From: Lachnospiraceae bacterium AC2028
GTDB lineage: Bacteria; Bacillota; Clostridia; Lachnospirales; Lachnospiraceae
Direction of reading: 5' to 3'
NCBI GenBank assembly: GCA_000702685.1
Contig: JNJD01000006.1
Coordinates: 62,001 to 126,000 of the forward strand
Length of the DNA stretch: 64,000 nucleotides
Position 1 is the stretch's first letter, and each line of letters starts with the position of its first letter. Of this stretch, positions 1 through 64,000 are shown piece by piece. The notes under the pieces are model-generated. The model saw nothing but the letters and a program-made list of their open reading frames with translations, ran no database searches and was not told the DNA's origin. The position numbers were made by a program, and so were the translations under genes.

Positions 1-1680
1 ACCATTGACGCCATGAAAGCCTTTATCATGAATGAAGACATCAGCACCAGAGAGCTGATGAGATATGTTAAGGGCCCGGATTTTCCTACCGGCGGACGTG
101 TCATCAATAAAGATGATCTCAAGGATATCTATGAAACGGGAAACGGAAAGCTCCGCATCCGTGGTGTTGCAAGCGTAGAGAAATTAAAGAACGGTCATCA
201 GAATGTTGTTATAACCGAGATTCCTTACACGATGGTAGGCGCAGGTATCGGAAAATTCCTTTCCGAAGTCGCCGCTTTATCCGAAAGCAAGAAGACGCAG
301 GATATCGTCGATATTTCCAACCAGTCTTCCAAGGAAGGAATCCGCATCGTCATTGAGCTCAAGAAGGATGCCGATGCCGATAATTTCATAAATCTTCTTT
401 ACAAGAAAACTCACCTTGAAGATACCTTCGGTGTTAACATGCTCGCGATCAAGAACGGACGTCCCGAGACCATGTCCCTGAAGGATATCTTAAAGTCCGT
501 TGTTGATTTTCAGTATGAGATCAACACCAGAAAATATAACGCCCTTCTGGCAAAAGAAACCGAGAAAAAAGAGATCCAGGAAGGCCTTATCAAAGCTTGC
601 AGCCTTATCGACCTGATCATTGAGATCATCCGCGGTTCCAGGGACAGAAAGATGGCTGAGGATTGCCTCGTAAGAGGAATCACGGACGGAATAAAGTTCA
701 AGACCAAGGAAAGCTCCATCATGGCAAGCCAGCTTCTTTTTACCGAAAGACAGGCCAAGGCAATCCTTGATATGAGACTTTATAAATTGATCGGACTCGA
801 GATCGACGCTCTCAACAAAGATCATGAAAATACCCTTGCCAACATTTACAGATATGAAGATATCCTCGACAGAAGGGAATCGATGGCTCAGGTAATAATC
901 GCCGATCTCGAAACTCTCAAGAAGGAATTTTCAAGAAAGCGCCGTACCGTCATTGAAAACGGTGAAGAAGCTGTCTACAAGGAAAAAGAATTCGAAGAGA
1001 TGGATGTCTGGTTCATTATGGACAGATTCGGATATTGCAAGATGATCGATCTTCCCACGTTCGAAAGGAATAAGGAAGCCATCGACGAAGAGATCAAGTA
1101 TAAATGTCCTGTCCGTAATAACGGAAGGGTCGCTGTATTTACCGAAAAGGGTCAGATGCATACCATTAAGATGTTGGATCTTCCGATGTCCAAGTTCCGT
1201 GATAAAGGTGTACCCGTTGATAACATAACTAATTATGATTCATCGGATGATATGATCATCTTTGCTGAGGATCTGTCAACGGTTCTTCTCGGAAAATACC
1301 TGTTTGTCACGGCAAACGGAATGTGTAAGCTTACTTCCGGAACCGAATTCGATGTTAGTGCCCGCCGTACCGTAACCGCAACCAAGCTTAATGAAGATGA
1401 CCGGATCGTCACCATCAGAAAGGTGAGAACCGAAGAAAATGTCATCCTTCAGTCGGCAAACGGATATTTCATCAGATTCTCAATGGAAGAGATTCCCGAG
1501 ATGAAAAAGACGGCTGCCGGTGTAAAGGGTATCCGTCTCGACGGTAATGATAAGGTTGAAACCGCATATATTACCGATCTCGTCAGTGAAGCGGTAATTG
1601 AATACGGTTCCAGGACCGTATCCCTTAATTCGATCAAACAGCTCGGCCGCGGAGCAAAAGGTACAAAGATCCGTTCATAA
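1..1680 (+). CDS. parC: Type IIA DNA topoisomerase subunit A (ParC/GyrA type), 5' truncated
   Basis: C-terminal part of the DNA-cleaving subunit of a type IIA topoisomerase, which works with an ATPase B subunit to decatenate or supercoil DNA. The frame is open from base 1, so the gene begins outside the window and the ATG at 13 is internal; the catalytic tyrosine region is not present. Visible are the conserved GPDFPTGG segment just after the tower start, the long coiled-coil region (about residues 160-310 of the visible part) and a beta-pinwheel-like C-terminal domain with the typical AAGVKGIRL element. The canonical GyrA box (QRRGGKG) is not seen, only GRGAKG at the extreme end, which favours a ParC-like assignment over GyrA. 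rsmD follows 12 nt downstream. Confidence 0.85.
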   Translation, partial: TIDAMKAFIMNEDISTRELMRYVKGPDFPTGGRVINKDDLKDIYETGNGKLRIRGVASVEKLKNGHQNVVITEIPYTMVGAGIGKFLSEVAALSESKKTQDIVDISNQSSKEGIRIVIELKKDADADNFINLLYKKTHLEDTFGVNMLAIKNGRPETMSLKDILKSVVDFQYEINTRKYNALLAKETEKKEIQEGLIKACSLIDLIIEIIRGSRDRKMAEDCLVRGITDGIKFKTKESSIMASQLLFTERQAKAILDMRLYKLIGLEIDALNKDHENTLANIYRYEDILDRRESMAQVIIADLETLKKEFSRKRRTVIENGEEAVYKEKEFEEMDVWFIMDRFGYCKMIDLPTFERNKEAIDEEIKYKCPVRNNGRVAVFTEKGQMHTIKMLDLPMSKFRDKGVPVDNITNYDSSDDMIIFAEDLSTVLLGKYLFVTANGMCKLTSGTEFDVSARRTVTATKLNEDDRIVTIRKVRTEENVILQSANGYFIRFSMEEIPEMKKTAAGVKGIRLDGNDKVETAYITDLVSEAVIEYGSRTVSLNSIKQLGRGAKGTKIRS

Positions 1681-1692
1681 GAAAGGACAATC

Positions 1693-2244
1693 ATGAGAGT
1701 AATAGCCGGAGAATGCAGGTCAATACCTCTTAAGACCCCTGCTGGTGACGATATCACCAGGCCCACACAGGATATAATCAAAGAAACTCTTTTCAATATG
1801 ATCCAGGGCGATGTACCGGGTTCCGTCATGATCGATCTTTTTGCGGGAAGCGGTCAGATTGGAATTGAAGCCCTCAGCCGCGGAGCAACCAAGGCGTATT
1901 TCATCGATAACGGCAGGGAACCTATAAAGTGCATCACAGATAATGTGACTAAATGCAAGCTTCAGGATAGGGCTGTCATACTTAAGCAGGATGCCGTAGC
2001 GGGACTTCAATCCGTTTTTGAAAAGCATATTGATATTGTCTTTATGGACGCTCCCTATCTTAAGGGATATGAAAAGAACGTTCTTAAGCAGCTTGCTGTC
2101 ATGAGATATGTGGACAAGGATACGATCATCATAATAGAGGCTGACAAGAAGGATGATTTTAGCTATACTGAAGAAGTCGGATTTGAAATAACCAGAAGAA
2201 AAGAATACAAAGGAAATATGCATCTATTCCTTAGAAAAATCTGA
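1693..2244 (+). CDS. rsmD: 16S rRNA (guanine-N2)-methyltransferase RsmD family
   Basis: A 183-residue SAM-dependent methyltransferase of the RsmD family, which methylates G966 (E. coli numbering) of 16S rRNA during 30S assembly. It opens with [10 protein letters not shown] and has the family segment [14 protein letters not shown] at about 22-35, then the SAM-binding loop [18 protein letters not shown] at about 48-65. The catalytic motif IV, normally DPPY, reads DAPY at 119-122, so the first proline is replaced. Length is typical. The ATG is preceded by a purine-rich GAAAGGA site. It is followed by coaD, the usual Firmicutes neighbour, which supports the call. Confidence 0.93.
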
Positions 2245-2264
2245 TCTTGTTTGGGAGGGAATAT

Positions 2265-2756
2265 ATGAACAGAGCATTATATCCCGGAAGCTTTGATCCC
2301 ATGACATTGGGACACTTAGATATCATCAAAAGAGCATCGCTGATGTTCGACGAACTCATTGTTGCAGTGCTCAATAACAGCGAGAAGACTGCATTGTTTT
2401 CGGTCGATGAACGTGTTAAAATACTGACTGAAGCCACGAAAGACATGAAGAACGTAAGGGTTGATTCTTTCAGCGGACTTACTGTGGATTATTGTCTGCA
2501 GAATAATCTTCATATCATGATCAGAGGCCTGAGAGCTGTCACGGATTTCGAATATGAACTCCAGATTGCTCAGACGAACAGAAAGATTTCCGACAATAAA
2601 GTAGATACGGTTTTCCTTACCACAGATCTGCAGTATTCATATCTCAGTTCATCGACGGTCAAAGAGATCGCGCGTTACGGAGGCGATGTAAGTCATTCCG
2701 TTCCGGACTTTGTTGAAGCGGCTCTTAAGGAAAAATACAAAGGTATCCGCTCTTAA
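2265..2756 (+). CDS. coaD: Phosphopantetheine adenylyltransferase CoaD
   Basis: Transfers AMP from ATP to 4'-phosphopantetheine, the penultimate step of coenzyme A synthesis. The 163-residue protein starts with the family signature [17 protein letters not shown], which contains the nucleotidyltransferase TxGH-like motif, and has the downstream ISSSTVKE-type segment as [14 protein letters not shown] 18 nt further upstream could extend the frame, but the ATG at 2265 is preceded by GGGAGGG at 2253-2259 with good spacing, so this start was chosen. It lies 20 nt after rsmD and just before a coiled-coil protein gene, consistent with one operon. Confidence 0.95.
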
Positions 2757-2765
2757 GGAGAGACA

Positions 2766-3392
2766 ATGGAAAGAAAAATGGAAAGCCAGATCTTTGGCGT
2801 AATCGATGAGCTTGAACAGTATATTTCCGAATGTAAACCCAAGCTTTTATCAAATACCGAGATCTATGTAGAGAAGGAAGTTATCCAGGGTTATATCGAT
2901 GATCTCAGGAGAAAGGCTCCTGAGGAGATCGCAAGATATCAGAAGATCATCAGCAATCAGGATTCGATCCTTGATAATGCAAGAAAGATGGCTGACGGCC
3001 TTATTGAGAAGGCTACCGCTCAGACCGATGAAATGCTTTCTCAGAACGAGATACTCAAGAAAGCATATGAGCAGGCCGATGCTCTTACCAGACAGACCAT
3101 GGCCGATGCACAGCAGATACTCGATAATGCGACCAACGAAGCAAATGCCTGCAGGGAAGCTGCAATGGAGTATATGGAAGACGTAATGAAGTATTGCGAA
3201 GGCCTTCTTGCTTCTTCCTCAAGAACCGTATCAGATCAGTATGATTCGCTTCTGAATGCACTTAATTCCAAGCTTCAGGCTGTCAAGGCCGATCATGAAT
3301 CCCTCAGGGAATCCCGTGACGGAAGAGATGACAGATCCGAGAACAGCGGTCCCAATGTCAGTACGGTTTATCCCGATACCGATAAAGAATAA
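2766..3392 (+). CDS. Coiled-coil protein, ATP synthase B/H-like (function unknown)
   Basis: A 208-residue, soluble, strongly charged protein. Most of it (about 25-175) is predicted helical coiled coil, rich in A, E, Q and K, with repeated AxxxADxL-like spacing. The last 30 residues are polar and probably disordered. It resembles the loosely defined V-type ATPase subunit H / F-type subunit b-like or DivIVA-like proteins often annotated next to coaD in Clostridia. No catalytic motif or membrane segment is seen. An AGGAG site ends 5 nt before the ATG. A strong terminator follows, so this is the last gene of the operon. A cytoskeletal or scaffold role is possible but only inference. Confidence 0.75.
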   Translation: MERKMESQIFGVIDELEQYISECKPKLLSNTEIYVEKEVIQGYIDDLRRKAPEEIARYQKIISNQDSILDNARKMADGLIEKATAQTDEMLSQNEILKKAYEQADALTRQTMADAQQILDNATNEANACREAAMEYMEDVMKYCEGLLASSSRTVSDQYDSLLNALNSKLQAVKADHESLRESRDGRDDRSENSGPNVSTVYPDTDKE

Positions 3393-3399
3393 AATGATA

Positions 3400-3429
3400 A
3401 ACCGGCTTTTAACAAGCCGGTTTTATTTT
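3400..3429 (+). terminator. Rho-independent terminator after the coaD operon
   Basis: A perfect 9-bp stem, AACCGGCTT at 3400-3408 and AAGCCGGTT at 3414-3422, encloses a 5-nt loop and is followed by a T-rich tail. It separates the coaD operon from the amidase gene. Confidence 0.9.
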
Positions 3430-3442
3430 TAGAAAATAAGAT

Positions 3443-4591
3443 ATGAGATTTTCCGTATCAAAAAAATTCATATCCGTTCTTATGGCGGTGATCATAATAT
3501 CGGTCATTCCCAAAACCGGTGTATATGCTGCGGATAGGGTATTTCCGTACGATGAGGATCTTGTGATAGTCATAGATCCCGGTCATGGCGGAACGGATAC
3601 CGGTACGCAGGGCGGCAGGATCCAGGAAAGATTCATGAATCTGATCACCGCTCAGGCTCTTGTCGAAAGACTTAATCAATATGAAGGCGTTACTGTCTAT
3701 ATGACAAGATCCGATAACGATACTACGATGAGTCTTACCGACAGAGCTAAATTTGCCGAATCCGTTGATGCCGATTTCGTATTCAGCATACATTACAATG
3801 CTTGTTATGCTCATGACAGGTTCGGGATTGAAGTTTATACTTCCAGGATCGCTCCTTATAACGCATACGGATACCAGTTCGGAAATCTCCTTATGCACAG
3901 ATTCGAAGATGATTTCGGTATCTTTCCGAGAGGGGTGAAGACCAGAAAGGGATTAAGAACGGAGGGAGATTACTATACCATAATCTCAGCCAACGTATAT
4001 CGTGAGATCCCCGCGGTCATAATAGAACATTGCTTTGCAGACGGAACCGTAGATTCGGTACATACCGCCAGCAATGAACAGTTCAGGGATTACGGTATCA
4101 CAGATGCCGATGCTATCGCAGAATATTTCGGCCTTAGGAGTTCTGTTCTCGGGATAGACTGCAGCGGTTCATCCGATGATCTTATTGAAGCCGATGTATC
4201 TTCATTCAATGATGCGACATATGAAGACAGAACCGCTCCGGATAATGTCAGCATAACCGTCAGGGATATCGATCCTGTTTCCAATACCGTAACGGTAGAA
4301 ATAAGCGCTTCGGAATCTGACGGAATGATGATGTTCTATGCTTTATCGACCGACGGAGGATGGACATGGCAGGAATCAAAGATCTGGCCCGGAGCCGACA
4401 CTTACAGCGGCACTTTTGATACTTCATTTGAACTTGTCATTCCTTTTGAAAACGGATACAGACCGACTTTGGTGGTTAAAGGTTTTAACAGGTATGATGC
4501 TTATACTAAGTCCGAACCTGTAACGTTTCTGGAAAGGTTTGACGGCTGTAACATTCCTTTATACAGAACAGGCACAATCTACGGAGGATGA
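3443..4591 (+). CDS. Secreted N-acetylmuramoyl-L-alanine amidase (Amidase_3)
   Basis: A 382-residue exported zinc amidase that cleaves the bond between MurNAc and L-alanine in peptidoglycan. A signal peptide occupies about 1-30, ending near VYAAD. The Amidase_3 core shows zinc ligands H48 (in DPGHGG), E62 (in IQERFMN) and H117 (in SIHYNA), and the catalytic glutamate E195 (in IIEHCF), so it looks active. After about residue 275 there is an Ig-like beta-rich tail (DNVSITVRDID onward) in place of a known wall-binding repeat. The start codon follows the upstream terminator closely and has only a weak ribosome site. A TTG-initiated dehydrogenase gene follows 4 nt later. Confidence 0.9.
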   Translation: MRFSVSKKFISVLMAVIIISVIPKTGVYAADRVFPYDEDLVIVIDPGHGGTDTGTQGGRIQERFMNLITAQALVERLNQYEGVTVYMTRSDNDTTMSLTDRAKFAESVDADFVFSIHYNACYAHDRFGIEVYTSRIAPYNAYGYQFGNLLMHRFEDDFGIFPRGVKTRKGLRTEGDYYTIISANVYREIPAVIIEHCFADGTVDSVHTASNEQFRDYGITDADAIAEYFGLRSSVLGIDCSGSSDDLIEADVSSFNDATYEDRTAPDNVSITVRDIDPVSNTVTVEISASESDGMMMFYALSTDGGWTWQESKIWPGADTYSGTFDTSFELVIPFENGYRPTLVVKGFNRYDAYTKSEPVTFLERFDGCNIPLYRTGTIYGG

Positions 4592-4595
4592 TGAT

Positions 4596-5366
4596 TTGAA
4601 ATATATCGCGATCGTAACGGGAGCTTCATCGGGAATAGGGCATGAATTTGCAATGGCACTGGATCAGTGCATGGATGCGGTTGATGAAATATGGATCGTT
4701 GCCAGGAGAAAAGAAAGACTTGAAGAGCTGGCCGGCAAACTGCGTCATCACTCCAAGGTGATAAGCGGTGATCTTTCCAGCAGACTTACCACCAATCGTA
4801 TCTCAGCGATGCTTTCATCCGAAAAATGCAGGGTCAGATTTCTTGTAAACGCTGCCGGATACGGCATACTCGGTGATTTTACAAAGGGTGACCGTAAGGA
4901 GGAGACCGGCATGTGCGATCTTAATGTCAGGGCTCTTACCGATATCACGTATGTATGCCTTCCCTATATGGGCAAGAATTCCCGAATCATAAATCTTGCA
5001 TCAAGTGCCGCATTTGTTCCTCAGCCTTCTTTTGCGGTATATGCTGCCACAAAATCCTATGTTCTCAGTTTTTCAAGGGCACTTAACGCAGAGCTGAAGG
5101 ACAGACAGATCTATGTAACTGCGGTATGTCCCGGACCCGTGAGGACCGAATTCTTTGATGTTGCCGAAAAGCTCGGAACAAGAACTCTGTCAATGAAGAA
5201 ATGGGCCATGACCACCCCAGATGTTGTGGTTAAAACCGCACTGAAGGATTCCTTCGGCAAAAAGGAAATATCAATTCCCACTTCCATGATGAGAGCTTTT
5301 TATACACTTACCAAGATCGTTCCTCACCGGATTATCATTTCATTTACGAACAGGTTATATCACTGA
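4596..5366 (+). CDS. Short-chain dehydrogenase/reductase
   Basis: Classical NAD(P)-dependent short-chain dehydrogenase of 256 residues with a Rossmann fold. Visible motifs are the cofactor loop TGASSGIG at 8-15, NAAG at 85-88 and the catalytic set Ser136/137, Tyr149 and Lys153 (YAATK). It resembles the DltE/YqjQ-like short-chain oxidoreductase branch, but the substrate cannot be read from sequence. The start chosen is TTG at 4596, which is 8 nt after GGAGG at 4583-4587 and places the Rossmann motif at its normal distance; an ATG at 4539 in frame would overlap the amidase by 53 nt. The stop overlaps the next start by one base. Confidence 0.88.
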   Translation: MKYIAIVTGASSGIGHEFAMALDQCMDAVDEIWIVARRKERLEELAGKLRHHSKVISGDLSSRLTTNRISAMLSSEKCRVRFLVNAAGYGILGDFTKGDRKEETGMCDLNVRALTDITYVCLPYMGKNSRIINLASSAAFVPQPSFAVYAATKSYVLSFSRALNAELKDRQIYVTAVCPGPVRTEFFDVAEKLGTRTLSMKKWAMTTPDVVVKTALKDSFGKKEISIPTSMMRAFYTLTKIVPHRIIISFTNRLYH

Positions 5367-5923
5367 TGGTCATTTCCAGACTTTTTAACGGCGAAAAATA
5401 TAAAGGTTCTTATCTGTATCTGGATACTCAGAAAAAATATGAGATCATAAGAACTATTCTCTTTTATGCGATCTCTGCGGCAATATTCGCAACGGGATAC
5501 ATCACAACCGGCACCAGAAAAAATCTTCTTACTATAGTTGCCGTTCTGGGTGTTCTTCCCGCTTCAAAGAGCCTGGTGTCCGTGATCATGTTCATGAGAT
5601 TTAAGAGCTTCAGGGAAAAGATCGATTGTGAGAACATTCTTAATGCTTACGATATGATCTTCACTTCCGAGAAGATGAATTACAGGATCGCTCATTTGTG
5701 TGTATCCGACGGATGCATTATCGGATATTCGGAAGATTCCAAATTCGATGAAAATAAATTCAAGGATCATGTAACATCCATTCTTGCTGTTGAAAATTTC
5801 AGGAATATAACCGTCAAAGTATTTACGGATAAGAAAGCATATCTGGGCAGGATCTCATCGTTAAAGCCTTCTTCCGGTACGGATGAAAATGTATTGAATG
5901 TTCTTAAACAGATCGTATTGTAA
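5366..5923 (+). CDS. Small membrane protein of unknown function
   Basis: A 185-residue protein not recognised from any named family. Two hydrophobic helices are predicted at about 28-48 and 54-76, connected by a short basic loop (TTGTRKN), followed by a soluble mixed alpha/beta domain of about 105 residues. Both its start and its stop overlap neighbouring genes by one base, so it is translationally coupled to the dehydrogenase and the pseudouridine synthase. Confidence 0.7.
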   Translation: MVISRLFNGEKYKGSYLYLDTQKKYEIIRTILFYAISAAIFATGYITTGTRKNLLTIVAVLGVLPASKSLVSVIMFMRFKSFREKIDCENILNAYDMIFTSEKMNYRIAHLCVSDGCIIGYSEDSKFDENKFKDHVTSILAVENFRNITVKVFTDKKAYLGRISSLKPSSGTDENVLNVLKQIVL

Positions 5924-6903
5924 TGAAAGAATTATCGGTTACAAATGAATCGTCCGGCCAGCGTCTTGATAAATATCTGAAAAGGCTTCTTCCTTCATGC
6001 CCCGGAAGTCTCATCTATAAACAGCTGCGCAAGAAAAACATAACACTTAACGGTAAAAAAGCCGACGGTCATGAACTCCTGAACGCCGGTGATATCGTTA
6101 ATGTTTTCTTTTCCGATGAAACTTATGAAAAGTTTTCCAAGGGTGAATCGGCCGATGTAACCAAATATCTCAAGGCCTATGAAAAGTTTGGAAAACTTGA
6201 AGTGATTTTTTCCGATGAAAATATCATTGTATTCAACAAGCCTTCCGGAATGCTTTCACAATCGGACGAGAGCGGAGCTCTGTCAGTAAATGATTATCTT
6301 ATAGGATATCTTCTTGATGACGGAACCGTGACTGAGGACAGCCTGTCTTCATTCAGGCCATCAATTTGCAACAGACTCGACAGAAATACATCCGGGCTGA
6401 TCCTTTGTTCAAAGTCACTCCGGGGAGCCAGATTTCTTAATCGCATAATATCCGAACATAATACGGAAAAATATTATCTGGCTCTTGCAAAAGGAAGATT
6501 CGATAAAGAAGGCGTTCACACATCATATGTGAAGAAGGACGAAAAGAATAACAAGCTTCTTTTCACTGAAGAATCAGCTGCCGGAGCAGTGCATATCAAA
6601 ACGGGTTTTGAGGTGATCAGGGCAGAAGATGAAGCAACTCTTTTAAAAGTAAGGCTTTATACGGGAAAGAGCCATCAGATCAGAGCTCATCTTTCACAGC
6701 TCGGTCACCCGATTCTGGGAGATCCCAAATACGGATCCGCAGATAAGAACGGTGCACGCAGACAGATGCTGCACGCATACTGTATAAAAGTTACGGATGA
6801 TACCCCTGAATATAAAGGGCTTATGCTCAAAGCGCCGATGCCGGATGATATGAAGAATTTATGCATGAAATATTTCGGAGAGATTGAGGATCCGCTTATA
6901 TGA
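5923..6903 (+). CDS. RluA-family pseudouridine synthase
   Basis: A 326-residue RNA pseudouridine synthase that isomerises uridine in rRNA or tRNA. An S4 RNA-binding domain is at about 12-75 (RLDKYLKRLL, then LNGKKADG). The catalytic domain carries the motif NRLDRNTSGLIL with the essential aspartate, and GKSHQIRAHLSQLGHPILGD near the end. The NRLDRNTSG variant is typical of the clostridial RluC/RluD-like subgroup. A second paralogue with HRIDKDTTG lies at 42435-43358, so substrate specificity must differ. The 3' end overlaps recU by 4 nt. Confidence 0.92.
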   Translation: MKELSVTNESSGQRLDKYLKRLLPSCPGSLIYKQLRKKNITLNGKKADGHELLNAGDIVNVFFSDETYEKFSKGESADVTKYLKAYEKFGKLEVIFSDENIIVFNKPSGMLSQSDESGALSVNDYLIGYLLDDGTVTEDSLSSFRPSICNRLDRNTSGLILCSKSLRGARFLNRIISEHNTEKYYLALAKGRFDKEGVHTSYVKKDEKNNKLLFTEESAAGAVHIKTGFEVIRAEDEATLLKVRLYTGKSHQIRAHLSQLGHPILGDPKYGSADKNGARRQMLHAYCIKVTDDTPEYKGLMLKAPMPDDMKNLCMKYFGEIEDPLI

Positions 6904-7436
6904 CAACCTGGAAATCGAGAGGTCTCAGAGGATCCACTTTAGAGGACCTCATCAACAGATCAAATGAAAAATACGATGAAGCCGGTCTTGCGCTTGTACA
7001 GAAGATACCAACTCCGATAACGCCGATCAATATCGACAAGGAGACAAGACATATAACACTGGCGTATTTTGACCAGAAATCAACGGTTGATTATATCGGT
7101 GCCGTACAGGGGATACCGATCTGTTTTGATGCCAAGGAATGTGCTACCGATACCTTCTCACTGAATAATATCCATGAGCACCAGGTTGAGTTCATGAGAA
7201 AATTTGAAAAGCAGGGCGGTATCGCTTTCTTTTTGATCTATTTTACGGGAAGGGGAGAGCTGTATTATCTTCCTCTTCAGATGCTTGAATTCTTTTGGGA
7301 CAGAGCCAAAAATGGCGGAAGGAAATCCTTCCGCCATGATGAACTCAATCCCGATTATATAATTCCCGAATCACCCGGAATTCCCGTGCCGTATCTTGAT
7401 AAAGTTAATCAGGATCTTTCCGACAGGCCTGAGTGA
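6900..7436 (+). CDS. recU: Holliday junction resolvase RecU
   Basis: A 178-residue Firmicutes-type Holliday junction resolvase, acting in recombinational repair and chromosome segregation. The N-terminal segment TWKSRGLRGSTLEDLINRSN is the family signature. Catalytic acidic and lysine residues are recognisable in STVDYIG, FDAKECA and NIHEHQ. It is slightly shorter than the B. subtilis protein at the N-terminus. The gene overlaps the upstream pseudouridine synthase (ATGA). Its 3' half contains a 12-bp palindrome that reads as a terminator for the opposing gene (see 7308-7337). Confidence 0.93.
   Translation: MTTWKSRGLRGSTLEDLINRSNEKYDEAGLALVQKIPTPITPINIDKETRHITLAYFDQKSTVDYIGAVQGIPICFDAKECATDTFSLNNIHEHQVEFMRKFEKQGGIAFFLIYFTGRGELYYLPLQMLEFFWDRAKNGGRKSFRHDELNPDYIIPESPGIPVPYLDKVNQDLSDRPE
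7308..7337 (-). terminator. Terminator for the minus-strand gene, embedded in recU
   Basis: ATGGCGGAAGGA at 7312-7323 and its perfect complement at 7326-7337 form a 12-bp stem. On the minus strand the stem is followed by a run of T (A-run on + at 7308-7312). It lies about 110 nt past the stop of the minus-strand gene at 7446, inside recU. The palindrome is seen directly; the terminator role is inferred. Confidence 0.6.
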
Positions 7437-7445
7437 TCATTTCTT

Positions 7446-8681
7446 TTATCCCAGTTCGGATACATAAATGAATATACTGTAATCTGCCCAATACGATTCA
7501 TCTACCGAAATACTAAAATATGTATGATCATCGGTAAGAGTCTTGCATCTCTCTGCAATCGGGTTTTCCATGTATTCCCGGATGGTCTCATCGATCACAC
7601 TCATATCGGGTAATTTGCCTTTATACAGTTCCTGAATCACAAGTTTTATGATCTCGGGATCATAATCGTAATACATATCATAAAAAATGGATATATGATC
7701 ATCTACGATACCTTCATCCGTAACATCAAAATATATCCTTACGGAATTATTAAGTCTGAGATCCGCCGTATCGATAAATTCCAGGTATTCATAGGAATGA
7801 TCATATACGGTATTGCTTTCCCTGTATTCAAGACCATAGGGTGCAAGTAATGCGATCTTAGATTCAATATAAGAATCGATATTTTGATTATAGATATTAT
7901 ATTGCTTTTCGGTCGAAGCTATAAGGGCACCTATAAGAAGTCCGTAAAATGCTAATTTTAACAGTACCAGAGATATATTTCTTAAAGTACCGCTTTCATA
8001 ATATGAAGCGGAAGGATCGTACTTTGAATAATATGAAGGTATGCAGAATTCTTCGTCCGTGACCTTCTTTTCATTAAATCCGGTGTAATATTTTCCATTA
8101 TCATGAAGATTATCGGACTCCCTGCAGTCTGTGAGTATTTTTCTTACGCGTATGCTTTTTTTATCGATAGCTTTGTCTATACGTCTGATATAACGGGCAT
8201 ACCGGCTGTGTATTCTTTGATCGGCATATGCAACAGGTGCAGTCATGCCTTTTTTCCGGTTTTTCACCCTCACCGGAAGATACAGGATATAAAATGTCCC
8301 GTTGTCATTTACATATACTTTCCTGCGGTAAAGATTATGTAACAACAGAAAAAATACGAGTGAACAGAAAATATAAATAATACTTACAGCTTCAAGAAAC
8401 ACAAGACCGTTTCTGACAAAATGCAGAAAGGGCATAACATCATACAATATAAAAAAGAGTACAGGAATACAGAATATAATAACTAAAATATCCAAAAAAA
8501 CCGTTGCGAAAAATGAGGAAAAGAAACTGACGGCCTTTATTTTGCCGTTCTTTTCATCCGGAAAATAATATTCCCTGGGGCGTGTTTCGGAAGGATCTTT
8601 CTTGAAGAGAGGAAGCGGAGAAGCCGTTTTGTCGTTTAAGACTACGGGATTGTTTTCTTTTCCGAAATATACTGATTGCAT
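7446..8681 (-). CDS. Multi-pass membrane protein of unknown function
   Basis: A 411-residue protein that I do not recognise. Three hydrophobic segments are visible: about 57-83, 92-118 and a single helix near 238-260. The region between the second and third (about 120-235) is basic and tyrosine-rich, probably cytoplasmic. The last 145 residues after the third helix are acidic and tyrosine-rich, probably outside the cell, with no cysteine pair or known enzymatic motif. The ATG is preceded by AAGGATG. It is divergent from the his operon and convergent with recU, with only 9 nt between stops. Confidence 0.7.
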   Translation of the reverse strand: MQSVYFGKENNPVVLNDKTASPLPLFKKDPSETRPREYYFPDEKNGKIKAVSFFSSFFATVFLDILVIIFCIPVLFFILYDVMPFLHFVRNGLVFLEAVSIIYIFCSLVFFLLLHNLYRRKVYVNDNGTFYILYLPVRVKNRKKGMTAPVAYADQRIHSRYARYIRRIDKAIDKKSIRVRKILTDCRESDNLHDNGKYYTGFNEKKVTDEEFCIPSYYSKYDPSASYYESGTLRNISLVLLKLAFYGLLIGALIASTEKQYNIYNQNIDSYIESKIALLAPYGLEYRESNTVYDHSYEYLEFIDTADLRLNNSVRIYFDVTDEGIVDDHISIFYDMYYDYDPEIIKLVIQELYKGKLPDMSVIDETIREYMENPIAERCKTLTDDHTYFSISVDESYWADYSIFIYVSELG

Positions 8682-8732
8682 GTGATCATCCTTAATGGGA
8701 AAAAGTGCGTATAACAGGCTGAATTATTTATG

Positions 8733-8761
8733 TTGACAGTCCAAAGATCAGTCTGTATAAT
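8733..8761 (+). promoter_or_regulatory. Sigma-A promoter of the his operon
   Basis: TTGACA at 8733-8738 and TATAAT at 8756-8761 are separated by exactly 17 nt: a perfect consensus promoter. The start codon of hisZ lies about 100 nt downstream. Confidence 0.9.
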
Positions 8762-8769
8762 TCATTGTG

Positions 8770-8793
8770 TTAGCAAATTAGCAAGTTAGCATA
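8770..8793 (+). repeat. Three tandem 8-bp TTAGC repeats, candidate his operator
   Basis: TTAGCAAA, TTAGCAAG and TTAGCATA follow each other without a gap, beginning about 8 nt after the -10 box and so covering the expected transcription start. This is the position of a classic repressor site. A TrpR-like regulator (YerC) has been proposed for his genes in Firmicutes, but I cannot confirm that this is its motif. Confidence 0.6.
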
Positions 8794-8862
8794 GTAAAGC
8801 GTTAAAAACTTTTTCAAACCCGGAAATCATTGTAACATAACATAGTCAAAAGTGAGAATTTT

Positions 8863-9990
8863 ATGAGCAATTTCAAGAATAATTTACTGCATACTCCCGA
8901 CGGTGTCAGGGATATATACGGCAAAGAATACGATAATATCAAATATGTAAGAAAGACCATTTCCGATTGTCTGTCTTCTTACGGATATTCCGATATACAG
9001 ACTCCTTCATTCGAATATTTCGATGTCTTTTCAAAAGAAGTCGGAACGATCCCCTCAAGGGAGCTTTATAAATTCTTCGATAAGGACAACGAGACAATAG
9101 CCCTTCGTCCGGATTTCACACCTTCCATTGCAAGATGTGCGGCTAAATATTTCATGGATGAGGACAGACCGCTCAGGTTTTCGTATATCGGTTCAACCTT
9201 CCAGAATATCTCCTCGTTACAGGGTAAATATTCCGAAGTTACCCAGGAAGGTGCGGAACTTATAGGCGACGGTTCCGTTGAAGCGGATGCCGAGATGGTA
9301 TCGCTTCTTATCGAAAGCCTTCTGAAGACCGGTCTTGTTAACTTCCGTATATCGGTCGGGGAAGTTGATTATTTCAAGGGACTTTGTACCGAAGCAAATC
9401 TTTCACCCGAAGAAGAAGCAGACCTCAGGGATCTTATTTCATCCAAGAACCCTATCGCAGCGGCGGATCTTCTTAAAGAATGTAATATCTCGGATGAGAT
9501 GAGGGACAAGCTTCTTCGTATTACCGATACTTTTGCGGATCATTCAATGCTTTCGGAGCTTGAAAAAGACGCCGGAAATAATATATCCAAGAAGGCTATC
9601 GAAAGACTCAGTTCTCTTTTTGAACTGCTGAAGATCAGGGGATATGAGAAATATGTATCGTTCGATCTCGGTATGCTTTCAAAATATCAGTATTATACAG
9701 GCATAGTTTTCAAAGCATTTGCACTCGGTGCCGGATCTCCGATAGCAATGGGGGGAAGATATGATACGCTTCTTTCGTATTTCGGAAAAAATGCACCTGC
9801 CGTCGGTTTTGTTATCCTTCCGGATGATGTTGAAAAGCTTCTGGAAAGACAGGGAATGGAATTCCCTTCGGAAAGCAAGACCGAAGAAATATATTTTGTT
9901 TCGGGTGATGCTTCGAGCTATGAAGCCGCTGTTAAAAAAGCCTGCGAGATCCGAGAAAAGGGCGGAAGAGCTGCACTTATCAAAAAATGA
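8863..9990 (+). CDS. hisZ: ATP phosphoribosyltransferase regulatory subunit HisZ
   Basis: A 375-residue histidyl-tRNA synthetase paralogue without aminoacylation function, which forms the hetero-octamer with short HisG and is needed for its activity and histidine feedback. It starts with TPDGVRDIYG, has the class II motif 2 region LRPDFTPSIARCAAKYF at about 85-100, and the GGRYDTLLSYFG segment near 300. It lacks the anticodon-binding domain of true HisRS. It is the first gene of the his operon, behind a consensus promoter, and overlaps the possible upstream start of hisG. Confidence 0.93.
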   Translation: MSNFKNNLLHTPDGVRDIYGKEYDNIKYVRKTISDCLSSYGYSDIQTPSFEYFDVFSKEVGTIPSRELYKFFDKDNETIALRPDFTPSIARCAAKYFMDEDRPLRFSYIGSTFQNISSLQGKYSEVTQEGAELIGDGSVEADAEMVSLLIESLLKTGLVNFRISVGEVDYFKGLCTEANLSPEEEADLRDLISSKNPIAAADLLKECNISDEMRDKLLRITDTFADHSMLSELEKDAGNNISKKAIERLSSLFELLKIRGYEKYVSFDLGMLSKYQYYTGIVFKAFALGAGSPIAMGGRYDTLLSYFGKNAPAVGFVILPDDVEKLLERQGMEFPSESKTEEIYFVSGDASSYEAAVKKACEIREKGGRAALIKK

Positions 9991-10007
9991 TCATTTCGGA
10001 GAATATT

Positions 10008-10655
10008 ATGAACAGTTACGACGATTATCTTACATTTGCCCTGGGTAAAGGCAGATTATCCAATAAAACTATGGAGCTTTTCGAAAAGGCAGGCATCACC
10101 TGCGAGGAAATGAAGGATCCGTCTTCAAGAAAGCTAATCTTTACAAGCGAAGAAGCAAAAATGCGTTTTTTCCTTTCCAAGGGACCCGATGTCCCCACAT
10201 ATGTTGAATACGGCGCTGCCGATATCGGTGTTGTAGGAAGGGATACCATTCTTGAAGAAAACAGGAATGTATATGAGATACTGGATCTCGGATTCGGAAA
10301 ATGCCGTATGTGCGTATGCGGTCCCGAATCGGCATCGGATAAGCTTCTGCACCATGAGAGAATAAGAGTTGCCAGCAAATACCCCGTAATAGCCAAGGAG
10401 TATTTCAACAACAAGAAAAACCAGACGGTCGATATCATCAAGCTTAACGGAAGCGTTGAACTCGGGCCTATCGTAGGACTTGCCGATGTTATAGTTGATA
10501 TTGTAGAAACCGGCTCTACGCTTCGTGAAAACGGACTTACGGTACTTGAAGAGATCTGTCCCTTATCTGCAAGAATGATTGTAAATCCTGTCAGTATGCA
10601 GCTCAAGGGAGACCGTATCAGGGAACTTGTCATCAAGCTCAAGGAATTGTTATAA
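10008..10655 (+). CDS. hisG: ATP phosphoribosyltransferase, short form HisG
   Basis: First enzyme of histidine synthesis: ATP plus PRPP to phosphoribosyl-ATP. At 215 residues it is the short form without the C-terminal regulatory domain, which fits the hisZ next to it. Motifs seen are ALGKGRLSNKTMELFEKAGI near the N-terminus, the ADIGVVGRD segment and the PRPP loop in VDIVETGSTLRENGL. An in-frame ATG at 9987 overlaps hisZ, but the ATG at 10008 has GGAG at 9998-10001 with 6-nt spacing and was preferred. A small hairpin with CCGCC and GGCGG arms lies in the 38-nt gap before hisD. Confidence 0.95.
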   Translation: MNSYDDYLTFALGKGRLSNKTMELFEKAGITCEEMKDPSSRKLIFTSEEAKMRFFLSKGPDVPTYVEYGAADIGVVGRDTILEENRNVYEILDLGFGKCRMCVCGPESASDKLLHHERIRVASKYPVIAKEYFNNKKNQTVDIIKLNGSVELGPIVGLADVIVDIVETGSTLRENGLTVLEEICPLSARMIVNPVSMQLKGDRIRELVIKLKELL

Positions 10656-10693
10656 AACTACCGCCTTATTGGCGGATAACCGGAGGAATCATA

Positions 10694-11983
10694 ATGAAGA
10701 TCGTTAACCTAAATCCCGATTCGATATCGGAACTTCAGAGCGCACTTCTCAAAAGATCGCCCGCTCAGTATACCGAATATGAATCCACAGTAAATGAGAT
10801 CCTTGCCAATGTAAGGGAAAACGGAGATAAAGCACTTTTCGAATATACCGAAAAATTTGACGGCTTTAAACTGACTACCGAAAATATCAAGGTCACAAGA
10901 GCAGAGATTGATGAAGCATATAAAAAGCTCGATAAGGAATATATCGATGTCATCAGAAAAGCGGCCGAGAACATCAGGGAGTTTCACGTAAAGCAGCTTC
11001 GTAATTCCTGGTTCGAGACCAAGCCCGACGGAACTCTCCTTGGCATGAAGATAACCGCCATTGAAAGACTCGGAGTATATGTTCCCGGCGGAAAAGCGGC
11101 CTATCCTTCATCCGTTCTTATGAACATAGTTCCCGCCAAGGTCGCAGGCGTTGACAGAATAATCATGTGCACACCTCCCGGAAAGACCGGAGTGATCGAT
11201 CCCGGAACTCTTGTTGCAGCCGATATAGCGGGTGCGGATGAGATATACAGGGCAGGCGGAGCTCAGGCGATAGGAGCAATGGCATTCGGCACGGCATCCA
11301 TACCCAAGGTTTATAAGATCACCGGTCCCGGTAACATATTTGTTGCCCTTGCCAAAAAAGCCGTATACGGATTTGTAAGTATAGATTCCATTGCCGGCCC
11401 CTCCGAAGTCATGGTTCTTGCTGATGAAACTGCAAATGCTCACTATGTTGCGGCCGATCTTCTCAGTCAGGCAGAGCACGATGAGCTTGCAAGTGCTATA
11501 CTTGTAACTACGGACGCATCACTTGCAGACAAAGTAAACGCAGAAATAGAGGAGTATCTTAAGACATTATCCAGAGCAGATATCATAAGAAAGTCCCTCG
11601 ATAATTACGGATATATCCTTGTTGCTTCCGATATGAACGAAGCTATAGATACCGTAAATACCATTGCAAGCGAACACCTTGAGATCCTTACCGCAAATCC
11701 TTTTGAGATAATGACAAAGGTTCGCAACGCAGGAGCAATGTTCCTCGGAGAATATTCATCCGAGCCTCTCGGAGATTATTTCGCAGGTCCGAACCACATT
11801 CTTCCTACCAACGGAACAGCAAGATTCTTCAGTCCCGTTAATGTTGATGATTTCATAAAAAAGAGTTCTGTCATATACTATTCAAAGGAAGCTCTTGAAA
11901 GGGATTCCAAGTCCATACAGCTTTTTGCCAATAATGAGGGACTTACGGCACACGCAAACAGCATTAAAGTAAGATTTGAGTAA
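10694..11983 (+). CDS. hisD: Histidinol dehydrogenase HisD
   Basis: Zinc- and NAD-dependent enzyme that oxidises L-histidinol twice to L-histidine, the last step of the pathway. The 429-residue length is typical. Recognisable segments are [42 protein letters not shown], the zinc/catalytic region [11 protein letters not shown], and ASEHLEI with the catalytic Glu-His pair. GGAGG lies 7-8 nt before the ATG. Confidence 0.96.
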
Positions 11984-12012
11984 GCCGGATAACAATTAAG
12001 CAGGAGAATAAT

Positions 12013-12615
12013 ATGAGCACATCCAAGAAGTTAAGAAAAGCTGACGTATCCAGAAAAACCGGTGAAACGGATATAAAGATATCCCTTAATATCGACGGCT
12101 CCGGAAAGAGCAATATCGATACAGGTATCGGATTTTTCGACCATATGCTTACCGCTTTTGCAAAACACGGATTCTATGATCTTGATTGCAAGGTCAAAGG
12201 GGATCTTAATGTTGACGGTCATCACAGTGTGGAGGACTGCGGTATTGTTCTGGGTGAGGCTATAAAGAAAGCAATCGGTGACAAAGCCGGCATCTACAGA
12301 TACGGATATTTCATCCTTCCCATGGATGAAGTTCTTGTACTCTGCAGCCTCGATCTCTGCGACAGACCTTTCCTCGGCTTTGAGTATGAATATAAGGTTC
12401 CGATGATCGGTGAGCTTGATACAGAACTTGTAAGGGAATTCTTTTACGCGGTAAGCTATTCTGCGGGAATGAACCTGCACTTTAAAGTATTGTCCGACGG
12501 AAATGCACATCACGTTACGGAAGCTATGTTCAAGGCTTTCTCCAAAGCACTTGATATGGCGACATATCGCGATCCGAGAGTAGCGGGTGTTCTTTCCACG
12601 AAAGGAGCTCTTTGA
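12013..12615 (+). CDS. hisB: Imidazoleglycerol-phosphate dehydratase HisB
   Basis: Monofunctional manganese dehydratase (200 residues) converting imidazole glycerol phosphate to imidazole acetol phosphate. Metal-binding motifs are clear: [14 protein letters not shown] at 41-54, [16 protein letters not shown] at about 71-86 and [17 protein letters not shown] near the C-terminus. No histidinol-phosphatase domain is attached. The stop overlaps the next gene by one base. Confidence 0.96.
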
Positions 12616-13988
12616 TGTACGTTAAAAAGTTTTTACCCTGCATATATCTTAAAAACGGTTCCGCGGTTGTATCAGATGAGGATGATACCGTAATCGAAGC
12701 CGACGCATATTCCCTTGCAATGAAATTCTGCAGAGATCTTGCCGACGGCATAATCATATATGATCTTTCCGAAGGCATGGGTGATGATGCCCATGAAGAA
12801 TCACTTAAGATCATACGTGCGATCTGCGGTGACAGTGAAGTTCCCGTTTACGCAACCGGAAATATAAAGCGTCTCGAAGACGTTAAAAAGCTAATATATG
12901 CAGGATGCTCCAAGGTCATACTCGATTATGACAAGGAAGTTAATATCCTTCTTACATCGGCTGCAAGCGGAAGATTCGGAAGGGACAAGATCTATGCTTC
13001 GGTTTCTTTTCCCAAGACATTTTCCACGCAGATTGAAACCCTGGACAGAAGCCTGCTGATAGGAACGGATACCAATTATCACGCAAGTGATGCCAAGGAT
13101 ACCGGAAGCGTAGCGGATCTTTGTACCAAATACTGTTCCGGCGTGCTTCTCAAGAATATCCACGCTCTTGATGTTATAGAAGATGAGATAAGCCTGCCTC
13201 TTATCATCAGTGCCAAGGATCTTGCATTCAATAAGATAATCGAATTTCTCAAGAAGGATTCCGTCAGCGGTGTCACGGGTAATGTTATATCCCTTAACTC
13301 CGGCGAGATATCCTCCATTAAGGATATCTGTACACAGAACGGCATCATAGTCAGACATCTTGAGAGCAAGATCAAATGGAGCGATCTTAAGAAAGGCCCG
13401 AACGATCTTATTCCCGTAATTGTTCAGGATTATAAGAACGACGAAGTGCTGATGCTTGCTTATATGAATGAAGAAGCATTTCTTAACACTATCGCCACCG
13501 GACTTATGACCTATTATTCCAGAAGCCGTGAAGAGCAGTGGGTAAAGGGTGAGACAAGCGGTCATTACCAGTATGTAAAGAGCCTTACAGCCGATTGTGA
13601 CAAGGATACGATCCTCGCCAAGGTTTCACAGGTCGGAGTCGCATGCCATACAGGAGCCAGAAGCTGTTTCTTTAATGAGATAACCGGATCCGATGACATC
13701 AATACCGTAAATCCTCTTCAGGTTTTTGAGAAGGTATATGATGTGATCAAGGACAGAAAGCTTCATCCCAAGGAAGGATCTTATACCAATTACCTTCTTG
13801 ATAAAGGACTCGACAAGATACTTAAGAAGGTCGGTGAGGAAGCTACCGAAACGATCATTGCTTCCAAGAACGCAGGCAATCAGGAGATCATCTACGAGAT
13901 AAGCGATCTGCTATACCACCTGATGGTTCTTATGGCCGAAAAAGAGATCACATGGGAAGAAGTCACGAAGGAACTTGCCGGAAGATAA
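12615..13988 (+). CDS. hisIE: HisF-like pseudoenzyme domain fused to HisI and HisE
   Basis: A 457-residue fusion. Residues about 1-240 look like a HisA/HisF TIM barrel: [13 protein letters not shown] aligns with the HisF N-terminus, and [19 protein letters not shown] with the phosphate-binding loop. However the HisF catalytic Asp11 is Tyr11 here and the second aspartate (around 130) is also missing, so that domain is probably not catalytic. Residues about 250-355 are phosphoribosyl-AMP cyclohydrolase HisI ([18 protein letters not shown] and [11 protein letters not shown] zinc cysteines). Residues about 365-457 are phosphoribosyl-ATP pyrophosphatase HisE ([18 protein letters not shown]). Start is ATG at 12615, with GGAG at 12604-12607; a TTG at 12612 is the only alternative. 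True hisA, hisF, hisH and hisC are not in this operon. Confidence 0.9.
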
Positions 13989-13989
13989 T

Positions 13990-15870
13990 ATGAACGATGA
14001 ACTTTTTCTCTCAAATGACATTTTGATGTCGGTTGAGAAACCCGAAAGATATATCGGTCACGAAGTTAATTCATGCATAAAGGACCCTGATTCTGTCAGG
14101 GTCCGCTTTATAATGTGTTTTCCCGATGTTTACGAGATCGGGATGAGCCATCTCGGAATTCAGATTCTCTATGATATGTTCAACTCTTTCGAAGATGTAT
14201 GGTGTGAAAGAGTATATTCTCCCTGGCTGGATCTGGATAAGATCATGAGGGAGCAGCATATTCCGTTGTTTTCCCTTGAATCTCAAAGACCTGTAAAGGA
14301 AGCTGATTTTCTCGGTATAACCATCCAGTACGAGATGTGTTATACCAATATTCTTCAGGTGCTCGATCTGTCCGGAATTCCGCTTGAATCGAAGGTCAGG
14401 ACGGAAGAAGATCCAATAGTCATCGGCGGCGGTCCCTGCACATATAATCCGGAGCCTATAGCCGACTTTTTCGATATTTTTTATATCGGTGAGGGCGAGA
14501 CGAGATACAGAGAGCTTCTCGATCTTTACGAAAAAATGAAGGACGAGGGCAGATCCAGGGATGAATTTCTTATCGAAGCCGGAAAGATCAGCGGTCTTTA
14601 TGTGCCAAGATTCTATGAACCTTCTTATAACGATGACGGAACTTTAAAGGATTTCAAGCCCACAGTTGAAGGCCTTCCTCTTAAGATTCGTAAAGAGGTC
14701 GTAAAGGATCTTGATGATACATATTATCCCCAAAAGCCCGTAGTTCCTTATATCAGATGCGTCCAGGACAGAGTTGTTCTTGAGATCATGAGAGGATGCA
14801 TCAGAGGCTGCAGGTTCTGTCAGGCAGGCGAATTGTACAGGCCCGTCAGGGAAAGAAGTGTCGAAAAGCTCCTTGATACCGTCTATAAAATGCTCGATTC
14901 CACCGGTTATGAAGAAGTTTCACTGAGTTCCCTTTCATCATCCGATTATACCCATCTGCCTGAACTTCTGGACAATCTGATAGATGAATGTGAAAAGAGA
15001 AAAGTAAATATCACGCTTCCTTCACTTCGTATTGATGCATTTTCCCTTGATGTCATGAACAAGGTGGAGGATATCAAGAAAACTTCGGTAACCTTTGCTC
15101 CCGAGGCAGGTTCCCAGAGACTAAGGAATGTAATAAATAAAGGCCTTACAGAAGAGGATATCCTGTCGGGATCCGCTCAGGCAATAGCCGGGGGCTGGAC
15201 CAAGTTCAAATTCTATTTCATGCTCGGTCATCCGTTTGAGACAGATGACGATATTCTCGGTATAGGCGATCTTGCCAATAAGGTCGCTGCCGAATTCTTT
15301 GAGATGGTCCCCAAGGAAAAGAGAACCAACGGTCCGATATCGATCACCGTTTCAACCTCGTTTTTTGTACCCAAACCTTTCACAGCTTTCCAGTGGGCGC
15401 CTCAATGCACAACGGAAGAATTCATAAGAAAAGCTTATGTTTGCAGAAAAGGCATCTCCGAACAGCTTAATCAGAAGAGAATACATTATAACTGGCATGA
15501 TGCCCCTACAAGCGTTATTGAGGCACTTCTGGCCAGGGGAGACCGTAAGGTATCCGCTGTCATAAAGAAAGTCTATGAAAAAGGCGGAATATATGATGCC
15601 TGGTCCGAACAGTATTCACATGACAGATGGATGGAAGCACTCGATGAATGCGGTCTTTCACTTGATTTTTATGCCTTCAGGGAAAGGAAAGATGATGAGC
15701 TTTTTCCCTGGGATTTCATTGATATAGGCGTAAGCAAGGCGTTTCTTTTAAAGGAATACAAGAAAGCAGCAAGAGGTGAGATAACTCAGAATTGCAGGGC
15801 CGGCTGCAGCGGATGCGGTGCGGCATCTTTCGGTGCCGGAATCTGTCCCGGATCGTTCAAAAAGCCTTAA
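13990..15870 (+). CDS. TIGR03960 family radical SAM protein
   Basis: A 626-residue radical SAM protein. The N-terminal ~200 residues form the B12-binding-like domain (MCFPDVYEIGMSHLGIQIL, GGGPCTYNPEPIADFFD). The iron-sulfur cluster motif CxxxCxxC is RGCIRGCRFCQAGELYRP at about 270. A C-terminal cysteine-rich tail follows (NCRAGCSGCGA). The family is widespread in Clostridia and is nearly always next to a TIGR03936 protein and RNase E/G; its substrate is not established. Here those partners are 5.3 kb downstream. Start is ATG at 13990, 1 nt after the preceding stop; an in-frame upstream codon at 13975 would overlap. A 9-bp hairpin lies at 14082-14104 inside the early coding region. Confidence 0.92.
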   Translation: MNDELFLSNDILMSVEKPERYIGHEVNSCIKDPDSVRVRFIMCFPDVYEIGMSHLGIQILYDMFNSFEDVWCERVYSPWLDLDKIMREQHIPLFSLESQRPVKEADFLGITIQYEMCYTNILQVLDLSGIPLESKVRTEEDPIVIGGGPCTYNPEPIADFFDIFYIGEGETRYRELLDLYEKMKDEGRSRDEFLIEAGKISGLYVPRFYEPSYNDDGTLKDFKPTVEGLPLKIRKEVVKDLDDTYYPQKPVVPYIRCVQDRVVLEIMRGCIRGCRFCQAGELYRPVRERSVEKLLDTVYKMLDSTGYEEVSLSSLSSSDYTHLPELLDNLIDECEKRKVNITLPSLRIDAFSLDVMNKVEDIKKTSVTFAPEAGSQRLRNVINKGLTEEDILSGSAQAIAGGWTKFKFYFMLGHPFETDDDILGIGDLANKVAAEFFEMVPKEKRTNGPISITVSTSFFVPKPFTAFQWAPQCTTEEFIRKAYVCRKGISEQLNQKRIHYNWHDAPTSVIEALLARGDRKVSAVIKKVYEKGGIYDAWSEQYSHDRWMEALDECGLSLDFYAFRERKDDELFPWDFIDIGVSKAFLLKEYKKAARGEITQNCRAGCSGCGAASFGAGICPGSFKKP

Positions 15871-15911
15871 AAACGGGCATTTCCCTTCTTTTTTTTATCA
15901 ATATCCGATGT

Positions 15912-15973
15912 TATAATATTAATACTAAAAAATAAGAGCAAACCTGCGGAAAAAAACGATTTTCTACAGGTTT
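15912..15973 (+). promoter_or_regulatory. Intergenic region: -10-like box and leader hairpin
   Basis: The 140-nt gap before the receiver gene begins with an eight-T tract after the radical SAM stop (possible weak terminator). It has TATAAT at 15912-15917 without a clear -35. A hairpin follows, with outer arms AAACCTG at 15940-15946 and CAGGTTT at 15967-15973 and an inner GAAAA/TTTTC pairing. Neither element is strong alone. Confidence 0.4.
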
Positions 15974-16010
15974 GTGATTATTTATATTTCTTATAATGTC
16001 GGGGGACAAA

Positions 16011-16808
16011 ATGAAAAAATATAATATTCTTATCACCGGTAAGCAAAGGATTGTGATCGATGATTTTTTTAATCATCTTTCCGATGATTTTAATATGCTT
16101 ACCACATCTCTTCGTTACGAGGATATTGTCGGTCATATCGATCTATTCCATCCTGATATTTTCATCATCTGTCTGAACGGTGAAACCAGAGATGATTATA
16201 ATGTTCTTATCGAACTCAAAAGAGTACTTGCCAGAGAGGGAGTATTTGTATTTATTGTCGGTGATCAGAAGGATTGCAAGGAATTCAACGAAACAGTCGT
16301 CTATATGGCTGACGAAACCTTTGTAAAGCCTATTTCGATCGAACGTATCAAGGACGGCATTAAGGATCATATCAGGGAAAAAGAAAAACAGGCTCAGGAA
16401 GATGCCAAGCTTAAGCTTGAGCTTGAAAAACTCAAGGAGCAGGAGAGAAGGAAACATGTTCTTATCATAGACGACGATCCTCTTATGCTCAAGGTGGTCA
16501 AGGAACAGCTCTCCGAAAAATATGATGTTGCCACTGCAATCAGTTCGAAAATCGCATATAAATTCCTTGAAAACAAAAAGACGGATATGATCCTCCTGGA
16601 TTATGAAATGCCCGGTGAGGACGGACCTTCGACTTTCAAAACACTCAGAACAAATAAAGATCTGGATTCAATTCCTATAGTATTTCTGACCGGTGTTACC
16701 GAAAAAGAAAAGATAAAGGAAGCTCTTGTCCTTATGCCTCAGGGGTATCTGCTGAAGCCTATTGATAAGGATATGCTTTTGGGTACCGTAGAGAAATTCA
16801 TAGGCTGA
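16011..16808 (+). CDS. Double-receiver response regulator without output domain
   Basis: A 265-residue two-component protein. Residues about 3-120 form a degenerate receiver: the phospho-acceptor position reads IICLNG in place of an Asp, although the conserved Lys is kept in FVKPIS. A charged helical linker (about 122-145) follows, then an intact receiver from KHVLIIDDD with phospho-acceptor Asp197 in LLDYEMPGEDG, FLTG and LLKPID. There is no DNA-binding or enzymatic output domain, so it must signal through a partner, probably the hybrid kinase 23 nt downstream. Start ATG at 16011 is preceded by GGGGGA; an ATG at 15996 is less likely. Confidence 0.88.
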   Translation: MKKYNILITGKQRIVIDDFFNHLSDDFNMLTTSLRYEDIVGHIDLFHPDIFIICLNGETRDDYNVLIELKRVLAREGVFVFIVGDQKDCKEFNETVVYMADETFVKPISIERIKDGIKDHIREKEKQAQEDAKLKLELEKLKEQERRKHVLIIDDDPLMLKVVKEQLSEKYDVATAISSKIAYKFLENKKTDMILLDYEMPGEDGPSTFKTLRTNKDLDSIPIVFLTGVTEKEKIKEALVLMPQGYLLKPIDKDMLLGTVEKFIG

Positions 16809-16831
16809 CGACAATAATCCGGAGATGATAT

Positions 16832-19800
16832 ATGCAGCTTCACATAGTTTTCAGTTTTTTAATACTGATAGTAATAATATCTATAGTTTTCAGTCTTAGG
16901 GTAAAGCACAAGAATTTTGGTTTTGTATTTACCTCTTCGATCCTGATAATCATAGATATTTTCAGTATGCAGATAATTTCCGCCGATACCATCAAAGAGG
17001 CGAGAAATTATCTTCTCGGATACTATATCTTTTATCCTTGGCTGTTTTTTGGTACCCTTTGGACTGTTCTCAGATCATATACCAAGAAAGTACATTTCGA
17101 CTGCAATGTAGGAATGGCAATCATCTGTTTTATACAGTCTGCCATTATGGCTTCCGGATTTTTCAAAAACGGACTTATCACTTTCTCTCAGGAAATTGCA
17201 TTTGGGCGCATCTGGTGGGTTGTTAAAATGCCCATGCTTGAATTCGGCTCGGATGCATATATAGCATTTCTCGGTCTGTGTCTGATAAACTGCATTATCA
17301 TCTTCTCGATGATGCTGGTTTTCATTCATAACGTTCCCAAGGTCTTTAAGATCAAATATATCAATCTCTCATTCCTTCAGGGCATTATGTTTGTCCTGAT
17401 ACTACTTACTTTTATAAATAACTGGCCTGTATGGATCCATACTGCAGTTATGAACTTTATATGTTACCTGACTTTCTATTACGTTTTCCTATATTCGGAT
17501 ATTAAACTGCGTGATACGGTTCTTTATGATTTTGCCAATGAAATGACCGACGGAGTGATCATCTACAACAAATTCGGAGACATAGTACATGTCAACGATC
17601 TGGTGAAAAATGTTGTCAGCGAAGACTTTTTACGTGGCATACAGGATATTGAAAAAGTTGACAGGTGGATCACCCATACAGAAAAAATTGAAAATTATGA
17701 TGTCATACCTTACAAGAACGGTGAAAACGAATATTTTTTCAGTGCCCATAAATCGATTATCGGTTCCGAAGATAACGCCATAGGTACCGTTTATACATTC
17801 CATGACACAACGTCTGCCATTAAGCAGTTCAAGATCATGGAGGAAATGAATTCCGAACTGGAAAGAACAGCAAGGATGAAGTCCGATTTTCTTGCAAATA
17901 TGAGCCACGAGCTCAGAACACCGATGAATGCGGTTATCGGTCTTACAGAGATTGCGTTAAGGGAAAAAGATATTTCTCCCGAACTGAAAAACTGTCTCAA
18001 CCAGATCAACAATTCCGGTAAAAATCTGCTCAATATCATCAACGACATACTTGATTTCTCCAAGATCGATGCCGGAAAGATGGAGATCATTCCCGAAAAG
18101 TATGAACCGCTTTCCGAAGTTAATGACATAACCAATATCATGCAGACAAGAATAGGAGATAAGCCCATCTCTTTCCTGTTTGTTGTCGATACTAATATTC
18201 CTCATGAACTTGTTGGTGACAGCATGAGGATCAGACAGGTCATCATCAATCTTACCAATAACGCAATTAAATTCACCGATACCGGAATGGTCAGGGTCGT
18301 CCTTACCTGCAGGATGATCTCGGAAGATGATATAAATCTCGAATTTCATATAATCGATACCGGAAGGGGAATCAAAAAAGAAGATCTCGAAAAACTATTT
18401 GTAAGCTTCCAGCAGGTGGACAGCAAGAGAAACCGAAATGTCGAAGGAACAGGCCTTGGACTTGCTATATCCAAAAAGCTTGTTGAAGCAATGGGCGGTA
18501 CGATCGGAGTAAGCAGTGAATACGGAAAAGGTTCCGATTTCTGGTTTACCGTACCTCAGAAGATATCAAATCCCAAGAAGGATCTTATTGTCGAAAACGC
18601 AAGCCGTAAATTTGCGTTTAATCTGGTCGAAAACAAGATCCGTACCGATGAATTCGTCAAGGAAATGAAATGCCTGGGCATTGAATGCAAACTTATTTCC
18701 GATATCGATCAGTACAAACCCACAGGTAAAAATGATTATCTGTTCTTTGATCAGAATTTATATACAAGGGAAATGGAAGATTTCCTTGATGCTCATCCCA
18801 TGCTGATCGGTGTGATGTTTACCGATTTCAAATCAAATATAAAACCCAACAGAAAGAACCTCCGTCTTCTGAAAAAACCATTATCCACTTTGGCTATGGT
18901 ACTTGCCCTTAACGGAAAGACCATAGAACAGATGAAGTTTAAAGGTAAGGAATCGAAATATGTAAAATTCACCGCTCCCAATGCCAAAGTGCTCATTGTT
19001 GATGATAATTCGATCAATCTAAGTATTGCCGTAGGATTGCTTGAACCGATCAAATGTCAGTGTTATATCGCACAGAGCGGATTTGAAGCTATAGAAAAAC
19101 TGAAAGTGGAGCACTTTGATCTTGTCCTTATGGATCATATGATGCCTGAAATGGACGGTGTTGAGACCGCCAAAGCAATAAGGCAGGATATACCCGATGC
19201 CGACGACACACCAATCATTGCACTTACAGCCAATGTCATGGAAGGCAGCAAGGATCTTTTCCTCAAAGCCGGCATGGTTGATATGATAGCCAAACCCATT
19301 GATATCAACCAGCTCAACTCCAAATTGATAAAATGGCTTCCTAATTTCATGATCAAGGAAGAAGAGCCCGAAGAAGAACCTGAAACATCCGAAACAGAAG
19401 AATTATATGACTGTCTGGATTGTGCAAAGGCGATAAATGCCCTCGGAACAGTTTCACTCTTTAAAAAGATTGTCTTAGATTATTACAAAGCCGGAAAAGA
19501 GAATATTTCATCTATTGAAAATGCACTTACTGCATCCGATTGGAAAAAATATGCGATAAAAACCCATTCACTCAAGAGTACATCCAGGCAGATAGGTGCT
19601 TATGAACTCGGTGATCTGGCGGAGAAGCTTGAACTTGCCGGCAAGGCCGAAGATGAAAATGAGATCAGAAAATATCATGACCTTGCTATGAAGATGTATG
19701 AAAAACTCATAGATGATCTTTCGGTATATTTTAAAGATGAAGACAATTCATCAAAACCCGAGATATCCGAAGTTCTTCTGTATGATATTTTCGATAATAT

Positions 19801-19972
19801 GCTCCGGGCATGTGATGATCTTGATATGGATGGTATGGAAAAATGTTCCGAACAGTTTTCGGATTATTCTTATCCGGAAAATAAAAAATGGGTCATTGAG
19901 AAGATCAAAGATGCCGTAAGCAAAGTCGATACTGATGAGATAACAAGATTAATAGAAGAATACAAGAAATAG
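16832..19972 (+). CDS. Hybrid sensor histidine kinase with 7TM sensor, receiver and HPt
   Basis: A 1046-residue membrane kinase. Residues about 1-220 contain seven hydrophobic segments of the histidine-kinase N-terminal 7TM type. A PAS-like domain follows (about 225-325). The HisKA domain has phospho-acceptor His359 in MSHELRTPMNAVIGLT, and the ATPase domain has the N box (NLTNNAIKF), DTGRGI and GTGLGLAIS. After a degenerate receiver-like region (about 590-710) comes an intact receiver with Asp768 in LMDHMMPEMDG, then an HPt domain with His912 in KTHSLKST, and a short extra helical tail. All phosphorelay residues are present. It is flanked by a double receiver and a solute-binding lipoprotein, suggesting ligand sensing. 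Confidence 0.93.
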   Translation: MQLHIVFSFLILIVIISIVFSLRVKHKNFGFVFTSSILIIIDIFSMQIISADTIKEARNYLLGYYIFYPWLFFGTLWTVLRSYTKKVHFDCNVGMAIICFIQSAIMASGFFKNGLITFSQEIAFGRIWWVVKMPMLEFGSDAYIAFLGLCLINCIIIFSMMLVFIHNVPKVFKIKYINLSFLQGIMFVLILLTFINNWPVWIHTAVMNFICYLTFYYVFLYSDIKLRDTVLYDFANEMTDGVIIYNKFGDIVHVNDLVKNVVSEDFLRGIQDIEKVDRWITHTEKIENYDVIPYKNGENEYFFSAHKSIIGSEDNAIGTVYTFHDTTSAIKQFKIMEEMNSELERTARMKSDFLANMSHELRTPMNAVIGLTEIALREKDISPELKNCLNQINNSGKNLLNIINDILDFSKIDAGKMEIIPEKYEPLSEVNDITNIMQTRIGDKPISFLFVVDTNIPHELVGDSMRIRQVIINLTNNAIKFTDTGMVRVVLTCRMISEDDINLEFHIIDTGRGIKKEDLEKLFVSFQQVDSKRNRNVEGTGLGLAISKKLVEAMGGTIGVSSEYGKGSDFWFTVPQKISNPKKDLIVENASRKFAFNLVENKIRTDEFVKEMKCLGIECKLISDIDQYKPTGKNDYLFFDQNLYTREMEDFLDAHPMLIGVMFTDFKSNIKPNRKNLRLLKKPLSTLAMVLALNGKTIEQMKFKGKESKYVKFTAPNAKVLIVDDNSINLSIAVGLLEPIKCQCYIAQSGFEAIEKLKVEHFDLVLMDHMMPEMDGVETAKAIRQDIPDADDTPIIALTANVMEGSKDLFLKAGMVDMIAKPIDINQLNSKLIKWLPNFMIKEEEPEEEPETSETEELYDCLDCAKAINALGTVSLFKKIVLDYYKAGKENISSIENALTASDWKKYAIKTHSLKSTSRQIGAYELGDLAEKLELAGKAEDENEIRKYHDLAMKMYEKLIDDLSVYFKDEDNSSKPEISEVLLYDIFDNMLRACDDLDMDGMEKCSEQFSDYSYPENKKWVIEKIKDAVSKVDTDEITRLIEEYKK

Positions 19973-19975
19973 CAT

Positions 19976-21196
19976 ATGAAAAAATCCGGAAAAACAATAT
20001 GCATACTTATATCTCTGTTATTACTCTTTTCATTAATAGGATGCGGTAATAACATCGGAAACAAAGACACACTTACTATAGCTGTCCGTTCGGGTGTTTA
20101 TGCAGAAGTTATCAAAAAAAGCATACCCGGTTTTGAAGAAGAAACGGGCATAAAATGTGAGATTGTGGAATTTTCGGAAGATGATCTTCACAATAATCTG
20201 TTGAATGATTCCGTTAACAGAAACGGTATTTATGATATCTGCATGGTAGACGGAAGTTGGGTCGCAGAATTCATATCCGAAGGGCTTCTGACAGATCTGA
20301 GCGCTGAGGGTTATTCTTTCGATGATGACATCATTCCTGCTACGACAACTATATGCGTAAGTGATGGTAAAACATACCTTGTTCCGTATTACGGAAATGT
20401 TACGGTGATGCTGTTTAACAGATCCGTCGCCGAATCACTTGGTTATACCGAAGATGATTTTGATTCCCTTGAGGATTTGATCAATTATTCTCTTCTTGCT
20501 TCGGAAAACGGGCACGGAGGATTTGTCTGCAGAGGAGATACCGAAAATAATGTTGTTGTGGATTTCCTTCCTGTTCTCAGAGCATTCGGAGGCTGGGTTG
20601 TAGACGAAAATAACAATCCGACCGTAAATACCGAGGAATTTAAAAAGGCCCTCGAACTCTATATGTTCCTGCTTGATAACGGTGGTGTTTATTCCAAAGA
20701 GGAGATAATTAGCGGCATAGAAAACGGTAATATGTCCGTTGCAGTAGGATGGCCCGGATGGTGTGATCCCGAATCAAGCATAAATACGGATTATATAGCT
20801 TTTCCCGGAAAAGTCAGTGAGAATGAACCCAGTTACAATTCGAATATTTACGGCATATGGACTCTTGGCATTCCAGAAAATTGCACAGATAAGGAATCCG
20901 CGCTAAAACTTCTTGAATATCTCATGGATCCCGAAATCCAGAAAGAAAGTGTCTCATACGGCGGGGTTCCATGCAGATATTCCATTTTGAACGATCCTGA
21001 TGTATTAAGCATTAATCCTCATCTGAATGATGTTTGTGATGCACTTGAAACAGGTATATACAGACCGGTCATCAGAGAATGGCCTAAATTCTATACAATT
21101 CTCGGTGACAAGATGAAAAAGATAATGAATGAAGAAATGTCAGTAGATGACGGACTGCTGCTGGCTCAAAAAGAATTGGAAGATTTGATGAAATGA
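19976..21196 (+). CDS. Extracellular solute-binding lipoprotein (family 1), orphan
   Basis: A 406-residue lipoprotein of the carbohydrate-type solute-binding family 1. The signal peptide ends in a lipobox (LIGC, cysteine at about 23). The mature part has the usual two-lobe pattern: early KDTLTIAVRSG and GFEEETGIK, central LVPYYGNVTVMLFNRSVAESLGY, and a C-terminal WPKFYTILG region. No permease or ATPase genes are nearby. It sits 3 nt after the hybrid kinase and overlaps the next gene by 4 nt, so it more likely feeds ligand information to the kinase than serves transport. No good ribosome site precedes the ATG; translational coupling is likely. Confidence 0.88.
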   Translation: MKKSGKTICILISLLLLFSLIGCGNNIGNKDTLTIAVRSGVYAEVIKKSIPGFEEETGIKCEIVEFSEDDLHNNLLNDSVNRNGIYDICMVDGSWVAEFISEGLLTDLSAEGYSFDDDIIPATTTICVSDGKTYLVPYYGNVTVMLFNRSVAESLGYTEDDFDSLEDLINYSLLASENGHGGFVCRGDTENNVVVDFLPVLRAFGGWVVDENNNPTVNTEEFKKALELYMFLLDNGGVYSKEEIISGIENGNMSVAVGWPGWCDPESSINTDYIAFPGKVSENEPSYNSNIYGIWTLGIPENCTDKESALKLLEYLMDPEIQKESVSYGGVPCRYSILNDPDVLSINPHLNDVCDALETGIYRPVIREWPKFYTILGDKMKKIMNEEMSVDDGLLLAQKELEDLMK

Positions 21197-21906
21197 AATT
21201 AAGGATAAGATTTACAAAACACGGTGCTGTAAGATATATCGGACATCTTGATGTAATGAGATATTTTCAGAAATGCATCAGAAGAGCGGGAGTTAATGTA
21301 TCATATTCGGGCGGATATTCTCCTCATCAGATCATGACCTTTGCAGCCCCACTCGGAGTAGGCCTTGAAAGCGAAGGAGAGTATATGGATATCGGTATTG
21401 AGGATGAACATCCGAATACCGAAGCAATACTGAATGCTCTTAATCAAGCAAGCGTTCCCGGAATAAGAATACGCTCGGTCAGGATTCTTCCGGAAGATGC
21501 GGGCAATGCCATGGCGTCGGTTTTTGCTTCGGAGTATGAGATCACTTTTTATGATGATAAATCCTCATCATGCCCCAATGCCGATGAACTGAGATCGGCT
21601 ATTGAAAGGATGAATTCTTCAGAGGTATGTATTTATCATAAGAAAACGAAAAAAACATCAAGGGATATAAACCTTAAAGAATTCATTTATAAACTTGAGA
21701 TCAATGATGAAGACAACAGACCATTGATCAGGATGATCATCAATTCATCCAGTGCAGATTCGATCAAACCAGGTTTTGTAATGGAATACCTGTTTGAACT
21801 GACCGGATATGAAATGCCGGAGAATGCTTTAAAGATAACCCGTCTTGATATGTTCACGCAGATCGGATCCGGAGAACTTGTTTCTCTTGAAGATATAGGA
21901 ATATGA
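21193..21906 (+). CDS. TIGR03936 family radical SAM-associated protein (DUF2344)
   Basis: A 237-residue protein of the DUF2344 family, opening with the signature RIRFTKHGAVRYIGHLDVMRYFQKCIRRAG and followed by YSGGYSPHQIMTFAAPLGVGL. It normally neighbours or is fused to the TIGR03960 radical SAM protein and precedes RNase E/G and L21 genes. The biochemical role is unknown; a role in RNA or ribosome modification is only suggested by neighbours. It overlaps both neighbours by 4 nt. Confidence 0.9.
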   Translation: MKLRIRFTKHGAVRYIGHLDVMRYFQKCIRRAGVNVSYSGGYSPHQIMTFAAPLGVGLESEGEYMDIGIEDEHPNTEAILNALNQASVPGIRIRSVRILPEDAGNAMASVFASEYEITFYDDKSSSCPNADELRSAIERMNSSEVCIYHKKTKKTSRDINLKEFIYKLEINDEDNRPLIRMIINSSSADSIKPGFVMEYLFELTGYEMPENALKITRLDMFTQIGSGELVSLEDIGI

Positions 21907-22943
21907 GCAGAGCAACAATTCAAAAATCCGATAAATTCATAGCGAGCGATCTTAATGCACTCAGAAATTCCGAAGACGGGAAGATCATTATTTCTTATGT
22001 TGATGAAAAACTTATTGCCTTTTTGATGGCCGATAAAAGACCTGCTGCGATAACCGTTCTCGGAGGAAAAGATATATTTACCGATGATTCGGTCAATCCC
22101 GGTGATATCGTTATTGCATATGTACGTGATGTAAAAAAAGATATTGAAGCTGCATTCATTGAATACGCCAAAGACAAAGACGGATATCTGCCCTTAAATA
22201 AGCTTCCCAAAGGAACATCAGTAAAACAGGGTGATCTGATCGCCGTCAGGCTGACCTCACAGGCTCAGAAAGGAAAAAGAGCATCTTTTACCGGAAAGAT
22301 TGATTATTCAAAACTCCCGGACGGAATGCTTCTGGAAGAAAAATCAAAACATCTTGCCAAATATTCTTATCTGTATAAAGATCTGTCATTTTTAAAGGAT
22401 AAGATTAATAAAGTATTTAAACGTAACGAATATTCGGAAATCGTAACCGATGACAGAGCAGTATATGATAATCTTATCGGATCTTTCGATAATATAAGAT
22501 TATATGAAGATGATATTTTTGATCTGTCCAAGCTGTACAGTTTAAGAACAATACTTGATGAAGTCACCGACAGAAAAGTATGGCTTAAATGCGGCGGATA
22601 TATGATCATTGAACATACCGAAGCCATGACGGTCATAGACGTTAACAGTGCAAAGTATTCACCCGGAAAGAGTACGGATAAAGAATCGGCTTATATGAAA
22701 GTAAATACCGAAGCTGCCATTGAAGTCTGCAGACAGCTCAGACTCAGGAACATCTCCGGAATAATAGTTGTTGATTTTATCAATTTATCATCTGATGAAG
22801 ACAGACAGGCTCTTTTGAATATTCTTAATGATGAATCGGAGAAGGATACGGTGAAAGTCTGTGTTTTGGATATTACCGCTTTGGGACTCGTTGAAATAAC
22901 ACGTAAGAAGGAATTACCGCCTTTATACGAACAGCTTAAGTGA
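21903..22943 (+). CDS. Ribonuclease E/G family endoribonuclease, minimal form
   Basis: A 346-residue RNase E/G family enzyme for RNA processing and decay. It has an S1 domain near the N-terminus (VGDI-type segment GDIVIAYVRDVKKDIEAAF, then GYLPL), and a DNase I-like catalytic domain with both metal aspartates (TVIDVNSAKY and IIVVDFINLSSDEDR). The protein ends a few residues after GLVEITRKKELPPL, so the zinc-link CPxC motif and small dimerisation domain of E. coli RNase E/G are missing. The reading frame closes normally, with no sign of frameshift. It overlaps TIGR03936 by 4 nt. Confidence 0.9.
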   Translation: MSRATIQKSDKFIASDLNALRNSEDGKIIISYVDEKLIAFLMADKRPAAITVLGGKDIFTDDSVNPGDIVIAYVRDVKKDIEAAFIEYAKDKDGYLPLNKLPKGTSVKQGDLIAVRLTSQAQKGKRASFTGKIDYSKLPDGMLLEEKSKHLAKYSYLYKDLSFLKDKINKVFKRNEYSEIVTDDRAVYDNLIGSFDNIRLYEDDIFDLSKLYSLRTILDEVTDRKVWLKCGGYMIIEHTEAMTVIDVNSAKYSPGKSTDKESAYMKVNTEAAIEVCRQLRLRNISGIIVVDFINLSSDEDRQALLNILNDESEKDTVKVCVLDITALGLVEITRKKELPPLYEQLK

Positions 22944-22946
22944 TTT

Positions 22947-24302
22947 ATGAAAAAAAGGATCATATATGCAAGTTTAATAGGTGTTCTTACAATGGCGATA
23001 CTGACTGTCGCCTATGTTCTCTATGTACAAAAAGAGATTGCTGTCGAAAGAAATCAATTTACATATATAGCCGAAGACAAGGCTGATAACATTGCTGCCA
23101 CCATTAAAGCTGTTGAGATCCGTGTAGATGCATTAAAGGTGCTGATTCAGGATCATAAAGGCGGAACCGAATTCTTTGACACTATCGCGGATGATATCTA
23201 TGATGATGTTATTGATGGTACAGGCATACCTCTTAAGTATATTACGATAGCTCCGGATGGTGTTGTATCGGATGTTTATCCCATTCTGACTAATGAATCA
23301 CTTATAGGTTACGATTACCTCGATGTCACAAAGACCGGTAATGTGACCGATCCCGATGTTTATGAAAAAGGAAATACCGTCCTTACAAATTCATATGATG
23401 TAAAAGCCGGAGGCTTCGGTGTATCCGGTACCATTCCGGTAATATATAAAGAAGCCGGTCGCAGTTCATTATGGGGACTTGTAGGATTTAATATCTCTCC
23501 GGACAGTTTAAAAGAAGCCCTCAAGCTTGATACCTTTGATGAAATGGGCATCAATTACCGTCTTGCCTATCTCGATTCACATAATACCAGACATCTTATT
23601 CAGGAAAGCGCAACAAAACCCGAAAATGAGGTTGTTGTCCGTTTTTATGTCGAAAATCTTATATGGGAACTTTCAATCAGCCCCAAAAAAGGCTGGTATC
23701 CGTATACAAGATGCATATTTATGGTCTTTGTTCTTGCCCTGATCTCTGTATTTGTCTCTATTTTTGTAAACATTATCTTCAGACTCAGGGAATCATATCT
23801 GATGGTCGTCAAGATCTCAAATACCGACAGACTTACCGATTGTTATAACAGAAGAGCCTATGAGGAAAAGCTTGCCGAATACTCCAATTTCGGAATGAGT
23901 GAGGATCTTGTCTATATTGCCGTAGATATAAACGGACTCAAAAAGGCCAATGATACGCTCGGACACCAGGCCGGTGACGAATTGATCTGTGGTGCGGCTA
24001 CACTTCTCAAAAATTGCTTTAAAGAATACGGAAATGTTTACAGAATAGGTGGCGATGAATTCGCAGTTATGATACATTGTGATGAGAAAAAACTCGAAGA
24101 AAGAAAAGATACCCTTACCAGATCCATGATCAAATGGAAAGGTAAGATCGTTCCTCAGCTTGCCATGTCAGTCGGATATGCACCGCTTCGTGAATGTCCG
24201 AATAAATCAATAACCGAACTTGCCAAGCTTGCGGATGAACGAATGTATGACGCTAAACGTAACTTCTATATTTCTACGGGTCAGGACAGGAGAGGAAGAT
24301 AA
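22947..24302 (+). CDS. CHASE-domain diguanylate cyclase (GGDEF)
   Basis: A 451-residue membrane diguanylate cyclase predicted to make c-di-GMP from two GTP. A first TM helix is at about 5-27, an extracellular CHASE-type sensor at about 60-200 (IAPDGVVSDVYP, DVYEKGNTVLTNSYD, WGLVGFNIS), a second TM at about 255-280 and a GGDEF domain from DRLTDCYNRRAYE. The active site is an intact RIGGDEF (368-372). The inhibitory RxxD site upstream of it is absent, so product feedback may be lost. No EAL or HD-GYP partner is in the window. It starts 3 nt after the RNase gene and lies 2 nt before the peptidase gene. Confidence 0.93.
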   Translation: MKKRIIYASLIGVLTMAILTVAYVLYVQKEIAVERNQFTYIAEDKADNIAATIKAVEIRVDALKVLIQDHKGGTEFFDTIADDIYDDVIDGTGIPLKYITIAPDGVVSDVYPILTNESLIGYDYLDVTKTGNVTDPDVYEKGNTVLTNSYDVKAGGFGVSGTIPVIYKEAGRSSLWGLVGFNISPDSLKEALKLDTFDEMGINYRLAYLDSHNTRHLIQESATKPENEVVVRFYVENLIWELSISPKKGWYPYTRCIFMVFVLALISVFVSIFVNIIFRLRESYLMVVKISNTDRLTDCYNRRAYEEKLAEYSNFGMSEDLVYIAVDINGLKKANDTLGHQAGDELICGAATLLKNCFKEYGNVYRIGGDEFAVMIHCDEKKLEERKDTLTRSMIKWKGKIVPQLAMSVGYAPLRECPNKSITELAKLADERMYDAKRNFYISTGQDRRGR

Positions 24303-24304
24303 TA

Positions 24305-26299
24305 ATGAAATTCAGAACCATTAACAAAATAACCGCTGCACTGATCACAGCGGTTATGGTCACATCTTTATGGGGGTGCGGTACAGAAAGTACATCTGAT
24401 ATTTCTGTTGTCGATAACGAAACCGTTTTATCTAACGATAACGGCATTGTGGGAGAGGATGTTGTAAAGAAATATCCCATAACCGATAACGGTGTAGCCA
24501 TCTGGGATTTCGATGAATATGTAAACAGCGAATGGCTTACACAGGCTGAAGAATCCAATGAAAAACTTGTATACAGGGATGATGAGATAGAGAAACTGGT
24601 TTTAGACAGAATAGAGGATATCCTTAATGATAATTCCATATATGATCTGTCATCCGATGATCCGCTCTATAAGACAAAGCAGTTATATGATCAGCTTAAT
24701 GAAACAGGCTTTGAAGATGATTTTTATGAATCGTTGAAAGCTTTTCTTGAACCTGTCGAGAATATAAAGACTCTTGATGATCTTTATGAGATCTACAAGC
24801 AGCCGGAATATGCCGTTTTCAATGAAATGATCAGATTTAAGGTATTATCCGGCTCTGAAGAGAATATCATTCTGTGGTATAATCCCGATTTTTATAATTC
24901 GTTACTTAAAATATATAATAAACATCTTGTTGAGCCCGGTGATCCATCGATAAAATATTATGCAGACACAATGGAAAAACTGGGTTATACCTTCGATGAA
25001 GCATTTGATATGCTCAATAATGCCGTTATCATCGGCAATTATGCCCAGGAATATATGATCGACGGTTCCGATGACGAATACTGGTGGTATTATTATCGTG
25101 ATTATCTGGCTGATCATAATGTCACCGTACCTGTATTTGAGATACTGGATGCAACAATCGATTCAGAATATGTTTATTCCATACACGCATATGAAGCATT
25201 TTGCGATTATCTCAATAAAGTTTATATCCAGGACAACATTGAAGCATTACGCGATCTTCTTATATTGAATATTGTTTTTGATTCGTCAGTTATGTTTGAA
25301 GACTGGTGGGATTCTGATCTGTTTTACGGAGATCTTGATTTCAGATTATATTTCATAACCCAGGTATCGAATGATATTCTCTCCATAGAATATCAGAACA
25401 GATATTTTGATGAAGAAAAACTCAGTGAGATCCGTCAGCTTGTCTTTAAAACCAAGACCGCAGCCCAGTCAATTGTAAAGGAAATGGAATGGCTGAGCGA
25501 TAAAAGTATGGAAATTGCTGTAAGAAAGATCGTTGTCATGAAGTCTTCATTCGGTGTCAATGATCATGCCTATGATATGTCCGACGTGGATATGTCTGAT
25601 GATGCTTTTACGAATTTTATTTCAATACTGACAAGCAGAAGAAAGTTCTTATACGGACAAACATCTTACTTTGATGATGAAAGAGGAACTTACTTTAAAG
25701 ACACACTTTGTTTTAATGCTTATTTTGATGCCGGATTGAATAATATCATGCTTACTACAGGTCTTATGACCATGCTCATGGAAGATGATTATTCCTATGA
25801 AGAGAAAATGGCAACCATCGGCATGACAGTGGCTCATGAGATATCACATTCCTTTGCACCCAACAGCATCTATTATGACGGTGACGGGTATTATTATGGA
25901 TGGATGACGGAAGATGAGATGGAAGAATACAATGACCGTATAAGAAGGATCATCCAGTTCTTCGACGGAAAAGAGACCGATTATTTCGAGCCTCTCAATG
26001 CTTCACATTATGCGGATGAAACCTATGCCGATCTTATGGCAATGGATATCTGTTTAAGAATGCTGGAAGAACAGGAGAACGTTGATTATGATCTGTTCTT
26101 CAGGACATATGCATCCAGAAACGCGGCATATTATACAGAGGAAGGAGTAGCTATTATTAACGGCGATAATCATCTGCCTTCAAAATTCAGGATCAATTAT
26201 ATACTCGGTCAGTTTCCTAAATTCTATGAAGTATATAAGATAGATGATGAAAGTCCGTTCTACGTTCCCAATCTTGAACGTCTCAGTATATTTAAATGA
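24305..26299 (+). CDS. M13-like (neprilysin family) zinc metallopeptidase lipoprotein
   Basis: A 664-residue surface lipoprotein; signal peptide with lipobox LWGC (cysteine near 22). The long helical N-terminal region is divergent, but the C-terminal third has the gluzincin motif HEISH at 511-515 and a downstream glutamate ligand E572 in ADETYADLMAM, 57 residues later, close to the spacing in neprilysin. The segment NAYFDAGLNNIMLTTGL matches the M13 substrate-groove region. The usual GENIADLGG around the third ligand is changed, so it is a distant family member. A GGAGAGGAAG site precedes the ATG. A 10-bp hairpin (24329-24357) lies in the signal-peptide codons. It overlaps the next gene by 4 nt. 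Confidence 0.85.
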   Translation: MKFRTINKITAALITAVMVTSLWGCGTESTSDISVVDNETVLSNDNGIVGEDVVKKYPITDNGVAIWDFDEYVNSEWLTQAEESNEKLVYRDDEIEKLVLDRIEDILNDNSIYDLSSDDPLYKTKQLYDQLNETGFEDDFYESLKAFLEPVENIKTLDDLYEIYKQPEYAVFNEMIRFKVLSGSEENIILWYNPDFYNSLLKIYNKHLVEPGDPSIKYYADTMEKLGYTFDEAFDMLNNAVIIGNYAQEYMIDGSDDEYWWYYYRDYLADHNVTVPVFEILDATIDSEYVYSIHAYEAFCDYLNKVYIQDNIEALRDLLILNIVFDSSVMFEDWWDSDLFYGDLDFRLYFITQVSNDILSIEYQNRYFDEEKLSEIRQLVFKTKTAAQSIVKEMEWLSDKSMEIAVRKIVVMKSSFGVNDHAYDMSDVDMSDDAFTNFISILTSRRKFLYGQTSYFDDERGTYFKDTLCFNAYFDAGLNNIMLTTGLMTMLMEDDYSYEEKMATIGMTVAHEISHSFAPNSIYYDGDGYYYGWMTEDEMEEYNDRIRRIIQFFDGKETDYFEPLNASHYADETYADLMAMDICLRMLEEQENVDYDLFFRTYASRNAAYYTEEGVAIINGDNHLPSKFRINYILGQFPKFYEVYKIDDESPFYVPNLERLSIFK

Positions 26300-27114
26300 A
26301 CTTCCTTAAAAAACATAAGATCATATTGTGTATTCTCATGACCATACTGATTTTCTCAGTATGGTCATGGTTTCCTGTGACTGAAAGATTCAACATTGAA
26401 CTTTCTGATGAAGGCAGTATGGGTATCAGAATAGCTCTTATAACTGATCTTCATTCATGTTATTACGGCAACGGACAAAAAAGCCTTATAAACAGAATAG
26501 ATAAAGAATCTCCGGATATCATCATACTCGGAGGAGACATTTTTGATGATAAGTTAAGCGACGATAATGCAAAGATTCTTCTTGAAGATCTTGTGACAAA
26601 ATACCCCTGCTATTATGTTACCGGTAATCATGAATTCTGGAGTGGGAGAGTGGATTCCATGAAAGATTACCTTAAAGGAATAGGAGTGTATGTTCTCGAA
26701 GGAGAATGTAAAACAATCGAGATCAGAGGACATATGATAGATATATGCGGTGTAGACGATCCAACTGATATTTCATACTATGATTGGAAAGATATGCTGG
26801 AAAATGCATATAATGAAACAGATCCATCACATATCAGAATACTTGTCAGTCACCGGCCCGAAAAAACACATCATTATGTATCATATGATTATGATCTGAT
26901 ACTTTCCGGTCATGCTCATGCAGGCCAGTTCAGGATACCTTTGATCAACAGAGGTTTATATGTTCCCGATCAGGGATTTATGGCCGAATATGTCAACGGA
27001 ATATATGAGCTTTCAAACGGATCAAAAATGATAGTCAGCAGAGGACTTGCAAGGGAAAGCACTCCTCTTCCGAGATTTTTTAACAGACCGGAACTTGTTA
27101 TCATAAATATCTGA
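26296..27114 (+). CDS. Membrane-anchored metallophosphoesterase (YkuE-like)
   Basis: A 272-residue calcineurin-like phosphoesterase with one N-terminal membrane helix (about 8-28). Metal and catalytic motifs are complete: LITDLHS, LGGDIFDD, TGNHEFW, LVSHRPE and SGHAHAGQFR. The fold and the anchor resemble YkuE/LpxH-like enzymes that act on lipid or cell-wall phosphates outside the cell, but the substrate is unknown. It overlaps the peptidase gene by 4 nt and is the last gene on this strand before a convergent gene 12 nt away. A 14-bp perfect hairpin lies within the membrane-helix codons (26337-26369). Confidence 0.88.
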   Translation: MNFLKKHKIILCILMTILIFSVWSWFPVTERFNIELSDEGSMGIRIALITDLHSCYYGNGQKSLINRIDKESPDIIILGGDIFDDKLSDDNAKILLEDLVTKYPCYYVTGNHEFWSGRVDSMKDYLKGIGVYVLEGECKTIEIRGHMIDICGVDDPTDISYYDWKDMLENAYNETDPSHIRILVSHRPEKTHHYVSYDYDLILSGHAHAGQFRIPLINRGLYVPDQGFMAEYVNGIYELSNGSKMIVSRGLARESTPLPRFFNRPELVIINI

Positions 27115-27126
27115 CAAATTATTCCA

Positions 27127-28743
27127 TTATGACAGTTCATTAAGAAGACCTTCGAGACCTTCACGGTCATACAGATCTTTATAATACGAAGTCTCATTGC
27201 TTATCAGTCCGTCTATAGCCTTCATGCTGAGTAATTCCACAGGAGCCTTATCATCCGTCATGATATTATTTCCGGCTTCATATCTTACAAGTCTGTCATC
27301 CACCTGTTCCATAGCTCTTATAAGAGCTTCATTTTCTTCAAGTTCGGTATTGTTATGAAAGGCATCTATAATATCGAAATTTCCGGCAAATAATTCTCTG
27401 TTGGTGCATCCGTATACATCGGCAGTATACACATTGGTAAAAACGGTTGATATGGTGTCAGAGAGATATTCATTGATATTTCCTTCGCTTTCATCCCTCA
27501 TATTCATATTTACAACCATAACACCGGTATCGGTAAGATGCTGTTTTACAAGGGTAAAAAACTCTACCGTAGCCATCTGGAAAGGTATTGTTATATCCTG
27601 GTATGCATCCACGACTATGACATCATAAAGCTTATCCGAAGGTATTTCCTGAAGGAAAGCTCTGCCGTCATAAGTGGTTATATTTATCGATCTCGGAAGT
27701 TCAAAATATTTATAAGCAAGATCGGCGATCTTCTGATCAATCTCAACGCCTTCGATATTTACATTATCAAAAAAGCTGTCGCACTGTGTTGCGAAAGTTC
27801 CGCTTCCCATTCCGAGTACCAATATTTCGAGCGGGTTATCTTTTTCATAAAGACCTGCCATGTAAGGTCCTGCCATATAATAGTCGTAACACATACCGGA
27901 AAGTTCTCCGCCTTTTTTGTAGATCGACTGGACACCGAACAATACATTCGTTGAAAGGATTATCTCATTATCGTTCTCCGAAACCTGAAGATAATTGTAT
28001 ATTGATTCATCCTCAACGGTAAGGTCACTTACCCAGAATGCAAAATTGCTCTTGTGACCGAATATGCAGCAAAGAATGTAGATTATGACAGCTATGATGC
28101 ATCCAATGCTTTTTATCTTACCTGACACAAAATATACTATTGCAAGCAACAGCAGGATTCCGGAAAAGATCAGAAATGTTACAGAGGTTCCGACTGCGGG
28201 AATGCTTATGAAAGTGGGAACAAACGTACCGATAATGCTTCCTATGGTGTTTGCCGCATTTAGCATACCGACGATCTTACCGCTGTCATCAAGACTGTCT
28301 ACGGTATATTTTACCAGTGAAGGTGTCACGGTTCCGAGAAGGAATAAAGGGAATACAAAGATCACCATGCATGCTACAAAAGCCGCGATGATCAGGAAAT
28401 TCGTATTTATCGAAAAGATCAGGACTGCGGATATTCCTATGATGATATATTTACCGACAACGGGAATAAGTGCGATCCACACAGCCGCAACAAGGATCCT
28501 TTTGTAAAGCTTATCGGGGTTAGGATCCTTATCCGCCATGCGTCCGCCGTATATATTTCCGAGAGCCATGGCGATCATTATGGTTCCGATGATGATGGTC
28601 CATACTATCTGGGACGAACTGAAATACGGAGCAAGTAATCTGCTTGCTCCGAGTTCAACTGCCATAACCGACATTCCCGCAAAGAATTCAGTCAGATAAA
28701 GATATAGTTTATTATTGAGAATTTTGTTTTTCTTAGAGTCCAT
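27127..28743 (-). CDS. Fused MFS-like membrane / spermidine synthase-like protein
   Basis: A 538-residue protein. The N-terminal ~240 residues hold about seven or eight TM helices with the MFS-like start FAGMSVMAVELGASRLLAPYF and the GGRMADKDP loop. The C-terminal half is a spermidine-synthase-like SAM-binding fold: ILVLGMGSGTFATQ, GVEIDQKIADLAYKYF and DVIVVDAYQD. The family is usually annotated fused MFS/spermidine synthase; whether it makes polyamines or another aminopropyl product is not established. Its gene follows the aminotransferase gene by 5 nt, so they probably share a transcript. Confidence 0.88.
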   Translation of the reverse strand: MDSKKNKILNNKLYLYLTEFFAGMSVMAVELGASRLLAPYFSSSQIVWTIIIGTIMIAMALGNIYGGRMADKDPNPDKLYKRILVAAVWIALIPVVGKYIIIGISAVLIFSINTNFLIIAAFVACMVIFVFPLFLLGTVTPSLVKYTVDSLDDSGKIVGMLNAANTIGSIIGTFVPTFISIPAVGTSVTFLIFSGILLLLAIVYFVSGKIKSIGCIIAVIIYILCCIFGHKSNFAFWVSDLTVEDESIYNYLQVSENDNEIILSTNVLFGVQSIYKKGGELSGMCYDYYMAGPYMAGLYEKDNPLEILVLGMGSGTFATQCDSFFDNVNIEGVEIDQKIADLAYKYFELPRSINITTYDGRAFLQEIPSDKLYDVIVVDAYQDITIPFQMATVEFFTLVKQHLTDTGVMVVNMNMRDESEGNINEYLSDTISTVFTNVYTADVYGCTNRELFAGNFDIIDAFHNNTELEENEALIRAMEQVDDRLVRYEAGNNIMTDDKAPVELLSMKAIDGLISNETSYYKDLYDREGLEGLLNELS

Positions 28744-28748
28744 ATCAA

Positions 28749-29921
28749 TTATTTCCTGTTTATGATACCGCTTGATTCGATTGCCTTAAGTGCTTCCTCT
28801 ATAACGGGAACAGTTGCAACAAGTGCCATTCTTACATAACCTTCACCGGAAGGACCGAATGATGAACCGGGAGTACAGAGAACGCCGGTCTTTTCAAGAA
28901 GTTCCATGCAGAATTCCATTGAATTACCGTGTCCTTCGGGAACGGGTGCCCATACGAACATGGATCCCTTTGCGTTGGGAATATTCCAGCCGATCTTTCT
29001 GGCGCCTCCGCAGAGTGCGTCACGTCTTCTCTGATATTCCTTATTCTGTTCCTTAACGGAGTCCGTAGGACCTGTAAGCGCAGCAATCGCAGCCTTCTGG
29101 ATGGGTATGAACATACCGAAGTCTATCTGGCTTCTGAGCTTTTTAACGGCTGCTACAATGTCTTTACGGCCAACCAGGAAGCTTATCCTGGCACCGGTAA
29201 CATCATAAGACTTTGAAAGTGAGAAGAACTCAGCACCAACATCAAGAGCACCGTCATATTTCAGGAAGCTCTGACCTATATTTCCGTCATAAATGATGTC
29301 ACTGTATGCATTATCATGAATGATGATCACATCATTTGCTTTGGCCCATGTGATTATCTCATCATATATTCCTTCACGTGCAACGCTTCCTACAGGATTT
29401 GCGGGAAGAGAAACGATCATTACCTTAGCTTTCTTGGCAACATCCTCGGGAATTGATTTAACGTCCGGAAGGAAGTTATTTTCGGCAATAAGAGGGTAGT
29501 AGTAAGGATCTGCTTCGGCAAGGAACGCTCCTGCCTGGAATACCGGATAGCAGGGATCGGGAAGCAGGACAGTATCACCTTTGTTCAAAAGAGCAAGGCA
29601 AAGATGTCCGCAGCCTTCCTGTGTACCGTAACAGCTCATGACCATGTCCTGGGTGATGCCTTCAACACCGTATCTTTTGACAAAATAATCACATACGGCC
29701 TGAAGCATTTCAGGCATATCCCTGAGCGAATATTTCCAGTTGACCGGATCCTGTGCAGCTTCAATAAGAGCATTCTTTATATGATCGGGAACCGGAAAAT
29801 CGGGTGTGCCGACCGAGAAATTATAGATCTTTTGTCCCTTGGCTTCACATGCGATTTTTTTCTCATTCAATGCGGCAAAAATCTCTGCACCGAAATTATC
29901 GAGTCTGTCTGCAAATTTCAT
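28749..29921 (-). CDS. Class I/II PLP-dependent aminotransferase
   Basis: A 390-residue fold-type I aminotransferase of the AspC/DapL-like group. Seen are the N-terminal IYNFSVGTPDFPVPDHI, the cofactor-stacking segment CYGTQEGCGHL, the NP region LPANPVGSVA, the aspartate/tyrosine in IIHDNAYSDI, the PLP lysine in SLSKSYDVTGARISF, and a C-terminal arginine in GYVRMALV. The substrate (aspartate, LL-diaminopimelate or another amino acid) cannot be decided. An AGGTG ribosome site precedes the ATG. It heads a two-gene unit with the MFS/spermidine-synthase fusion. Confidence 0.88.
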   Translation of the reverse strand: MKFADRLDNFGAEIFAALNEKKIACEAKGQKIYNFSVGTPDFPVPDHIKNALIEAAQDPVNWKYSLRDMPEMLQAVCDYFVKRYGVEGITQDMVMSCYGTQEGCGHLCLALLNKGDTVLLPDPCYPVFQAGAFLAEADPYYYPLIAENNFLPDVKSIPEDVAKKAKVMIVSLPANPVGSVAREGIYDEIITWAKANDVIIIHDNAYSDIIYDGNIGQSFLKYDGALDVGAEFFSLSKSYDVTGARISFLVGRKDIVAAVKKLRSQIDFGMFIPIQKAAIAALTGPTDSVKEQNKEYQRRRDALCGGARKIGWNIPNAKGSMFVWAPVPEGHGNSMEFCMELLEKTGVLCTPGSSFGPSGEGYVRMALVATVPVIEEALKAIESSGIINRK

Positions 29922-30019
29922 TTCAAAAACACCTCAATCATATATTTATTTTCAACAGGCCCAAATTATGGGGAGTTGATGATATATCATAAATGCCTTA
30001 AATCCCTTGATTTACCGTA

Positions 30020-30568
30020 CTAACTATTCGTTAAATCCGTATTTTGCGAATAGTTATATATGGATGCCCTTTCGCATATCAGGGCCACTGTTTCTTCAAT
30101 GTCAAGTCCCGTTTCATCTATCTCTATGTCGGAATACTTTCTGTAAAGCGGATCTCTTTCGTTATAAATATCAGATAAAGTTTGTCCCGGTCTTAAAACA
30201 ACTCCGCGGTGTTTCAGATCCGTCAAACGCATCGACAGATCGTTCAGGTCCAGATGCAGGTATATTATCAGAGCGTTTTTGTGAAGATATTCCATGGCTT
30301 CGGAGCTGTATACGGCGCTGCCGCCCGTAGCTATCAGAAGGCCTTTATCTTTTATGCTCTTCAGGACGTCATTTTCAATGCTCAGAAACCCGTCAATGCC
30401 GTTTTCATCAATCAGCCTGCTAAGGAGTTTTTTCTCTCTGTGCTGTATCAGAATATCTGAATCTTCGAAACGCATGCCGAGCGTCTTGGCGGCGATGACA
30501 CCTGCGGTTGATTTACCGACACCGGGCATGCCTATTAAAACTATATTGTCGTACTCTTTTGTCGTCAT
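30020..30568 (-). CDS. aroK: Shikimate kinase
   Basis: A 182-residue P-loop kinase that phosphorylates shikimate at O3 in the chorismate pathway. Walker A is GMPGVGKST at about 13-21, the shikimate-binding acidic motif is FEDSDILI, a GGS turn stands in place of the usual GGG (ATGGSAV), and the lid region reads LRPGQTLSDIYNERDPLYRK. Chorismate-pathway aroB is elsewhere in the window (43930-45051), so the pathway genes are dispersed. It lies 33 nt after the deacylase-GGDEF gene on the same strand. Confidence 0.9.
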   Translation of the reverse strand: MTTKEYDNIVLIGMPGVGKSTAGVIAAKTLGMRFEDSDILIQHREKKLLSRLIDENGIDGFLSIENDVLKSIKDKGLLIATGGSAVYSSEAMEYLHKNALIIYLHLDLNDLSMRLTDLKHRGVVLRPGQTLSDIYNERDPLYRKYSDIEIDETGLDIEETVALICERASIYNYSQNTDLTNS

Positions 30569-30601
30569 CTTGTTAATATTTTAACATTTATATAATTTAG
30601 T

Positions 30602-32176
30602 TCAATACTTCTTTCTGACATCCAGTTCCGGATGGTTTGCATAGAATTGCTTCTTATCGGAATACATCGACTCATCCGCTTCATGAAGTGCATTTAAGAT
30701 CTGCTTCCTGTCATCACAATAATTGTATCCGATTGCAAAGCTTACATTGTACATTGAAGCAATCGAACGAAGCTGGGAAATCTTGTAAATGATCTCCTCT
30801 TCCTTCGCATCATCGAGAAGGACCATGAATTCGTCTCCGCCCGCACGATATATTTCGTTTCCGTTAAAAGAATTCATCAGAGCGATCGAAGCAGTTTTAA
30901 GAAGCAGATCTCCCGCTTCATGTCCGTTTGAATCATTGGTCCTTTTAAGACCGTTCAGATCCGCAAATACAACACCGATAGAATGCTTTTCCTTATCCGT
31001 ACCGGCAAGGATGGAATCGATCCTGATGTTCATCGCGTTACGATTCAGGCATCCGGTAAGCTCATCAACGGTGCTCATTCTGCGCAGATGCAGCAGCATC
31101 TTATAGCTCTTTATCTCGGAAGCCAGGAAGAAAGTGGTCAGATTCAGAGTTTCTTCTATGCGCTTGGTGTTCTTCACATCAAAATTCGTAGCCCAGATAT
31201 AACCTATCAATTCTTTTCCTGTTTTTAACGGGAAAAGAACGATACTGTCTACACTCGCTTTATGAAGCGATTCATACCACTCCGGATTTACATCCCTGAT
31301 CGGTTTCATATCTTCTTCGGACCGGACTATAAGGCCGTTTTTTTCTTCGATAATGTCGGACCAGGTTTCAACAAGCTTATAATGCTCATCATCTTCCCAA
31401 TGATTCATGGAAACTCTTTTTGCCTTCTCGGCATATGCCTGTGCGATCATCGAGCATTTATGATTTGTCTGGTCCACCAAAAGAAGACAGACATGTCTGG
31501 CATCGCAGATATCTCTGATGTCTTCTATGACTTCATTGACGGAATTTTCAAAATTCTCGGCACCGCGAAGCTTTATACATGTATTAAGAACATCGGAAGC
31601 TGTTTCAACCGACAGATCCACATGACTGTTTGAATCATCATTTGATTCAAGTTTGACGGATTTTTCCCGGTTAACTGATGAACCGGAATTTTTATCGGAT
31701 TTAGTAAGATCATCCGAATCGAGTATTATCGTAAAAGGTCCGTCATTGTTCAGTTCAACTTTCATATCCGCACCAAAAACACCGGTCTGTACATTAAAAC
31801 CGGCATTGCGGCACTCTTCTATTATATGTTCGTATATGGGGACAGCCTTTTCGGGACGCGCTGCTTTGATGAATGCGGGTCTGTTTCCGTGAGATATATC
31901 TGCGCAGAGAGTAAACTGGGATAGTATCATAAGCTCGCCGCCTACGGTTTTGATATCCAGATTAGTCTTTCCGTTCTCATCTTCAAATATACGTAAATTT
32001 ATGAGCTTGGAGACCATCTTATCGGCAATCTCCATGGTATCCGTATCAAGGATTCCGCACAGGACCATATATCCGTGACCTATCTCACCCGATACATATT
32101 CCTTTTTATTGCCGCTCTCATCCGTTTCAATGATCGTGGTCTTTGCATTCAGAACTCTCTGTACTACAAACTTCAT
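30602..32176 (-). CDS. dtd: D-aminoacyl-tRNA deacylase fused to GAF and GGDEF domains
   Basis: A single uninterrupted 524-residue frame with two unrelated activities. Residues 1-154 are a full D-aminoacyl-tRNA deacylase (DTD), which removes D-amino acids or glycine from mischarged tRNA: MKFVVQRVLNAK start, SQFTL at 86-90, GNRPAF at 97-102 and the Gly-cisPro motif in NNDGPFT at 143-149, all intact. A polar serine/aspartate-rich linker (about 155-190) follows, then a GAF-like sensor domain (about 195-355) and a GGDEF diguanylate cyclase domain from DELTGCLNR (371) with active site AGGDEF (446-450). No RxxD inhibitory site is visible. No membrane segment. The start overlaps the transporter stop by 4 nt. 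The fusion is the most unusual protein of the window. Confidence 0.93.
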   Translation of the reverse strand: MKFVVQRVLNAKTTIIETDESGNKKEYVSGEIGHGYMVLCGILDTDTMEIADKMVSKLINLRIFEDENGKTNLDIKTVGGELMILSQFTLCADISHGNRPAFIKAARPEKAVPIYEHIIEECRNAGFNVQTGVFGADMKVELNNDGPFTIILDSDDLTKSDKNSGSSVNREKSVKLESNDDSNSHVDLSVETASDVLNTCIKLRGAENFENSVNEVIEDIRDICDARHVCLLLVDQTNHKCSMIAQAYAEKAKRVSMNHWEDDEHYKLVETWSDIIEEKNGLIVRSEEDMKPIRDVNPEWYESLHKASVDSIVLFPLKTGKELIGYIWATNFDVKNTKRIEETLNLTTFFLASEIKSYKMLLHLRRMSTVDELTGCLNRNAMNIRIDSILAGTDKEKHSIGVVFADLNGLKRTNDSNGHEAGDLLLKTASIALMNSFNGNEIYRAGGDEFMVLLDDAKEEEIIYKISQLRSIASMYNVSFAIGYNYCDDRKQILNALHEADESMYSDKKQFYANHPELDVRKKY

Positions 32177-33573
32177 TTTTGATCAGATGCTTTCTTATCT
32201 TTTTTCTTTTTAAATGCGGAAAGGAAAAACGATTCCTTCTGCTTTGGCTTTTCGACAGGCGGAATAGGATTTACGGATCCGTCCTCATTGATCGTACCGA
32301 CTTCCAGGTATTCACCTGTCTTATAAGGATAACCTTTCTTCTTGAGCCTGTTTCTGCCGAGCTGTCTGCATCCTGCATATATGACGGCAAATACGGGAAC
32401 ACCGATGACCATTCCAAACACGCCGAACAGACCGCCGAAAAGCGTTATCGAGAATATGACCCAGAAACCCGAAAGGCCGGTAGATGTCGAAAGGATCCTG
32501 GGACCAAGGAAGTTTCCGTCAAACTGCTGGAGTACGATTATGAATACTATGAAAGCAAGTGCTTTTCCGGGATGCAGAGGATCAAACGCAAATATAAGTA
32601 TCGTTGAAGGGATTCCTCCGAAATAAGGTCCGAAGAAAGGAATAATGTTAGTTACACCGACAATGATACTTACAAGGATCGCATAAGGGATCTGCATCAG
32701 GGTGCATCCTATGAAGCATATAAGTCCGATGATGATTGAATCAACGATCTTCCCGAAAAAGAAACCGATGAATGTCCTGTGGGTATATCTGAATGCTTCT
32801 ACGATCGCATTAGCAGTCTCTCTTGAAAAGATTGCATAGACGATCTTCTTGCTTCTTGCCACGTGACGTTCCTTGCTCCAGAGAACATAGATTGAAATGA
32901 TAAATCCGATTATGAAATTCCAGAGCTTAAGCAAAAATGCAAGGAAGCCCTGAGATAATGATGTTACAACATTAGCGGTAACGGATTTGAATTTTTCGTT
33001 AACCCAGAGTTCGATATCATCGGAGAATCTGTTGAGATCCTTCATTACGAATGAATTAAGATCCGGATTATCCTGAAGAAGCTTATTGGCCCATCTGGTC
33101 AGGTTATCAAGATAAATATTGATATTTGAAACAATACTTATCAGCGAAGGTATTACCTGCTTGAGCATTATCTGGACGATGGCATATACAAGAACTATTG
33201 AAAGAATGATTATTACGACAATGGATGAAGCTCTTGAAAGAGATTTCTTACTCTCTTCTTTCATGAACTTTATTTTTTTGAATATTGGATACATCACCTT
33301 GTTTTCCAGAATGTTGAGAAGCGGGCTGAAAAGATAGGCGATGATGAATCCTACATATACGGGAGAAAGGATCTTATTGATCTTATGTATGCCTGCTCTG
33401 AGTTCGGCATTATAGAACAGGAAATAAAAAGAAAGCATGCACGCAAGGAAAGTCAGAAAGATGGTAAGACCCCATTTATAATATGCATTGTCCAAACGGG
33501 GATTCTTTTTCTGGTTCCTTATACGGCCTTCGGCATTTGTGGTAAATATGTCTTTTTCCTTGTTATCTTCCAT
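32173..33573 (-). CDS. AI-2E family transporter (PerM/UPF0118)
   Basis: A 466-residue polytopic membrane protein of the AI-2 exporter/PerM family. About eight TM helices are visible, with the family segments PVYVGFIIAYLFSPL near 90 and NIIPFFGPYFGGIPS near 330, then DGNFLGPRILSTSTGLSGFWV. N- and C-termini are charged and cytoplasmic; the tail is lysine-rich. Substrate ranges from autoinducer to sodium in characterised relatives, so it cannot be stated. The start was set at the ATG at 33573, which has GGAGAGGG directly upstream; an in-frame ATG at 33600 lies before that site. A TATAAT-like box occurs at 33603-33608 on the minus strand. Confidence 0.9.
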   Translation of the reverse strand: MEDNKEKDIFTTNAEGRIRNQKKNPRLDNAYYKWGLTIFLTFLACMLSFYFLFYNAELRAGIHKINKILSPVYVGFIIAYLFSPLLNILENKVMYPIFKKIKFMKEESKKSLSRASSIVVIIILSIVLVYAIVQIMLKQVIPSLISIVSNINIYLDNLTRWANKLLQDNPDLNSFVMKDLNRFSDDIELWVNEKFKSVTANVVTSLSQGFLAFLLKLWNFIIGFIISIYVLWSKERHVARSKKIVYAIFSRETANAIVEAFRYTHRTFIGFFFGKIVDSIIIGLICFIGCTLMQIPYAILVSIIVGVTNIIPFFGPYFGGIPSTILIFAFDPLHPGKALAFIVFIIVLQQFDGNFLGPRILSTSTGLSGFWVIFSITLFGGLFGVFGMVIGVPVFAVIYAGCRQLGRNRLKKKGYPYKTGEYLEVGTINEDGSVNPIPPVEKPKQKESFFLSAFKKKKDKKASDQK

Positions 33574-33727
33574 GGGATATCCCTCTCCTACAAAACTCAT
33601 ATATTATACCATCAAACGGGAAAAAATTCATCATTAAAACCCTTTGTTTTGCGGATTTTATCAAGGTTTTATGGTAATATGTAGTGGAATGATCTTACAG
33701 TAAAAATCGATCGGTTTCGGAGCATAA

Positions 33728-34837
33728 ATGGCTGTTCTTACAGATGAAAATTATCATGATGCGCAGATAAGGGACAATATCCGCAAAATGCGGCTTGTCC
33801 TTGACGAGCTTCCGCCCTGGATCAAAGACTTTTTCAGGGCCATAGAATCCAACACTTCCGCAAGAACCCGTCTCGCATATGCCTACGATATCAGGATGTT
33901 CTTCGAATTCTTAAAGGAGAACAATCCATCACTTAAGAACAAGGAGCTACGTGAATTCAGCATCTCCATTCTTGAGAGCATTCAGAGAAGCGATATAGAG
34001 GAATATCTCGAGACCGTTTCCCTTTACGAAAAGGACGGACGGACCGTGATCAACGGCGAACGCGGGAAAGCACGCAAGCTTTCCGCTCTCCGATCAATGT
34101 ACAAATATTATTTCGAGACCGAAAAGGTTTCCAGAAATACCGCAGAACTTGTCGTTCCGCCCAAGATCCATGAAAAGAACATCATAAGGCTCGATGCAGA
34201 TGAAGTCGCAAAGCTTCTTGATATGGTCGAATCCGGCGAAGGCCTCACGGATAAGGAGCTTGAATATCATAACCGTACCAAGACAAGGGATGTTGCTATC
34301 CTCACTCTTCTGCTCGGAACCGGTATAAGAGTATCCGAATGTGTCGGTATCGATATCAGGGATATAGATTTTAAGAACGGCGGAGTTAAGGTCACCCGGA
34401 AAGGCGGTAATGAATCCGTTGTCTATTTCGGCGATGAAGTTCAGGATGCGCTTATCGATTATCTTGAAGAAAGGGAAAAAATAAACCCCGAAAAAGGTTC
34501 GGAGAACGCACTCTTTTTATCACTCCAGAACAAAAGGATCAGCGTCAGAGCCGTAGAAAAGCTTGTTAAGAAGTATTCTTCCAGGGTGACTTCCCTCAAA
34601 AAAATTACTCCCCATAAACTGAGGAGTACATACGGAACCGCTCTGTACAGAGAGACGGGTGATATATATCTTGTGGCTGATGTCCTGGGACATAAGGATG
34701 TTAATACCACAAGGAAGCATTATGCTTCACAGTTCGATGACAGCAGAAGGCAGGCCGCCAATGCCGTCACACTCAGGGAAAAGGTTCCCGATAAGAAGAA
34801 AACGGATAAGAACAGGGATAAGGATCCGGAGGATTAA
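33728..34837 (+). CDS. Tyrosine recombinase, XerC/XerD-like
   Basis: A 369-residue tyrosine recombinase. The N-terminal SAM-like core-binding domain spans about 30-150. The catalytic domain has all six positions: Arg in GTGIRVSE, Lys in RKGGNE, His-x-x-Arg in PHKLRST, His in LGHKD and nucleophile Tyr in RKHYASQ. The length is slightly above XerC/D because of a charged C-terminal tail. No att-like repeats, prophage genes or cargo are around, so it is better read as a chromosomal Xer-type protein than as a mobile-element integrase. A TGGTAATAT extended -10 lies at 33672-33680. Confidence 0.88.
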   Translation: MAVLTDENYHDAQIRDNIRKMRLVLDELPPWIKDFFRAIESNTSARTRLAYAYDIRMFFEFLKENNPSLKNKELREFSISILESIQRSDIEEYLETVSLYEKDGRTVINGERGKARKLSALRSMYKYYFETEKVSRNTAELVVPPKIHEKNIIRLDADEVAKLLDMVESGEGLTDKELEYHNRTKTRDVAILTLLLGTGIRVSECVGIDIRDIDFKNGGVKVTRKGGNESVVYFGDEVQDALIDYLEEREKINPEKGSENALFLSLQNKRISVRAVEKLVKKYSSRVTSLKKITPHKLRSTYGTALYRETGDIYLVADVLGHKDVNTTRKHYASQFDDSRRQAANAVTLREKVPDKKKTDKNRDKDPED

Positions 34838-34885
34838 AATGCATAAAGATTACTGCCGTCGATATATATTATGCCTGTATGTGAC

Positions 34886-35224
34886 TTATTTATATTCCGT
34901 AGAATAATAAGTTACTGCGATCAGTTCTCCGCTCTTAAGCTTATCATCATTATACATTCCGTTCATCTGACGAAGCTCCTTAACGTAATCGGATACGGAA
35001 TCGTAATGGACATCATCCATATACTGCTTCGCTATCGAAGTAAGCGTATCTCCGGCACAAACACGGTACATAGCCGTATATCTGTAATATACCGTATCAC
35101 TTTCCGCATCAACGCTTTCGGCATGAGATCTGATCGCAAATGTTCCGGATATTACGGTTATCACTACGATCATAAGTGCCGCTGCTATGAGTAAGTATTT
35201 CCTGTTCTTAAGATAAGCGTTCAT
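34886..35224 (-). CDS. SOS-regulated LysM membrane protein (YneA-like division inhibitor)
   Basis: A 112-residue protein with a basic N-terminus, one TM helix (about 10-30) and a C-terminal LysM domain (YRVCAGDTLTSIAKQY and onward), the same layout as YneA, the SOS cell-division suppressor found beside lexA in Bacillus. A GGAGG site lies 6 nt before the ATG. Its promoter is a perfect TTGACA-17-TATAAT with a LexA-type box inside the spacer and two more in the leader, so strong SOS control is expected. The division-inhibitor function is inferred from architecture, neighbourhood and regulation. Confidence 0.88.
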   Translation of the reverse strand: MNAYLKNRKYLLIAAALMIVVITVISGTFAIRSHAESVDAESDTVYYRYTAMYRVCAGDTLTSIAKQYMDDVHYDSVSDYVKELRQMNGMYNDDKLKSGELIAVTYYSTEYK

Positions 35225-35234
35225 ATTGTTCCTC

Positions 35235-35261
35235 CGAATGTATGTTCAGAACATTTGTTCT
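35235..35261 (-). promoter_or_regulatory. Two LexA-like boxes in the LysM gene leader
   Basis: CGAATGTATGTTCA (35235-35248) and AGAACATTTGTTCT (35248-35261) are adjoining palindrome-like sites close to the Firmicutes LexA consensus CGAACATATGTTCG. They lie between the promoter and the ribosome site of the LysM gene. Confidence 0.7.
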
Positions 35262-35267
35262 GTTTGG

Positions 35268-35296
35268 ATTATATCGAACATACATTCGAATGTCAA
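35268..35296 (-). promoter_or_regulatory. Consensus promoter with LexA box in its spacer
   Basis: On the minus strand TTGACA (35291-35296) and TATAAT (35268-35273) are 17 nt apart. The LexA-type box CGAACATACATTCG occupies 35275-35288, almost filling the spacer, so bound LexA would block RNA polymerase directly. Confidence 0.85.
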
Positions 35297-35334
35297 CATA
35301 TTTTTAAATATTTGTTTAAACCTGCTTTTTTCAT

Positions 35335-35362
35335 TTGAAAATAAGCGGTTTTCAATTATAAT
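35335..35362 (+). promoter_or_regulatory. Promoter of the DUF3048 gene
   Basis: TTGAAA at 35335-35340 and TATAAT at 35357-35362 with 16-nt spacing, about 50 nt upstream of the start codon. No LexA-like site overlaps it. Confidence 0.75.
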
Positions 35363-35410
35363 CAAGGTGTATGTGTATTAAACCGTAACAAACTGTTTAT
35401 GGAGGGTAAT

Positions 35411-36412
35411 ATGGTTTTCGGTAAAAATATCTTTAAAACACTGACTTCGGTCATCTCGGCAGCCGTGATCATCGCATCTCTCTCACTTGTTCCCTCAACT
35501 TCCGTTCAGGCCGTTCCCGGAATAAATGAGCTGACCTGCCTTCCCACTGCCGCTCCCGAGCTTCAGAGACCTGTTGCCGTTATGATAGATAACGACAAGA
35601 TCGCATCTCCCCACTACGGACTTGCTGAAGCCGACATCGTCTATGAAATGTGTAACTCCACCGCCAATAACAGAGTTACCAGGATCATGGCTCTTTACAA
35701 GGATTATTCCAATCTGGTCCGTGTAGGAAATATCCGTTCCACGCGTCCCACCAACATCATCCTTGCCAATGAGTATGATGCGATCCTCGTACATGACGGC
35801 GGTCCCGTTTATATCAATCCGTTCATCGCTCTTTACGGACTTCCTCATCTTTCCGGCGGATTCAGCAGAATTCCCAACGGAAAGCCCAGCTGGTACACCG
35901 AGTATGCAGTTCAGGGCGAGATCGGCAGAAGGATCGCTAGAGCCGGATATTCTCCTTACTACACCGATCCCAACGCAGCACTTCCCAGATTCAATTTCGG
36001 TACCAACACTCTTGAAGGCGGAGCACCCGCAAATGTCGTATCGCTTCCCTTCCCTCACAATTCAACCATGCTCTATTACAATGCTGCTACCGGAACTTAC
36101 GATCTCAACGAGTGCGGAACATTCGTTAAGGATGCCGAGGACTTCCAGCAGGTAACCTTCAAAAACGTTATCGTACAGTGCGCTTCCATGATGGAATATG
36201 ACAACCACGGATATATGATCTACGGTGTCATCGGAACCGGCGTCGGCTACTACATCACTAACGGAAAGGCTGTTGCGATCACCTGGTACAAGGATGTTGT
36301 AGGACATACCGTATTCTACAATGCAGACGGCTCACTTCTTACCGTTAATCCCGGCAAGACCTACATCGGAATCGTTCCCATGGATTCCTGGGGACTCGTA
36401 GCATTCTGCTAA
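35411..36412 (+). CDS. Secreted DUF3048 domain protein
   Basis: A 333-residue exported protein with a signal peptide (about 1-35, ending near SVQAVPG) and a DUF3048 (YerB-like) domain: RPVAVMIDND, PHYGLAEADIVYEM, RITRIMALY-like VTRIMALYKDY and VGNIRSTRPTNI. The C-terminal half has VGYYITNGKAVAITWYK, the second conserved part of the family. Function of the family is not known. No lipobox. The ATG at 35411 was chosen because GGAGGG is at 35401-35406; an ATG at 35399 lies upstream of that site. It has its own promoter and terminator, so it is monocistronic. Confidence 0.88.
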   Translation: MVFGKNIFKTLTSVISAAVIIASLSLVPSTSVQAVPGINELTCLPTAAPELQRPVAVMIDNDKIASPHYGLAEADIVYEMCNSTANNRVTRIMALYKDYSNLVRVGNIRSTRPTNIILANEYDAILVHDGGPVYINPFIALYGLPHLSGGFSRIPNGKPSWYTEYAVQGEIGRRIARAGYSPYYTDPNAALPRFNFGTNTLEGGAPANVVSLPFPHNSTMLYYNAATGTYDLNECGTFVKDAEDFQQVTFKNVIVQCASMMEYDNHGYMIYGVIGTGVGYYITNGKAVAITWYKDVVGHTVFYNADGSLLTVNPGKTYIGIVPMDSWGLVAFC

Positions 36413-36434
36413 GTAAATGCTTTCATGACAATAC

Positions 36435-36470
36435 AAAGATCCCGGTCTTCGGACCGGGATCTTTTTTTAT
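36435..36470 (+). terminator. Strong Rho-independent terminator with UUCG loop
   Basis: A perfect 13-bp stem (36435-36447 with 36452-36464) closed by a TTCG tetraloop is followed by a T run. It ends the DUF3048 transcript just before the lexA operators. Confidence 0.95.
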
Positions 36471-36478
36471 CCGAATAT

Positions 36479-36536
36479 CGAAAATATGTTTGCATCTTCG
36501 AACAAATGTGCTATATTAAAAGCAAACAGATGTTTG
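36479..36536 (+). promoter_or_regulatory. lexA promoter with three LexA-like boxes
   Basis: CGAAAATATGTTTG (36479-36492), CGAACAAATGTGCT (36499-36512) and the perfect palindrome CAAACAGATGTTTG (36523-36536) surround a promoter read as TTTGCA (36489-36494) and TATATT (36512-36517) with 17-nt spacing. This fits autoregulation of lexA. Confidence 0.75.
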
Positions 36537-36548
36537 AAAGGAGTATAT

Positions 36549-37169
36549 ATGAGAGATTTCAATCAGCTCACCCCCAAGCAGGAACAGATCCTTGAATATC
36601 TCAAAGAAGTCATACTTGCCAAGGGTTATCCGCCCACCGTCAGAGAGATCGGCGAGAAGGTTTCCCTTAAGTCCACATCTTCCGTATTTTCCCACCTTGA
36701 AGCTCTCGAGCGAAAAGGTTATATAAAAAGAGACCCTTCCAAGCCGAGGGCCATTGAGATCTGCGATGATTCATTCCAGATGGTCCGCACCGAGATGACC
36801 AGCATCCCCGTATACGGTAATGTCGCTGCCGGTCAGCCCCTTCTTGCGGATGACAATATCATCGAATACTTCCCTCTCCCCGCTTCCGAGCTTTCCAAGG
36901 GCCAGACCTTCATGCTCAATGTAAAGGGTGACTCGATGATAAATGCCGGTATCTTCAGCGGAGACCGCATCATCGTCCGTCAGCAGAGCACAGCCGAAAA
37001 CGGCGAGATGGTCGTTGCTCTGATCGATGATTCCGCTACGGTCAAGACATATTACAAGGAGAAGGATCATATCAGGCTCCAGCCCGAGAACGACACCATG
37101 GATCCCATCATCGTTGACAACTGCCAGATCCTCGGCAAGGTATACGGAGTGATCAGGATATTCAGATAA
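36549..37169 (+). CDS. lexA: SOS repressor LexA
   Basis: A 206-residue transcriptional repressor with self-cleaving activity. The N-terminal winged helix holds LTPKQEQILEYLKE and PPTVREIGEKVSLKSTSSVFSHL. The cleavage site is Ala94-Gly95 (VAAGQPLLA), the catalytic serine is Ser129 in KGDSM and the lysine is Lys166 in ATVKTYY. All features of an active LexA are present. Start ATG at 36549 has AAGGAG just upstream; the frame is open further upstream but overlaps the operators. It likely controls itself and the LysM gene at 34886-35224. Confidence 0.97.
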   Translation: MRDFNQLTPKQEQILEYLKEVILAKGYPPTVREIGEKVSLKSTSSVFSHLEALERKGYIKRDPSKPRAIEICDDSFQMVRTEMTSIPVYGNVAAGQPLLADDNIIEYFPLPASELSKGQTFMLNVKGDSMINAGIFSGDRIIVRQQSTAENGEMVVALIDDSATVKTYYKEKDHIRLQPENDTMDPIIVDNCQILGKVYGVIRIFR

Positions 37170-37205
37170 GCTCCGCCGCAGACTTGCAAAAGTTTATTGA
37201 AAAGA

Positions 37206-37240
37206 AAAGCGCAGGCATCCGTAATTGATGTCTGCGCTTT
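37206..37240. terminator. Bidirectional terminator between lexA and the HAD gene
   Basis: AAAGCGCAGGCATC (37206-37219) pairs with GATGTCTGCGCTTT (37227-37240), with one G-U pair. On the minus strand it is followed by TTTTCTTTTC, so it may serve the convergent HAD gene better than lexA. Confidence 0.75.
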
Positions 37241-37255
37241 AATATTGTACTTAAA

Positions 37256-37912
37256 TCATCCGATCACTTCGGGAACAACTCTGAGAAGATCCGTAAATGT
37301 ATCTATATAAGGCACTTCGGTATCTATATTACCGAAACCGTATCTTGCATGAATGAAATCATAACCGGCTTTCATCGTAGCATCATAGTCACTCTGTATG
37401 TCACCGACATAACACGCACGGTCCAGTCCGTTACGCTCAGCCAGCAGCCTGATGTTTTCATCCTTCTGAAGAAGGTTATTGCCGTAGCATTCGATATCCT
37501 CGATCAGATCGTTTTCTTTTCCGTAAGGAATATTGTAATGATCAAGGAAGCATTCTATATATCCCGCCTGGCAATTGCTGACTATGTAGTTGTGATATCC
37601 CAGTTCCTTAAGACTTTTCCAGGTATCGGTAATACCCTCAAAAAGAAGTCCGCCATGCTCACGAAGATACTCAACCTCAAAATCCTGACAGGCATATCTC
37701 AGAGCATCGCGTTCGGGTCCTTTCTCCGTAAATGGAAAAAGAATATCGGCAATGACATCCATGGTCTTGCCCATGACATTCTTGATATCATCACGTGTTA
37801 TGATCCGGTCCGTATATCCTGCTTCATGTATCTTGACAGTCCAGGATCTTGCAACGTTTTCCGAAGAATCCCAGACGGTTCCGTCCATATCGAAAATAAT
37901 CCCTTTTTTCAT
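37256..37912 (-). CDS. HAD-superfamily phosphatase (phosphoglycolate phosphatase-like)
   Basis: A HAD hydrolase of about 218 residues. Motif I is IIFDMDGTVWDSS, motif II is the serine in YIVSNCQAGY, motif III/IV is YVGDIQSDYDATMKAG. The cap domain is of the helical type found in beta-phosphoglucomutase or phosphoglycolate phosphatase; substrate not certain. Start uncertain: the ATG at 37912 gives the normal N-terminus MKKGIIFDMDG and lies after a hairpin; an ATG at 37954 directly follows the rsfS stop but would run through that hairpin. Neither has a good ribosome site. Confidence 0.85.
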   Translation of the reverse strand: MKKGIIFDMDGTVWDSSENVARSWTVKIHEAGYTDRIITRDDIKNVMGKTMDVIADILFPFTEKGPERDALRYACQDFEVEYLREHGGLLFEGITDTWKSLKELGYHNYIVSNCQAGYIECFLDHYNIPYGKENDLIEDIECYGNNLLQKDENIRLLAERNGLDRACYVGDIQSDYDATMKAGYDFIHARYGFGNIDTEVPYIDTFTDLLRVVPEVIG

Positions 37913-37920
37913 AAACATAA

Positions 37921-37949
37921 AAACATCGGGAACCGCATCACGGTTCCCG
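37921..37949 (-). terminator. Terminator or attenuator between rsfS and the HAD gene
   Basis: CGGGAACCG (37927-37935) and CGGTTCCCG (37941-37949) form a perfect 9-bp stem with a 5-nt loop. On the minus strand it is followed by ATGTTTTTATG, so it should end most of the rsfS transcript. Confidence 0.75.
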
Positions 37950-37954
37950 GTCAT

Positions 37955-38299
37955 TCAGATCTCAACCTTACCGGCATCGCCCCATACTCTTTCAAGATCG
38001 TACATGGATCTTGAATCCTTATCGAATATATGAACTACGAAATCACCGTAATCAAGAAGGATCCAGTTAGCCGTATCATATCCTTCGATGCCTTTATGAA
38101 GAAGTCCTTTCTTCGCAAGTGCTTCCTCTACGCCGTCCGAAAGTGCCTGGATCTGGGATCGGTTTGTACCCGAACAGATGATGAAGTGATCTGTTATATC
38201 GGAAACCGATGAAAGATCGAGAACTGTGATATCCATTCCCTTCTTATCTTCCATCGCATCAATTACTGCTTTGATCTCTTTGGTTATATTTTCAGCCAA
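37955..38299 (-). CDS. rsfS: Ribosomal silencing factor RsfS
   Basis: A 114-residue factor that binds L14 and blocks 30S/50S joining under starvation. Family segments seen are DITVLDLSSVSDITDHFIIC, SGTNRSQIQALSDGVEE and the C-terminal WILLDYGDFVVHIFD. The start is TTG at 38299, supported by GGAGG 9 nt upstream; no ATG is available nearby. It follows yqeK without a gap, the usual order in Firmicutes. Confidence 0.95.
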   Translation of the reverse strand: MAENITKEIKAVIDAMEDKKGMDITVLDLSSVSDITDHFIICSGTNRSQIQALSDGVEEALAKKGLLHKGIEGYDTANWILLDYGDFVVHIFDKDSRSMYDLERVWGDAGKVEI

Positions 38300-38908
38300 T
38301 CAGTCTTTCCTCCAATTTCTCAGCGACTCATCGATCTTTATCTGATTCTTGTAATATTCGTAAGCTGCAAGTCCCGACGGAGCGGGGACAAGGCCTTTCT
38401 GTTTAACGAATGACAATACGCCTTCCATGATCCACAGAAGTGTCTGATCGATATCTATGAATGCGGCGTGACGAACGCCGTCCATGATGATCAGATCTTT
38501 TCTGTTGGGCTCCATGAAGTCCGCAATATATACGATCTTCTCCAGAAGGCTCATATTCGGACGTCCTACTGTGTGGAATCTTATCGCATTCAGGATGTCT
38601 TCATCATCGATCCCGAATTTATCCCTTGCCAGTACAGCTCCGCATTTAGCATGAAGAAGCGAATGATCATCGTATTCTTCCTGAAGAGGCGGCTGACCGG
38701 CTTTCTCCATTATCCTGATCTGTTCATCATCGGGAACGCACTTTGCACAGTCATGCAAGAGACCTGCTATGCGGGCAGCGGTTACATCAGCTCCGTGAAC
38801 GATTGCAAGACATGCGGAAGTATATTCCACTCCGAGCGAATGTTCAAACCTGTGCTGGGTAAGATCCTTTTCAAGATCCTTTCTGAAATTGATGATCTCT
38901 TTATTCAT
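38300..38908 (-). CDS. yqeK: HD-domain protein YqeK (predicted Ap4A hydrolase)
   Basis: A 202-residue HD-superfamily phosphohydrolase of the YqeK type, described in Firmicutes as a symmetrical diadenosine tetraphosphatase. Metal-binding motifs are HRFEHSLGVEYTSA, GLLHDCAKCVPD and the downstream HSLLHAKCGA and RFHTVGRPNMSLLEK segments. It overlaps yhbY by 4 nt. In most Firmicutes nadD lies between yhbY and yqeK; here it is absent. Confidence 0.93.
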   Translation of the reverse strand: MNKEIINFRKDLEKDLTQHRFEHSLGVEYTSACLAIVHGADVTAARIAGLLHDCAKCVPDDEQIRIMEKAGQPPLQEEYDDHSLLHAKCGAVLARDKFGIDDEDILNAIRFHTVGRPNMSLLEKIVYIADFMEPNRKDLIIMDGVRHAAFIDIDQTLLWIMEGVLSFVKQKGLVPAPSGLAAYEYYKNQIKIDESLRNWRKD

Positions 38909-39213
38909 GCTTTCTTTGCCTTGGGAAGCTCGATCTTCGGCTTATCCTTATTGGGCTTGTAGAGAACTATCTTTCGTCCGATGACCTGCACAACGGTCGA
39001 TCTGGTTCTTCCTGCAATGGTCTCCGCAAGTGACTTTGCATCATCTTCACAGTTTTTGAGAACTGAGATCTTGAGAAGTTCGTTCTTTGCGAAAAACTCA
39101 TCAAGCGCCGCAATGGTCTCGGGAGTAACGGAAGCCTTACCGAGATTGAATGCGGGATCGATATCCATTGCAAGACTCTTTAAATATGCTCTTTGCTTAC
39201 TGGTTAATTCCAT
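38905..39213 (-). CDS. yhbY: Ribosome-associated RNA-binding protein YhbY
   Basis: A 102-residue CRM-domain protein that associates with pre-50S particles. Seen are the N-terminal LTSKQRAYLKSLAMD, PAFNLGKASVT, NELLKISVLKNC and the GxxG-like end VVQVIGRKIVLYKP. The ATG at 39213 gives the family start MELTSKQRAYL and follows AAAGG; an upstream frame extension overlaps obgE. A lysine-rich tail ends the protein. Confidence 0.93.
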   Translation of the reverse strand: MELTSKQRAYLKSLAMDIDPAFNLGKASVTPETIAALDEFFAKNELLKISVLKNCEDDAKSLAETIAGRTRSTVVQVIGRKIVLYKPNKDKPKIELPKAKKA

Positions 39214-39223
39214 ATGTGTACCT

Positions 39224-40516
39224 TTATTTATAATATTCAAAAGAATGACCGTACAATCTTACCGTATCTCCGTCCTTGATACCGAGGTCTTCCAGCTGTT
39301 CGAGCATTCCGTTATCCTTAAGGAATTTCTGGAAGAATGCAAAGCCCTTTTCGGAATCAAGATTCGTATAACCGAGCATCTTCTCAATCCTGGGTCCTTC
39401 GATGACATACTCATCTTCCTCATCATCAAAGTATACGGTATAGGGATCCTCTGTGATCTTGAGATTGATCTCGGGATCGTATTCCTGTTCAAAGACGATC
39501 TGTTCTTCGGGCAATGTCTTAAGCAGATCGGATGCAGCTCTGAGAAGTTCCTTTATACCGTCACCCGTAGCCGCTGAAATGGTATAAACCTTAAGACCTT
39601 CGGGTTCAAATGCATCTTTTAAAGCTTTGATATTATCTTCGGCTCCTTCATAAGACGCAAAAAGATCCGACTTGTTGGCCGCGATGATCTGAGGCTTTTT
39701 CAGAAGATCGGGATTGTATTTTTCAAGTTCGGAATTGATGAGCCTTATATCCTCCACGGGATCCCTGCCTTCGGTACCCGCAGCATCAACGACGTGTATC
39801 AGAACCTTGGTCCTCTCAACATGTCTTAAGAATTCATGTCCTAACCCCAGCCCGTCGGATGCGCCCTCGATAAGACCGGGAATATCACTGATGACAAATC
39901 CGTCTCCGCCGAGATCCACAACGCCTAAGTTGGGCTGCAGGGTCGTGAACTGATAACCTGCGATCTTGGGGCGAGCATTTGTGCATGCTGCAAGAAGGGA
40001 TGATTTACCCGCATTGGGAAATCCTACAAGCCCGACATCAGCAACGATCTTGAGTTCAAATATCGTCTCAAGTTCAAGCGAAGGCTGTCCGGGCTGTGCA
40101 TACTTGGGAGCCTGCATTGTCGAAGTGGCAAAATGCTGGTTTCCTAGACCGCCTTTTCCGCCCTTGAGAATGGTATATTCCATGCAGTCTCCGGACATAT
40201 CGATAATGACCTGTCCGCTTTCAGCCTCTCTTACAACGGTTCCTTCGGGAACTTTGAGAATGATGTCCTCGCCGTCCTTGCCGCGGCAGTTCTTTTTGCC
40301 GCCGTTTTCTCCGTTGCCGGCGGCATATTTACGTATGTTTCTGAAATCGATAAGAGTATTCAGTCCCTTATCGACCTTTAAAATGACATCGCCGCCTCTT
40401 CCGCCGTCTCCGCCGTCGGGGCCGCCGTTAGTCACATATTTTTCTCTTCTGAATGAGACGTGTCCGTCTCCGCCCTTACCGCTCTTAAGGATTACGCGAG
40501 CCTTGTCGCAGTACAT
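39224..40516 (-). CDS. obgE: GTPase ObgE/CgtA
   Basis: A 430-residue ribosome-assembly and stress GTPase. The glycine-rich Obg fold covers about 1-158 (VSFRREKYVTNGGPDGGDGG and further glycine repeats), the G domain about 159-335 with GFPNAGKSSLL, TTLQPNLG, SDIPGLIEGA and NKSD, and a Firmicutes-type OCT domain the last 80 residues (VYFDDEEDEYVIEGPRIEK). All GTPase motifs are intact. GAGG lies 8 nt before the ATG. It follows a terminator after rpmA, so its expression may be partly separated from the ribosomal protein genes. Confidence 0.97.
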   Translation of the reverse strand: MYCDKARVILKSGKGGDGHVSFRREKYVTNGGPDGGDGGRGGDVILKVDKGLNTLIDFRNIRKYAAGNGENGGKKNCRGKDGEDIILKVPEGTVVREAESGQVIIDMSGDCMEYTILKGGKGGLGNQHFATSTMQAPKYAQPGQPSLELETIFELKIVADVGLVGFPNAGKSSLLAACTNARPKIAGYQFTTLQPNLGVVDLGGDGFVISDIPGLIEGASDGLGLGHEFLRHVERTKVLIHVVDAAGTEGRDPVEDIRLINSELEKYNPDLLKKPQIIAANKSDLFASYEGAEDNIKALKDAFEPEGLKVYTISAATGDGIKELLRAASDLLKTLPEEQIVFEQEYDPEINLKITEDPYTVYFDDEEDEYVIEGPRIEKMLGYTNLDSEKGFAFFQKFLKDNGMLEQLEDLGIKDGDTVRLYGHSFEYYK

Positions 40517-40529
40517 AGATTATTCCTCA

Positions 40530-40568
40530 AAATATAAAATGACTCCGACGATCAAACGCCGGAGTCAT
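40530..40568 (-). terminator. Terminator between rpmA and obgE
   Basis: Arms at 40539-40550 and 40557-40568 form a 12-bp stem with one G-U pair and a 6-nt loop; on the minus strand it is followed by TTTATATTTT. It probably sets the ratio of ribosomal protein to obgE expression. Confidence 0.85.
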
Positions 40569-40579
40569 GAATGATTTGA

Positions 40580-40864
40580 TTAGTTCTCTCTGGGATAAAC
40601 AGAAGCCTGGGTTCTGTCCTTACCCTTTCTCTCAAATCTGAGAACGCCGTCAACCAGCGCATAAAGAGTATCATCTCCGCCGATACCAACATTATTACCG
40701 GGGTGGATCTTGGTTCCGCGCTGTCTGTAGAGAATGTTGCCGGCAGTAACAAACTGTCCGTCTGCTCTCTTGGCACCAAGTCTCTTGGACTCGGAATCTC
40801 TGCCGTTCTTGGTGGAACCGACACCCTTTTTATGAGCAAAGAACTGAAGATTCATTCTAAGCAT
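40580..40864 (-). CDS. rpmA: Large subunit ribosomal protein L27 with cleavable extension
   Basis: A 94-residue L27 of the 50S subunit, whose N-terminus reaches the peptidyl transferase centre. It begins [20 protein letters not shown]: the LQFF/AHKKG junction is the Prp cleavage site known from Firmicutes, giving mature A-H-K-K-G. The start at 40864 has GGAGG 9 nt upstream and overlaps the end of prp by 8 nt. A later ATG (codon 4) would still keep the cleavage site. Confidence 0.96.
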
Positions 40865-41201
40865 TGTCCTTAACCTCCTTGAATTGTATCTGCAAAAACT
40901 TATGACCGTATTCTGAAGAAAGCTCTTTCATCGAATGTACAAACGCATCCATAAGGACATTTGCTCCGACTCCCGGTTCATCGAGTATCTGAACCCGCAT
41001 AAACCCTGTGCTCTCATCGGTCTTAACATCAAGTTTTTGCCCGGCCGCCTTTTCCAGTCCGTTTATTGTATGAATGGAAAGAGCCGATATAGCTGAACAT
41101 AAAATATCCGGATCTCCATCTTTAGCATATCCGGCATGTCCCATACACGTGAAGCCTTTATAAGCTCCCGACGGGGACTTTTCGATCACAACGGTAGTCA
41201 T
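40857..41201 (-). CDS. prp: L27-processing cysteine protease Prp
   Basis: A 114-residue cysteine protease (YsxB family) that removes the N-terminal extension of L27. The catalytic pair is His in [11 protein letters not shown] (residue 22) and Cys in [10 protein letters not shown] (about residue 34). It lies between rplU and rpmA as in other Firmicutes, 2 nt after rplU and overlapping rpmA. Confidence 0.95.
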
Positions 41202-41203
41202 GA

Positions 41204-41509
41204 TCAGCCTTCGATGGAATCGATCTTAACGGCCGTAAAAGGCTGTCTGTGTCCGTTCTTCTTGTGATAGCCGGACTTTCTCTTATAACGGTATACGATG
41301 ACCTTCTTGGCACGATCCTGCTTTACAACAGTACCTGTAACCTTTGCAGAAGCTACATCCTTACCGGCCTTAAGAGAACCATCATTGACAGCGATAACGT
41401 TGTCGAAAGTAACCTTGTCACCCTCGGCAGCGTCGAGCTTCTCGACTCTGATCTCATCACCCTCGGAAACCTTATACTGCTTTCCTCCGGTTGCGATAAT
41501 TGCGTACAT
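41204..41509 (-). CDS. rplU: Large subunit ribosomal protein L21
   Basis: A 101-residue L21 that binds 23S rRNA. It starts MYAIIATGGKQYKV and has the family end RKSGYHKKNGHRQPFTAVKI. The ATG at 41509 is preceded by GGAGGTG; an in-frame upstream start at 41530 lacks family support. It is the first gene of an operon with prp and rpmA, behind a consensus promoter and a leader of about 118 nt. Confidence 0.97.
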   Translation of the reverse strand: MYAIIATGGKQYKVSEGDEIRVEKLDAAEGDKVTFDNVIAVNDGSLKAGKDVASAKVTGTVVKQDRAKKVIVYRYKRKSGYHKKNGHRQPFTAVKIDSIEG

Positions 41510-41627
41510 AAATAGGCACCTCCTTTTCATGAACCATCATGAAGTATGCGTCATGGTCCTTTTCAACGCTGATACGGCGTGTATATGAAAAATCACATAC
41601 AAACTTAAGCCTTTTCAAGCGGCATAC
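41510..41627 (-). promoter_or_regulatory. rplU 5' leader, candidate L21 autoregulatory element
   Basis: About 118 nt of transcribed leader lie between the promoter and rplU. It contains two copies of TTGAAAAGG and a hairpin-prone middle, and its size and place match the L21 leader known from Firmicutes ribosomal operons. The structure was not folded here. Confidence 0.55.
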
Positions 41628-41633
41628 TCATAG

Positions 41634-41662
41634 ATAATAGCAAAGAGGTGCCTTTATGTCAA
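41634..41662 (-). promoter_or_regulatory. Sigma-A promoter of rplU-prp-rpmA
   Basis: On the minus strand TTGACA (41657-41662) and TATTAT (41634-41639) with 17-nt spacing. Confidence 0.85.
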
Positions 41663-41689
41663 CATATATTTACTTATATTTATGAAGTC

Positions 41690-42310
41690 TTATTTATTCT
41701 CGAAATCCTCAACAAACTGCTTTATCAGCTTGACCGATCCGTCTATGCCGAGAACCGATGAATTGATGCAGAGATCATAGCTGGAAGCCCTGCCCCATTT
41801 GCGGTTTGTATAGTAATTATAATAGCTCTGACGCTGTTTGTCCTTCTTGGCTATCATATCGCGGGCCTTGCCGGCATCCAGGTCATAGAGCTTCATGATA
41901 CGGTTAACCTTGAAATCCTCATCCGCATAAATGAAGAGATTGATGACATTGTCCCTGTTTTCAAGTGCATAATCGGCGCATCTGCCTACAATGACGCAGG
42001 GACCTTCTTCGGCAATCTTCTTGATAGTATCGAACTGTGCAAGAAACACCTTCTGTGAGATCGGCATATCAACGAAGGATGATGAATTATAACCAAAGCT
42101 GTATGTATCAATAACAAGATTGTAAAGGAATGAATTGGTAGGTCTTTCATCGTGGTTCATGAGGATCTCTTCGCAAAACCCGCTCTCTTTGGCAGCTCTT
42201 GCAAGAAGTTCTCTGTCATAATAACCGATATCATAAGCCTTCGCGAGTTTTTCGCCGATCTCTCTTCCGCCGGAACCGAACTGTCTGCCTATGGTAATTA
42301 CAGTCTTCAT
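41690..42310 (-). CDS. Cytidylate kinase-like family protein
   Basis: A 206-residue P-loop protein of the cytidylate-kinase-like family. The N-terminal TVITIGRQFGSGGREIGEKL is the family P-loop, followed by YYDRELLARAAKESG, a central CVIVGRCADYAL and a basic lid RIMKLYDLDAGKARDMIAKKDK. The family often occurs in Clostridia beside canonical cmk; the substrate is not proven. Start is ATG at 42310 with AGGTGG upstream; a GTG at 42319 is possible. It has its own promoter. Confidence 0.88.
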   Translation of the reverse strand: MKTVITIGRQFGSGGREIGEKLAKAYDIGYYDRELLARAAKESGFCEEILMNHDERPTNSFLYNLVIDTYSFGYNSSSFVDMPISQKVFLAQFDTIKKIAEEGPCVIVGRCADYALENRDNVINLFIYADEDFKVNRIMKLYDLDAGKARDMIAKKDKQRQSYYNYYTNRKWGRASSYDLCINSSVLGIDGSVKLIKQFVEDFENK

Positions 42311-42369
42311 GTGCACCACCTTCCTTTATCCGGATTTAAAGTTAAGTAAGTACGAACTTTTCTGTATAA

Positions 42370-42398
42370 ATTATAATATTTTTAAGAAAAAAGCTCAA
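42370..42398 (-). promoter_or_regulatory. Promoter of the cytidylate-kinase-like gene
   Basis: On the minus strand TTGAGC (42393-42398) and TATAAT (42370-42375) with 17-nt spacing, about 60 nt upstream of the start codon. Confidence 0.75.
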
Positions 42399-42434
42399 TA
42401 AGTTATCAGAAAACACTATAAATTTTCTGTAAAA

Positions 42435-43358
42435 TCATCCCCTCAGGACTTCAAGAAGATGTTCGAAATATTCAGGCAGCGGAGCGATCACATCCACAAG
42501 CTCTCCTGATGTGGGATGTATGAATCCGAGCTCCATCGCATGAAGAGTCTGACCGTCCAGATTAAAACGTTTATTAAGCGAGGAAGTCTCCTTACCGTAA
42601 ATCAGGTCACCGAGAAGCGGATGACCGATATGAGTCATATGAACTCTTATCTGATGAGTCCTGCCCGTTTCGAGTCTGCACTCAACATATGTGTAATCCT
42701 TGAATCTTTCCAGAACCTTATAATGGGTGACCGCTCTTCTTCCGTCCGGAACGATTCCCATTTTTTTACGGTCGGATGCAAGCCTTCCGATGGGAGCATC
42801 AATGGTTCCTTCATCATCTTTTAACACACCGAGAACGATAGCCCGGTAGCTTCTCTTGATCGAATGCTCCTTAAACTGCCCGGAAAGCTTCGTATGTGCG
42901 TTATCATTCTTACAGGCAATAACCGAGCCGGTTGTGTCCTTATCGATCCTGTGGACGATACCGGGCCTCATATAGCCGTTTATTCCGCTCAGGGAATCAC
43001 CGCAATGATACATCAGTGCATTGACAAGTGTACCGCTGTAATGACCGGCGGCGGGATGAACAACCATTCCCTTCGGCTTGTTGACGACAATAACATCATT
43101 ATCTTCATAAAGAATATCCAGTGCTATATCTTCCGGCAGGATATCGGGGCTTTCCGCATCGGGAAGCTCGAGCTCCAGAACATCACCTTCTTTTACCTTA
43201 AGCGAAGGCTTGGAGATCTTTCCATTTACGGTAAGACCACCGTCTTTGATAACCTGCTGAAGGTAATTTCTCGAGACGCCTTTAAGCAAAGAAGGGAGAA
43301 GCCTGTCGACTCTCTCCCCTGCTCCGTCTTCTTCTATTGTGAAAATGTATCTGTTCAT
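42435..43358 (-). CDS. rluD: RluD-like 23S rRNA pseudouridine synthase
   Basis: A 307-residue RluA/RluD-family enzyme that forms pseudouridine in rRNA. An S4 domain at about 14-75 (RVDRLLPSLLKGVSRNYLQQ) precedes the catalytic domain with HRIDKDTTGSVIA and RTHQIRVHMTHIGHPLLGD. The gene order lspA-rluD is conserved in Firmicutes and supports the RluD branch; the paralogue at 5923-6903 has a different active-site motif. Its start overlaps the lspA stop by one base. Confidence 0.93.
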   Translation of the reverse strand: MNRYIFTIEEDGAGERVDRLLPSLLKGVSRNYLQQVIKDGGLTVNGKISKPSLKVKEGDVLELELPDAESPDILPEDIALDILYEDNDVIVVNKPKGMVVHPAAGHYSGTLVNALMYHCGDSLSGINGYMRPGIVHRIDKDTTGSVIACKNDNAHTKLSGQFKEHSIKRSYRAIVLGVLKDDEGTIDAPIGRLASDRKKMGIVPDGRRAVTHYKVLERFKDYTYVECRLETGRTHQIRVHMTHIGHPLLGDLIYGKETSSLNKRFNLDGQTLHAMELGFIHPTSGELVDVIAPLPEYFEHLLEVLRG

Positions 43359-43927
43359 CAGTTCATTTCTCTGAATTTTTTCTGATTGAACTTCATAAAG
43401 TACAGATCCTTTTCCTTGTATTTGAACAGGATCAAAAGAATGAAAAGAACCGCACCACAGGTAACAAAAATATCCGCTACATTAAAAACCGGAAAATTTA
43501 TAGCCTTAAAATAAATAAAATCAATGACATACGAAAATCTGATGCGGTCAATGCCGTTGCCTATACCGCCTGCAATTATCATCGAAAGTGAAATGTTGAA
43601 AGGGATGTATTTAACATCATCCGGACTTTTGAAGATCATGAATACGCAAAGGGCAATGATCACCACGGAAATGAACAGAATAAGAGCTTTCTGACCCGCA
43701 AGCATTCCCCAGCTCGATCCCGTATTTACCAGATAATAGAATTCAAGGACGTTATCGATAAGTACAAAGGCCGCACCGTCTTTAAGACGGGTCATTGCGG
43801 CATATTTGGTCAGCTGATCGAAAACGATCGCAAATACAGCGATCACGCTGCAAAGAGTAATCATTTTACTCTTGGCGATCTTTTTTCTTTCATGCATGTT
43901 ACCCTGTAAATCTTTTTCGGAATCCAC
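43358..43927 (-). CDS. lspA: Lipoprotein signal peptidase LspA
   Basis: A 189-residue membrane aspartyl protease (signal peptidase II) that cleaves prolipoproteins. Four TM helices are visible, and the two catalytic aspartates are in VIDFIYF and FNVADIFV. The N- and C-terminal basic tails are longer than usual. The start is GTG at 43927, supported by AAGGAG 7 nt upstream; ATG codons further in would also give a functional protein. Several lipoproteins in this window (19976, 24305, 48326) are likely substrates. Confidence 0.94.
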   Translation of the reverse strand: MDSEKDLQGNMHERKKIAKSKMITLCSVIAVFAIVFDQLTKYAAMTRLKDGAAFVLIDNVLEFYYLVNTGSSWGMLAGQKALILFISVVIIALCVFMIFKSPDDVKYIPFNISLSMIIAGGIGNGIDRIRFSYVIDFIYFKAINFPVFNVADIFVTCGAVLFILLILFKYKEKDLYFMKFNQKKFREMN

Positions 43928-43929
43928 GA

Positions 43930-45051
43930 TCAGTCTCCTTCGGCAAAATTCAATTCATCAAGAGCCGCCGACATCTCTTCATCGGTAACATCTTCATTGA
44001 TAAACGCTTTTCCGATCTTCTTGAGAAGAATGAATCTGATGTGATCGGAAGTCATCTTCTTATCATTTTTGGTAAGTTCGATTATCCTTGCGGTGTCTGC
44101 AAGATCCATTGAAATTGGAAGCCCGAACAGAACGAACATATCCCTGATCTCATAGAATTCTTCCTTGGAAAGAAATTCCTTCTTCCATGAAATGAATGCC
44201 GCAGCAACACATCCGAGTGCAACACATTCTCCGTGCAGGAATTTGAAATCATAAAATTTTTCAATGGCATGTCCGAGTGTATGTCCAAGATTAAGAAGTG
44301 CTCTGTCACCCTTTTCAAAAGGATCCTTCTCAACGATCATACGCTTTATATCATCGCATCTGTAGACCATCTCGGACAGGTAATCGACATTCTTATCCCT
44401 GATCTCGTAATTGTTGTCAATGAGCCAGACATAGAACTTCTCATCTTTTAAAAGAGCAGACTTCATGACTTCGGCAAATCCCGACGCGAACTGTCTTCCG
44501 GGAAGCGACTGAAGCGTAGACAGATTGGTATAGACAAGCGTGGGCATCTTAAAAGCTCCCACCATGTTCTTGAATCCGTCGAGATCCACTCCGGTCTTAC
44601 CGCCGATGGATGAATCTGCCTGTGCAAGAAGCGTTGTGGGAATCTGTATGAAATCAACACCCCTGAGGTATGTGGCTGCGACAAATCCGGTCATATCACC
44701 GATCACGCCGCCGCCAAGCGCAACAAGAAGAGATTTCCTGTCAAACTTATTCTCGATGAGATATTTATAAATCTTCTTAACCTCATCAAGATTCTTGTTC
44801 TCTTCTCCTGCGGGAACAACATATTTATATACGGCCTTTGATACGCTCTCTAGCTTTGATACGACTTCTTCTCCGTACAGGGGATCAACATTTGAATCGG
44901 TTATGACACAGACATTGACCTTGTCCGGATATAGGCTTCCGACTTCCGCGGAAAGTGCTTCAAAAGAATTCTTATAAACAATATCATATGAGCTCTTGGT
45001 TCCGGTCCTGACCGTAAGCCTGCTCATATCAACTACTTTTTCTTCGCTCAT
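43930..45051 (-). CDS. aroB: 3-dehydroquinate synthase AroB
   Basis: A 373-residue NAD- and zinc-dependent enzyme that cyclises DAHP to 3-dehydroquinate in the shikimate pathway. Seen are GGGVIGDMTGFVAATYLRG, IPTTLLAQADSSIGGKTGVD and the metal histidines in LNLGHTLGHAIE and LHGECVALG. It follows a strong terminator after sepF and lies 2 nt before lspA. No separate promoter was identified with confidence. Confidence 0.96.
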   Translation of the reverse strand: MSEEKVVDMSRLTVRTGTKSSYDIVYKNSFEALSAEVGSLYPDKVNVCVITDSNVDPLYGEEVVSKLESVSKAVYKYVVPAGEENKNLDEVKKIYKYLIENKFDRKSLLVALGGGVIGDMTGFVAATYLRGVDFIQIPTTLLAQADSSIGGKTGVDLDGFKNMVGAFKMPTLVYTNLSTLQSLPGRQFASGFAEVMKSALLKDEKFYVWLIDNNYEIRDKNVDYLSEMVYRCDDIKRMIVEKDPFEKGDRALLNLGHTLGHAIEKFYDFKFLHGECVALGCVAAAFISWKKEFLSKEEFYEIRDMFVLFGLPISMDLADTARIIELTKNDKKMTSDHIRFILLKKIGKAFINEDVTDEEMSAALDELNFAEGD

Positions 45052-45061
45052 CTGAAAACCT

Positions 45062-45108
45062 CAAAAAAACGGACCGCCGTGCCTGTTACTACGCACCGGG
45101 CGGTCCGT
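45062..45108 (-). terminator. Strong terminator after sepF
   Basis: ACGGACCGCC (45069-45078) and GGCGGTCCGT (45099-45108) form a perfect outer stem with a further GTGC/GCAC inner stem; on the minus strand it is followed by TTTTTTTGA. Confidence 0.93.
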
Positions 45109-45125
45109 AAGATTCAATCAAAAGA

Positions 45126-45614
45126 TCAGTAAAGTCCTGATCCCGCATTACCCTGTCCGGTAAGGAAATCGCCGGAAAGAGTTACGCTCTCGGGAGTGAT
45201 GACATAAACATAATCGGAAACCTTTTCCATACGGCATCCGAGTGCATAGCACGCTCCGCAAAGGAAATCATATATGCTCTGGGCAAGCGATGAATCCAGT
45301 CCCTGAAGATTAAGGACAACACTGTTCATTGACTTAAGATCGTCCACAACACCTGCGGCATCGTTAAGCTCTTTGGGAAATCTCATGCTGACGCCTGCAT
45401 TAATATTTGCGCTCATATTCTTTCTCCTCTGATCCTGACCTTTGAACATGCTCTTGGAAGACTTCTTGGGCTTATCGGAATCGTCATCATCCGCCATCTT
45501 ATATCTGGCGGGTGCTTCGGTCTCTTCATCATCGAAGCCGTAATCTTCGCCGTCTTCTTCGTCCTTGTTGTCGAGCTTCATGAAATTAATGAACTTATCA
45601 ACAGTGCTACCCAT
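45126..45614 (-). CDS. sepF: Cell division protein SepF
   Basis: A 162-residue FtsZ-binding membrane anchor of the divisome. A short N-terminal amphipathic helix (about 1-15) is followed by an acidic disordered linker (about 15-70), then the SepF core domain with NSVVLNLQGLDSSLAQSIYD and the RMEKVSDYVYVITPE segment. yggS lies 18 nt upstream, the usual Firmicutes order. Confidence 0.95.
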   Translation of the reverse strand: MGSTVDKFINFMKLDNKDEEDGEDYGFDDEETEAPARYKMADDDDSDKPKKSSKSMFKGQDQRRKNMSANINAGVSMRFPKELNDAAGVVDDLKSMNSVVLNLQGLDSSLAQSIYDFLCGACYALGCRMEKVSDYVYVITPESVTLSGDFLTGQGNAGSGLY

Positions 45615-45632
45615 TTTTACCCTCTCAATCCT

Positions 45633-46334
45633 TTATCTTGATGAATAATCTCTTTCGCCGAAAATTGCGGTACCGACACGTACAAATGTAGAACCTTCTC
45701 CGACTGCGGATTCATAATCACCGCTCATTCCCATCGAAAGGAAATCCATATAAACATTATCAGTTTTTTGCTTTTTTATGTCAATGGATAATTGCTTCAT
45801 ATTGCGAAAAAATACCCTGTTTTCTTCGGGATCATCGCATATAGGAGCGCTTGTCATAAGGCCTCTGATACGTATGCCTTCAACAGATGATATTTCGTTT
45901 ACGGCATCTGTTATCTCATCGGGGCTGAAACCGAACTTGCTATCTTCATTACCGATATTGACTTCAAGCAATATATCACTGACAATACCGTTCTTAACGG
46001 ATTGTTTGCCAATCTCTTTTGCCAATTTCACGGAATCGACTCCGTGAATAAGATATGTTTTCCCGACAATGTATTTGACCTTATTGGTCTGTAGATGACC
46101 GATCATATGCCATCTGATATCATCGGGCAATTGCGGAATCTTATCAACAAGCTCCTGAACATAATTTTCGCCGAAATCCCTGCAGCCGGCCTCATATGCA
46201 TCTCTTATCATTTGCACAGGTTTGGTCTTGCTTACGGCAACCAGAGTGCATTCGCTTTCATCCCTGGAGCTTTCCCTGCAGAGTCTTCTTACATTATCAA
46301 GGACACTGAGGTAATTATCACCAACAATACTCAT
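45633..46334 (-). CDS. PLP homeostasis protein YggS/YlmE family
   Basis: A 233-residue alanine-racemase-fold protein that binds pyridoxal phosphate and affects its balance, without known catalysis. The PLP lysine is in LVAVSKTKP, with RDFGENYVQEL, WHMIGHLQTNKVKYI and MGMSGDYESAVGEGSTFVRVG being family signatures. It lies between the HlyD-like gene and sepF. Confidence 0.94.
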   Translation of the reverse strand: MSIVGDNYLSVLDNVRRLCRESSRDESECTLVAVSKTKPVQMIRDAYEAGCRDFGENYVQELVDKIPQLPDDIRWHMIGHLQTNKVKYIVGKTYLIHGVDSVKLAKEIGKQSVKNGIVSDILLEVNIGNEDSKFGFSPDEITDAVNEISSVEGIRIRGLMTSAPICDDPEENRVFFRNMKQLSIDIKKQKTDNVYMDFLSMGMSGDYESAVGEGSTFVRVGTAIFGERDYSSR

Positions 46335-46347
46335 AATGCATCTATCC

Positions 46348-47754
46348 TTACTCGTTAATGAACTGATCGTCCGATACCGTATCGGCTTTCAGTGCTATAT
46401 AATCATAAACCCTGAGTCCGTATGTGGAGTTGGGCTTGACGATCGCATATTCCTCATTCTGGGATACGATGGTGATCTCTTTGAAATCGGCATATCCTTT
46501 ATTGATGTTATAAACTCCGGTAAGCGTTCCCCTGTCTTTGACAACGAAGACATCCTGTGAATTTTCCATATGGAGCACATCACCGGCAGTTACTATGGAA
46601 CTGTCAACATAATAGCTGTGGTGCTCTTCATCGTGGCTGTAAATGGATATCTCTTTTCTGATCGTGATAGCCTGTCCGGTCTCGTCATAACCACTCATTA
46701 TGATGTAGTAGATATTGTTGTTGGCATCATAGATCACATAGTTTTCATCAACGATATAGAATTCTTTTTCAATGATCGATGAATTGGGAACCTTAAGACC
46801 GGTCTCATCATCAAGGATGAGTTCGATATCCAGGAATCTTTCATTGATGAAGGAAGCCATGGAATTATTGAAATCAAGCCGGCAGAAAACATCTTTTCCG
46901 TCTTCGCTCCGGATGATCGATACTTTTCCCCAGGATTCGTTCTGATTTCTGAGAAATTTCGTTAAAATATAACCCTGATCAAGAAAGACTTCGGCATCAG
47001 ATTCATTAATAGGGAAAACAAGACACCAGTCTTCGCTTTCGGAAAGCTTATAGACAACATCCCCTTCGGCTCTGAGCTCATTGGCGGAAATATTGACCTT
47101 CTCGTAATCTCTCTCATTAAAAACATCCCTGGTTATCAGATTGGGATCAAGACTCTCATACCCGTCAGTCCAGTAAGATACAACACCCGCATGTCCTGCG
47201 GTACAGTATTTAACTGCCGTCGAAAGACCGCCTTCATCCTGAGCCTGCCTGAGAGACTCAAGGAAATTTGAGTTGGCAAGCTTTAAAACGGAATTCTGGA
47301 GAGCATATTTAAATGAATATACTTCCGTATAATTCAGCGAATCATAAGAATGCGAAAAATCAACGATCTCATTTTTGAAATCATCAAGCTCCTTGTCGGA
47401 AAGAGTGTTCTCAAGCAGCGACTGTGATTCAAGATATTCGTTGAGCCTGCCCGTTTCGTCCACTGTATAAACAATATCGCCTACGGCAACCTTCTGGCCT
47501 TCACGGGCAAGGAAATTGACATATCCCGAATAAGGACAATTAACCACATGTTCGTCTCTTATTGCGATAGCCCTGTAGATATTCTGAGAAGAAAGAGAAC
47601 CCTCAACGACTTCGTATCTTACGATGGGATTGGAATTGAAATAGATAAAGAGGACAATGATAGCGTAAACTAAGATCCCGAGAAACAGGACCGTGCCAAG
47701 ACCAAAATTATGAGATTTGGTATATCTTCTGATATTGTCCGAATTGCCGCTCAT
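46348..47754 (-). CDS. HlyD-like membrane-anchored protein (adaptor-like)
   Basis: A 468-residue protein with one TM helix (about 19-39) and an extracellular region resembling HlyD/biotinyl-lipoyl adaptors: the segment DEHVVNCPYSGYVNFLAREGQKVAVGDIVYTVD is split by a short helix pair, then a long beta-rich part. No transporter partner is adjacent; related proteins sit beside yggS-sepF in Lachnospiraceae, suggesting a link to division. The start is odd: the ATG at 47754 has no ribosome site and lies right after a terminator hairpin (47758-47797). Confidence 0.75.
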   Translation of the reverse strand: MSGNSDNIRRYTKSHNFGLGTVLFLGILVYAIIVLFIYFNSNPIVRYEVVEGSLSSQNIYRAIAIRDEHVVNCPYSGYVNFLAREGQKVAVGDIVYTVDETGRLNEYLESQSLLENTLSDKELDDFKNEIVDFSHSYDSLNYTEVYSFKYALQNSVLKLANSNFLESLRQAQDEGGLSTAVKYCTAGHAGVVSYWTDGYESLDPNLITRDVFNERDYEKVNISANELRAEGDVVYKLSESEDWCLVFPINESDAEVFLDQGYILTKFLRNQNESWGKVSIIRSEDGKDVFCRLDFNNSMASFINERFLDIELILDDETGLKVPNSSIIEKEFYIVDENYVIYDANNNIYYIIMSGYDETGQAITIRKEISIYSHDEEHHSYYVDSSIVTAGDVLHMENSQDVFVVKDRGTLTGVYNINKGYADFKEITIVSQNEEYAIVKPNSTYGLRVYDYIALKADTVSDDQFINE

Positions 47755-47757
47755 ATA

Positions 47758-47797
47758 AAAATATGCCCCGGAAGCTGTTTATACACTGCTCCGGGGC
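47758..47797 (-). terminator. Terminator or attenuator before the HlyD-like gene
   Basis: GCCCCGG (47765-47771) and CCGGGGC (47791-47797) form a stem extended by weaker pairs; on the minus strand a T-rich tract runs to within a few nt of the HlyD-like ATG. Confidence 0.8.
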
Positions 47798-47810
47798 TTC
47801 TATTCTCAGA

Positions 47811-48239
47811 TCAAAGGAAATTGATTGCGATCTTCTCGTTAGCCTGGAGTCCTGCGGGGAACTTGCTTCTCTCAAGACCAACTGAAAGGATCATGTCTAC
47901 CTTGTACTTCTCGCTGAGTGCAGCGAGCTTCTCAACATTTTCTGTGATGTCGAGATCTGCCTGATGTGAGATCTTGATATATGAATCAAAATACATCTGC
48001 TGAATGTCGTGATTCTGGGAAATGATGCCGGCTACGAATCCATAGAATTCATCCGGTCCGGAAATGTCATATTCTGTGACGTTGATGAGTCTGATCTTGT
48101 TGTTCAGCTCAAACATATGAGCCGTATCTTTATCGAGATAAACTATGTTGCCGGAAACCGTCTTAACATCGGTGTTAACCTTGTCCAAAAGTTCCTTAGT
48201 CTTGCCCTTGCCCTTCTGACCAACTATCAATGAAACCAC
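47811..48239 (-). CDS. Small P-loop protein of unknown function
   Basis: A 142-residue soluble protein with a near-perfect Walker A motif GQKGKGKTKEL at its N-terminus and alternating alpha/beta character, but no clear Walker B in the short sequence. I do not recognise a named family. GTG start at 48239 with GGAGG 8 nt upstream. It has its own consensus-like promoter (48291-48319) and ends at a terminator, so it is monocistronic, between the carboxypeptidase gene and the HlyD-like/yggS/sepF genes. Confidence 0.75.
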   Translation of the reverse strand: MVSLIVGQKGKGKTKELLDKVNTDVKTVSGNIVYLDKDTAHMFELNNKIRLINVTEYDISGPDEFYGFVAGIISQNHDIQQMYFDSYIKISHQADLDITENVEKLAALSEKYKVDMILSVGLERSKFPAGLQANEKIAINFL

Positions 48240-48290
48240 TAATTTTTCCTCCGATGCTTATATTTTAGCGGTATTAAAACCACTAATAAG

Positions 48291-48319
48291 ATTATAGTTT
48301 AAATCGCCCAAACTATCAA
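48291..48319 (-). promoter_or_regulatory. Promoter of the small P-loop gene
   Basis: On the minus strand TTGATA (48314-48319) and TATAAT (48291-48296) with 17-nt spacing. A short inverted repeat (TAGCGGT/ACCACTA) lies in the leader. Confidence 0.85.
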
Positions 48320-48325
48320 GGCTTT

Positions 48326-49321
48326 TTAACCGTTTAAAATAAGTGACATAAGCTCTTTCTGATGCGCATAGAGCGTATCAGTATCGGGTGTTCCCATCAC
48401 GCACGAAATGTACGGATTTCCCGAAGAATCCCTGCATAAAACAATGAGGCAGTGTCCCGCTCCTCCGGTTGTTCCGGTCTTGCCGCCGATAACCGTTATT
48501 CCCGCAGGAGCATTTACATCCTTATCGGTCCTTATGAAAAGATCCGTGCTTCTGACGGTCTTATTGACGTCTTTTCCGTTAACATCCTTATATACGGTCT
48601 GATATTCGGAACTGGATACTATCTCGACGAATTTTTCGTATTTGATGCATTCGCTGAGGATGAGATACAGATCATAAGCGGTAGTCATATGATCGTCGGC
48701 GTCGAGACCGTGAGGATTGGAAAAATGAGTATTGGTGGCACCGAGCTCATATGCTCTCTCGTTCATCATCTCACAGAAATGTGAAATATTGCCGCCGACG
48801 TGGACCGCGATCGCATTGGCGATATCATTGGCCGAATACATGAGCATGAAATGAAGAGCCTGGTCCATTGTCATGGTATCGCCGACTTTTCCGGGAAGAA
48901 CGGTTTCGTCATAGGCAAAACCGGTAACTTCGGAGCCGAGAGTCAGCTTTTCATCCATGGTACAGTTCTCCAGAGCAAGGAGAGCCGTCATAAGTTTGGT
49001 GGTTGATGCGGGATGTATCTGTCTGGTGGCACCTACGGCAGCCATGACTTCCGCATTATTGACATCAACAAGAAGGACCGATTCAATCGAATTGGCCATT
49101 TCAAGACCGGGTACGGGAACGTCACCTGTGATCACACAGAGATCCGAAGCAAATGAATCAGCCTTGAGGTCCGCAAGAAATCCCCTTCCGGCCATTTCCG
49201 AAGCCAGAACCGAAGTCTTGTAAGGGGATGCAAAATCAGATCCGCAGCCGCTGAGCAGCATAACGGATATAAGAAGAATCGAAAGTATTCTGAATTTAAA
49301 TCTACCGCCACGACGGGTCAT
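48326..49321 (-). CDS. D-alanyl-D-alanine carboxypeptidase, S11 lipoprotein
   Basis: A 331-residue penicillin-binding D,D-carboxypeptidase that trims peptidoglycan pentapeptides. Active-site motifs are STTK (106-109), SAN (163-165) and KTG (281-283). A lipobox (LSGC, cysteine 26) makes it a lipoprotein in place of the C-terminal amphipathic anchor of DacA. The start overlaps the mgsA stop by 4 nt, so it ends the cell-elongation gene run. Confidence 0.93.
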   Translation of the reverse strand: MTRRGGRFKFRILSILLISVMLLSGCGSDFASPYKTSVLASEMAGRGFLADLKADSFASDLCVITGDVPVPGLEMANSIESVLLVDVNNAEVMAAVGATRQIHPASTTKLMTALLALENCTMDEKLTLGSEVTGFAYDETVLPGKVGDTMTMDQALHFMLMYSANDIANAIAVHVGGNISHFCEMMNERAYELGATNTHFSNPHGLDADDHMTTAYDLYLILSECIKYEKFVEIVSSSEYQTVYKDVNGKDVNKTVRSTDLFIRTDKDVNAPAGITVIGGKTGTTGGAGHCLIVLCRDSSGNPYISCVMGTPDTDTLYAHQKELMSLILNG

Positions 49322-49713
49322 TTATACATCTCTCTCCATTCAAGATCCCCTCTGTCCAGGGATTTGATAAGAAGTTCCGCACTGGCAAGATTGGTCGCCA
49401 GAGGGATATTGTGGAGATCACAGTCTCTGAACACGTTTTCAACATTCGGTTCATGTACCGCTGTATTAACGGGATCTCTCAAAAAGATAACCAGATCTAT
49501 AAGATTCTGTTCGATCTGAGCGGCAAGCTGCTGTTCTCCCCCGAGATGGCCTGCAAGCATTTTGTGGATCGAAAGATTAGTTACTTCCTCGATAAGTCTG
49601 CCTGTGGTGCCGGTAGCATAAAGATCATGCTTTGAAAGAATACCTCTGTAGGCAACACAGAAATTCTGCATGAGTTTCTTTTTCGAATCATGCGCTATAA
49701 GTGCAATGTTCAT
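49318..49713 (-). CDS. mgsA: Methylglyoxal synthase MgsA
   Basis: A 131-residue enzyme that converts dihydroxyacetone phosphate to methylglyoxal, relieving phosphate stress. Seen are NIALIAHDSKKK at the start, YATGTTGRLIEE (phosphate loop), LAGHLGGEQQLAA and the catalytic aspartate in FLRDPVNTAVHEP. ATG at 49713 gives the normal N-terminus; an in-frame ATG at 49737 is possible. It follows rodA, the usual place in Clostridia. Confidence 0.94.
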   Translation of the reverse strand: MNIALIAHDSKKKLMQNFCVAYRGILSKHDLYATGTTGRLIEEVTNLSIHKMLAGHLGGEQQLAAQIEQNLIDLVIFLRDPVNTAVHEPNVENVFRDCDLHNIPLATNLASAELLIKSLDRGDLEWREMYK

Positions 49714-49717
49714 TCCC

Positions 49718-50887
49718 CTAATACGGCCCCTTTCCATTATAATTCAGCATAAAATCATCCAGTGGATTAACCGAATGTTTTACCTGAAGCCTTACATTAA
49801 GGACTACCCCAAGTCCGCAGTAAAGCGTCACCAAAGATGTCAGGCCGTAACTTACGAAGGGAAGCGGAATTCCGGTATTCGGAAGCAGAAATGTGGCAAC
49901 GCCTATATTCATAAAGCCCTGCATTCCGATGAATGTTCCCATGCCGGCACAGATTATCGAACCCCCAACATCCGAAGATCTTATGCCTACGCCCAGACAG
50001 TTCAGTGATATCAAAAACAGTAAAATGATCGTAACCGAAGTTCCCCTGAATCCGAACTCTTCACCGATAACGGCGAAAATGAAATCGGTTTCTGCCTCGG
50101 AAATGAAATTACTGTTCTTAACCGATGTGATCTCGTTATTCTTATACCCTTTTCCCTCAAGCATTCCGGAACCTATGGCGGTAACGGAATTATTCTGCTG
50201 GTATGCTATCTCCGGATAATCCTCGGGATACAGAAAACCGTTGATCCTGTTCATCTGGTAATCCTGGATGGCATGATTGTCGGGATTAAGGATATAACCT
50301 ATAAGTGCAGCTCCGATCGGGATCATGATGAGTAAAATAACAAGTATTATTCTTTTCTTGATGCCACTGGTGAACATTATGGCCGAAAAGATAAAGATCA
50401 TTACCATACTGGTAGACAGATCGGGCTGTTTATAAACCAGGAAAAACGGTATGACAAATAGTCCGGAACATACCAAAAGCAGGTGAAAATTGCTGATTTT
50501 TTCCCTGTATTTCATAATAAACGCTGCAAAAAATAAAATCAACATCAACTTGGCCATCTCCGAAGGCTGGAACCTTATAAAGCCGATCTTGAGCCATCTC
50601 TGAGCGTTATTGGCGTTATATCCTCCGACCATGACCATAAAAAGTATCGAGGTCATGGCAATGTATATGGGGATCCAGAATTTAAGGATAAAATGATAAT
50701 CGATCAGGGATATCACGATCATGAGGACCGTACCGACGATAATGCCTCCGATCTGCTTATGCACGTTTGAGGCTCCGGCTTCGCCCATGGCGGAGCTTAT
50801 GGCAAACACTCCTATCACGGATAGGAGTAAAGTAAAGACTATTAACATAAAATCATAATCTTTAAGCCTGTAAGTTTTTAGAATCAT
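49718..50887 (-). CDS. rodA: Peptidoglycan polymerase RodA (SEDS family)
   Basis: A 389-residue SEDS glycosyltransferase of the elongasome, with about ten TM helices. Family segments include FQPSEMAKLMLILFFA, KQPDLSTSMVMI, NNSVTAIGSGMLEGKGY, EAETDFIFAVIGEEFGF and LPFVSYGLTSLV. Start ATG at 50887 follows GGAGA; it overlaps the 3' end of minC by 26 nt. The cognate transpeptidase is PBP2 at 51557-54424. Confidence 0.95.
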   Translation of the reverse strand: MILKTYRLKDYDFMLIVFTLLLSVIGVFAISSAMGEAGASNVHKQIGGIIVGTVLMIVISLIDYHFILKFWIPIYIAMTSILFMVMVGGYNANNAQRWLKIGFIRFQPSEMAKLMLILFFAAFIMKYREKISNFHLLLVCSGLFVIPFFLVYKQPDLSTSMVMIFIFSAIMFTSGIKKRIILVILLIMIPIGAALIGYILNPDNHAIQDYQMNRINGFLYPEDYPEIAYQQNNSVTAIGSGMLEGKGYKNNEITSVKNSNFISEAETDFIFAVIGEEFGFRGTSVTIILLFLISLNCLGVGIRSSDVGGSIICAGMGTFIGMQGFMNIGVATFLLPNTGIPLPFVSYGLTSLVTLYCGLGVVLNVRLQVKHSVNPLDDFMLNYNGKGPY

Positions 50888-51554
50888 ATATCTTCTCCAT
50901 AACAACCCTGTTCAAAGGGCTTATGGTAAACTGACCGTCATTTATTCTGGCAACCTTGGGAGCACTCTTCAGAACGGCGCTCCAGATGGGTTTGCTGTCG
51001 GGTACATATCCGTATTTTCCGATGCCCATTTCTTCGGCTTCCATCTCGATCGCGCAGATAAAGCAAGTGTCATCCTCCGGAAAACCTGCATGCGCGCTTC
51101 CGTAAAGTCCGCCAAGTACAATGATATTACCGCCGCTTCTGACTTCACTTCCGGGATTGACGTCACCGAGTATGACAATGCTTTCTTCCACATCAATGGA
51201 CTGTCTGTTCATTACGGAAGACTGAAGGATCATACACTTATCGCTGCCCTGAAGTCTTTCGTTAAGTATCTCACTGACCTTTTTTATATGTTCAAGATCC
51301 TGCTCGTTCTTACCGACAAGACAGGAAACGGAAACATCGCAGCTTGCATGGACAGCATCGACAATAAGAGTCTCTTCAATATCGGAAAGCTTTCTTCCCT
51401 CAATATCAAGAATGATGGATGAATTACCGAGAAAATTTCTGGACGCATAGAACTTATCTCTTACCAGCCCGAGAAGCTCATTAAATGGCATATCGGGGTC
51501 GAGAATAAGCTTTATCGCTCCGTTATAGCATTTTAAAATGACATTTGAAGCCAT
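50862..51554 (-). CDS. minC: Septum site-determining protein MinC
   Basis: A 230-residue inhibitor of FtsZ ring assembly. The N-terminal domain (about 1-100) is divergent, and the C-terminal beta-helix domain is clear: SIVILGDVNPGSEVRSGGNI, VLGGLYGSAHAG and FICAIEMEAEEMGIG. minD and minE, which normally follow in Clostridia, are missing; rodA is next. It begins 2 nt after the PBP2 stop. Confidence 0.93.
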   Translation of the reverse strand: MASNVILKCYNGAIKLILDPDMPFNELLGLVRDKFYASRNFLGNSSIILDIEGRKLSDIEETLIVDAVHASCDVSVSCLVGKNEQDLEHIKKVSEILNERLQGSDKCMILQSSVMNRQSIDVEESIVILGDVNPGSEVRSGGNIIVLGGLYGSAHAGFPEDDTCFICAIEMEAEEMGIGKYGYVPDSKPIWSAVLKSAPKVARINDGQFTISPLNRVVMEKIYDSKNLQA

Positions 51555-51556
51555 GA

Positions 51557-54424
51557 TCAGTCTCTTCTTTCATCGGTGCTGAATGCACTCTGATCCACTT
51601 CGGGTTCAACATCATAATATGCCTGAAGGCATTCGTGTGCGAGCTGTGCGGCATAATCCGAATAAAATCCGAACGGGATACGGACGCTCAAAGCAACTTC
51701 CGCATCTCCCCTTGCAGGGGCAAAAGCAATATACAGTGCGTGGTCGGGTCTCGACCTGGATTCCTGTGCGGTTCCTGTCTTACCGGCTACGGTAACAGGA
51801 ATATCAGCAAAATATGGTTTGTTTTCAACGCCGTCGATCATACCGTTTTTGATCGCAGCCCATTGATAGTCTTCCAGATATACGGTGTTATAGACAACAG
51901 GTTCATGCTGCCATATGGTCCTGCCGTAGGAATCCTCTATGTGATCGAGCAATGTCAGGTCATAGGTCGTTCCGCCGTTTGCGATAGATGATACATATCT
52001 TGCAAGCTGGGTTGTGGTATATGCATTTGTACCCTGTCCTATATAAGAACGCACAGAGTCCATGTCCGATACTTCCGGTTCATATTCTCCTATCTCCACT
52101 CCGGATCTTTGAGTAAGACCGTACATATCCGCGTATTTATATAGATATTCCAGACCGGCAGCATCATCGTAATAACCGTTCATCGTAGCCAGCCTGTAAC
52201 CGACATTGAAGAAATACAGGTTGCACGAATCCCTGATCGCAGTACGGACCGTTTCATTGCCGTGTATCGCGGTACATTTGGGCGAAGGATCGACTTCGGT
52301 AAATATTCCGGAACAATTGAACATTGTCTGAGTGGAAATAACTCCTTCGGATAAGCCCGCGGTTGCCGATACTATCTTAAATGTCGATCCGGGTGCGGCC
52401 CTGTACTGGGTGGCAAAATTAAGCAGAGGCGATGAATCGTCATTGATAAGGCGGTTATAATATGCGGCATCAACGGTGTTGGCCATAAGGTTATTGTCAT
52501 AACCGGGATATGTGACCATCGCAAGAACCTGTCCGTTATTCGGATTGGTCATTACAACTGATCCGTTACAGGGTTCAAGCGCAAGCTGTGCGGGTGTGAT
52601 ATCCAGATTGGAGATTCTGTTGATCATGAATGTAAATGCGGATATCGCACCGGCATTCAATCTGTTGATCTCCGACTCGGGTATATTGATTGCTTCCTGT
52701 TCGTATAAAAGCTTGCAAACCTGATATCCGGTCAGCTTATCATTCAATATCATGTATTTATAGAATCTGACCTGATATTCCGGATCCTTATCCGCAAGTT
52801 CAAACATCTTAAGGATAAGAGCATCAAACACTTCGGAAGAATCAGCATATTTCGATTCGAGATCAAGCTTGGAAATATCTATCAGTCCCGAATTGATGCA
52901 ATGTTCAAGAAGATCGCCGAGGCTGACATTTCCGTCCCCGTCCCACGATTTAAAATACGGATCCTCGGAATCTATCTCGGAAGTCATGATGATGTTGTTG
53001 TTCATAAGGAGCCTGACGATGTAATACTGATATACTTTGTATTCATCGTTAAGCTTATAATACGGAGTTCTGGTGGATCTTATACCAAGCTCCAGGGTCT
53101 GATATACATTATCTTTGTAATCGAGGTATTTGCCGTAGACAATTCTTTCCATATCGAGAGCATCATCTGCGGAAAAATGTGATATATCCAGGACATTGTT
53201 GCGGAAAACCGCATAATAAACATCGGCAATGGGAATTGATTTAACCGAGTCCGTGGTCCTGACGGCATATTTTGCATTCTGTATTTTCTGTACAAGTATA
53301 TATGCAAGTTTTCTTTCGGTAATATCATAAAGTTCCATCGTAAGATCCTTATCGATGGAAAGATATACATCCTGACCTCTGACAGCATCCTTATGCTCAA
53401 GAACCGATAAAACCTTACCGGTATTATCAACCATTACTTTCTCGTAACCCTTGGCACCCTGAAGCGTAGTCTCAAGATAATATTCTATTCCAAGCTGGCC
53501 GACCACATCATCGGAAGTATATGTGCCAACAGATGCACCTTCATCGATCATGCGCTGGTTCAGGATATCGATCTGTTCCGTAGATATCCTTCCGGTATAT
53601 CCGAGCAGATGGGCAAAGTATTTGCTGTCAACGTATTTCCTTATCGTATCCTCCTGAATGGCAACACCGGGAAGCATATCGGAATTTTCCATGATAAGGG
53701 CAACGGTCTCTTTGGATACATCCGTTGCTATGGTTGTACCGATATATTTACGATATGAAGTGAGGCTCATAGCATAACGAATGGATACTATCTGGAGCCA
53801 CTCCCTGTTCGTATATCCTTTTCCTTCGATGAATTCGGATTTCTTGTCGTCGGGATCGATCCTTTCACCGACAGAAAACCTGTATCCTCTTCCGGAATTT
53901 CTGCTGAGATAGATCATCGCTTCAAGAGCCGTAGTACTTTTTTCCTCTTCGGTAAGAGATGCCGGATCCGCATGTCCGTAGATATCAGCAAGAAATCTCC
54001 TGAGCTGGGAATCGGAAACGGTATAGACAAATTCACCGTCTTCGTTAAGAGCGATCTTAAAATCTGAATCGATCGAATCACCGTTTTTTTCAATGAACTT
54101 TACAAGATTATAGATAAGCTCATTGAGCTTGCGGTCCTTATCCGATGAAGTCTCGAATGTATCCTCAAGATTGATGTTGTATGCAAGTACATTGTATGCG
54201 AGAGGATTACCGTTCCGATCGTAGATATTGCCTCTTACAGGCATGATATCCCTGGTTTTTTCCTGTTCGAGAACGAAATTTTCAAGATAGTCGGATCCCT
54301 TGATGATCTGAAGATAAAAGCATCTGTATAAAAGAATACCGCAAAGAGAGATCATGACCAGATAGATGATCGTGACCCTGCTTGTGAAAATACTTATTAT
54401 CCTTTCACGAAGTCCGTCAAACAT
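51557..54424 (-). CDS. mrdA: Penicillin-binding protein 2, elongasome transpeptidase, large form
   Basis: A 955-residue class B PBP that crosslinks peptidoglycan with RodA during elongation. One TM helix at about 15-35, then the dimerisation domain with RGNIYDRNGNPLAYN and a transpeptidase domain. Active-site motifs are STFK with Ser680, SCN in RDSCNLYF and KTG in AGKTGTAQ. The catalytic serine is about 300 residues later than in typical PBP2 because of a helical insertion of about 230 residues between YLSIDKDLTMELYD and NGSVVMTNPNNGQVLAMV. The frame is unbroken. It overlaps mreD by 8 nt. Confidence 0.93.
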   Translation of the reverse strand: MFDGLRERIISIFTSRVTIIYLVMISLCGILLYRCFYLQIIKGSDYLENFVLEQEKTRDIMPVRGNIYDRNGNPLAYNVLAYNINLEDTFETSSDKDRKLNELIYNLVKFIEKNGDSIDSDFKIALNEDGEFVYTVSDSQLRRFLADIYGHADPASLTEEEKSTTALEAMIYLSRNSGRGYRFSVGERIDPDDKKSEFIEGKGYTNREWLQIVSIRYAMSLTSYRKYIGTTIATDVSKETVALIMENSDMLPGVAIQEDTIRKYVDSKYFAHLLGYTGRISTEQIDILNQRMIDEGASVGTYTSDDVVGQLGIEYYLETTLQGAKGYEKVMVDNTGKVLSVLEHKDAVRGQDVYLSIDKDLTMELYDITERKLAYILVQKIQNAKYAVRTTDSVKSIPIADVYYAVFRNNVLDISHFSADDALDMERIVYGKYLDYKDNVYQTLELGIRSTRTPYYKLNDEYKVYQYYIVRLLMNNNIIMTSEIDSEDPYFKSWDGDGNVSLGDLLEHCINSGLIDISKLDLESKYADSSEVFDALILKMFELADKDPEYQVRFYKYMILNDKLTGYQVCKLLYEQEAINIPESEINRLNAGAISAFTFMINRISNLDITPAQLALEPCNGSVVMTNPNNGQVLAMVTYPGYDNNLMANTVDAAYYNRLINDDSSPLLNFATQYRAAPGSTFKIVSATAGLSEGVISTQTMFNCSGIFTEVDPSPKCTAIHGNETVRTAIRDSCNLYFFNVGYRLATMNGYYDDAAGLEYLYKYADMYGLTQRSGVEIGEYEPEVSDMDSVRSYIGQGTNAYTTTQLARYVSSIANGGTTYDLTLLDHIEDSYGRTIWQHEPVVYNTVYLEDYQWAAIKNGMIDGVENKPYFADIPVTVAGKTGTAQESRSRPDHALYIAFAPARGDAEVALSVRIPFGFYSDYAAQLAHECLQAYYDVEPEVDQSAFSTDERRD

Positions 54425-54944
54425 CCTGCTGTCTCTCTCTTTCTTTTCTTATGCGGTAATTCTTGAAAAGCGTATCTATTCCGAGAAGAACCGGATAGAT
54501 CGCAAGAGAAACCAAAAGCGTATAAAAGATCTCGGGGCAGATAACATTTATCGAATAAGCGGTAAAATCAAGCCTGCCTCTCATAAGGAATGTCGAAATA
54601 TAATACATCAGGCCGAAAGAAGCATCGGAAAGAGTGATCAGTATAAGCGGAAGCCTGATATCTTCCGCATAGAAAAGACCGCTGAAACCGCCGTTAGCAT
54701 ATCCGATGAGCATGATGATAAGCGCATTGAGACCGAGCATTTCACTGAAGAAAATATCCATCAGAAGTCCCGCAAAAAAACCGCATATCGCACCGGTTTT
54801 TTCACCGTAAAAGAATCCGTATACACATACTATAAGGACCATAAGATTGGGAATAACATTTCCAAGCTCCAAAGATGTAAAAACGCAGGCTTGAAGCAGG
54901 AAAAAGAAAGGTATTGAAATTGCGATGAGTATTTTCTGGATCAT
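54417..54944 (-). CDS. mreD: Rod shape-determining protein MreD
   Basis: A 175-residue integral membrane protein of the elongasome. Five hydrophobic segments are visible, and the conserved GAICGFFAGLLMDIFF region matches the family. The sequence is typically divergent. It overlaps mreC (4 nt) and mrdA (8 nt). Confidence 0.9.
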   Translation of the reverse strand: MIQKILIAISIPFFFLLQACVFTSLELGNVIPNLMVLIVCVYGFFYGEKTGAICGFFAGLLMDIFFSEMLGLNALIIMLIGYANGGFSGLFYAEDIRLPLILITLSDASFGLMYYISTFLMRGRLDFTAYSINVICPEIFYTLLVSLAIYPVLLGIDTLFKNYRIRKERERQQDV

Positions 54945-55810
54945 TCGTAATCGTTATTTTTCATATCGGTAATTACAAGTACGGTTGAAAGATATGAAAA
55001 GTCGGTGGCAACAGTGATGGTTCCCGATTTGGTCAGGTTATTGGCATCCTGTTCAACGGTATCGATATAACCGATGAGAAGACCGGGAAGATATTTATCA
55101 CTGATATTGCTTGTAACAACCTTATCGCCTTTGACAACAAGTCCTTCCGGATCGGATAACTGTGAAAAAGAAAGAAGACCTTTATCATTGAGAGACAGAT
55201 CACCCGATACCATAAGTGTAAGATCGGATGAAGCAACCTGTCCGCTTACATTGCATCCGTCGGAAATGATCGATGTGACTCTGGCCCAGTTCGGTCCTAT
55301 CTTGGTTATCCTTCCGATGAGTCCGCCTCCGGCGATCACATTCATATCTATCGCCAGACCGTCATCGGTTCCCTTATCGATCACAAAAGAGGTATACCAG
55401 TTACCGGTATCCTTGGCTATGATGCGTGCTCCTACTTTTTCATAGGAATTGTAAATCTCGGATAATCCGAGAAGTGCCTGCATATCGGTAAGTTCATATC
55501 TTTCCTGGGTAAGGATTATATTTTCTTCGGTAAGCTCCGCAATCTGAGCTTTTAATTCTTCGTTTTCCTTCAGAAGCGACTGAACGGATGAGAGCTCATC
55601 CTTGCGGTTTCTCAGCCACTCTCCGGCTCTCGAAATTCCTCTTTCAAACGGAACGATCAAAGTGCCGACTGCGCCGTTTGCCGGAGCATCAAAAACAGAT
55701 GAACCATAGGTAAGGATCATCAAAAGAATGCATATACAGCTTAAAATAAGGAGGAGATATTTACCCGGTATTGTAAATCTCTCCCCCTTAGATTTTACGA
55801 CAGGACTCAT
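54941..55810 (-). CDS. mreC: Rod shape-determining protein MreC
   Basis: A 289-residue elongasome scaffold: one TM helix (about 18-36), a coiled coil (about 65-110, LLKENEELKAQIAELTEEN) and the two beta-barrel domains with YEKVGARIIAKDTGNWYTSF, GGGLIGRITKIGPNWARVTS and a LLIGYIDTVE segment. It overlaps mreB and mreD by 4 nt each. Confidence 0.94.
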   Translation of the reverse strand: MSPVVKSKGERFTIPGKYLLLILSCICILLMILTYGSSVFDAPANGAVGTLIVPFERGISRAGEWLRNRKDELSSVQSLLKENEELKAQIAELTEENIILTQERYELTDMQALLGLSEIYNSYEKVGARIIAKDTGNWYTSFVIDKGTDDGLAIDMNVIAGGGLIGRITKIGPNWARVTSIISDGCNVSGQVASSDLTLMVSGDLSLNDKGLLSFSQLSDPEGLVVKGDKVVTSNISDKYLPGLLIGYIDTVEQDANNLTKSGTITVATDFSYLSTVLVITDMKNNDYE

Positions 55811-56817
55811 TTACCCATGCCCTCAGCACTCTGTGCAAGAGAAGAAAACTCGGGATCCTGGATTATCCTTCCAAGTCCGTATGCTGTTGAAGTCATCGGC
55901 TCATCGGTAACATTAACCTTCAGGCCGGTTCCGTCGGCAATCCTCTCAACAAGGTGAGAAACCTGGCTCGCTCCGCCGGTAAGGTAAATACCGTTACGGA
56001 AGATATCAGCTGACAGTTCGGGAGGAGTTCTCTCCAGAATGAATTTGATGTTGTCTATGATGGTCTTGAAATCACTTTCAAGAGAATCGACGATAAGCTT
56101 TGTGGGAATCTCTCTCTGAACGGGAAGTCCGGTTACGATATCCCTTCCGTATACAAGCGCACCCTTCTGTTCCTTCTCAAGTCCTCCGAGACTCTTTTTA
56201 ACTTCCTCTGCGGTCTTTCCACCAATCATGAGTCCGAATTCATTTCTTACGGCAGCCCTTATCGAATCATCGAATTTAAGTCCGCCCTCCTTGATGAGCT
56301 TGGAAAGAACAATTCCGCCGAGTGAAAGAACGGATATTTCGGTGGTCTCGAAACCGACATTTACAACAAGCACACCGACGGCATTTTTGACATCGATACC
56401 CATTCCGATACCGTCAGCGATAGCCATCTGAGCAACATAGATCTTATGTGCCTTTACACCGGCTTCCTTGAGAAGATCGTAGAATGCTCTCTTTTCTACA
56501 TCGGTGATATCGTAGGGTACGGCAATAAGGAAATCTGCGCTTTTGGGATTACCGTTCTGAATATCACTGATAAGATATTTGACCAGAAGCTCCACATTAT
56601 GAAGATCCGAAATGACACCGCAGGAAAGAGGATAAGAGATCTGGATGTTCGCGGGCGCTTTTTCATGCATCTCATATGCCGAATCACCGTATGCGAAAAA
56701 TTCACTTTCATCCTTTATCGCGATCATATTCTTCTGGATAGTGATCGTATTGTCGTTATTGTTAAAGATCTTGATGTGGTTGGTACCAAGGTCGATACCG
56801 TATGCGTTGGTAGCCAT
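55807..56817 (-). CDS. mreB: Actin-like MreB/Mbl
   Basis: A 336-residue actin-fold ATPase organising lateral wall synthesis. Phosphate-binding loop is YGIDLGTNHIKIF, with the second loop VLVVNVGFETTEISVLSLGG and the adenosine motif IYLTGGASQVSHL. Length and motif set are typical. The mreB-mreC-mreD-mrdA order is standard. It begins 15 nt after radC. Confidence 0.95.
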   Translation of the reverse strand: MATNAYGIDLGTNHIKIFNNNDNTITIQKNMIAIKDESEFFAYGDSAYEMHEKAPANIQISYPLSCGVISDLHNVELLVKYLISDIQNGNPKSADFLIAVPYDITDVEKRAFYDLLKEAGVKAHKIYVAQMAIADGIGMGIDVKNAVGVLVVNVGFETTEISVLSLGGIVLSKLIKEGGLKFDDSIRAAVRNEFGLMIGGKTAEEVKKSLGGLEKEQKGALVYGRDIVTGLPVQREIPTKLIVDSLESDFKTIIDNIKFILERTPPELSADIFRNGIYLTGGASQVSHLVERIADGTGLKVNVTDEPMTSTAYGLGRIIQDPEFSSLAQSAEGMGK

Positions 56818-56832
56818 ATAAGTCCCTTTCTG

Positions 56833-57519
56833 TTAACCGTGTAAAAAACCGGATTCTTTAAAACTGAAATATGTATTATCGCCGATTATTATATGATCGA
56901 TCAGCGGGATATCCGCCTGTAAACAGGTTGCACGAAGCTTTTCCGTAAGAGATCTGTCATCACCGGATGGAGAAGGATCGCCGCTCGGATGATTATGCAG
57001 AAGAATGATATTTACCGCTTCCGCATCCAGGGCTTCCATGAGGATATCTCTTACAGGAGCAAGACTTCTGTTTACGCTCCCTCTGGAGATCACGGATTCC
57101 CTGATCACTTTTCCTTTGGAATCAAGACTCAGAAGAAGAACGCATTCATTCTTTTCATGCCTGAGTCTTTCCATGTAAAACTCGGCTACGACGGACGGAC
57201 TGTTCGCGGTAAACCCGCTTTTAAGCCCCGCTTCGTGCATTCTTTTCGAAAGCTCTGCCAGGCATTTAAGCTTAACGGCTTTCACCTCGCCGATGCCGGG
57301 TATCTTCATAAGATCCCTGATATCAAGATCGTAAAGTGAAAGCAGACCGTTTCTCGGTGACTTTCCGAGTTCAAGTATCCTTGCCGAGATCTCGACCGCA
57401 TCGCTTCCTCTGGTGCCGGTCCTTAAGATCACTGCAAGAAGTTCCGCATCCGTTAAAGAACCGGGGCCTGAAGCCAGAAACCTTTCATAAGGCTTTTCAG
57501 GTATTTCATTTTTGGCCAT
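56833..57519 (-). CDS. radC: JAB-domain protein RadC
   Basis: A 228-residue protein with an N-terminal helix-hairpin-helix part (LMKIPGIGEVKAVKLK) and a C-terminal JAB/MPN metalloprotease-like domain with the motif LLHNHPSGDPSPSGDDRSLT. Cellular role is unclear in spite of the historical name. Its position before mreB is conserved in Firmicutes. Confidence 0.93.
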   Translation of the reverse strand: MAKNEIPEKPYERFLASGPGSLTDAELLAVILRTGTRGSDAVEISARILELGKSPRNGLLSLYDLDIRDLMKIPGIGEVKAVKLKCLAELSKRMHEAGLKSGFTANSPSVVAEFYMERLRHEKNECVLLLSLDSKGKVIRESVISRGSVNRSLAPVRDILMEALDAEAVNIILLHNHPSGDPSPSGDDRSLTEKLRATCLQADIPLIDHIIIGDNTYFSFKESGFLHG

Positions 57520-57556
57520 ATATGCTCTTTAAGTCTTCTCCGGGACGAAAAAAGCA

Positions 57557-57799
57557 TCAGATCTTGATGAACTTAAAACATACGAAGGCAATGATGATCC
57601 CTATGATACCGGCAATATTGATGTTAAATGTAAGACCGAAGGTAAGGATCATAAAACCGATGTTAAGTTCAACCGGAGAGGTAAGTCCGAAAGCACCGCC
57701 ATAGGATAAAAATGCTATTCCGCTGTGCTGACCGATCAGATTTCCGAGGATATATCCGATAATTATCAGAAAAAATAAAACCCAGCCTCTGTATTTCAT
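57557..57799 (-). CDS. DUF4321 small membrane protein
   Basis: An 80-residue membrane protein with two predicted helices, starting MKYRGWVLFFLIIIGYILGN and having the GLTSPVELNIGFM segment of DUF4321. This family typically sits beside radC-mreB in Clostridia; function unknown. Start ATG at 57799 is preceded by GGAGAG; an upstream in-frame start at 57820 is less likely. A -10-like TATAAT is present on the minus strand at 57833-57838 without a clear -35. Confidence 0.85.
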   Translation of the reverse strand: MKYRGWVLFFLIIIGYILGNLIGQHSGIAFLSYGGAFGLTSPVELNIGFMILTFGLTFNINIAGIIGIIIAFVCFKFIKI

Positions 57800-57862
57800 A
57801 CTCTCTCCATTAAATAGCATGTGTTTTTATTGATTATAGAAAAACTCACACGCCCAAACATT

Positions 57863-59152
57863 TTAGCACAAAATGAGTCCTTTATCCACCAGAGATTGGA
57901 AAGCCCTGATTATACCGAATTTGCCGTGCGGCCAGGTAAGACCACCCTGAAAATAAGCAGTATAGGGCTCGCGAAGGGGGCCGTCGGCAGAAAGCTCTAT
58001 GGATGAACCGGATATAAATGCTCCGGCAGCCATTATTACCTTGGAATCATATCCGGGCATATCCCACGGTTCGGGAGCATATGAGGAATCAACCGGAGCC
58101 GCAGCCTGAATGCCTTCACAGAATGCAATAAGACCCTCAGGCTTACCGAAAGTGATAGCCTGGATTATATCGTGTCTGTCCTCTTTGGATGAAGGATAGC
58201 TTTCAAAACCGTATTTTTCAAAAAGAGCGGCAGCAAAAATTGCATTTTTTATTGCAGAAGCGGTGATCACGGGACCCATGAAGAATCCCTGATACAATCT
58301 GGGTAGTGCTTCAAGTGACGGACCGACTTCTCTTCCGAGTCCGGGAGCGGTAAGCCTGTATGAAGCATTTTCGATGCATTTTTTTGTTCCTGCGATATAT
58401 CCGCCTGTCTGTGCTAGTCCACCGCCGGGATTCTTGATAAGGGAACCAACGACCATATCGGCTCCCACATCCGAAGGCTCGATCGGCTCAACAAATTCAC
58501 CGTAACAGTTGTCGACCATGCATATGATGTCTTCTCTGACATCCTTTACCGTCTTTATTATCTCTCCTATCTGATCAACGGAAAGCGAAGGTCTTGTCTG
58601 ATAACCTTTGGATCTCTGGATGGTTACCAGTCTGGTCCTGTCATTGATGGCATTCTTTATATTTTCAAGATTAGGAGTTCCGTCTTCAGAAAGTTCGGCC
58701 TGGGCATAAGTGATACCGTATTCAGCCAATGATCCTGCAGACTTCCTGATGCCGATGACCTCTTCAAGAGTATCGTAAGGCTTTCCTACTGCGGAAAGAA
58801 GTTCGTCACCCGGTCTGAGGTTACTCATAAGAGCAAGGGCAAGTGCGTGTGTGCCGCAGGTTATCTGAGGCCTTACAAGGCAATCCTCCGTACCGAAATA
58901 ATCGGCATATACCTTTTCGAGTGTATCCCTTCCGATATCGTTATATCCGTATCCGGTGGTCCCAAGCAGACAGCTTTCATTTACATTATTCTTCTGAAAT
59001 GCCCTGAGTACTTTAAGCTGACACAGTTCGGCATTTGCATCGATCGAATCAAACTTGTCCTTAAGAGTATCAAGCACATCTCCGGCAGTTTTTAATACAT
59101 TCTCACTGATGCCGAGACTTTTATATACTGATGTAAGATCATTTCCGTTCAT
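57863..59152 (-). CDS. Methionine gamma-lyase family PLP protein (YnbB-like)
   Basis: A 429-residue fold-type I PLP protein once called aluminium resistance protein. Features are GYGYNDIGRDTLEKVYADYF, the cofactor site ITCGTHALALAL, MVDNCYGEFVE and the PLP lysine in GSLIKNPGGG. The family is distinct from classical methionine gamma-lyase and its reaction is not established. It overlaps the miaA stop by one base, a common arrangement. Confidence 0.9.
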   Translation of the reverse strand: MNGNDLTSVYKSLGISENVLKTAGDVLDTLKDKFDSIDANAELCQLKVLRAFQKNNVNESCLLGTTGYGYNDIGRDTLEKVYADYFGTEDCLVRPQITCGTHALALALMSNLRPGDELLSAVGKPYDTLEEVIGIRKSAGSLAEYGITYAQAELSEDGTPNLENIKNAINDRTRLVTIQRSKGYQTRPSLSVDQIGEIIKTVKDVREDIICMVDNCYGEFVEPIEPSDVGADMVVGSLIKNPGGGLAQTGGYIAGTKKCIENASYRLTAPGLGREVGPSLEALPRLYQGFFMGPVITASAIKNAIFAAALFEKYGFESYPSSKEDRHDIIQAITFGKPEGLIAFCEGIQAAAPVDSSYAPEPWDMPGYDSKVIMAAGAFISGSSIELSADGPLREPYTAYFQGGLTWPHGKFGIIRAFQSLVDKGLILC

Positions 59153-60102
59153 TAAAACAAACCTCTTTTTTTACATTCATCAGACATGAATCCGATCATG
59201 GCATCGGTATCACCGTTAAACTCACGTCTGTCCATCATTATCACATCCGGTTCTCTTTTATACCACGTAAGCTGTCTTTTGGCAAAATGTCTTGTACGGA
59301 GCTTAATCTGATAAACTGCCTCGTCAAGGCTTATCACACCGCGTATATAGGGAACCATCTCTTTATATCCGATAGCCTGCATTGAAACGCAGTCCGGAGA
59401 TGTACCGCTTTCAAGGATCGATCTGACTTCCTTTTCGAGACCGGCCGCGATCATCTCATCAACTCTTTTATCTATCCTGCTGTAGATCAGTTCCCTGTCA
59501 TCGGTAAGAACAAAGTACGCGGCATTATAAACCGGTTCTTTGACTGATTCATTATCATTATGATCGGAAATCTTTCTTCCGGTCAGATGATTATATTCCA
59601 GAGCCCTGATGACTCTCTTGATATTCTGCGGAGGGATCCTGAGTGCGCTTTCTTCATCGACTTCCTTAAGCATATCGTGAAGGTACTCACATCCGGATTC
59701 TTCGGCTATCTTTTCCAGTGATTCACGGTATTCTTCATCGGGTCCTTCATCGTCAAATTCAATGCCTTTTAAAAGCGCCTGAATATAAAAACCGGTCCCT
59801 CCGACAACAAAAGGTATCCTTCCGTGAGATGAAATCTGCGTTATCGCATCACGTGCCATTTCGGAAAACCTGAAGGCCGAATAATCTTCGTCTCTTTCAC
59901 ATACATCGATAAGATAATGAGGTACTCCTCTTTTTTCATCTTCCGTTATCTTGGCCGTACCTATATCCATGCCCTTATATACCTGGGCGGAATCTGCGGA
60001 TATGATCTCAAGCTCGTGCATGCGCGCAAATTCAACGGAAAGAGAAGTCTTTCCGACCGCTGTCGGTCCGGATAAGATTATAAGAGGAGGTTTTCCGTTC
60101 AT
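59152..60102 (-). CDS. miaA: tRNA dimethylallyltransferase MiaA
   Basis: A 316-residue enzyme that transfers a dimethylallyl group to A37 of tRNAs reading UNN codons. P-loop is LSGPTAVGKTSLS, followed by IISADSAQVYKGMDIGTAK, RGVPHYLIDV and VGGTGFYIQALLKG; RHFAKRQLTWYKRE lies near the end. Start ATG at 60102 overlaps the mutL stop (TAATG); the long upstream frame is not coding. Confidence 0.96.
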   Translation of the reverse strand: MNGKPPLIILSGPTAVGKTSLSVEFARMHELEIISADSAQVYKGMDIGTAKITEDEKRGVPHYLIDVCERDEDYSAFRFSEMARDAITQISSHGRIPFVVGGTGFYIQALLKGIEFDDEGPDEEYRESLEKIAEESGCEYLHDMLKEVDEESALRIPPQNIKRVIRALEYNHLTGRKISDHNDNESVKEPVYNAAYFVLTDDRELIYSRIDKRVDEMIAAGLEKEVRSILESGTSPDCVSMQAIGYKEMVPYIRGVISLDEAVYQIKLRTRHFAKRQLTWYKREPDVIMMDRREFNGDTDAMIGFMSDECKKRGLF

Positions 60103-62129
60103 TAATCGACTATCCTTTTGAATTTCTTTTCCATTTCGGTCTTGGTTATGGAAATGATCGTAGGTCTTCCATGAGGACAATTGTAGGGATTATCAAGCGT
60201 AAGCAGTTCATCAATGAGTTTTTCCGCCTGTTCGAAGCCTATCCTGTCTCCGCCTTTAACGCTGGCCTTGCAGGCCATGCCTGCAATCTTCTCATCAATA
60301 GTCTTAAATGTGCCGAGTCCGGGATTGAGACTCATCTCATCGAGAACGGCAAGGAAAAGCTCCCTTTCGGAATGTCCGAAAAGATCAACGGGCACACCCC
60401 TGAGTGCATATTCCGAACCGCCGAAATTTTCGACTTCAAAGCCGGCTCTTTTAAAAGCATCCATATTATCGGTGAGAACACTTTCCTCTGTAGCGGAAAG
60501 AGACACTACTACGGGAGGCATCAAAAGCTGGGTATGATTCTCACTCGAATAGATCCTCTTCATCATTCTCTCATAATTGACTTTTTCATGAGCGGCATGC
60601 TGATCGATGATGAACATCTTCTGTTCATACTGCATTATCCAATATGTATCGAATACCTGTCCGATAATTCTGTATTTGGCCCTCTTTCCTTCATCGAGAA
60701 GATGATCTTCGAATAATTGTTTCTGTTCAAACTGTGCATGAGCGAGGAATTCCGCTGCACTGTCCTTTTCATGCATAACGGGATCGGAAGTTTCGTCACT
60801 TACCTTTATATCCGTATCTGTGATCGATGCGGATGAAGCAGCAACCGCTTTTGCACCGGATACAATATTAGATATTTTTTTACGGTCGTCTTCAAAAAAT
60901 CCATCTTCCGGTCCGCTTTCGGAAACGGATGAAGAAGCATTGTCCGAAAAGTCATATGAATAAGATCTTCCGGAAGTATTTCGGTTAATGTAATCGCTGT
61001 ATGATCTTACGGTGTTTAGTATGTCATCGCCTTTTCTTACGTACTCGAAAGGCTCAGGGTTTTTACCCGAGGTAATTTCCTCTTTAGATGCCCTTTCGGA
61101 TTCTTTCTTATCCTTATCGTTGGTAAGGACATTTTCTGGGATCATCTCCGCACTCTTCATCACATCATGTATGGATGCAGATACGAATGAAAAGAAAGAA
61201 TTCTGATCAGTAAGTCTTACGTCAAGCTTGGCAGGATGAACATTAACGTCGACTTTGGACGGATCGATCGTAAAGTTTATGAAGACAACCGGGAATTTAT
61301 GCAGCATAAGATATTCCCTGTAGCCTTCTTCTATCGCGGAAGATATGAAATCATTTTTTACATATCTGCCGTTGATGAAGTAGATCTCCATATTACGGTT
61401 GCTTCTGACGATTTCGGGTTTTCCAAGGAAGCCGCTTACAACAAGCCCGTCGTTTTCGGAACTGATGGGAACAAGCATTGAAGCCGTATCACGGCCGTAG
61501 ACCCTGAATATAACATCAAGAAGATCACCGCTTCCGGTTGTATGGAATCTTGATCTGTTATCGGTAATCAGCTGAAAAGAAATATCCGGATGGGAAAGAG
61601 CGATCTTTTCCATCATCTCAACGATATAAGAAGTCTCGGTGGATGGAGTCTTCAGGAATTTCTTCCTTGCGGGCGTATTATAGAAAAGATTCCTGACGAT
61701 AAGAGTGGTACCCTTGGGAGCACCTATCTCTTCAAACGAAACTTCATCCCCGCCTCTGATGAATAATCTGTTTCCGGTAATCGAGCCTTCGATGCAGCTT
61801 ATCATCTCGGTCTCTGATACCGCACAGATGCTTGCAAGAGCTTCACCTCTGAACCCGAGCGTTTCTATATGCTCAAGATCACGGGCATTTTCAATCTTGC
61901 TTGTGGCATGTCTTAAGAAAGCGGTCTTCATATCGGAAGGTTCAACACCGCATCCGTTGTCGGTAACTCTTATAAGATCGATGCCGCCCCCTTTTATTTC
62001 AACGGTAATTGCCTGTGCGCCGGAATCCACGGAATTTTCAACCAGTTCCTTGACAACATTAAAGGGACGTTCAACAACTTCGCCCGCAGATATCCTGTCT
62101 ATGGTTTCTTTGTTCAGAACCCTGATCAT
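60102..62129 (-). CDS. mutL: DNA mismatch repair protein MutL
   Basis: A 675-residue GHKL ATPase and endonuclease-type mismatch-repair protein. ATPase motifs are IDRISAGEVVERP, DNGCGVEP and ATSKIENARDLEHIETLGFRGEAL (in two parts) at the N-terminus. The C-terminal dimerisation domain includes DQHAAHEKVNYE and the ACKASVKGGD and CPHGRPTI segments; the DQHA(x)2E(x)4E metal-site motif is present, so it probably nicks DNA. It overlaps mutS and miaA. Confidence 0.96.
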   Translation of the reverse strand: MIRVLNKETIDRISAGEVVERPFNVVKELVENSVDSGAQAITVEIKGGGIDLIRVTDNGCGVEPSDMKTAFLRHATSKIENARDLEHIETLGFRGEALASICAVSETEMISCIEGSITGNRLFIRGGDEVSFEEIGAPKGTTLIVRNLFYNTPARKKFLKTPSTETSYIVEMMEKIALSHPDISFQLITDNRSRFHTTGSGDLLDVIFRVYGRDTASMLVPISSENDGLVVSGFLGKPEIVRSNRNMEIYFINGRYVKNDFISSAIEEGYREYLMLHKFPVVFINFTIDPSKVDVNVHPAKLDVRLTDQNSFFSFVSASIHDVMKSAEMIPENVLTNDKDKKESERASKEEITSGKNPEPFEYVRKGDDILNTVRSYSDYINRNTSGRSYSYDFSDNASSSVSESGPEDGFFEDDRKKISNIVSGAKAVAASSASITDTDIKVSDETSDPVMHEKDSAAEFLAHAQFEQKQLFEDHLLDEGKRAKYRIIGQVFDTYWIMQYEQKMFIIDQHAAHEKVNYERMMKRIYSSENHTQLLMPPVVVSLSATEESVLTDNMDAFKRAGFEVENFGGSEYALRGVPVDLFGHSERELFLAVLDEMSLNPGLGTFKTIDEKIAGMACKASVKGGDRIGFEQAEKLIDELLTLDNPYNCPHGRPTIISITKTEMEKKFKRIVD

Positions 62130-64000
62130 ATCCTGTACCTGTTCTTAACTTTATTCTGCAGCCTGTAAAGCGTATTAAGCGCATCGAGCGGGGTAAGATT
62201 CGAAATATCGATATCTTCGATCTCCTTAAGCACATCCTCATCCGATACAAGATCAAAGAATGAAAGCTGACCTGAATCAACTTCATCAGGCTTTGTGACC
62301 TTTTTAGACTTTGTACTTCCCTGATCACCCACAGCAATGGATTCAACCACGGATGAGATATCCTGAAGAGCAAGAGAAGAAGCAATCTCCCCGGCCCTGT
62401 CAATGACCATATCGGGAACTCCCGCAAGCCTTGCGACCTGAATTCCGTAGCTTCTGTCTGCGCCGCCTTTTACGATCTTTCTCAGAAATACGATATCATC
62501 TCCGCTTTCCTTAACCGCAATGCAGTAATTATGTACATTGTCGATCTTACCCTCAAGCTCGGTAAGTTCATGATAATGCGTAGCAAATAAAGTCTTTGCT
62601 CCGAGAAGTTTTTTGTTGGCAATATGCTCGGTCACTGCCCACGCAATTGCAAGTCCGTCAAATGTGGAAGTGCCCCTGCCTATCTCATCAAGAATAAGCA
62701 GACTCTTTGAAGTGGCGTTTCTGAGTATATTGGAAACCTCATTCATCTCGATCATGAAAGTGGACTGTCCGCTTGCCAGATCATCGGATGCTCCGACTCT
62801 GGTAAAGATCCTGTCGACCACACAGATATCCGCACTCGTAGCTGGAACAAAACAGCCTATCTGAGCCATGAGCACGATAAGTGCAGTCTGTCTCATATAG
62901 GTGGATTTGCCTGCCATATTGGGTCCTGTGATAATGCTTACAAGATTGCTCTGGTTATCCAGGTATGTATCATTTGAAACAAAGAGTTCTCCACCGAGCA
63001 TTTTCTCGACTACGGGATGTCTTCCTTCCTTGATATTGATGATGCCCTTTGAATTGATATGGGGCCTTACATATCTGTTAACTTCCGATACATATGCAAG
63101 ATCGGAAAGAACATCAAGATAAGCAACGCTCCTTGCGGTCTTGAGAATTCTTTCACTTTCGGCTGATATTGAATTTCTGATATTTACAAAAACATCATAT
63201 TCAAGATTTCTTATCTTTTCTTCTGCGTTAAGAACGGTATCTTCGAGTTCCTTAAGAGCTGCGGAAGTAAATCTTTCGCAGTTAGTAAGAGTCTGTCTTC
63301 TGATATAGTCATCGGGTATCTTATCAAGGAATGAATTGGTTATCTCAAAATAATATCCGAAAGCCTTATGATACTTTATCTTAAGACCTTTGATACCCGT
63401 TCTTTCTTTTTCGGATTCTTCAAGCTGTGCGAGCCATTTCTTGCCTTCGGTCTTGGCCACCCTGAGCTTATCTATTTCTTCATCGAATCCGTCCTTGATG
63501 ATATCTCCGTCTCTGATGGTAAGCGGAGGTTCATCCTTTATTGAGGCGGTAATGAGTGATTCGATATCGGCTAAAGGATCAAAATCCGACCTGATCTCAT
63601 CGATCATGGCGGAATGCATATCTGATATAGCTGTGATCATATGAGGAAGCATCCGAAGCGAGGATGCAAGGCTTATAAGGTCCCTGGGATTGGCACTTCC
63701 GAAGCTGACTCTGGCAAGAAGTCTTTCAAGGTCATATACGGGATTAAGATATTCCCTGAGTTCATCCCTGCAGATTGCATTCTTAAAAAACTCTTCTATC
63801 GCATCCTGTCTTTTTATGATCTCAGCATCGTCGATAAGAGGCTCTTCAAGGAATGTTCTCAAAAGTCTTCCGCCCATTGCTGTCTTGGTCCTGTCAAGAA
63901 CACCGAGAAGGGAACCTTTTTTCTGTTTATCACGTATTGTTTCGGTAAGCTCGAGATTTCTTCTGGAACAAGAATCGAGCATCATGAATTTCTTGGCGAT
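62126..64000 (-). CDS. mutS: DNA mismatch repair protein MutS, 5' truncated by window edge
   Basis: C-terminal ~625 residues of MutS; the frame continues through base 64000, so the true start is outside and the ATG at 63985 is internal. Visible are the lever region (LLDSCSRRNLELTE), the clamp, and the ATPase domain with Walker A GPNMAGKSTYMRQ, Walker B LLILDEIGRGTSTFDG and FATHYHELTELE. The N-terminal mismatch-binding domain with the Phe-x-Glu motif is not in the window. The last residues overlap mutL by 4 nt. Confidence 0.96.
   Translation of the reverse strand: MAKKFMMLDSCSRRNLELTETIRDKQKKGSLLGVLDRTKTAMGGRLLRTFLEEPLIDDAEIIKRQDAIEEFFKNAICRDELREYLNPVYDLERLLARVSFGSANPRDLISLASSLRMLPHMITAISDMHSAMIDEIRSDFDPLADIESLITASIKDEPPLTIRDGDIIKDGFDEEIDKLRVAKTEGKKWLAQLEESEKERTGIKGLKIKYHKAFGYYFEITNSFLDKIPDDYIRRQTLTNCERFTSAALKELEDTVLNAEEKIRNLEYDVFVNIRNSISAESERILKTARSVAYLDVLSDLAYVSEVNRYVRPHINSKGIINIKEGRHPVVEKMLGGELFVSNDTYLDNQSNLVSIITGPNMAGKSTYMRQTALIVLMAQIGCFVPATSADICVVDRIFTRVGASDDLASGQSTFMIEMNEVSNILRNATSKSLLILDEIGRGTSTFDGLAIAWAVTEHIANKKLLGAKTLFATHYHELTELEGKIDNVHNYCIAVKESGDDIVFLRKIVKGGADRSYGIQVARLAGVPDMVIDRAGEIASSLALQDISSVVESIAVGDQGSTKSKKVTKPDEVDSGQLSFFDLVSDEDVLKEIEDIDISNLTPLDALNTLYRLQNKVKNRYRI

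Follow-up and report, generated by a model that had tools for sequence, protein, structure and literature searches.

The window analysed here, a stretch of 64,000 nucleotides from Lachnospiraceae bacterium AC2028, carries on its minus strand a gene that joins a D-aminoacyl-tRNA deacylase (DTD) to a GGDEF domain. The open reading frame (30602-32176) begins with ATG, is uninterrupted over 524 codons and encodes, in this order, the DTD, a linker, a GAF-like domain and the GGDEF domain. The original prediction of a single 524-codon frame carrying DTD and GGDEF is borne out by the reading frame, its translation and the Pfam matches, and the residue numbers that it gave for the three catalytic motifs agree with the translation. 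The features of the gene and of its neighbours are as follows.

30602..32176, minus strand: fused gene, 524 amino acids plus stop (reading frame and translation; full-length frame also in six other genomes)
31709..32176, minus strand: DTD domain, residues 1-156 (Pfam Tyr_Deacylase, PF02580, over residues 2-153, E 1.4e-49; NCBIfam DTD equivalog TIGR00256, 157.6 bits, above the cut-off of 101.5)
31907..31921, minus strand: SQFTL motif, residues 86-90 (read in the translation; alignment of DTDs)
31730..31750, minus strand: NNDGPFT motif with the cross-subunit Gly-Pro, residues 143-149, G146-P147 (translation; motif role after PMC3845328)
31607..31708, minus strand: linker, residues 157-190 (linker dN 0.53 against 0.07-0.12 in the domains, G000-G013 pair)
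31091..31606, minus strand: GAF-like domain, residues 191-362 (weak PF01590/PF13185 matches in the fused homologues)
30605..31090, minus strand: GGDEF domain, residues 363-524 (PF00990 over residues 369-510, E 1.7e-21)
30827..30841, minus strand: GGDEF catalytic motif, residues 446-450 (translation and alignment; without an upstream RxxD, the residues there being F437 and N440)
32173-33600, minus strand: AI-2E-family transporter gene, PF01594, overlapping the fused gene by 4 nt (reading frame, Pfam)
30020..30568, minus strand: shikimate kinase-fold gene, downstream (best NCBIfam model homoserine kinase, 144.5 bits, below the cut-off of 197)
28749..29921, minus strand: aminotransferase gene, LL-diaminopimelate aminotransferase-like, downstream (below model cut-offs)

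The fusion is real. The same domain order, which the original prediction had proposed to look for in related genomes, was found as a full-length frame in six further genomes of the genus. The probability that the gene is an assembly or frameshift artefact, or a fusion in decay, is very small indeed: seven genomes have this frame at full length, that of the window lies on a contig of 806 kb in a genome (2.77 Mb, 14 contigs) that is 99.63% complete and 0.04% contaminated, and each domain has a dN/dS of 0.04-0.12 in five comparisons of fused genes, so that a hidden stop or frameshift, the weak point that the prediction had itself named, is rejected. The original interpretation is supported in part, namely for an intact protein, bifunctional in appearance, that is conserved across these species. 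A second translation start in or near the linker was also considered and rejected, since none is conserved among the seven fused genes; the sole in-frame ATG, GTG or TTG inside the linker of the window gene is a GTG at codon 186, and between codons 150 and 215 of the six other genes ATG169 occurs in two, GTG151, TTG172, GTG213 and TTG215 occur once each, and three have none. Promoter-like sites numbered 10 and terminator-like sites 6, where shuffled sequence gave means of 12.2 and 3.7, and these counts were uninformative, and the window gave no Rfam match.

The DTD half shares with bacterial DTDs (PF02580, TIGR00256) the full domain and both the SQFTL and NxGPFT motifs. When the 7 fused proteins were aligned with 24 DTDs that stand alone and with 10 homologues of GAF-GGDEF, SQFTL proved identical in all fused (7/7) and stand-alone (24/24) DTDs, G146 and P147 are invariant in 31 of the 31 DTDs, and the N-x-G-P-x-T core (residues 144-149) is invariant in the seven fused proteins. 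The complete stand-alone DTDs that were read measure 149-162 amino acids, against the 524 of the fused protein, which differs from them by its additional C-terminal GAF-like and GGDEF domains. A PF02580 search of the host genome returned one match, the fused gene itself, and the separate stand-alone dtd that the original prediction had suggested checking for was thus not found in that genome. With no PF02580 gene found besides the fused one, the PF02580 proofreading enzyme of the host would always be attached to a cyclase.

In the other half, D406, presumably the metal-binding Asp, N414 and D423, which from their counterparts in PleD we take to contact guanine, and the GGDEF motif (446-450) are invariant in the seven fused proteins and in all ten GAF-GGDEF homologues. 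The RxxD inhibitory I-site is absent from the alignment of the seven fused proteins, which have F437 and N or Y at 440 where we assume, again from PleD, that it would lie. As read from the alignment, the catalytic motifs of both enzymes are intact. The GAF match in the window protein (residues 212-331) scores 14.9 bits, below the Pfam cut-off of 22.4; across the fused homologues GAF (PF01590) is matched weakly by all seven (E up to 1, best E 0.0015) and GAF_2 by five (best E 4.8e-4). Counting the fused gene, GGDEF is matched 33 times in the host genome, EAL 13 times and PilZ once, which makes a c-di-GMP network likely.

The cyclase part has recognisable relatives in the genus. A search with the GAF-GGDEF part alone found separate genes of 478-481 amino acids, with 64-65% identity in G023 and 61% in G029. 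G003 and G022 have longer genes with what by eye is an EAL-like part, and remoter paralogues occur in G013, G016 and four clade-2 genomes. The similarity of the fused gene to these cyclases begins at ETAxxVLxTC. When 14 loci from this search were translated, nine had a complete N-terminal domain of about 130 amino acids and another, L090, which is cut at its start, showed the end of that domain; the four most distant (L106, L092, L093 and L094, 28-33% identity) had other, membrane-type N-termini. A further round of translation covered 20 loci, of which the scan of the order supplied eight, that of the class two and that of the phylum one; all 20 have the domain, and an alignment of 19 of these shows N36, Y64, F74-E75, H89, P107 and Y117-C118, among others, to be invariant. 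Its carriers are the G023 and G029 homologues and 18 further loci (L082 at 1084-1482, L083 at 2506-2910 and L112-L121 being recorded as features); these cyclases, some of which have an EAL domain by eye, come from the same family and order and from one other family of the class. The fused protein is homologous to them over the full length of GAF-GGDEF, with 61-65% identity to those of G029 and G023, and differs in having DTD in place of an N-terminal domain without a clear Pfam match. These comparisons strengthen the proposal that DTD occupies the position of the family-specific N-terminal domain of the nearer homologous cyclases. A sensor role for the replaced domain is assumed, since its Pfam matches are stray (three families, each in one of 19 members) and it has no credible match in the PDB; by eye, it is PAS-like. 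One alignment, in G119 (C130), reaches into the DTD part, and the locus is not a fusion, as the usual N-terminal domain is present.

Among 31 genomes of the genus, DTD was found in 24, with 25 matches, seven of which lie in frames of 508-526 amino acids. These seven genes (G000, G001, G013, G014, G015, G017 and G026) are all full-length DTD-GAF-GGDEF fusions and fall into two clades. A scan of public genomes returned nine loci, two of them full-length (L051 and L057); these are G017 and G013 again and add no new case. A full-length profile of the seven fused proteins, applied to overlapping samples of four ranks with three to four candidates scored per genome, matched G000 and G001 in the order (392 genomes) and G000 alone in the class (391), the phylum (398) and the family (352), with no case outside the genus among the matches listed. 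A PF02580 scan of 396 genomes of the family, 348 of which had a match, contained no open frame longer than 266 amino acids among the matches listed. No plasmid or phage record covered 80% of the fused protein in one place, and a scan of viral contigs with two peptide patterns, which is a weak test, confirmed none of 37 stretches. In the open-access literature, which mostly excludes subscription journals, we found no paper treating DTD together with GGDEF or diguanylate cyclases, and none on GGDEF fusions with DTD in its title. Within the samples covered, the architecture is real, selected and lineage-restricted.

The order transporter-dtd-(GAF-GGDEF)-kinase-aminotransferase is common to the seven fused loci. 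The same order without the cyclase part occurs in G016, G006, G029, G027, where 584 other bases separate dtd from the kinase gene, and an extra contig of G015; G022 is without the kinase gene, and in G023, G011 and remoter genomes the downstream genes are different. Two members of the window's own clade, G006 and the G016 type, have a stand-alone dtd, 86-87% identical, with the kinase gene directly after it; the rest of G006 (91% complete; best E 2.6e-21) and of G016 (83% complete; a 36% paralogue) yielded no close homologue of GAF-GGDEF. Since dtd stands alone at the same site and no orthologous cyclase part was found, that part was probably lost in two sister lineages. The dtd of G006 ends in FVKTDK, which resembles the linker start of its fused kin (LTKSDK, LIKPDK), and those of G023, G029 and G027 end in DLK or ELK; the G006 tail, a short stretch, suggests secondary loss by deletion. 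The second dtd of G015 (L063, C125, on a contig of 4172 bp) is taken as bin contamination, because its DTD is near-identical to that of G016 (dS 0.05) and the fused gene of G015 belongs to clade 2; it groups with G016. A species tree of seven markers, with 18 rows of which six have under half of their columns filled, requires three changes of fusion state. One fusion followed by losses would be the simplest reading. There may nevertheless have been two separate fusion events, as the DTD tree rejects a single clade of fused rows (p-AU 0.018), a result set against the GAF-GGDEF tree, which groups the fused rows together, weakly (64/93). Sister lineages that have the deacylase alone, and in which no orthologous cyclase part was found, weaken the case for a core role of the fusion.

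The overlap of 4 nt between the fused gene and the transporter gene had been correctly described; the further suggestion that the two products act together is weakened, as the transporter gene also lies next to dtd in unfused relatives. We rejected a special role for this neighbour, since it adjoins dtd in eight distant unfused genomes at 42-48% transporter identity; G011, where 2.8 kb separate the two, is an exception. The pairing therefore probably predates the fusion and says nothing on c-di-GMP. To our knowledge, membership of PF01594 does not in itself show AI-2 transport.

Purifying selection acts on all three parts of the protein. Over the five pairs of fused genes, dN/dS is 0.05-0.11 for DTD, 0.04-0.12 for the GAF-like domain and 0.04-0.09 for GGDEF, the ratios of the G000-G013 pair being rough because its dS is saturated or nearly so. 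Four of the five pairs have a linker dN (0.13-0.53) above that of the domains; G015-G014 (0.025) is the exception. In the window's clade the linker has 34 residues and is 41% identical between G000 and G013, and this length and variability favour a loose tethering of the two enzymes over rigid allostery; in clade 2 it has 18 residues and is 61-94% identical. The stand-alone DTDs of the sister species have a dN/dS of 0.05-0.13 (nine unfused pairs with estimable dS, several with dS >2), and the constraint on them is the same as that on the fused DTD.

We propose, with a probability of roughly 0.5, that both enzymes are competent and that the DTD dimer serves as a dimerising input module for the cyclase. 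GGDEF domains act in pairs. DTDs form symmetric dimers whose two active sites lie at the interface, each built from SQFTL of one subunit and NxGP(V/F)T of its partner (PMC3845328). A fusion of the two would give a ready-made dimeric cyclase. The Gly-Pro that reaches the partner's active site, G146-P147, precedes the linker by ten residues; the cyclase could therefore sense a ligand at the DTD interface. The DTD part would supply the cell's proofreading of D-aminoacyl-tRNA (and of Gly-tRNA-Ala), and the GAF-GGDEF part would be a diguanylate cyclase core drawn from a known kind of cyclase; the symmetric DTD dimer would hold two GGDEF domains together as an input and dimerisation module, aminoacyl-tRNA occupancy of DTD could shift the GGDEF pair and change the c-di-GMP output, and the GAF-like domain would act as a second input. 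We infer both activities, as well as cyclase activity driven by the dimer, from the intact DTD motifs and cyclase residues in all seven proteins, the purifying selection, the lone PF02580 gene and the place that DTD takes from the N-terminal domain of the related cyclases; the dimeric state of other DTDs and the large c-di-GMP system of the host also speak for this reading. The variable linker, the two sister lineages (the G016 type and G006) with DTD alone, the GAF-like domain, which in the window protein falls below the Pfam cut-off, and the assumed sensor role of the replaced domain count against a bifunctional protein in which DTD is an input. That DTD is the sensory input of the cyclase, with the binding or turnover of D-aminoacyl-tRNA or Gly-tRNA-Ala at the interface active sites repositioning the GGDEF pair and so setting local c-di-GMP, is a speculative step, possible but in our estimation rather unlikely.

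It is quite possible, at somewhat less than even odds, that the fusion is passive: two working enzymes on a flexible linker, joined by a chance fusion of genes, each able to act alone, with no signal passing between them and with DTD doing no more than hold the cyclase in dimeric form and its abundance low. A linker as long and variable as that in the window's clade would fit this, as would the close kin that keep DTD intact at the locus and in which the orthologous GAF-GGDEF part was not found, and among 33 GGDEF matches in the genome a single cyclase tethered in this passive way would be tolerable. The strong purifying selection seen on every part in the five pairs, and a single frame kept in seven genomes, argue against it, albeit weakly, since selection on each part does not require coupling. 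Control may also run in the reverse direction, with a GAF ligand or the nucleotide state of GGDEF tuning DTD and guarding against misediting of Gly-tRNA-Gly. DTD clears Gly-tRNA-Ala (PMC5409826) and its overexpression is toxic in E. coli, where the authors of PMC4880308 argue for tight regulation of DTD levels, and either direction of control therefore has a plausible purpose. The placement of the GAF-like domain between the two enzymes would suit reverse control as well; no sequence feature points that way, however, and the unfused sister lineages do without it, and we consider it improbable.

Both halves are well known singly, but for the two together the open-access literature searched yielded no paper. 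The closest parallels differ in what is joined to what. The structures 8qj3 and 8qj4 of the PDB ('Ammonium transporter', GGDEF match at 461-560) likewise have a GGDEF domain on the chain of a protein with another primary job, which is a membrane transporter there and a tRNA enzyme here. The DTD-fold proofreading module, which we take to be the N-terminal domain of archaeal ThrRS, also joins a DTD fold to another functional part, a tRNA synthetase rather than a signalling enzyme. A proofreading module with the DTD fold is described in PMC4491819. The fused gene also shares with stand-alone dtd in the relatives the transporter gene next door. YciR exemplifies the trigger enzymes of c-di-GMP signalling, enzymes whose activity state is read by signalling; it is a phosphodiesterase and not a fused tRNA enzyme. 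If DTD were indeed a sensory input, translation proofreading would be physically and directly linked to a second messenger, and the quality of charged tRNA would set local c-di-GMP. The fused protein is simple and can be purified, and so lends itself to the question whether enzymes of translation quality feed second-messenger signalling; the joining of the two enzymes, seen in some species of one genus, makes a link between translation error and signalling directly testable, and sister species in which this locus is either fused or naturally unfused offer a ready comparison.

The proximity of GGDEF genes to dtd is not general, as none of 30 loci of the family has one within about 1.5 kb. A GGDEF gene lies nearby at 4 of 23 other dtd loci, namely on the MT836848 contig and, at 3.7-6.4 kb, in G027, G006 and G022. 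On MT836848.1 (L123, 156-1691; human gut, labelled as phage and perhaps bacterial DNA), 15 bases separate the end of a membrane GGDEF gene from the stand-alone dtd that follows it. Four clade-2 genomes have a GGDEF gene on the opposite strand just past the aminotransferase gene (L060 11685-12158, L061 11075-11545, L062 11645-12115 and L064 11617-12084), and G027 and G022 have one in a similar place. The window itself contains a second GGDEF domain, at 23820-24263 on the plus strand, in an open frame of 452 amino acids just upstream of a metallopeptidase-like gene (24305-26299).
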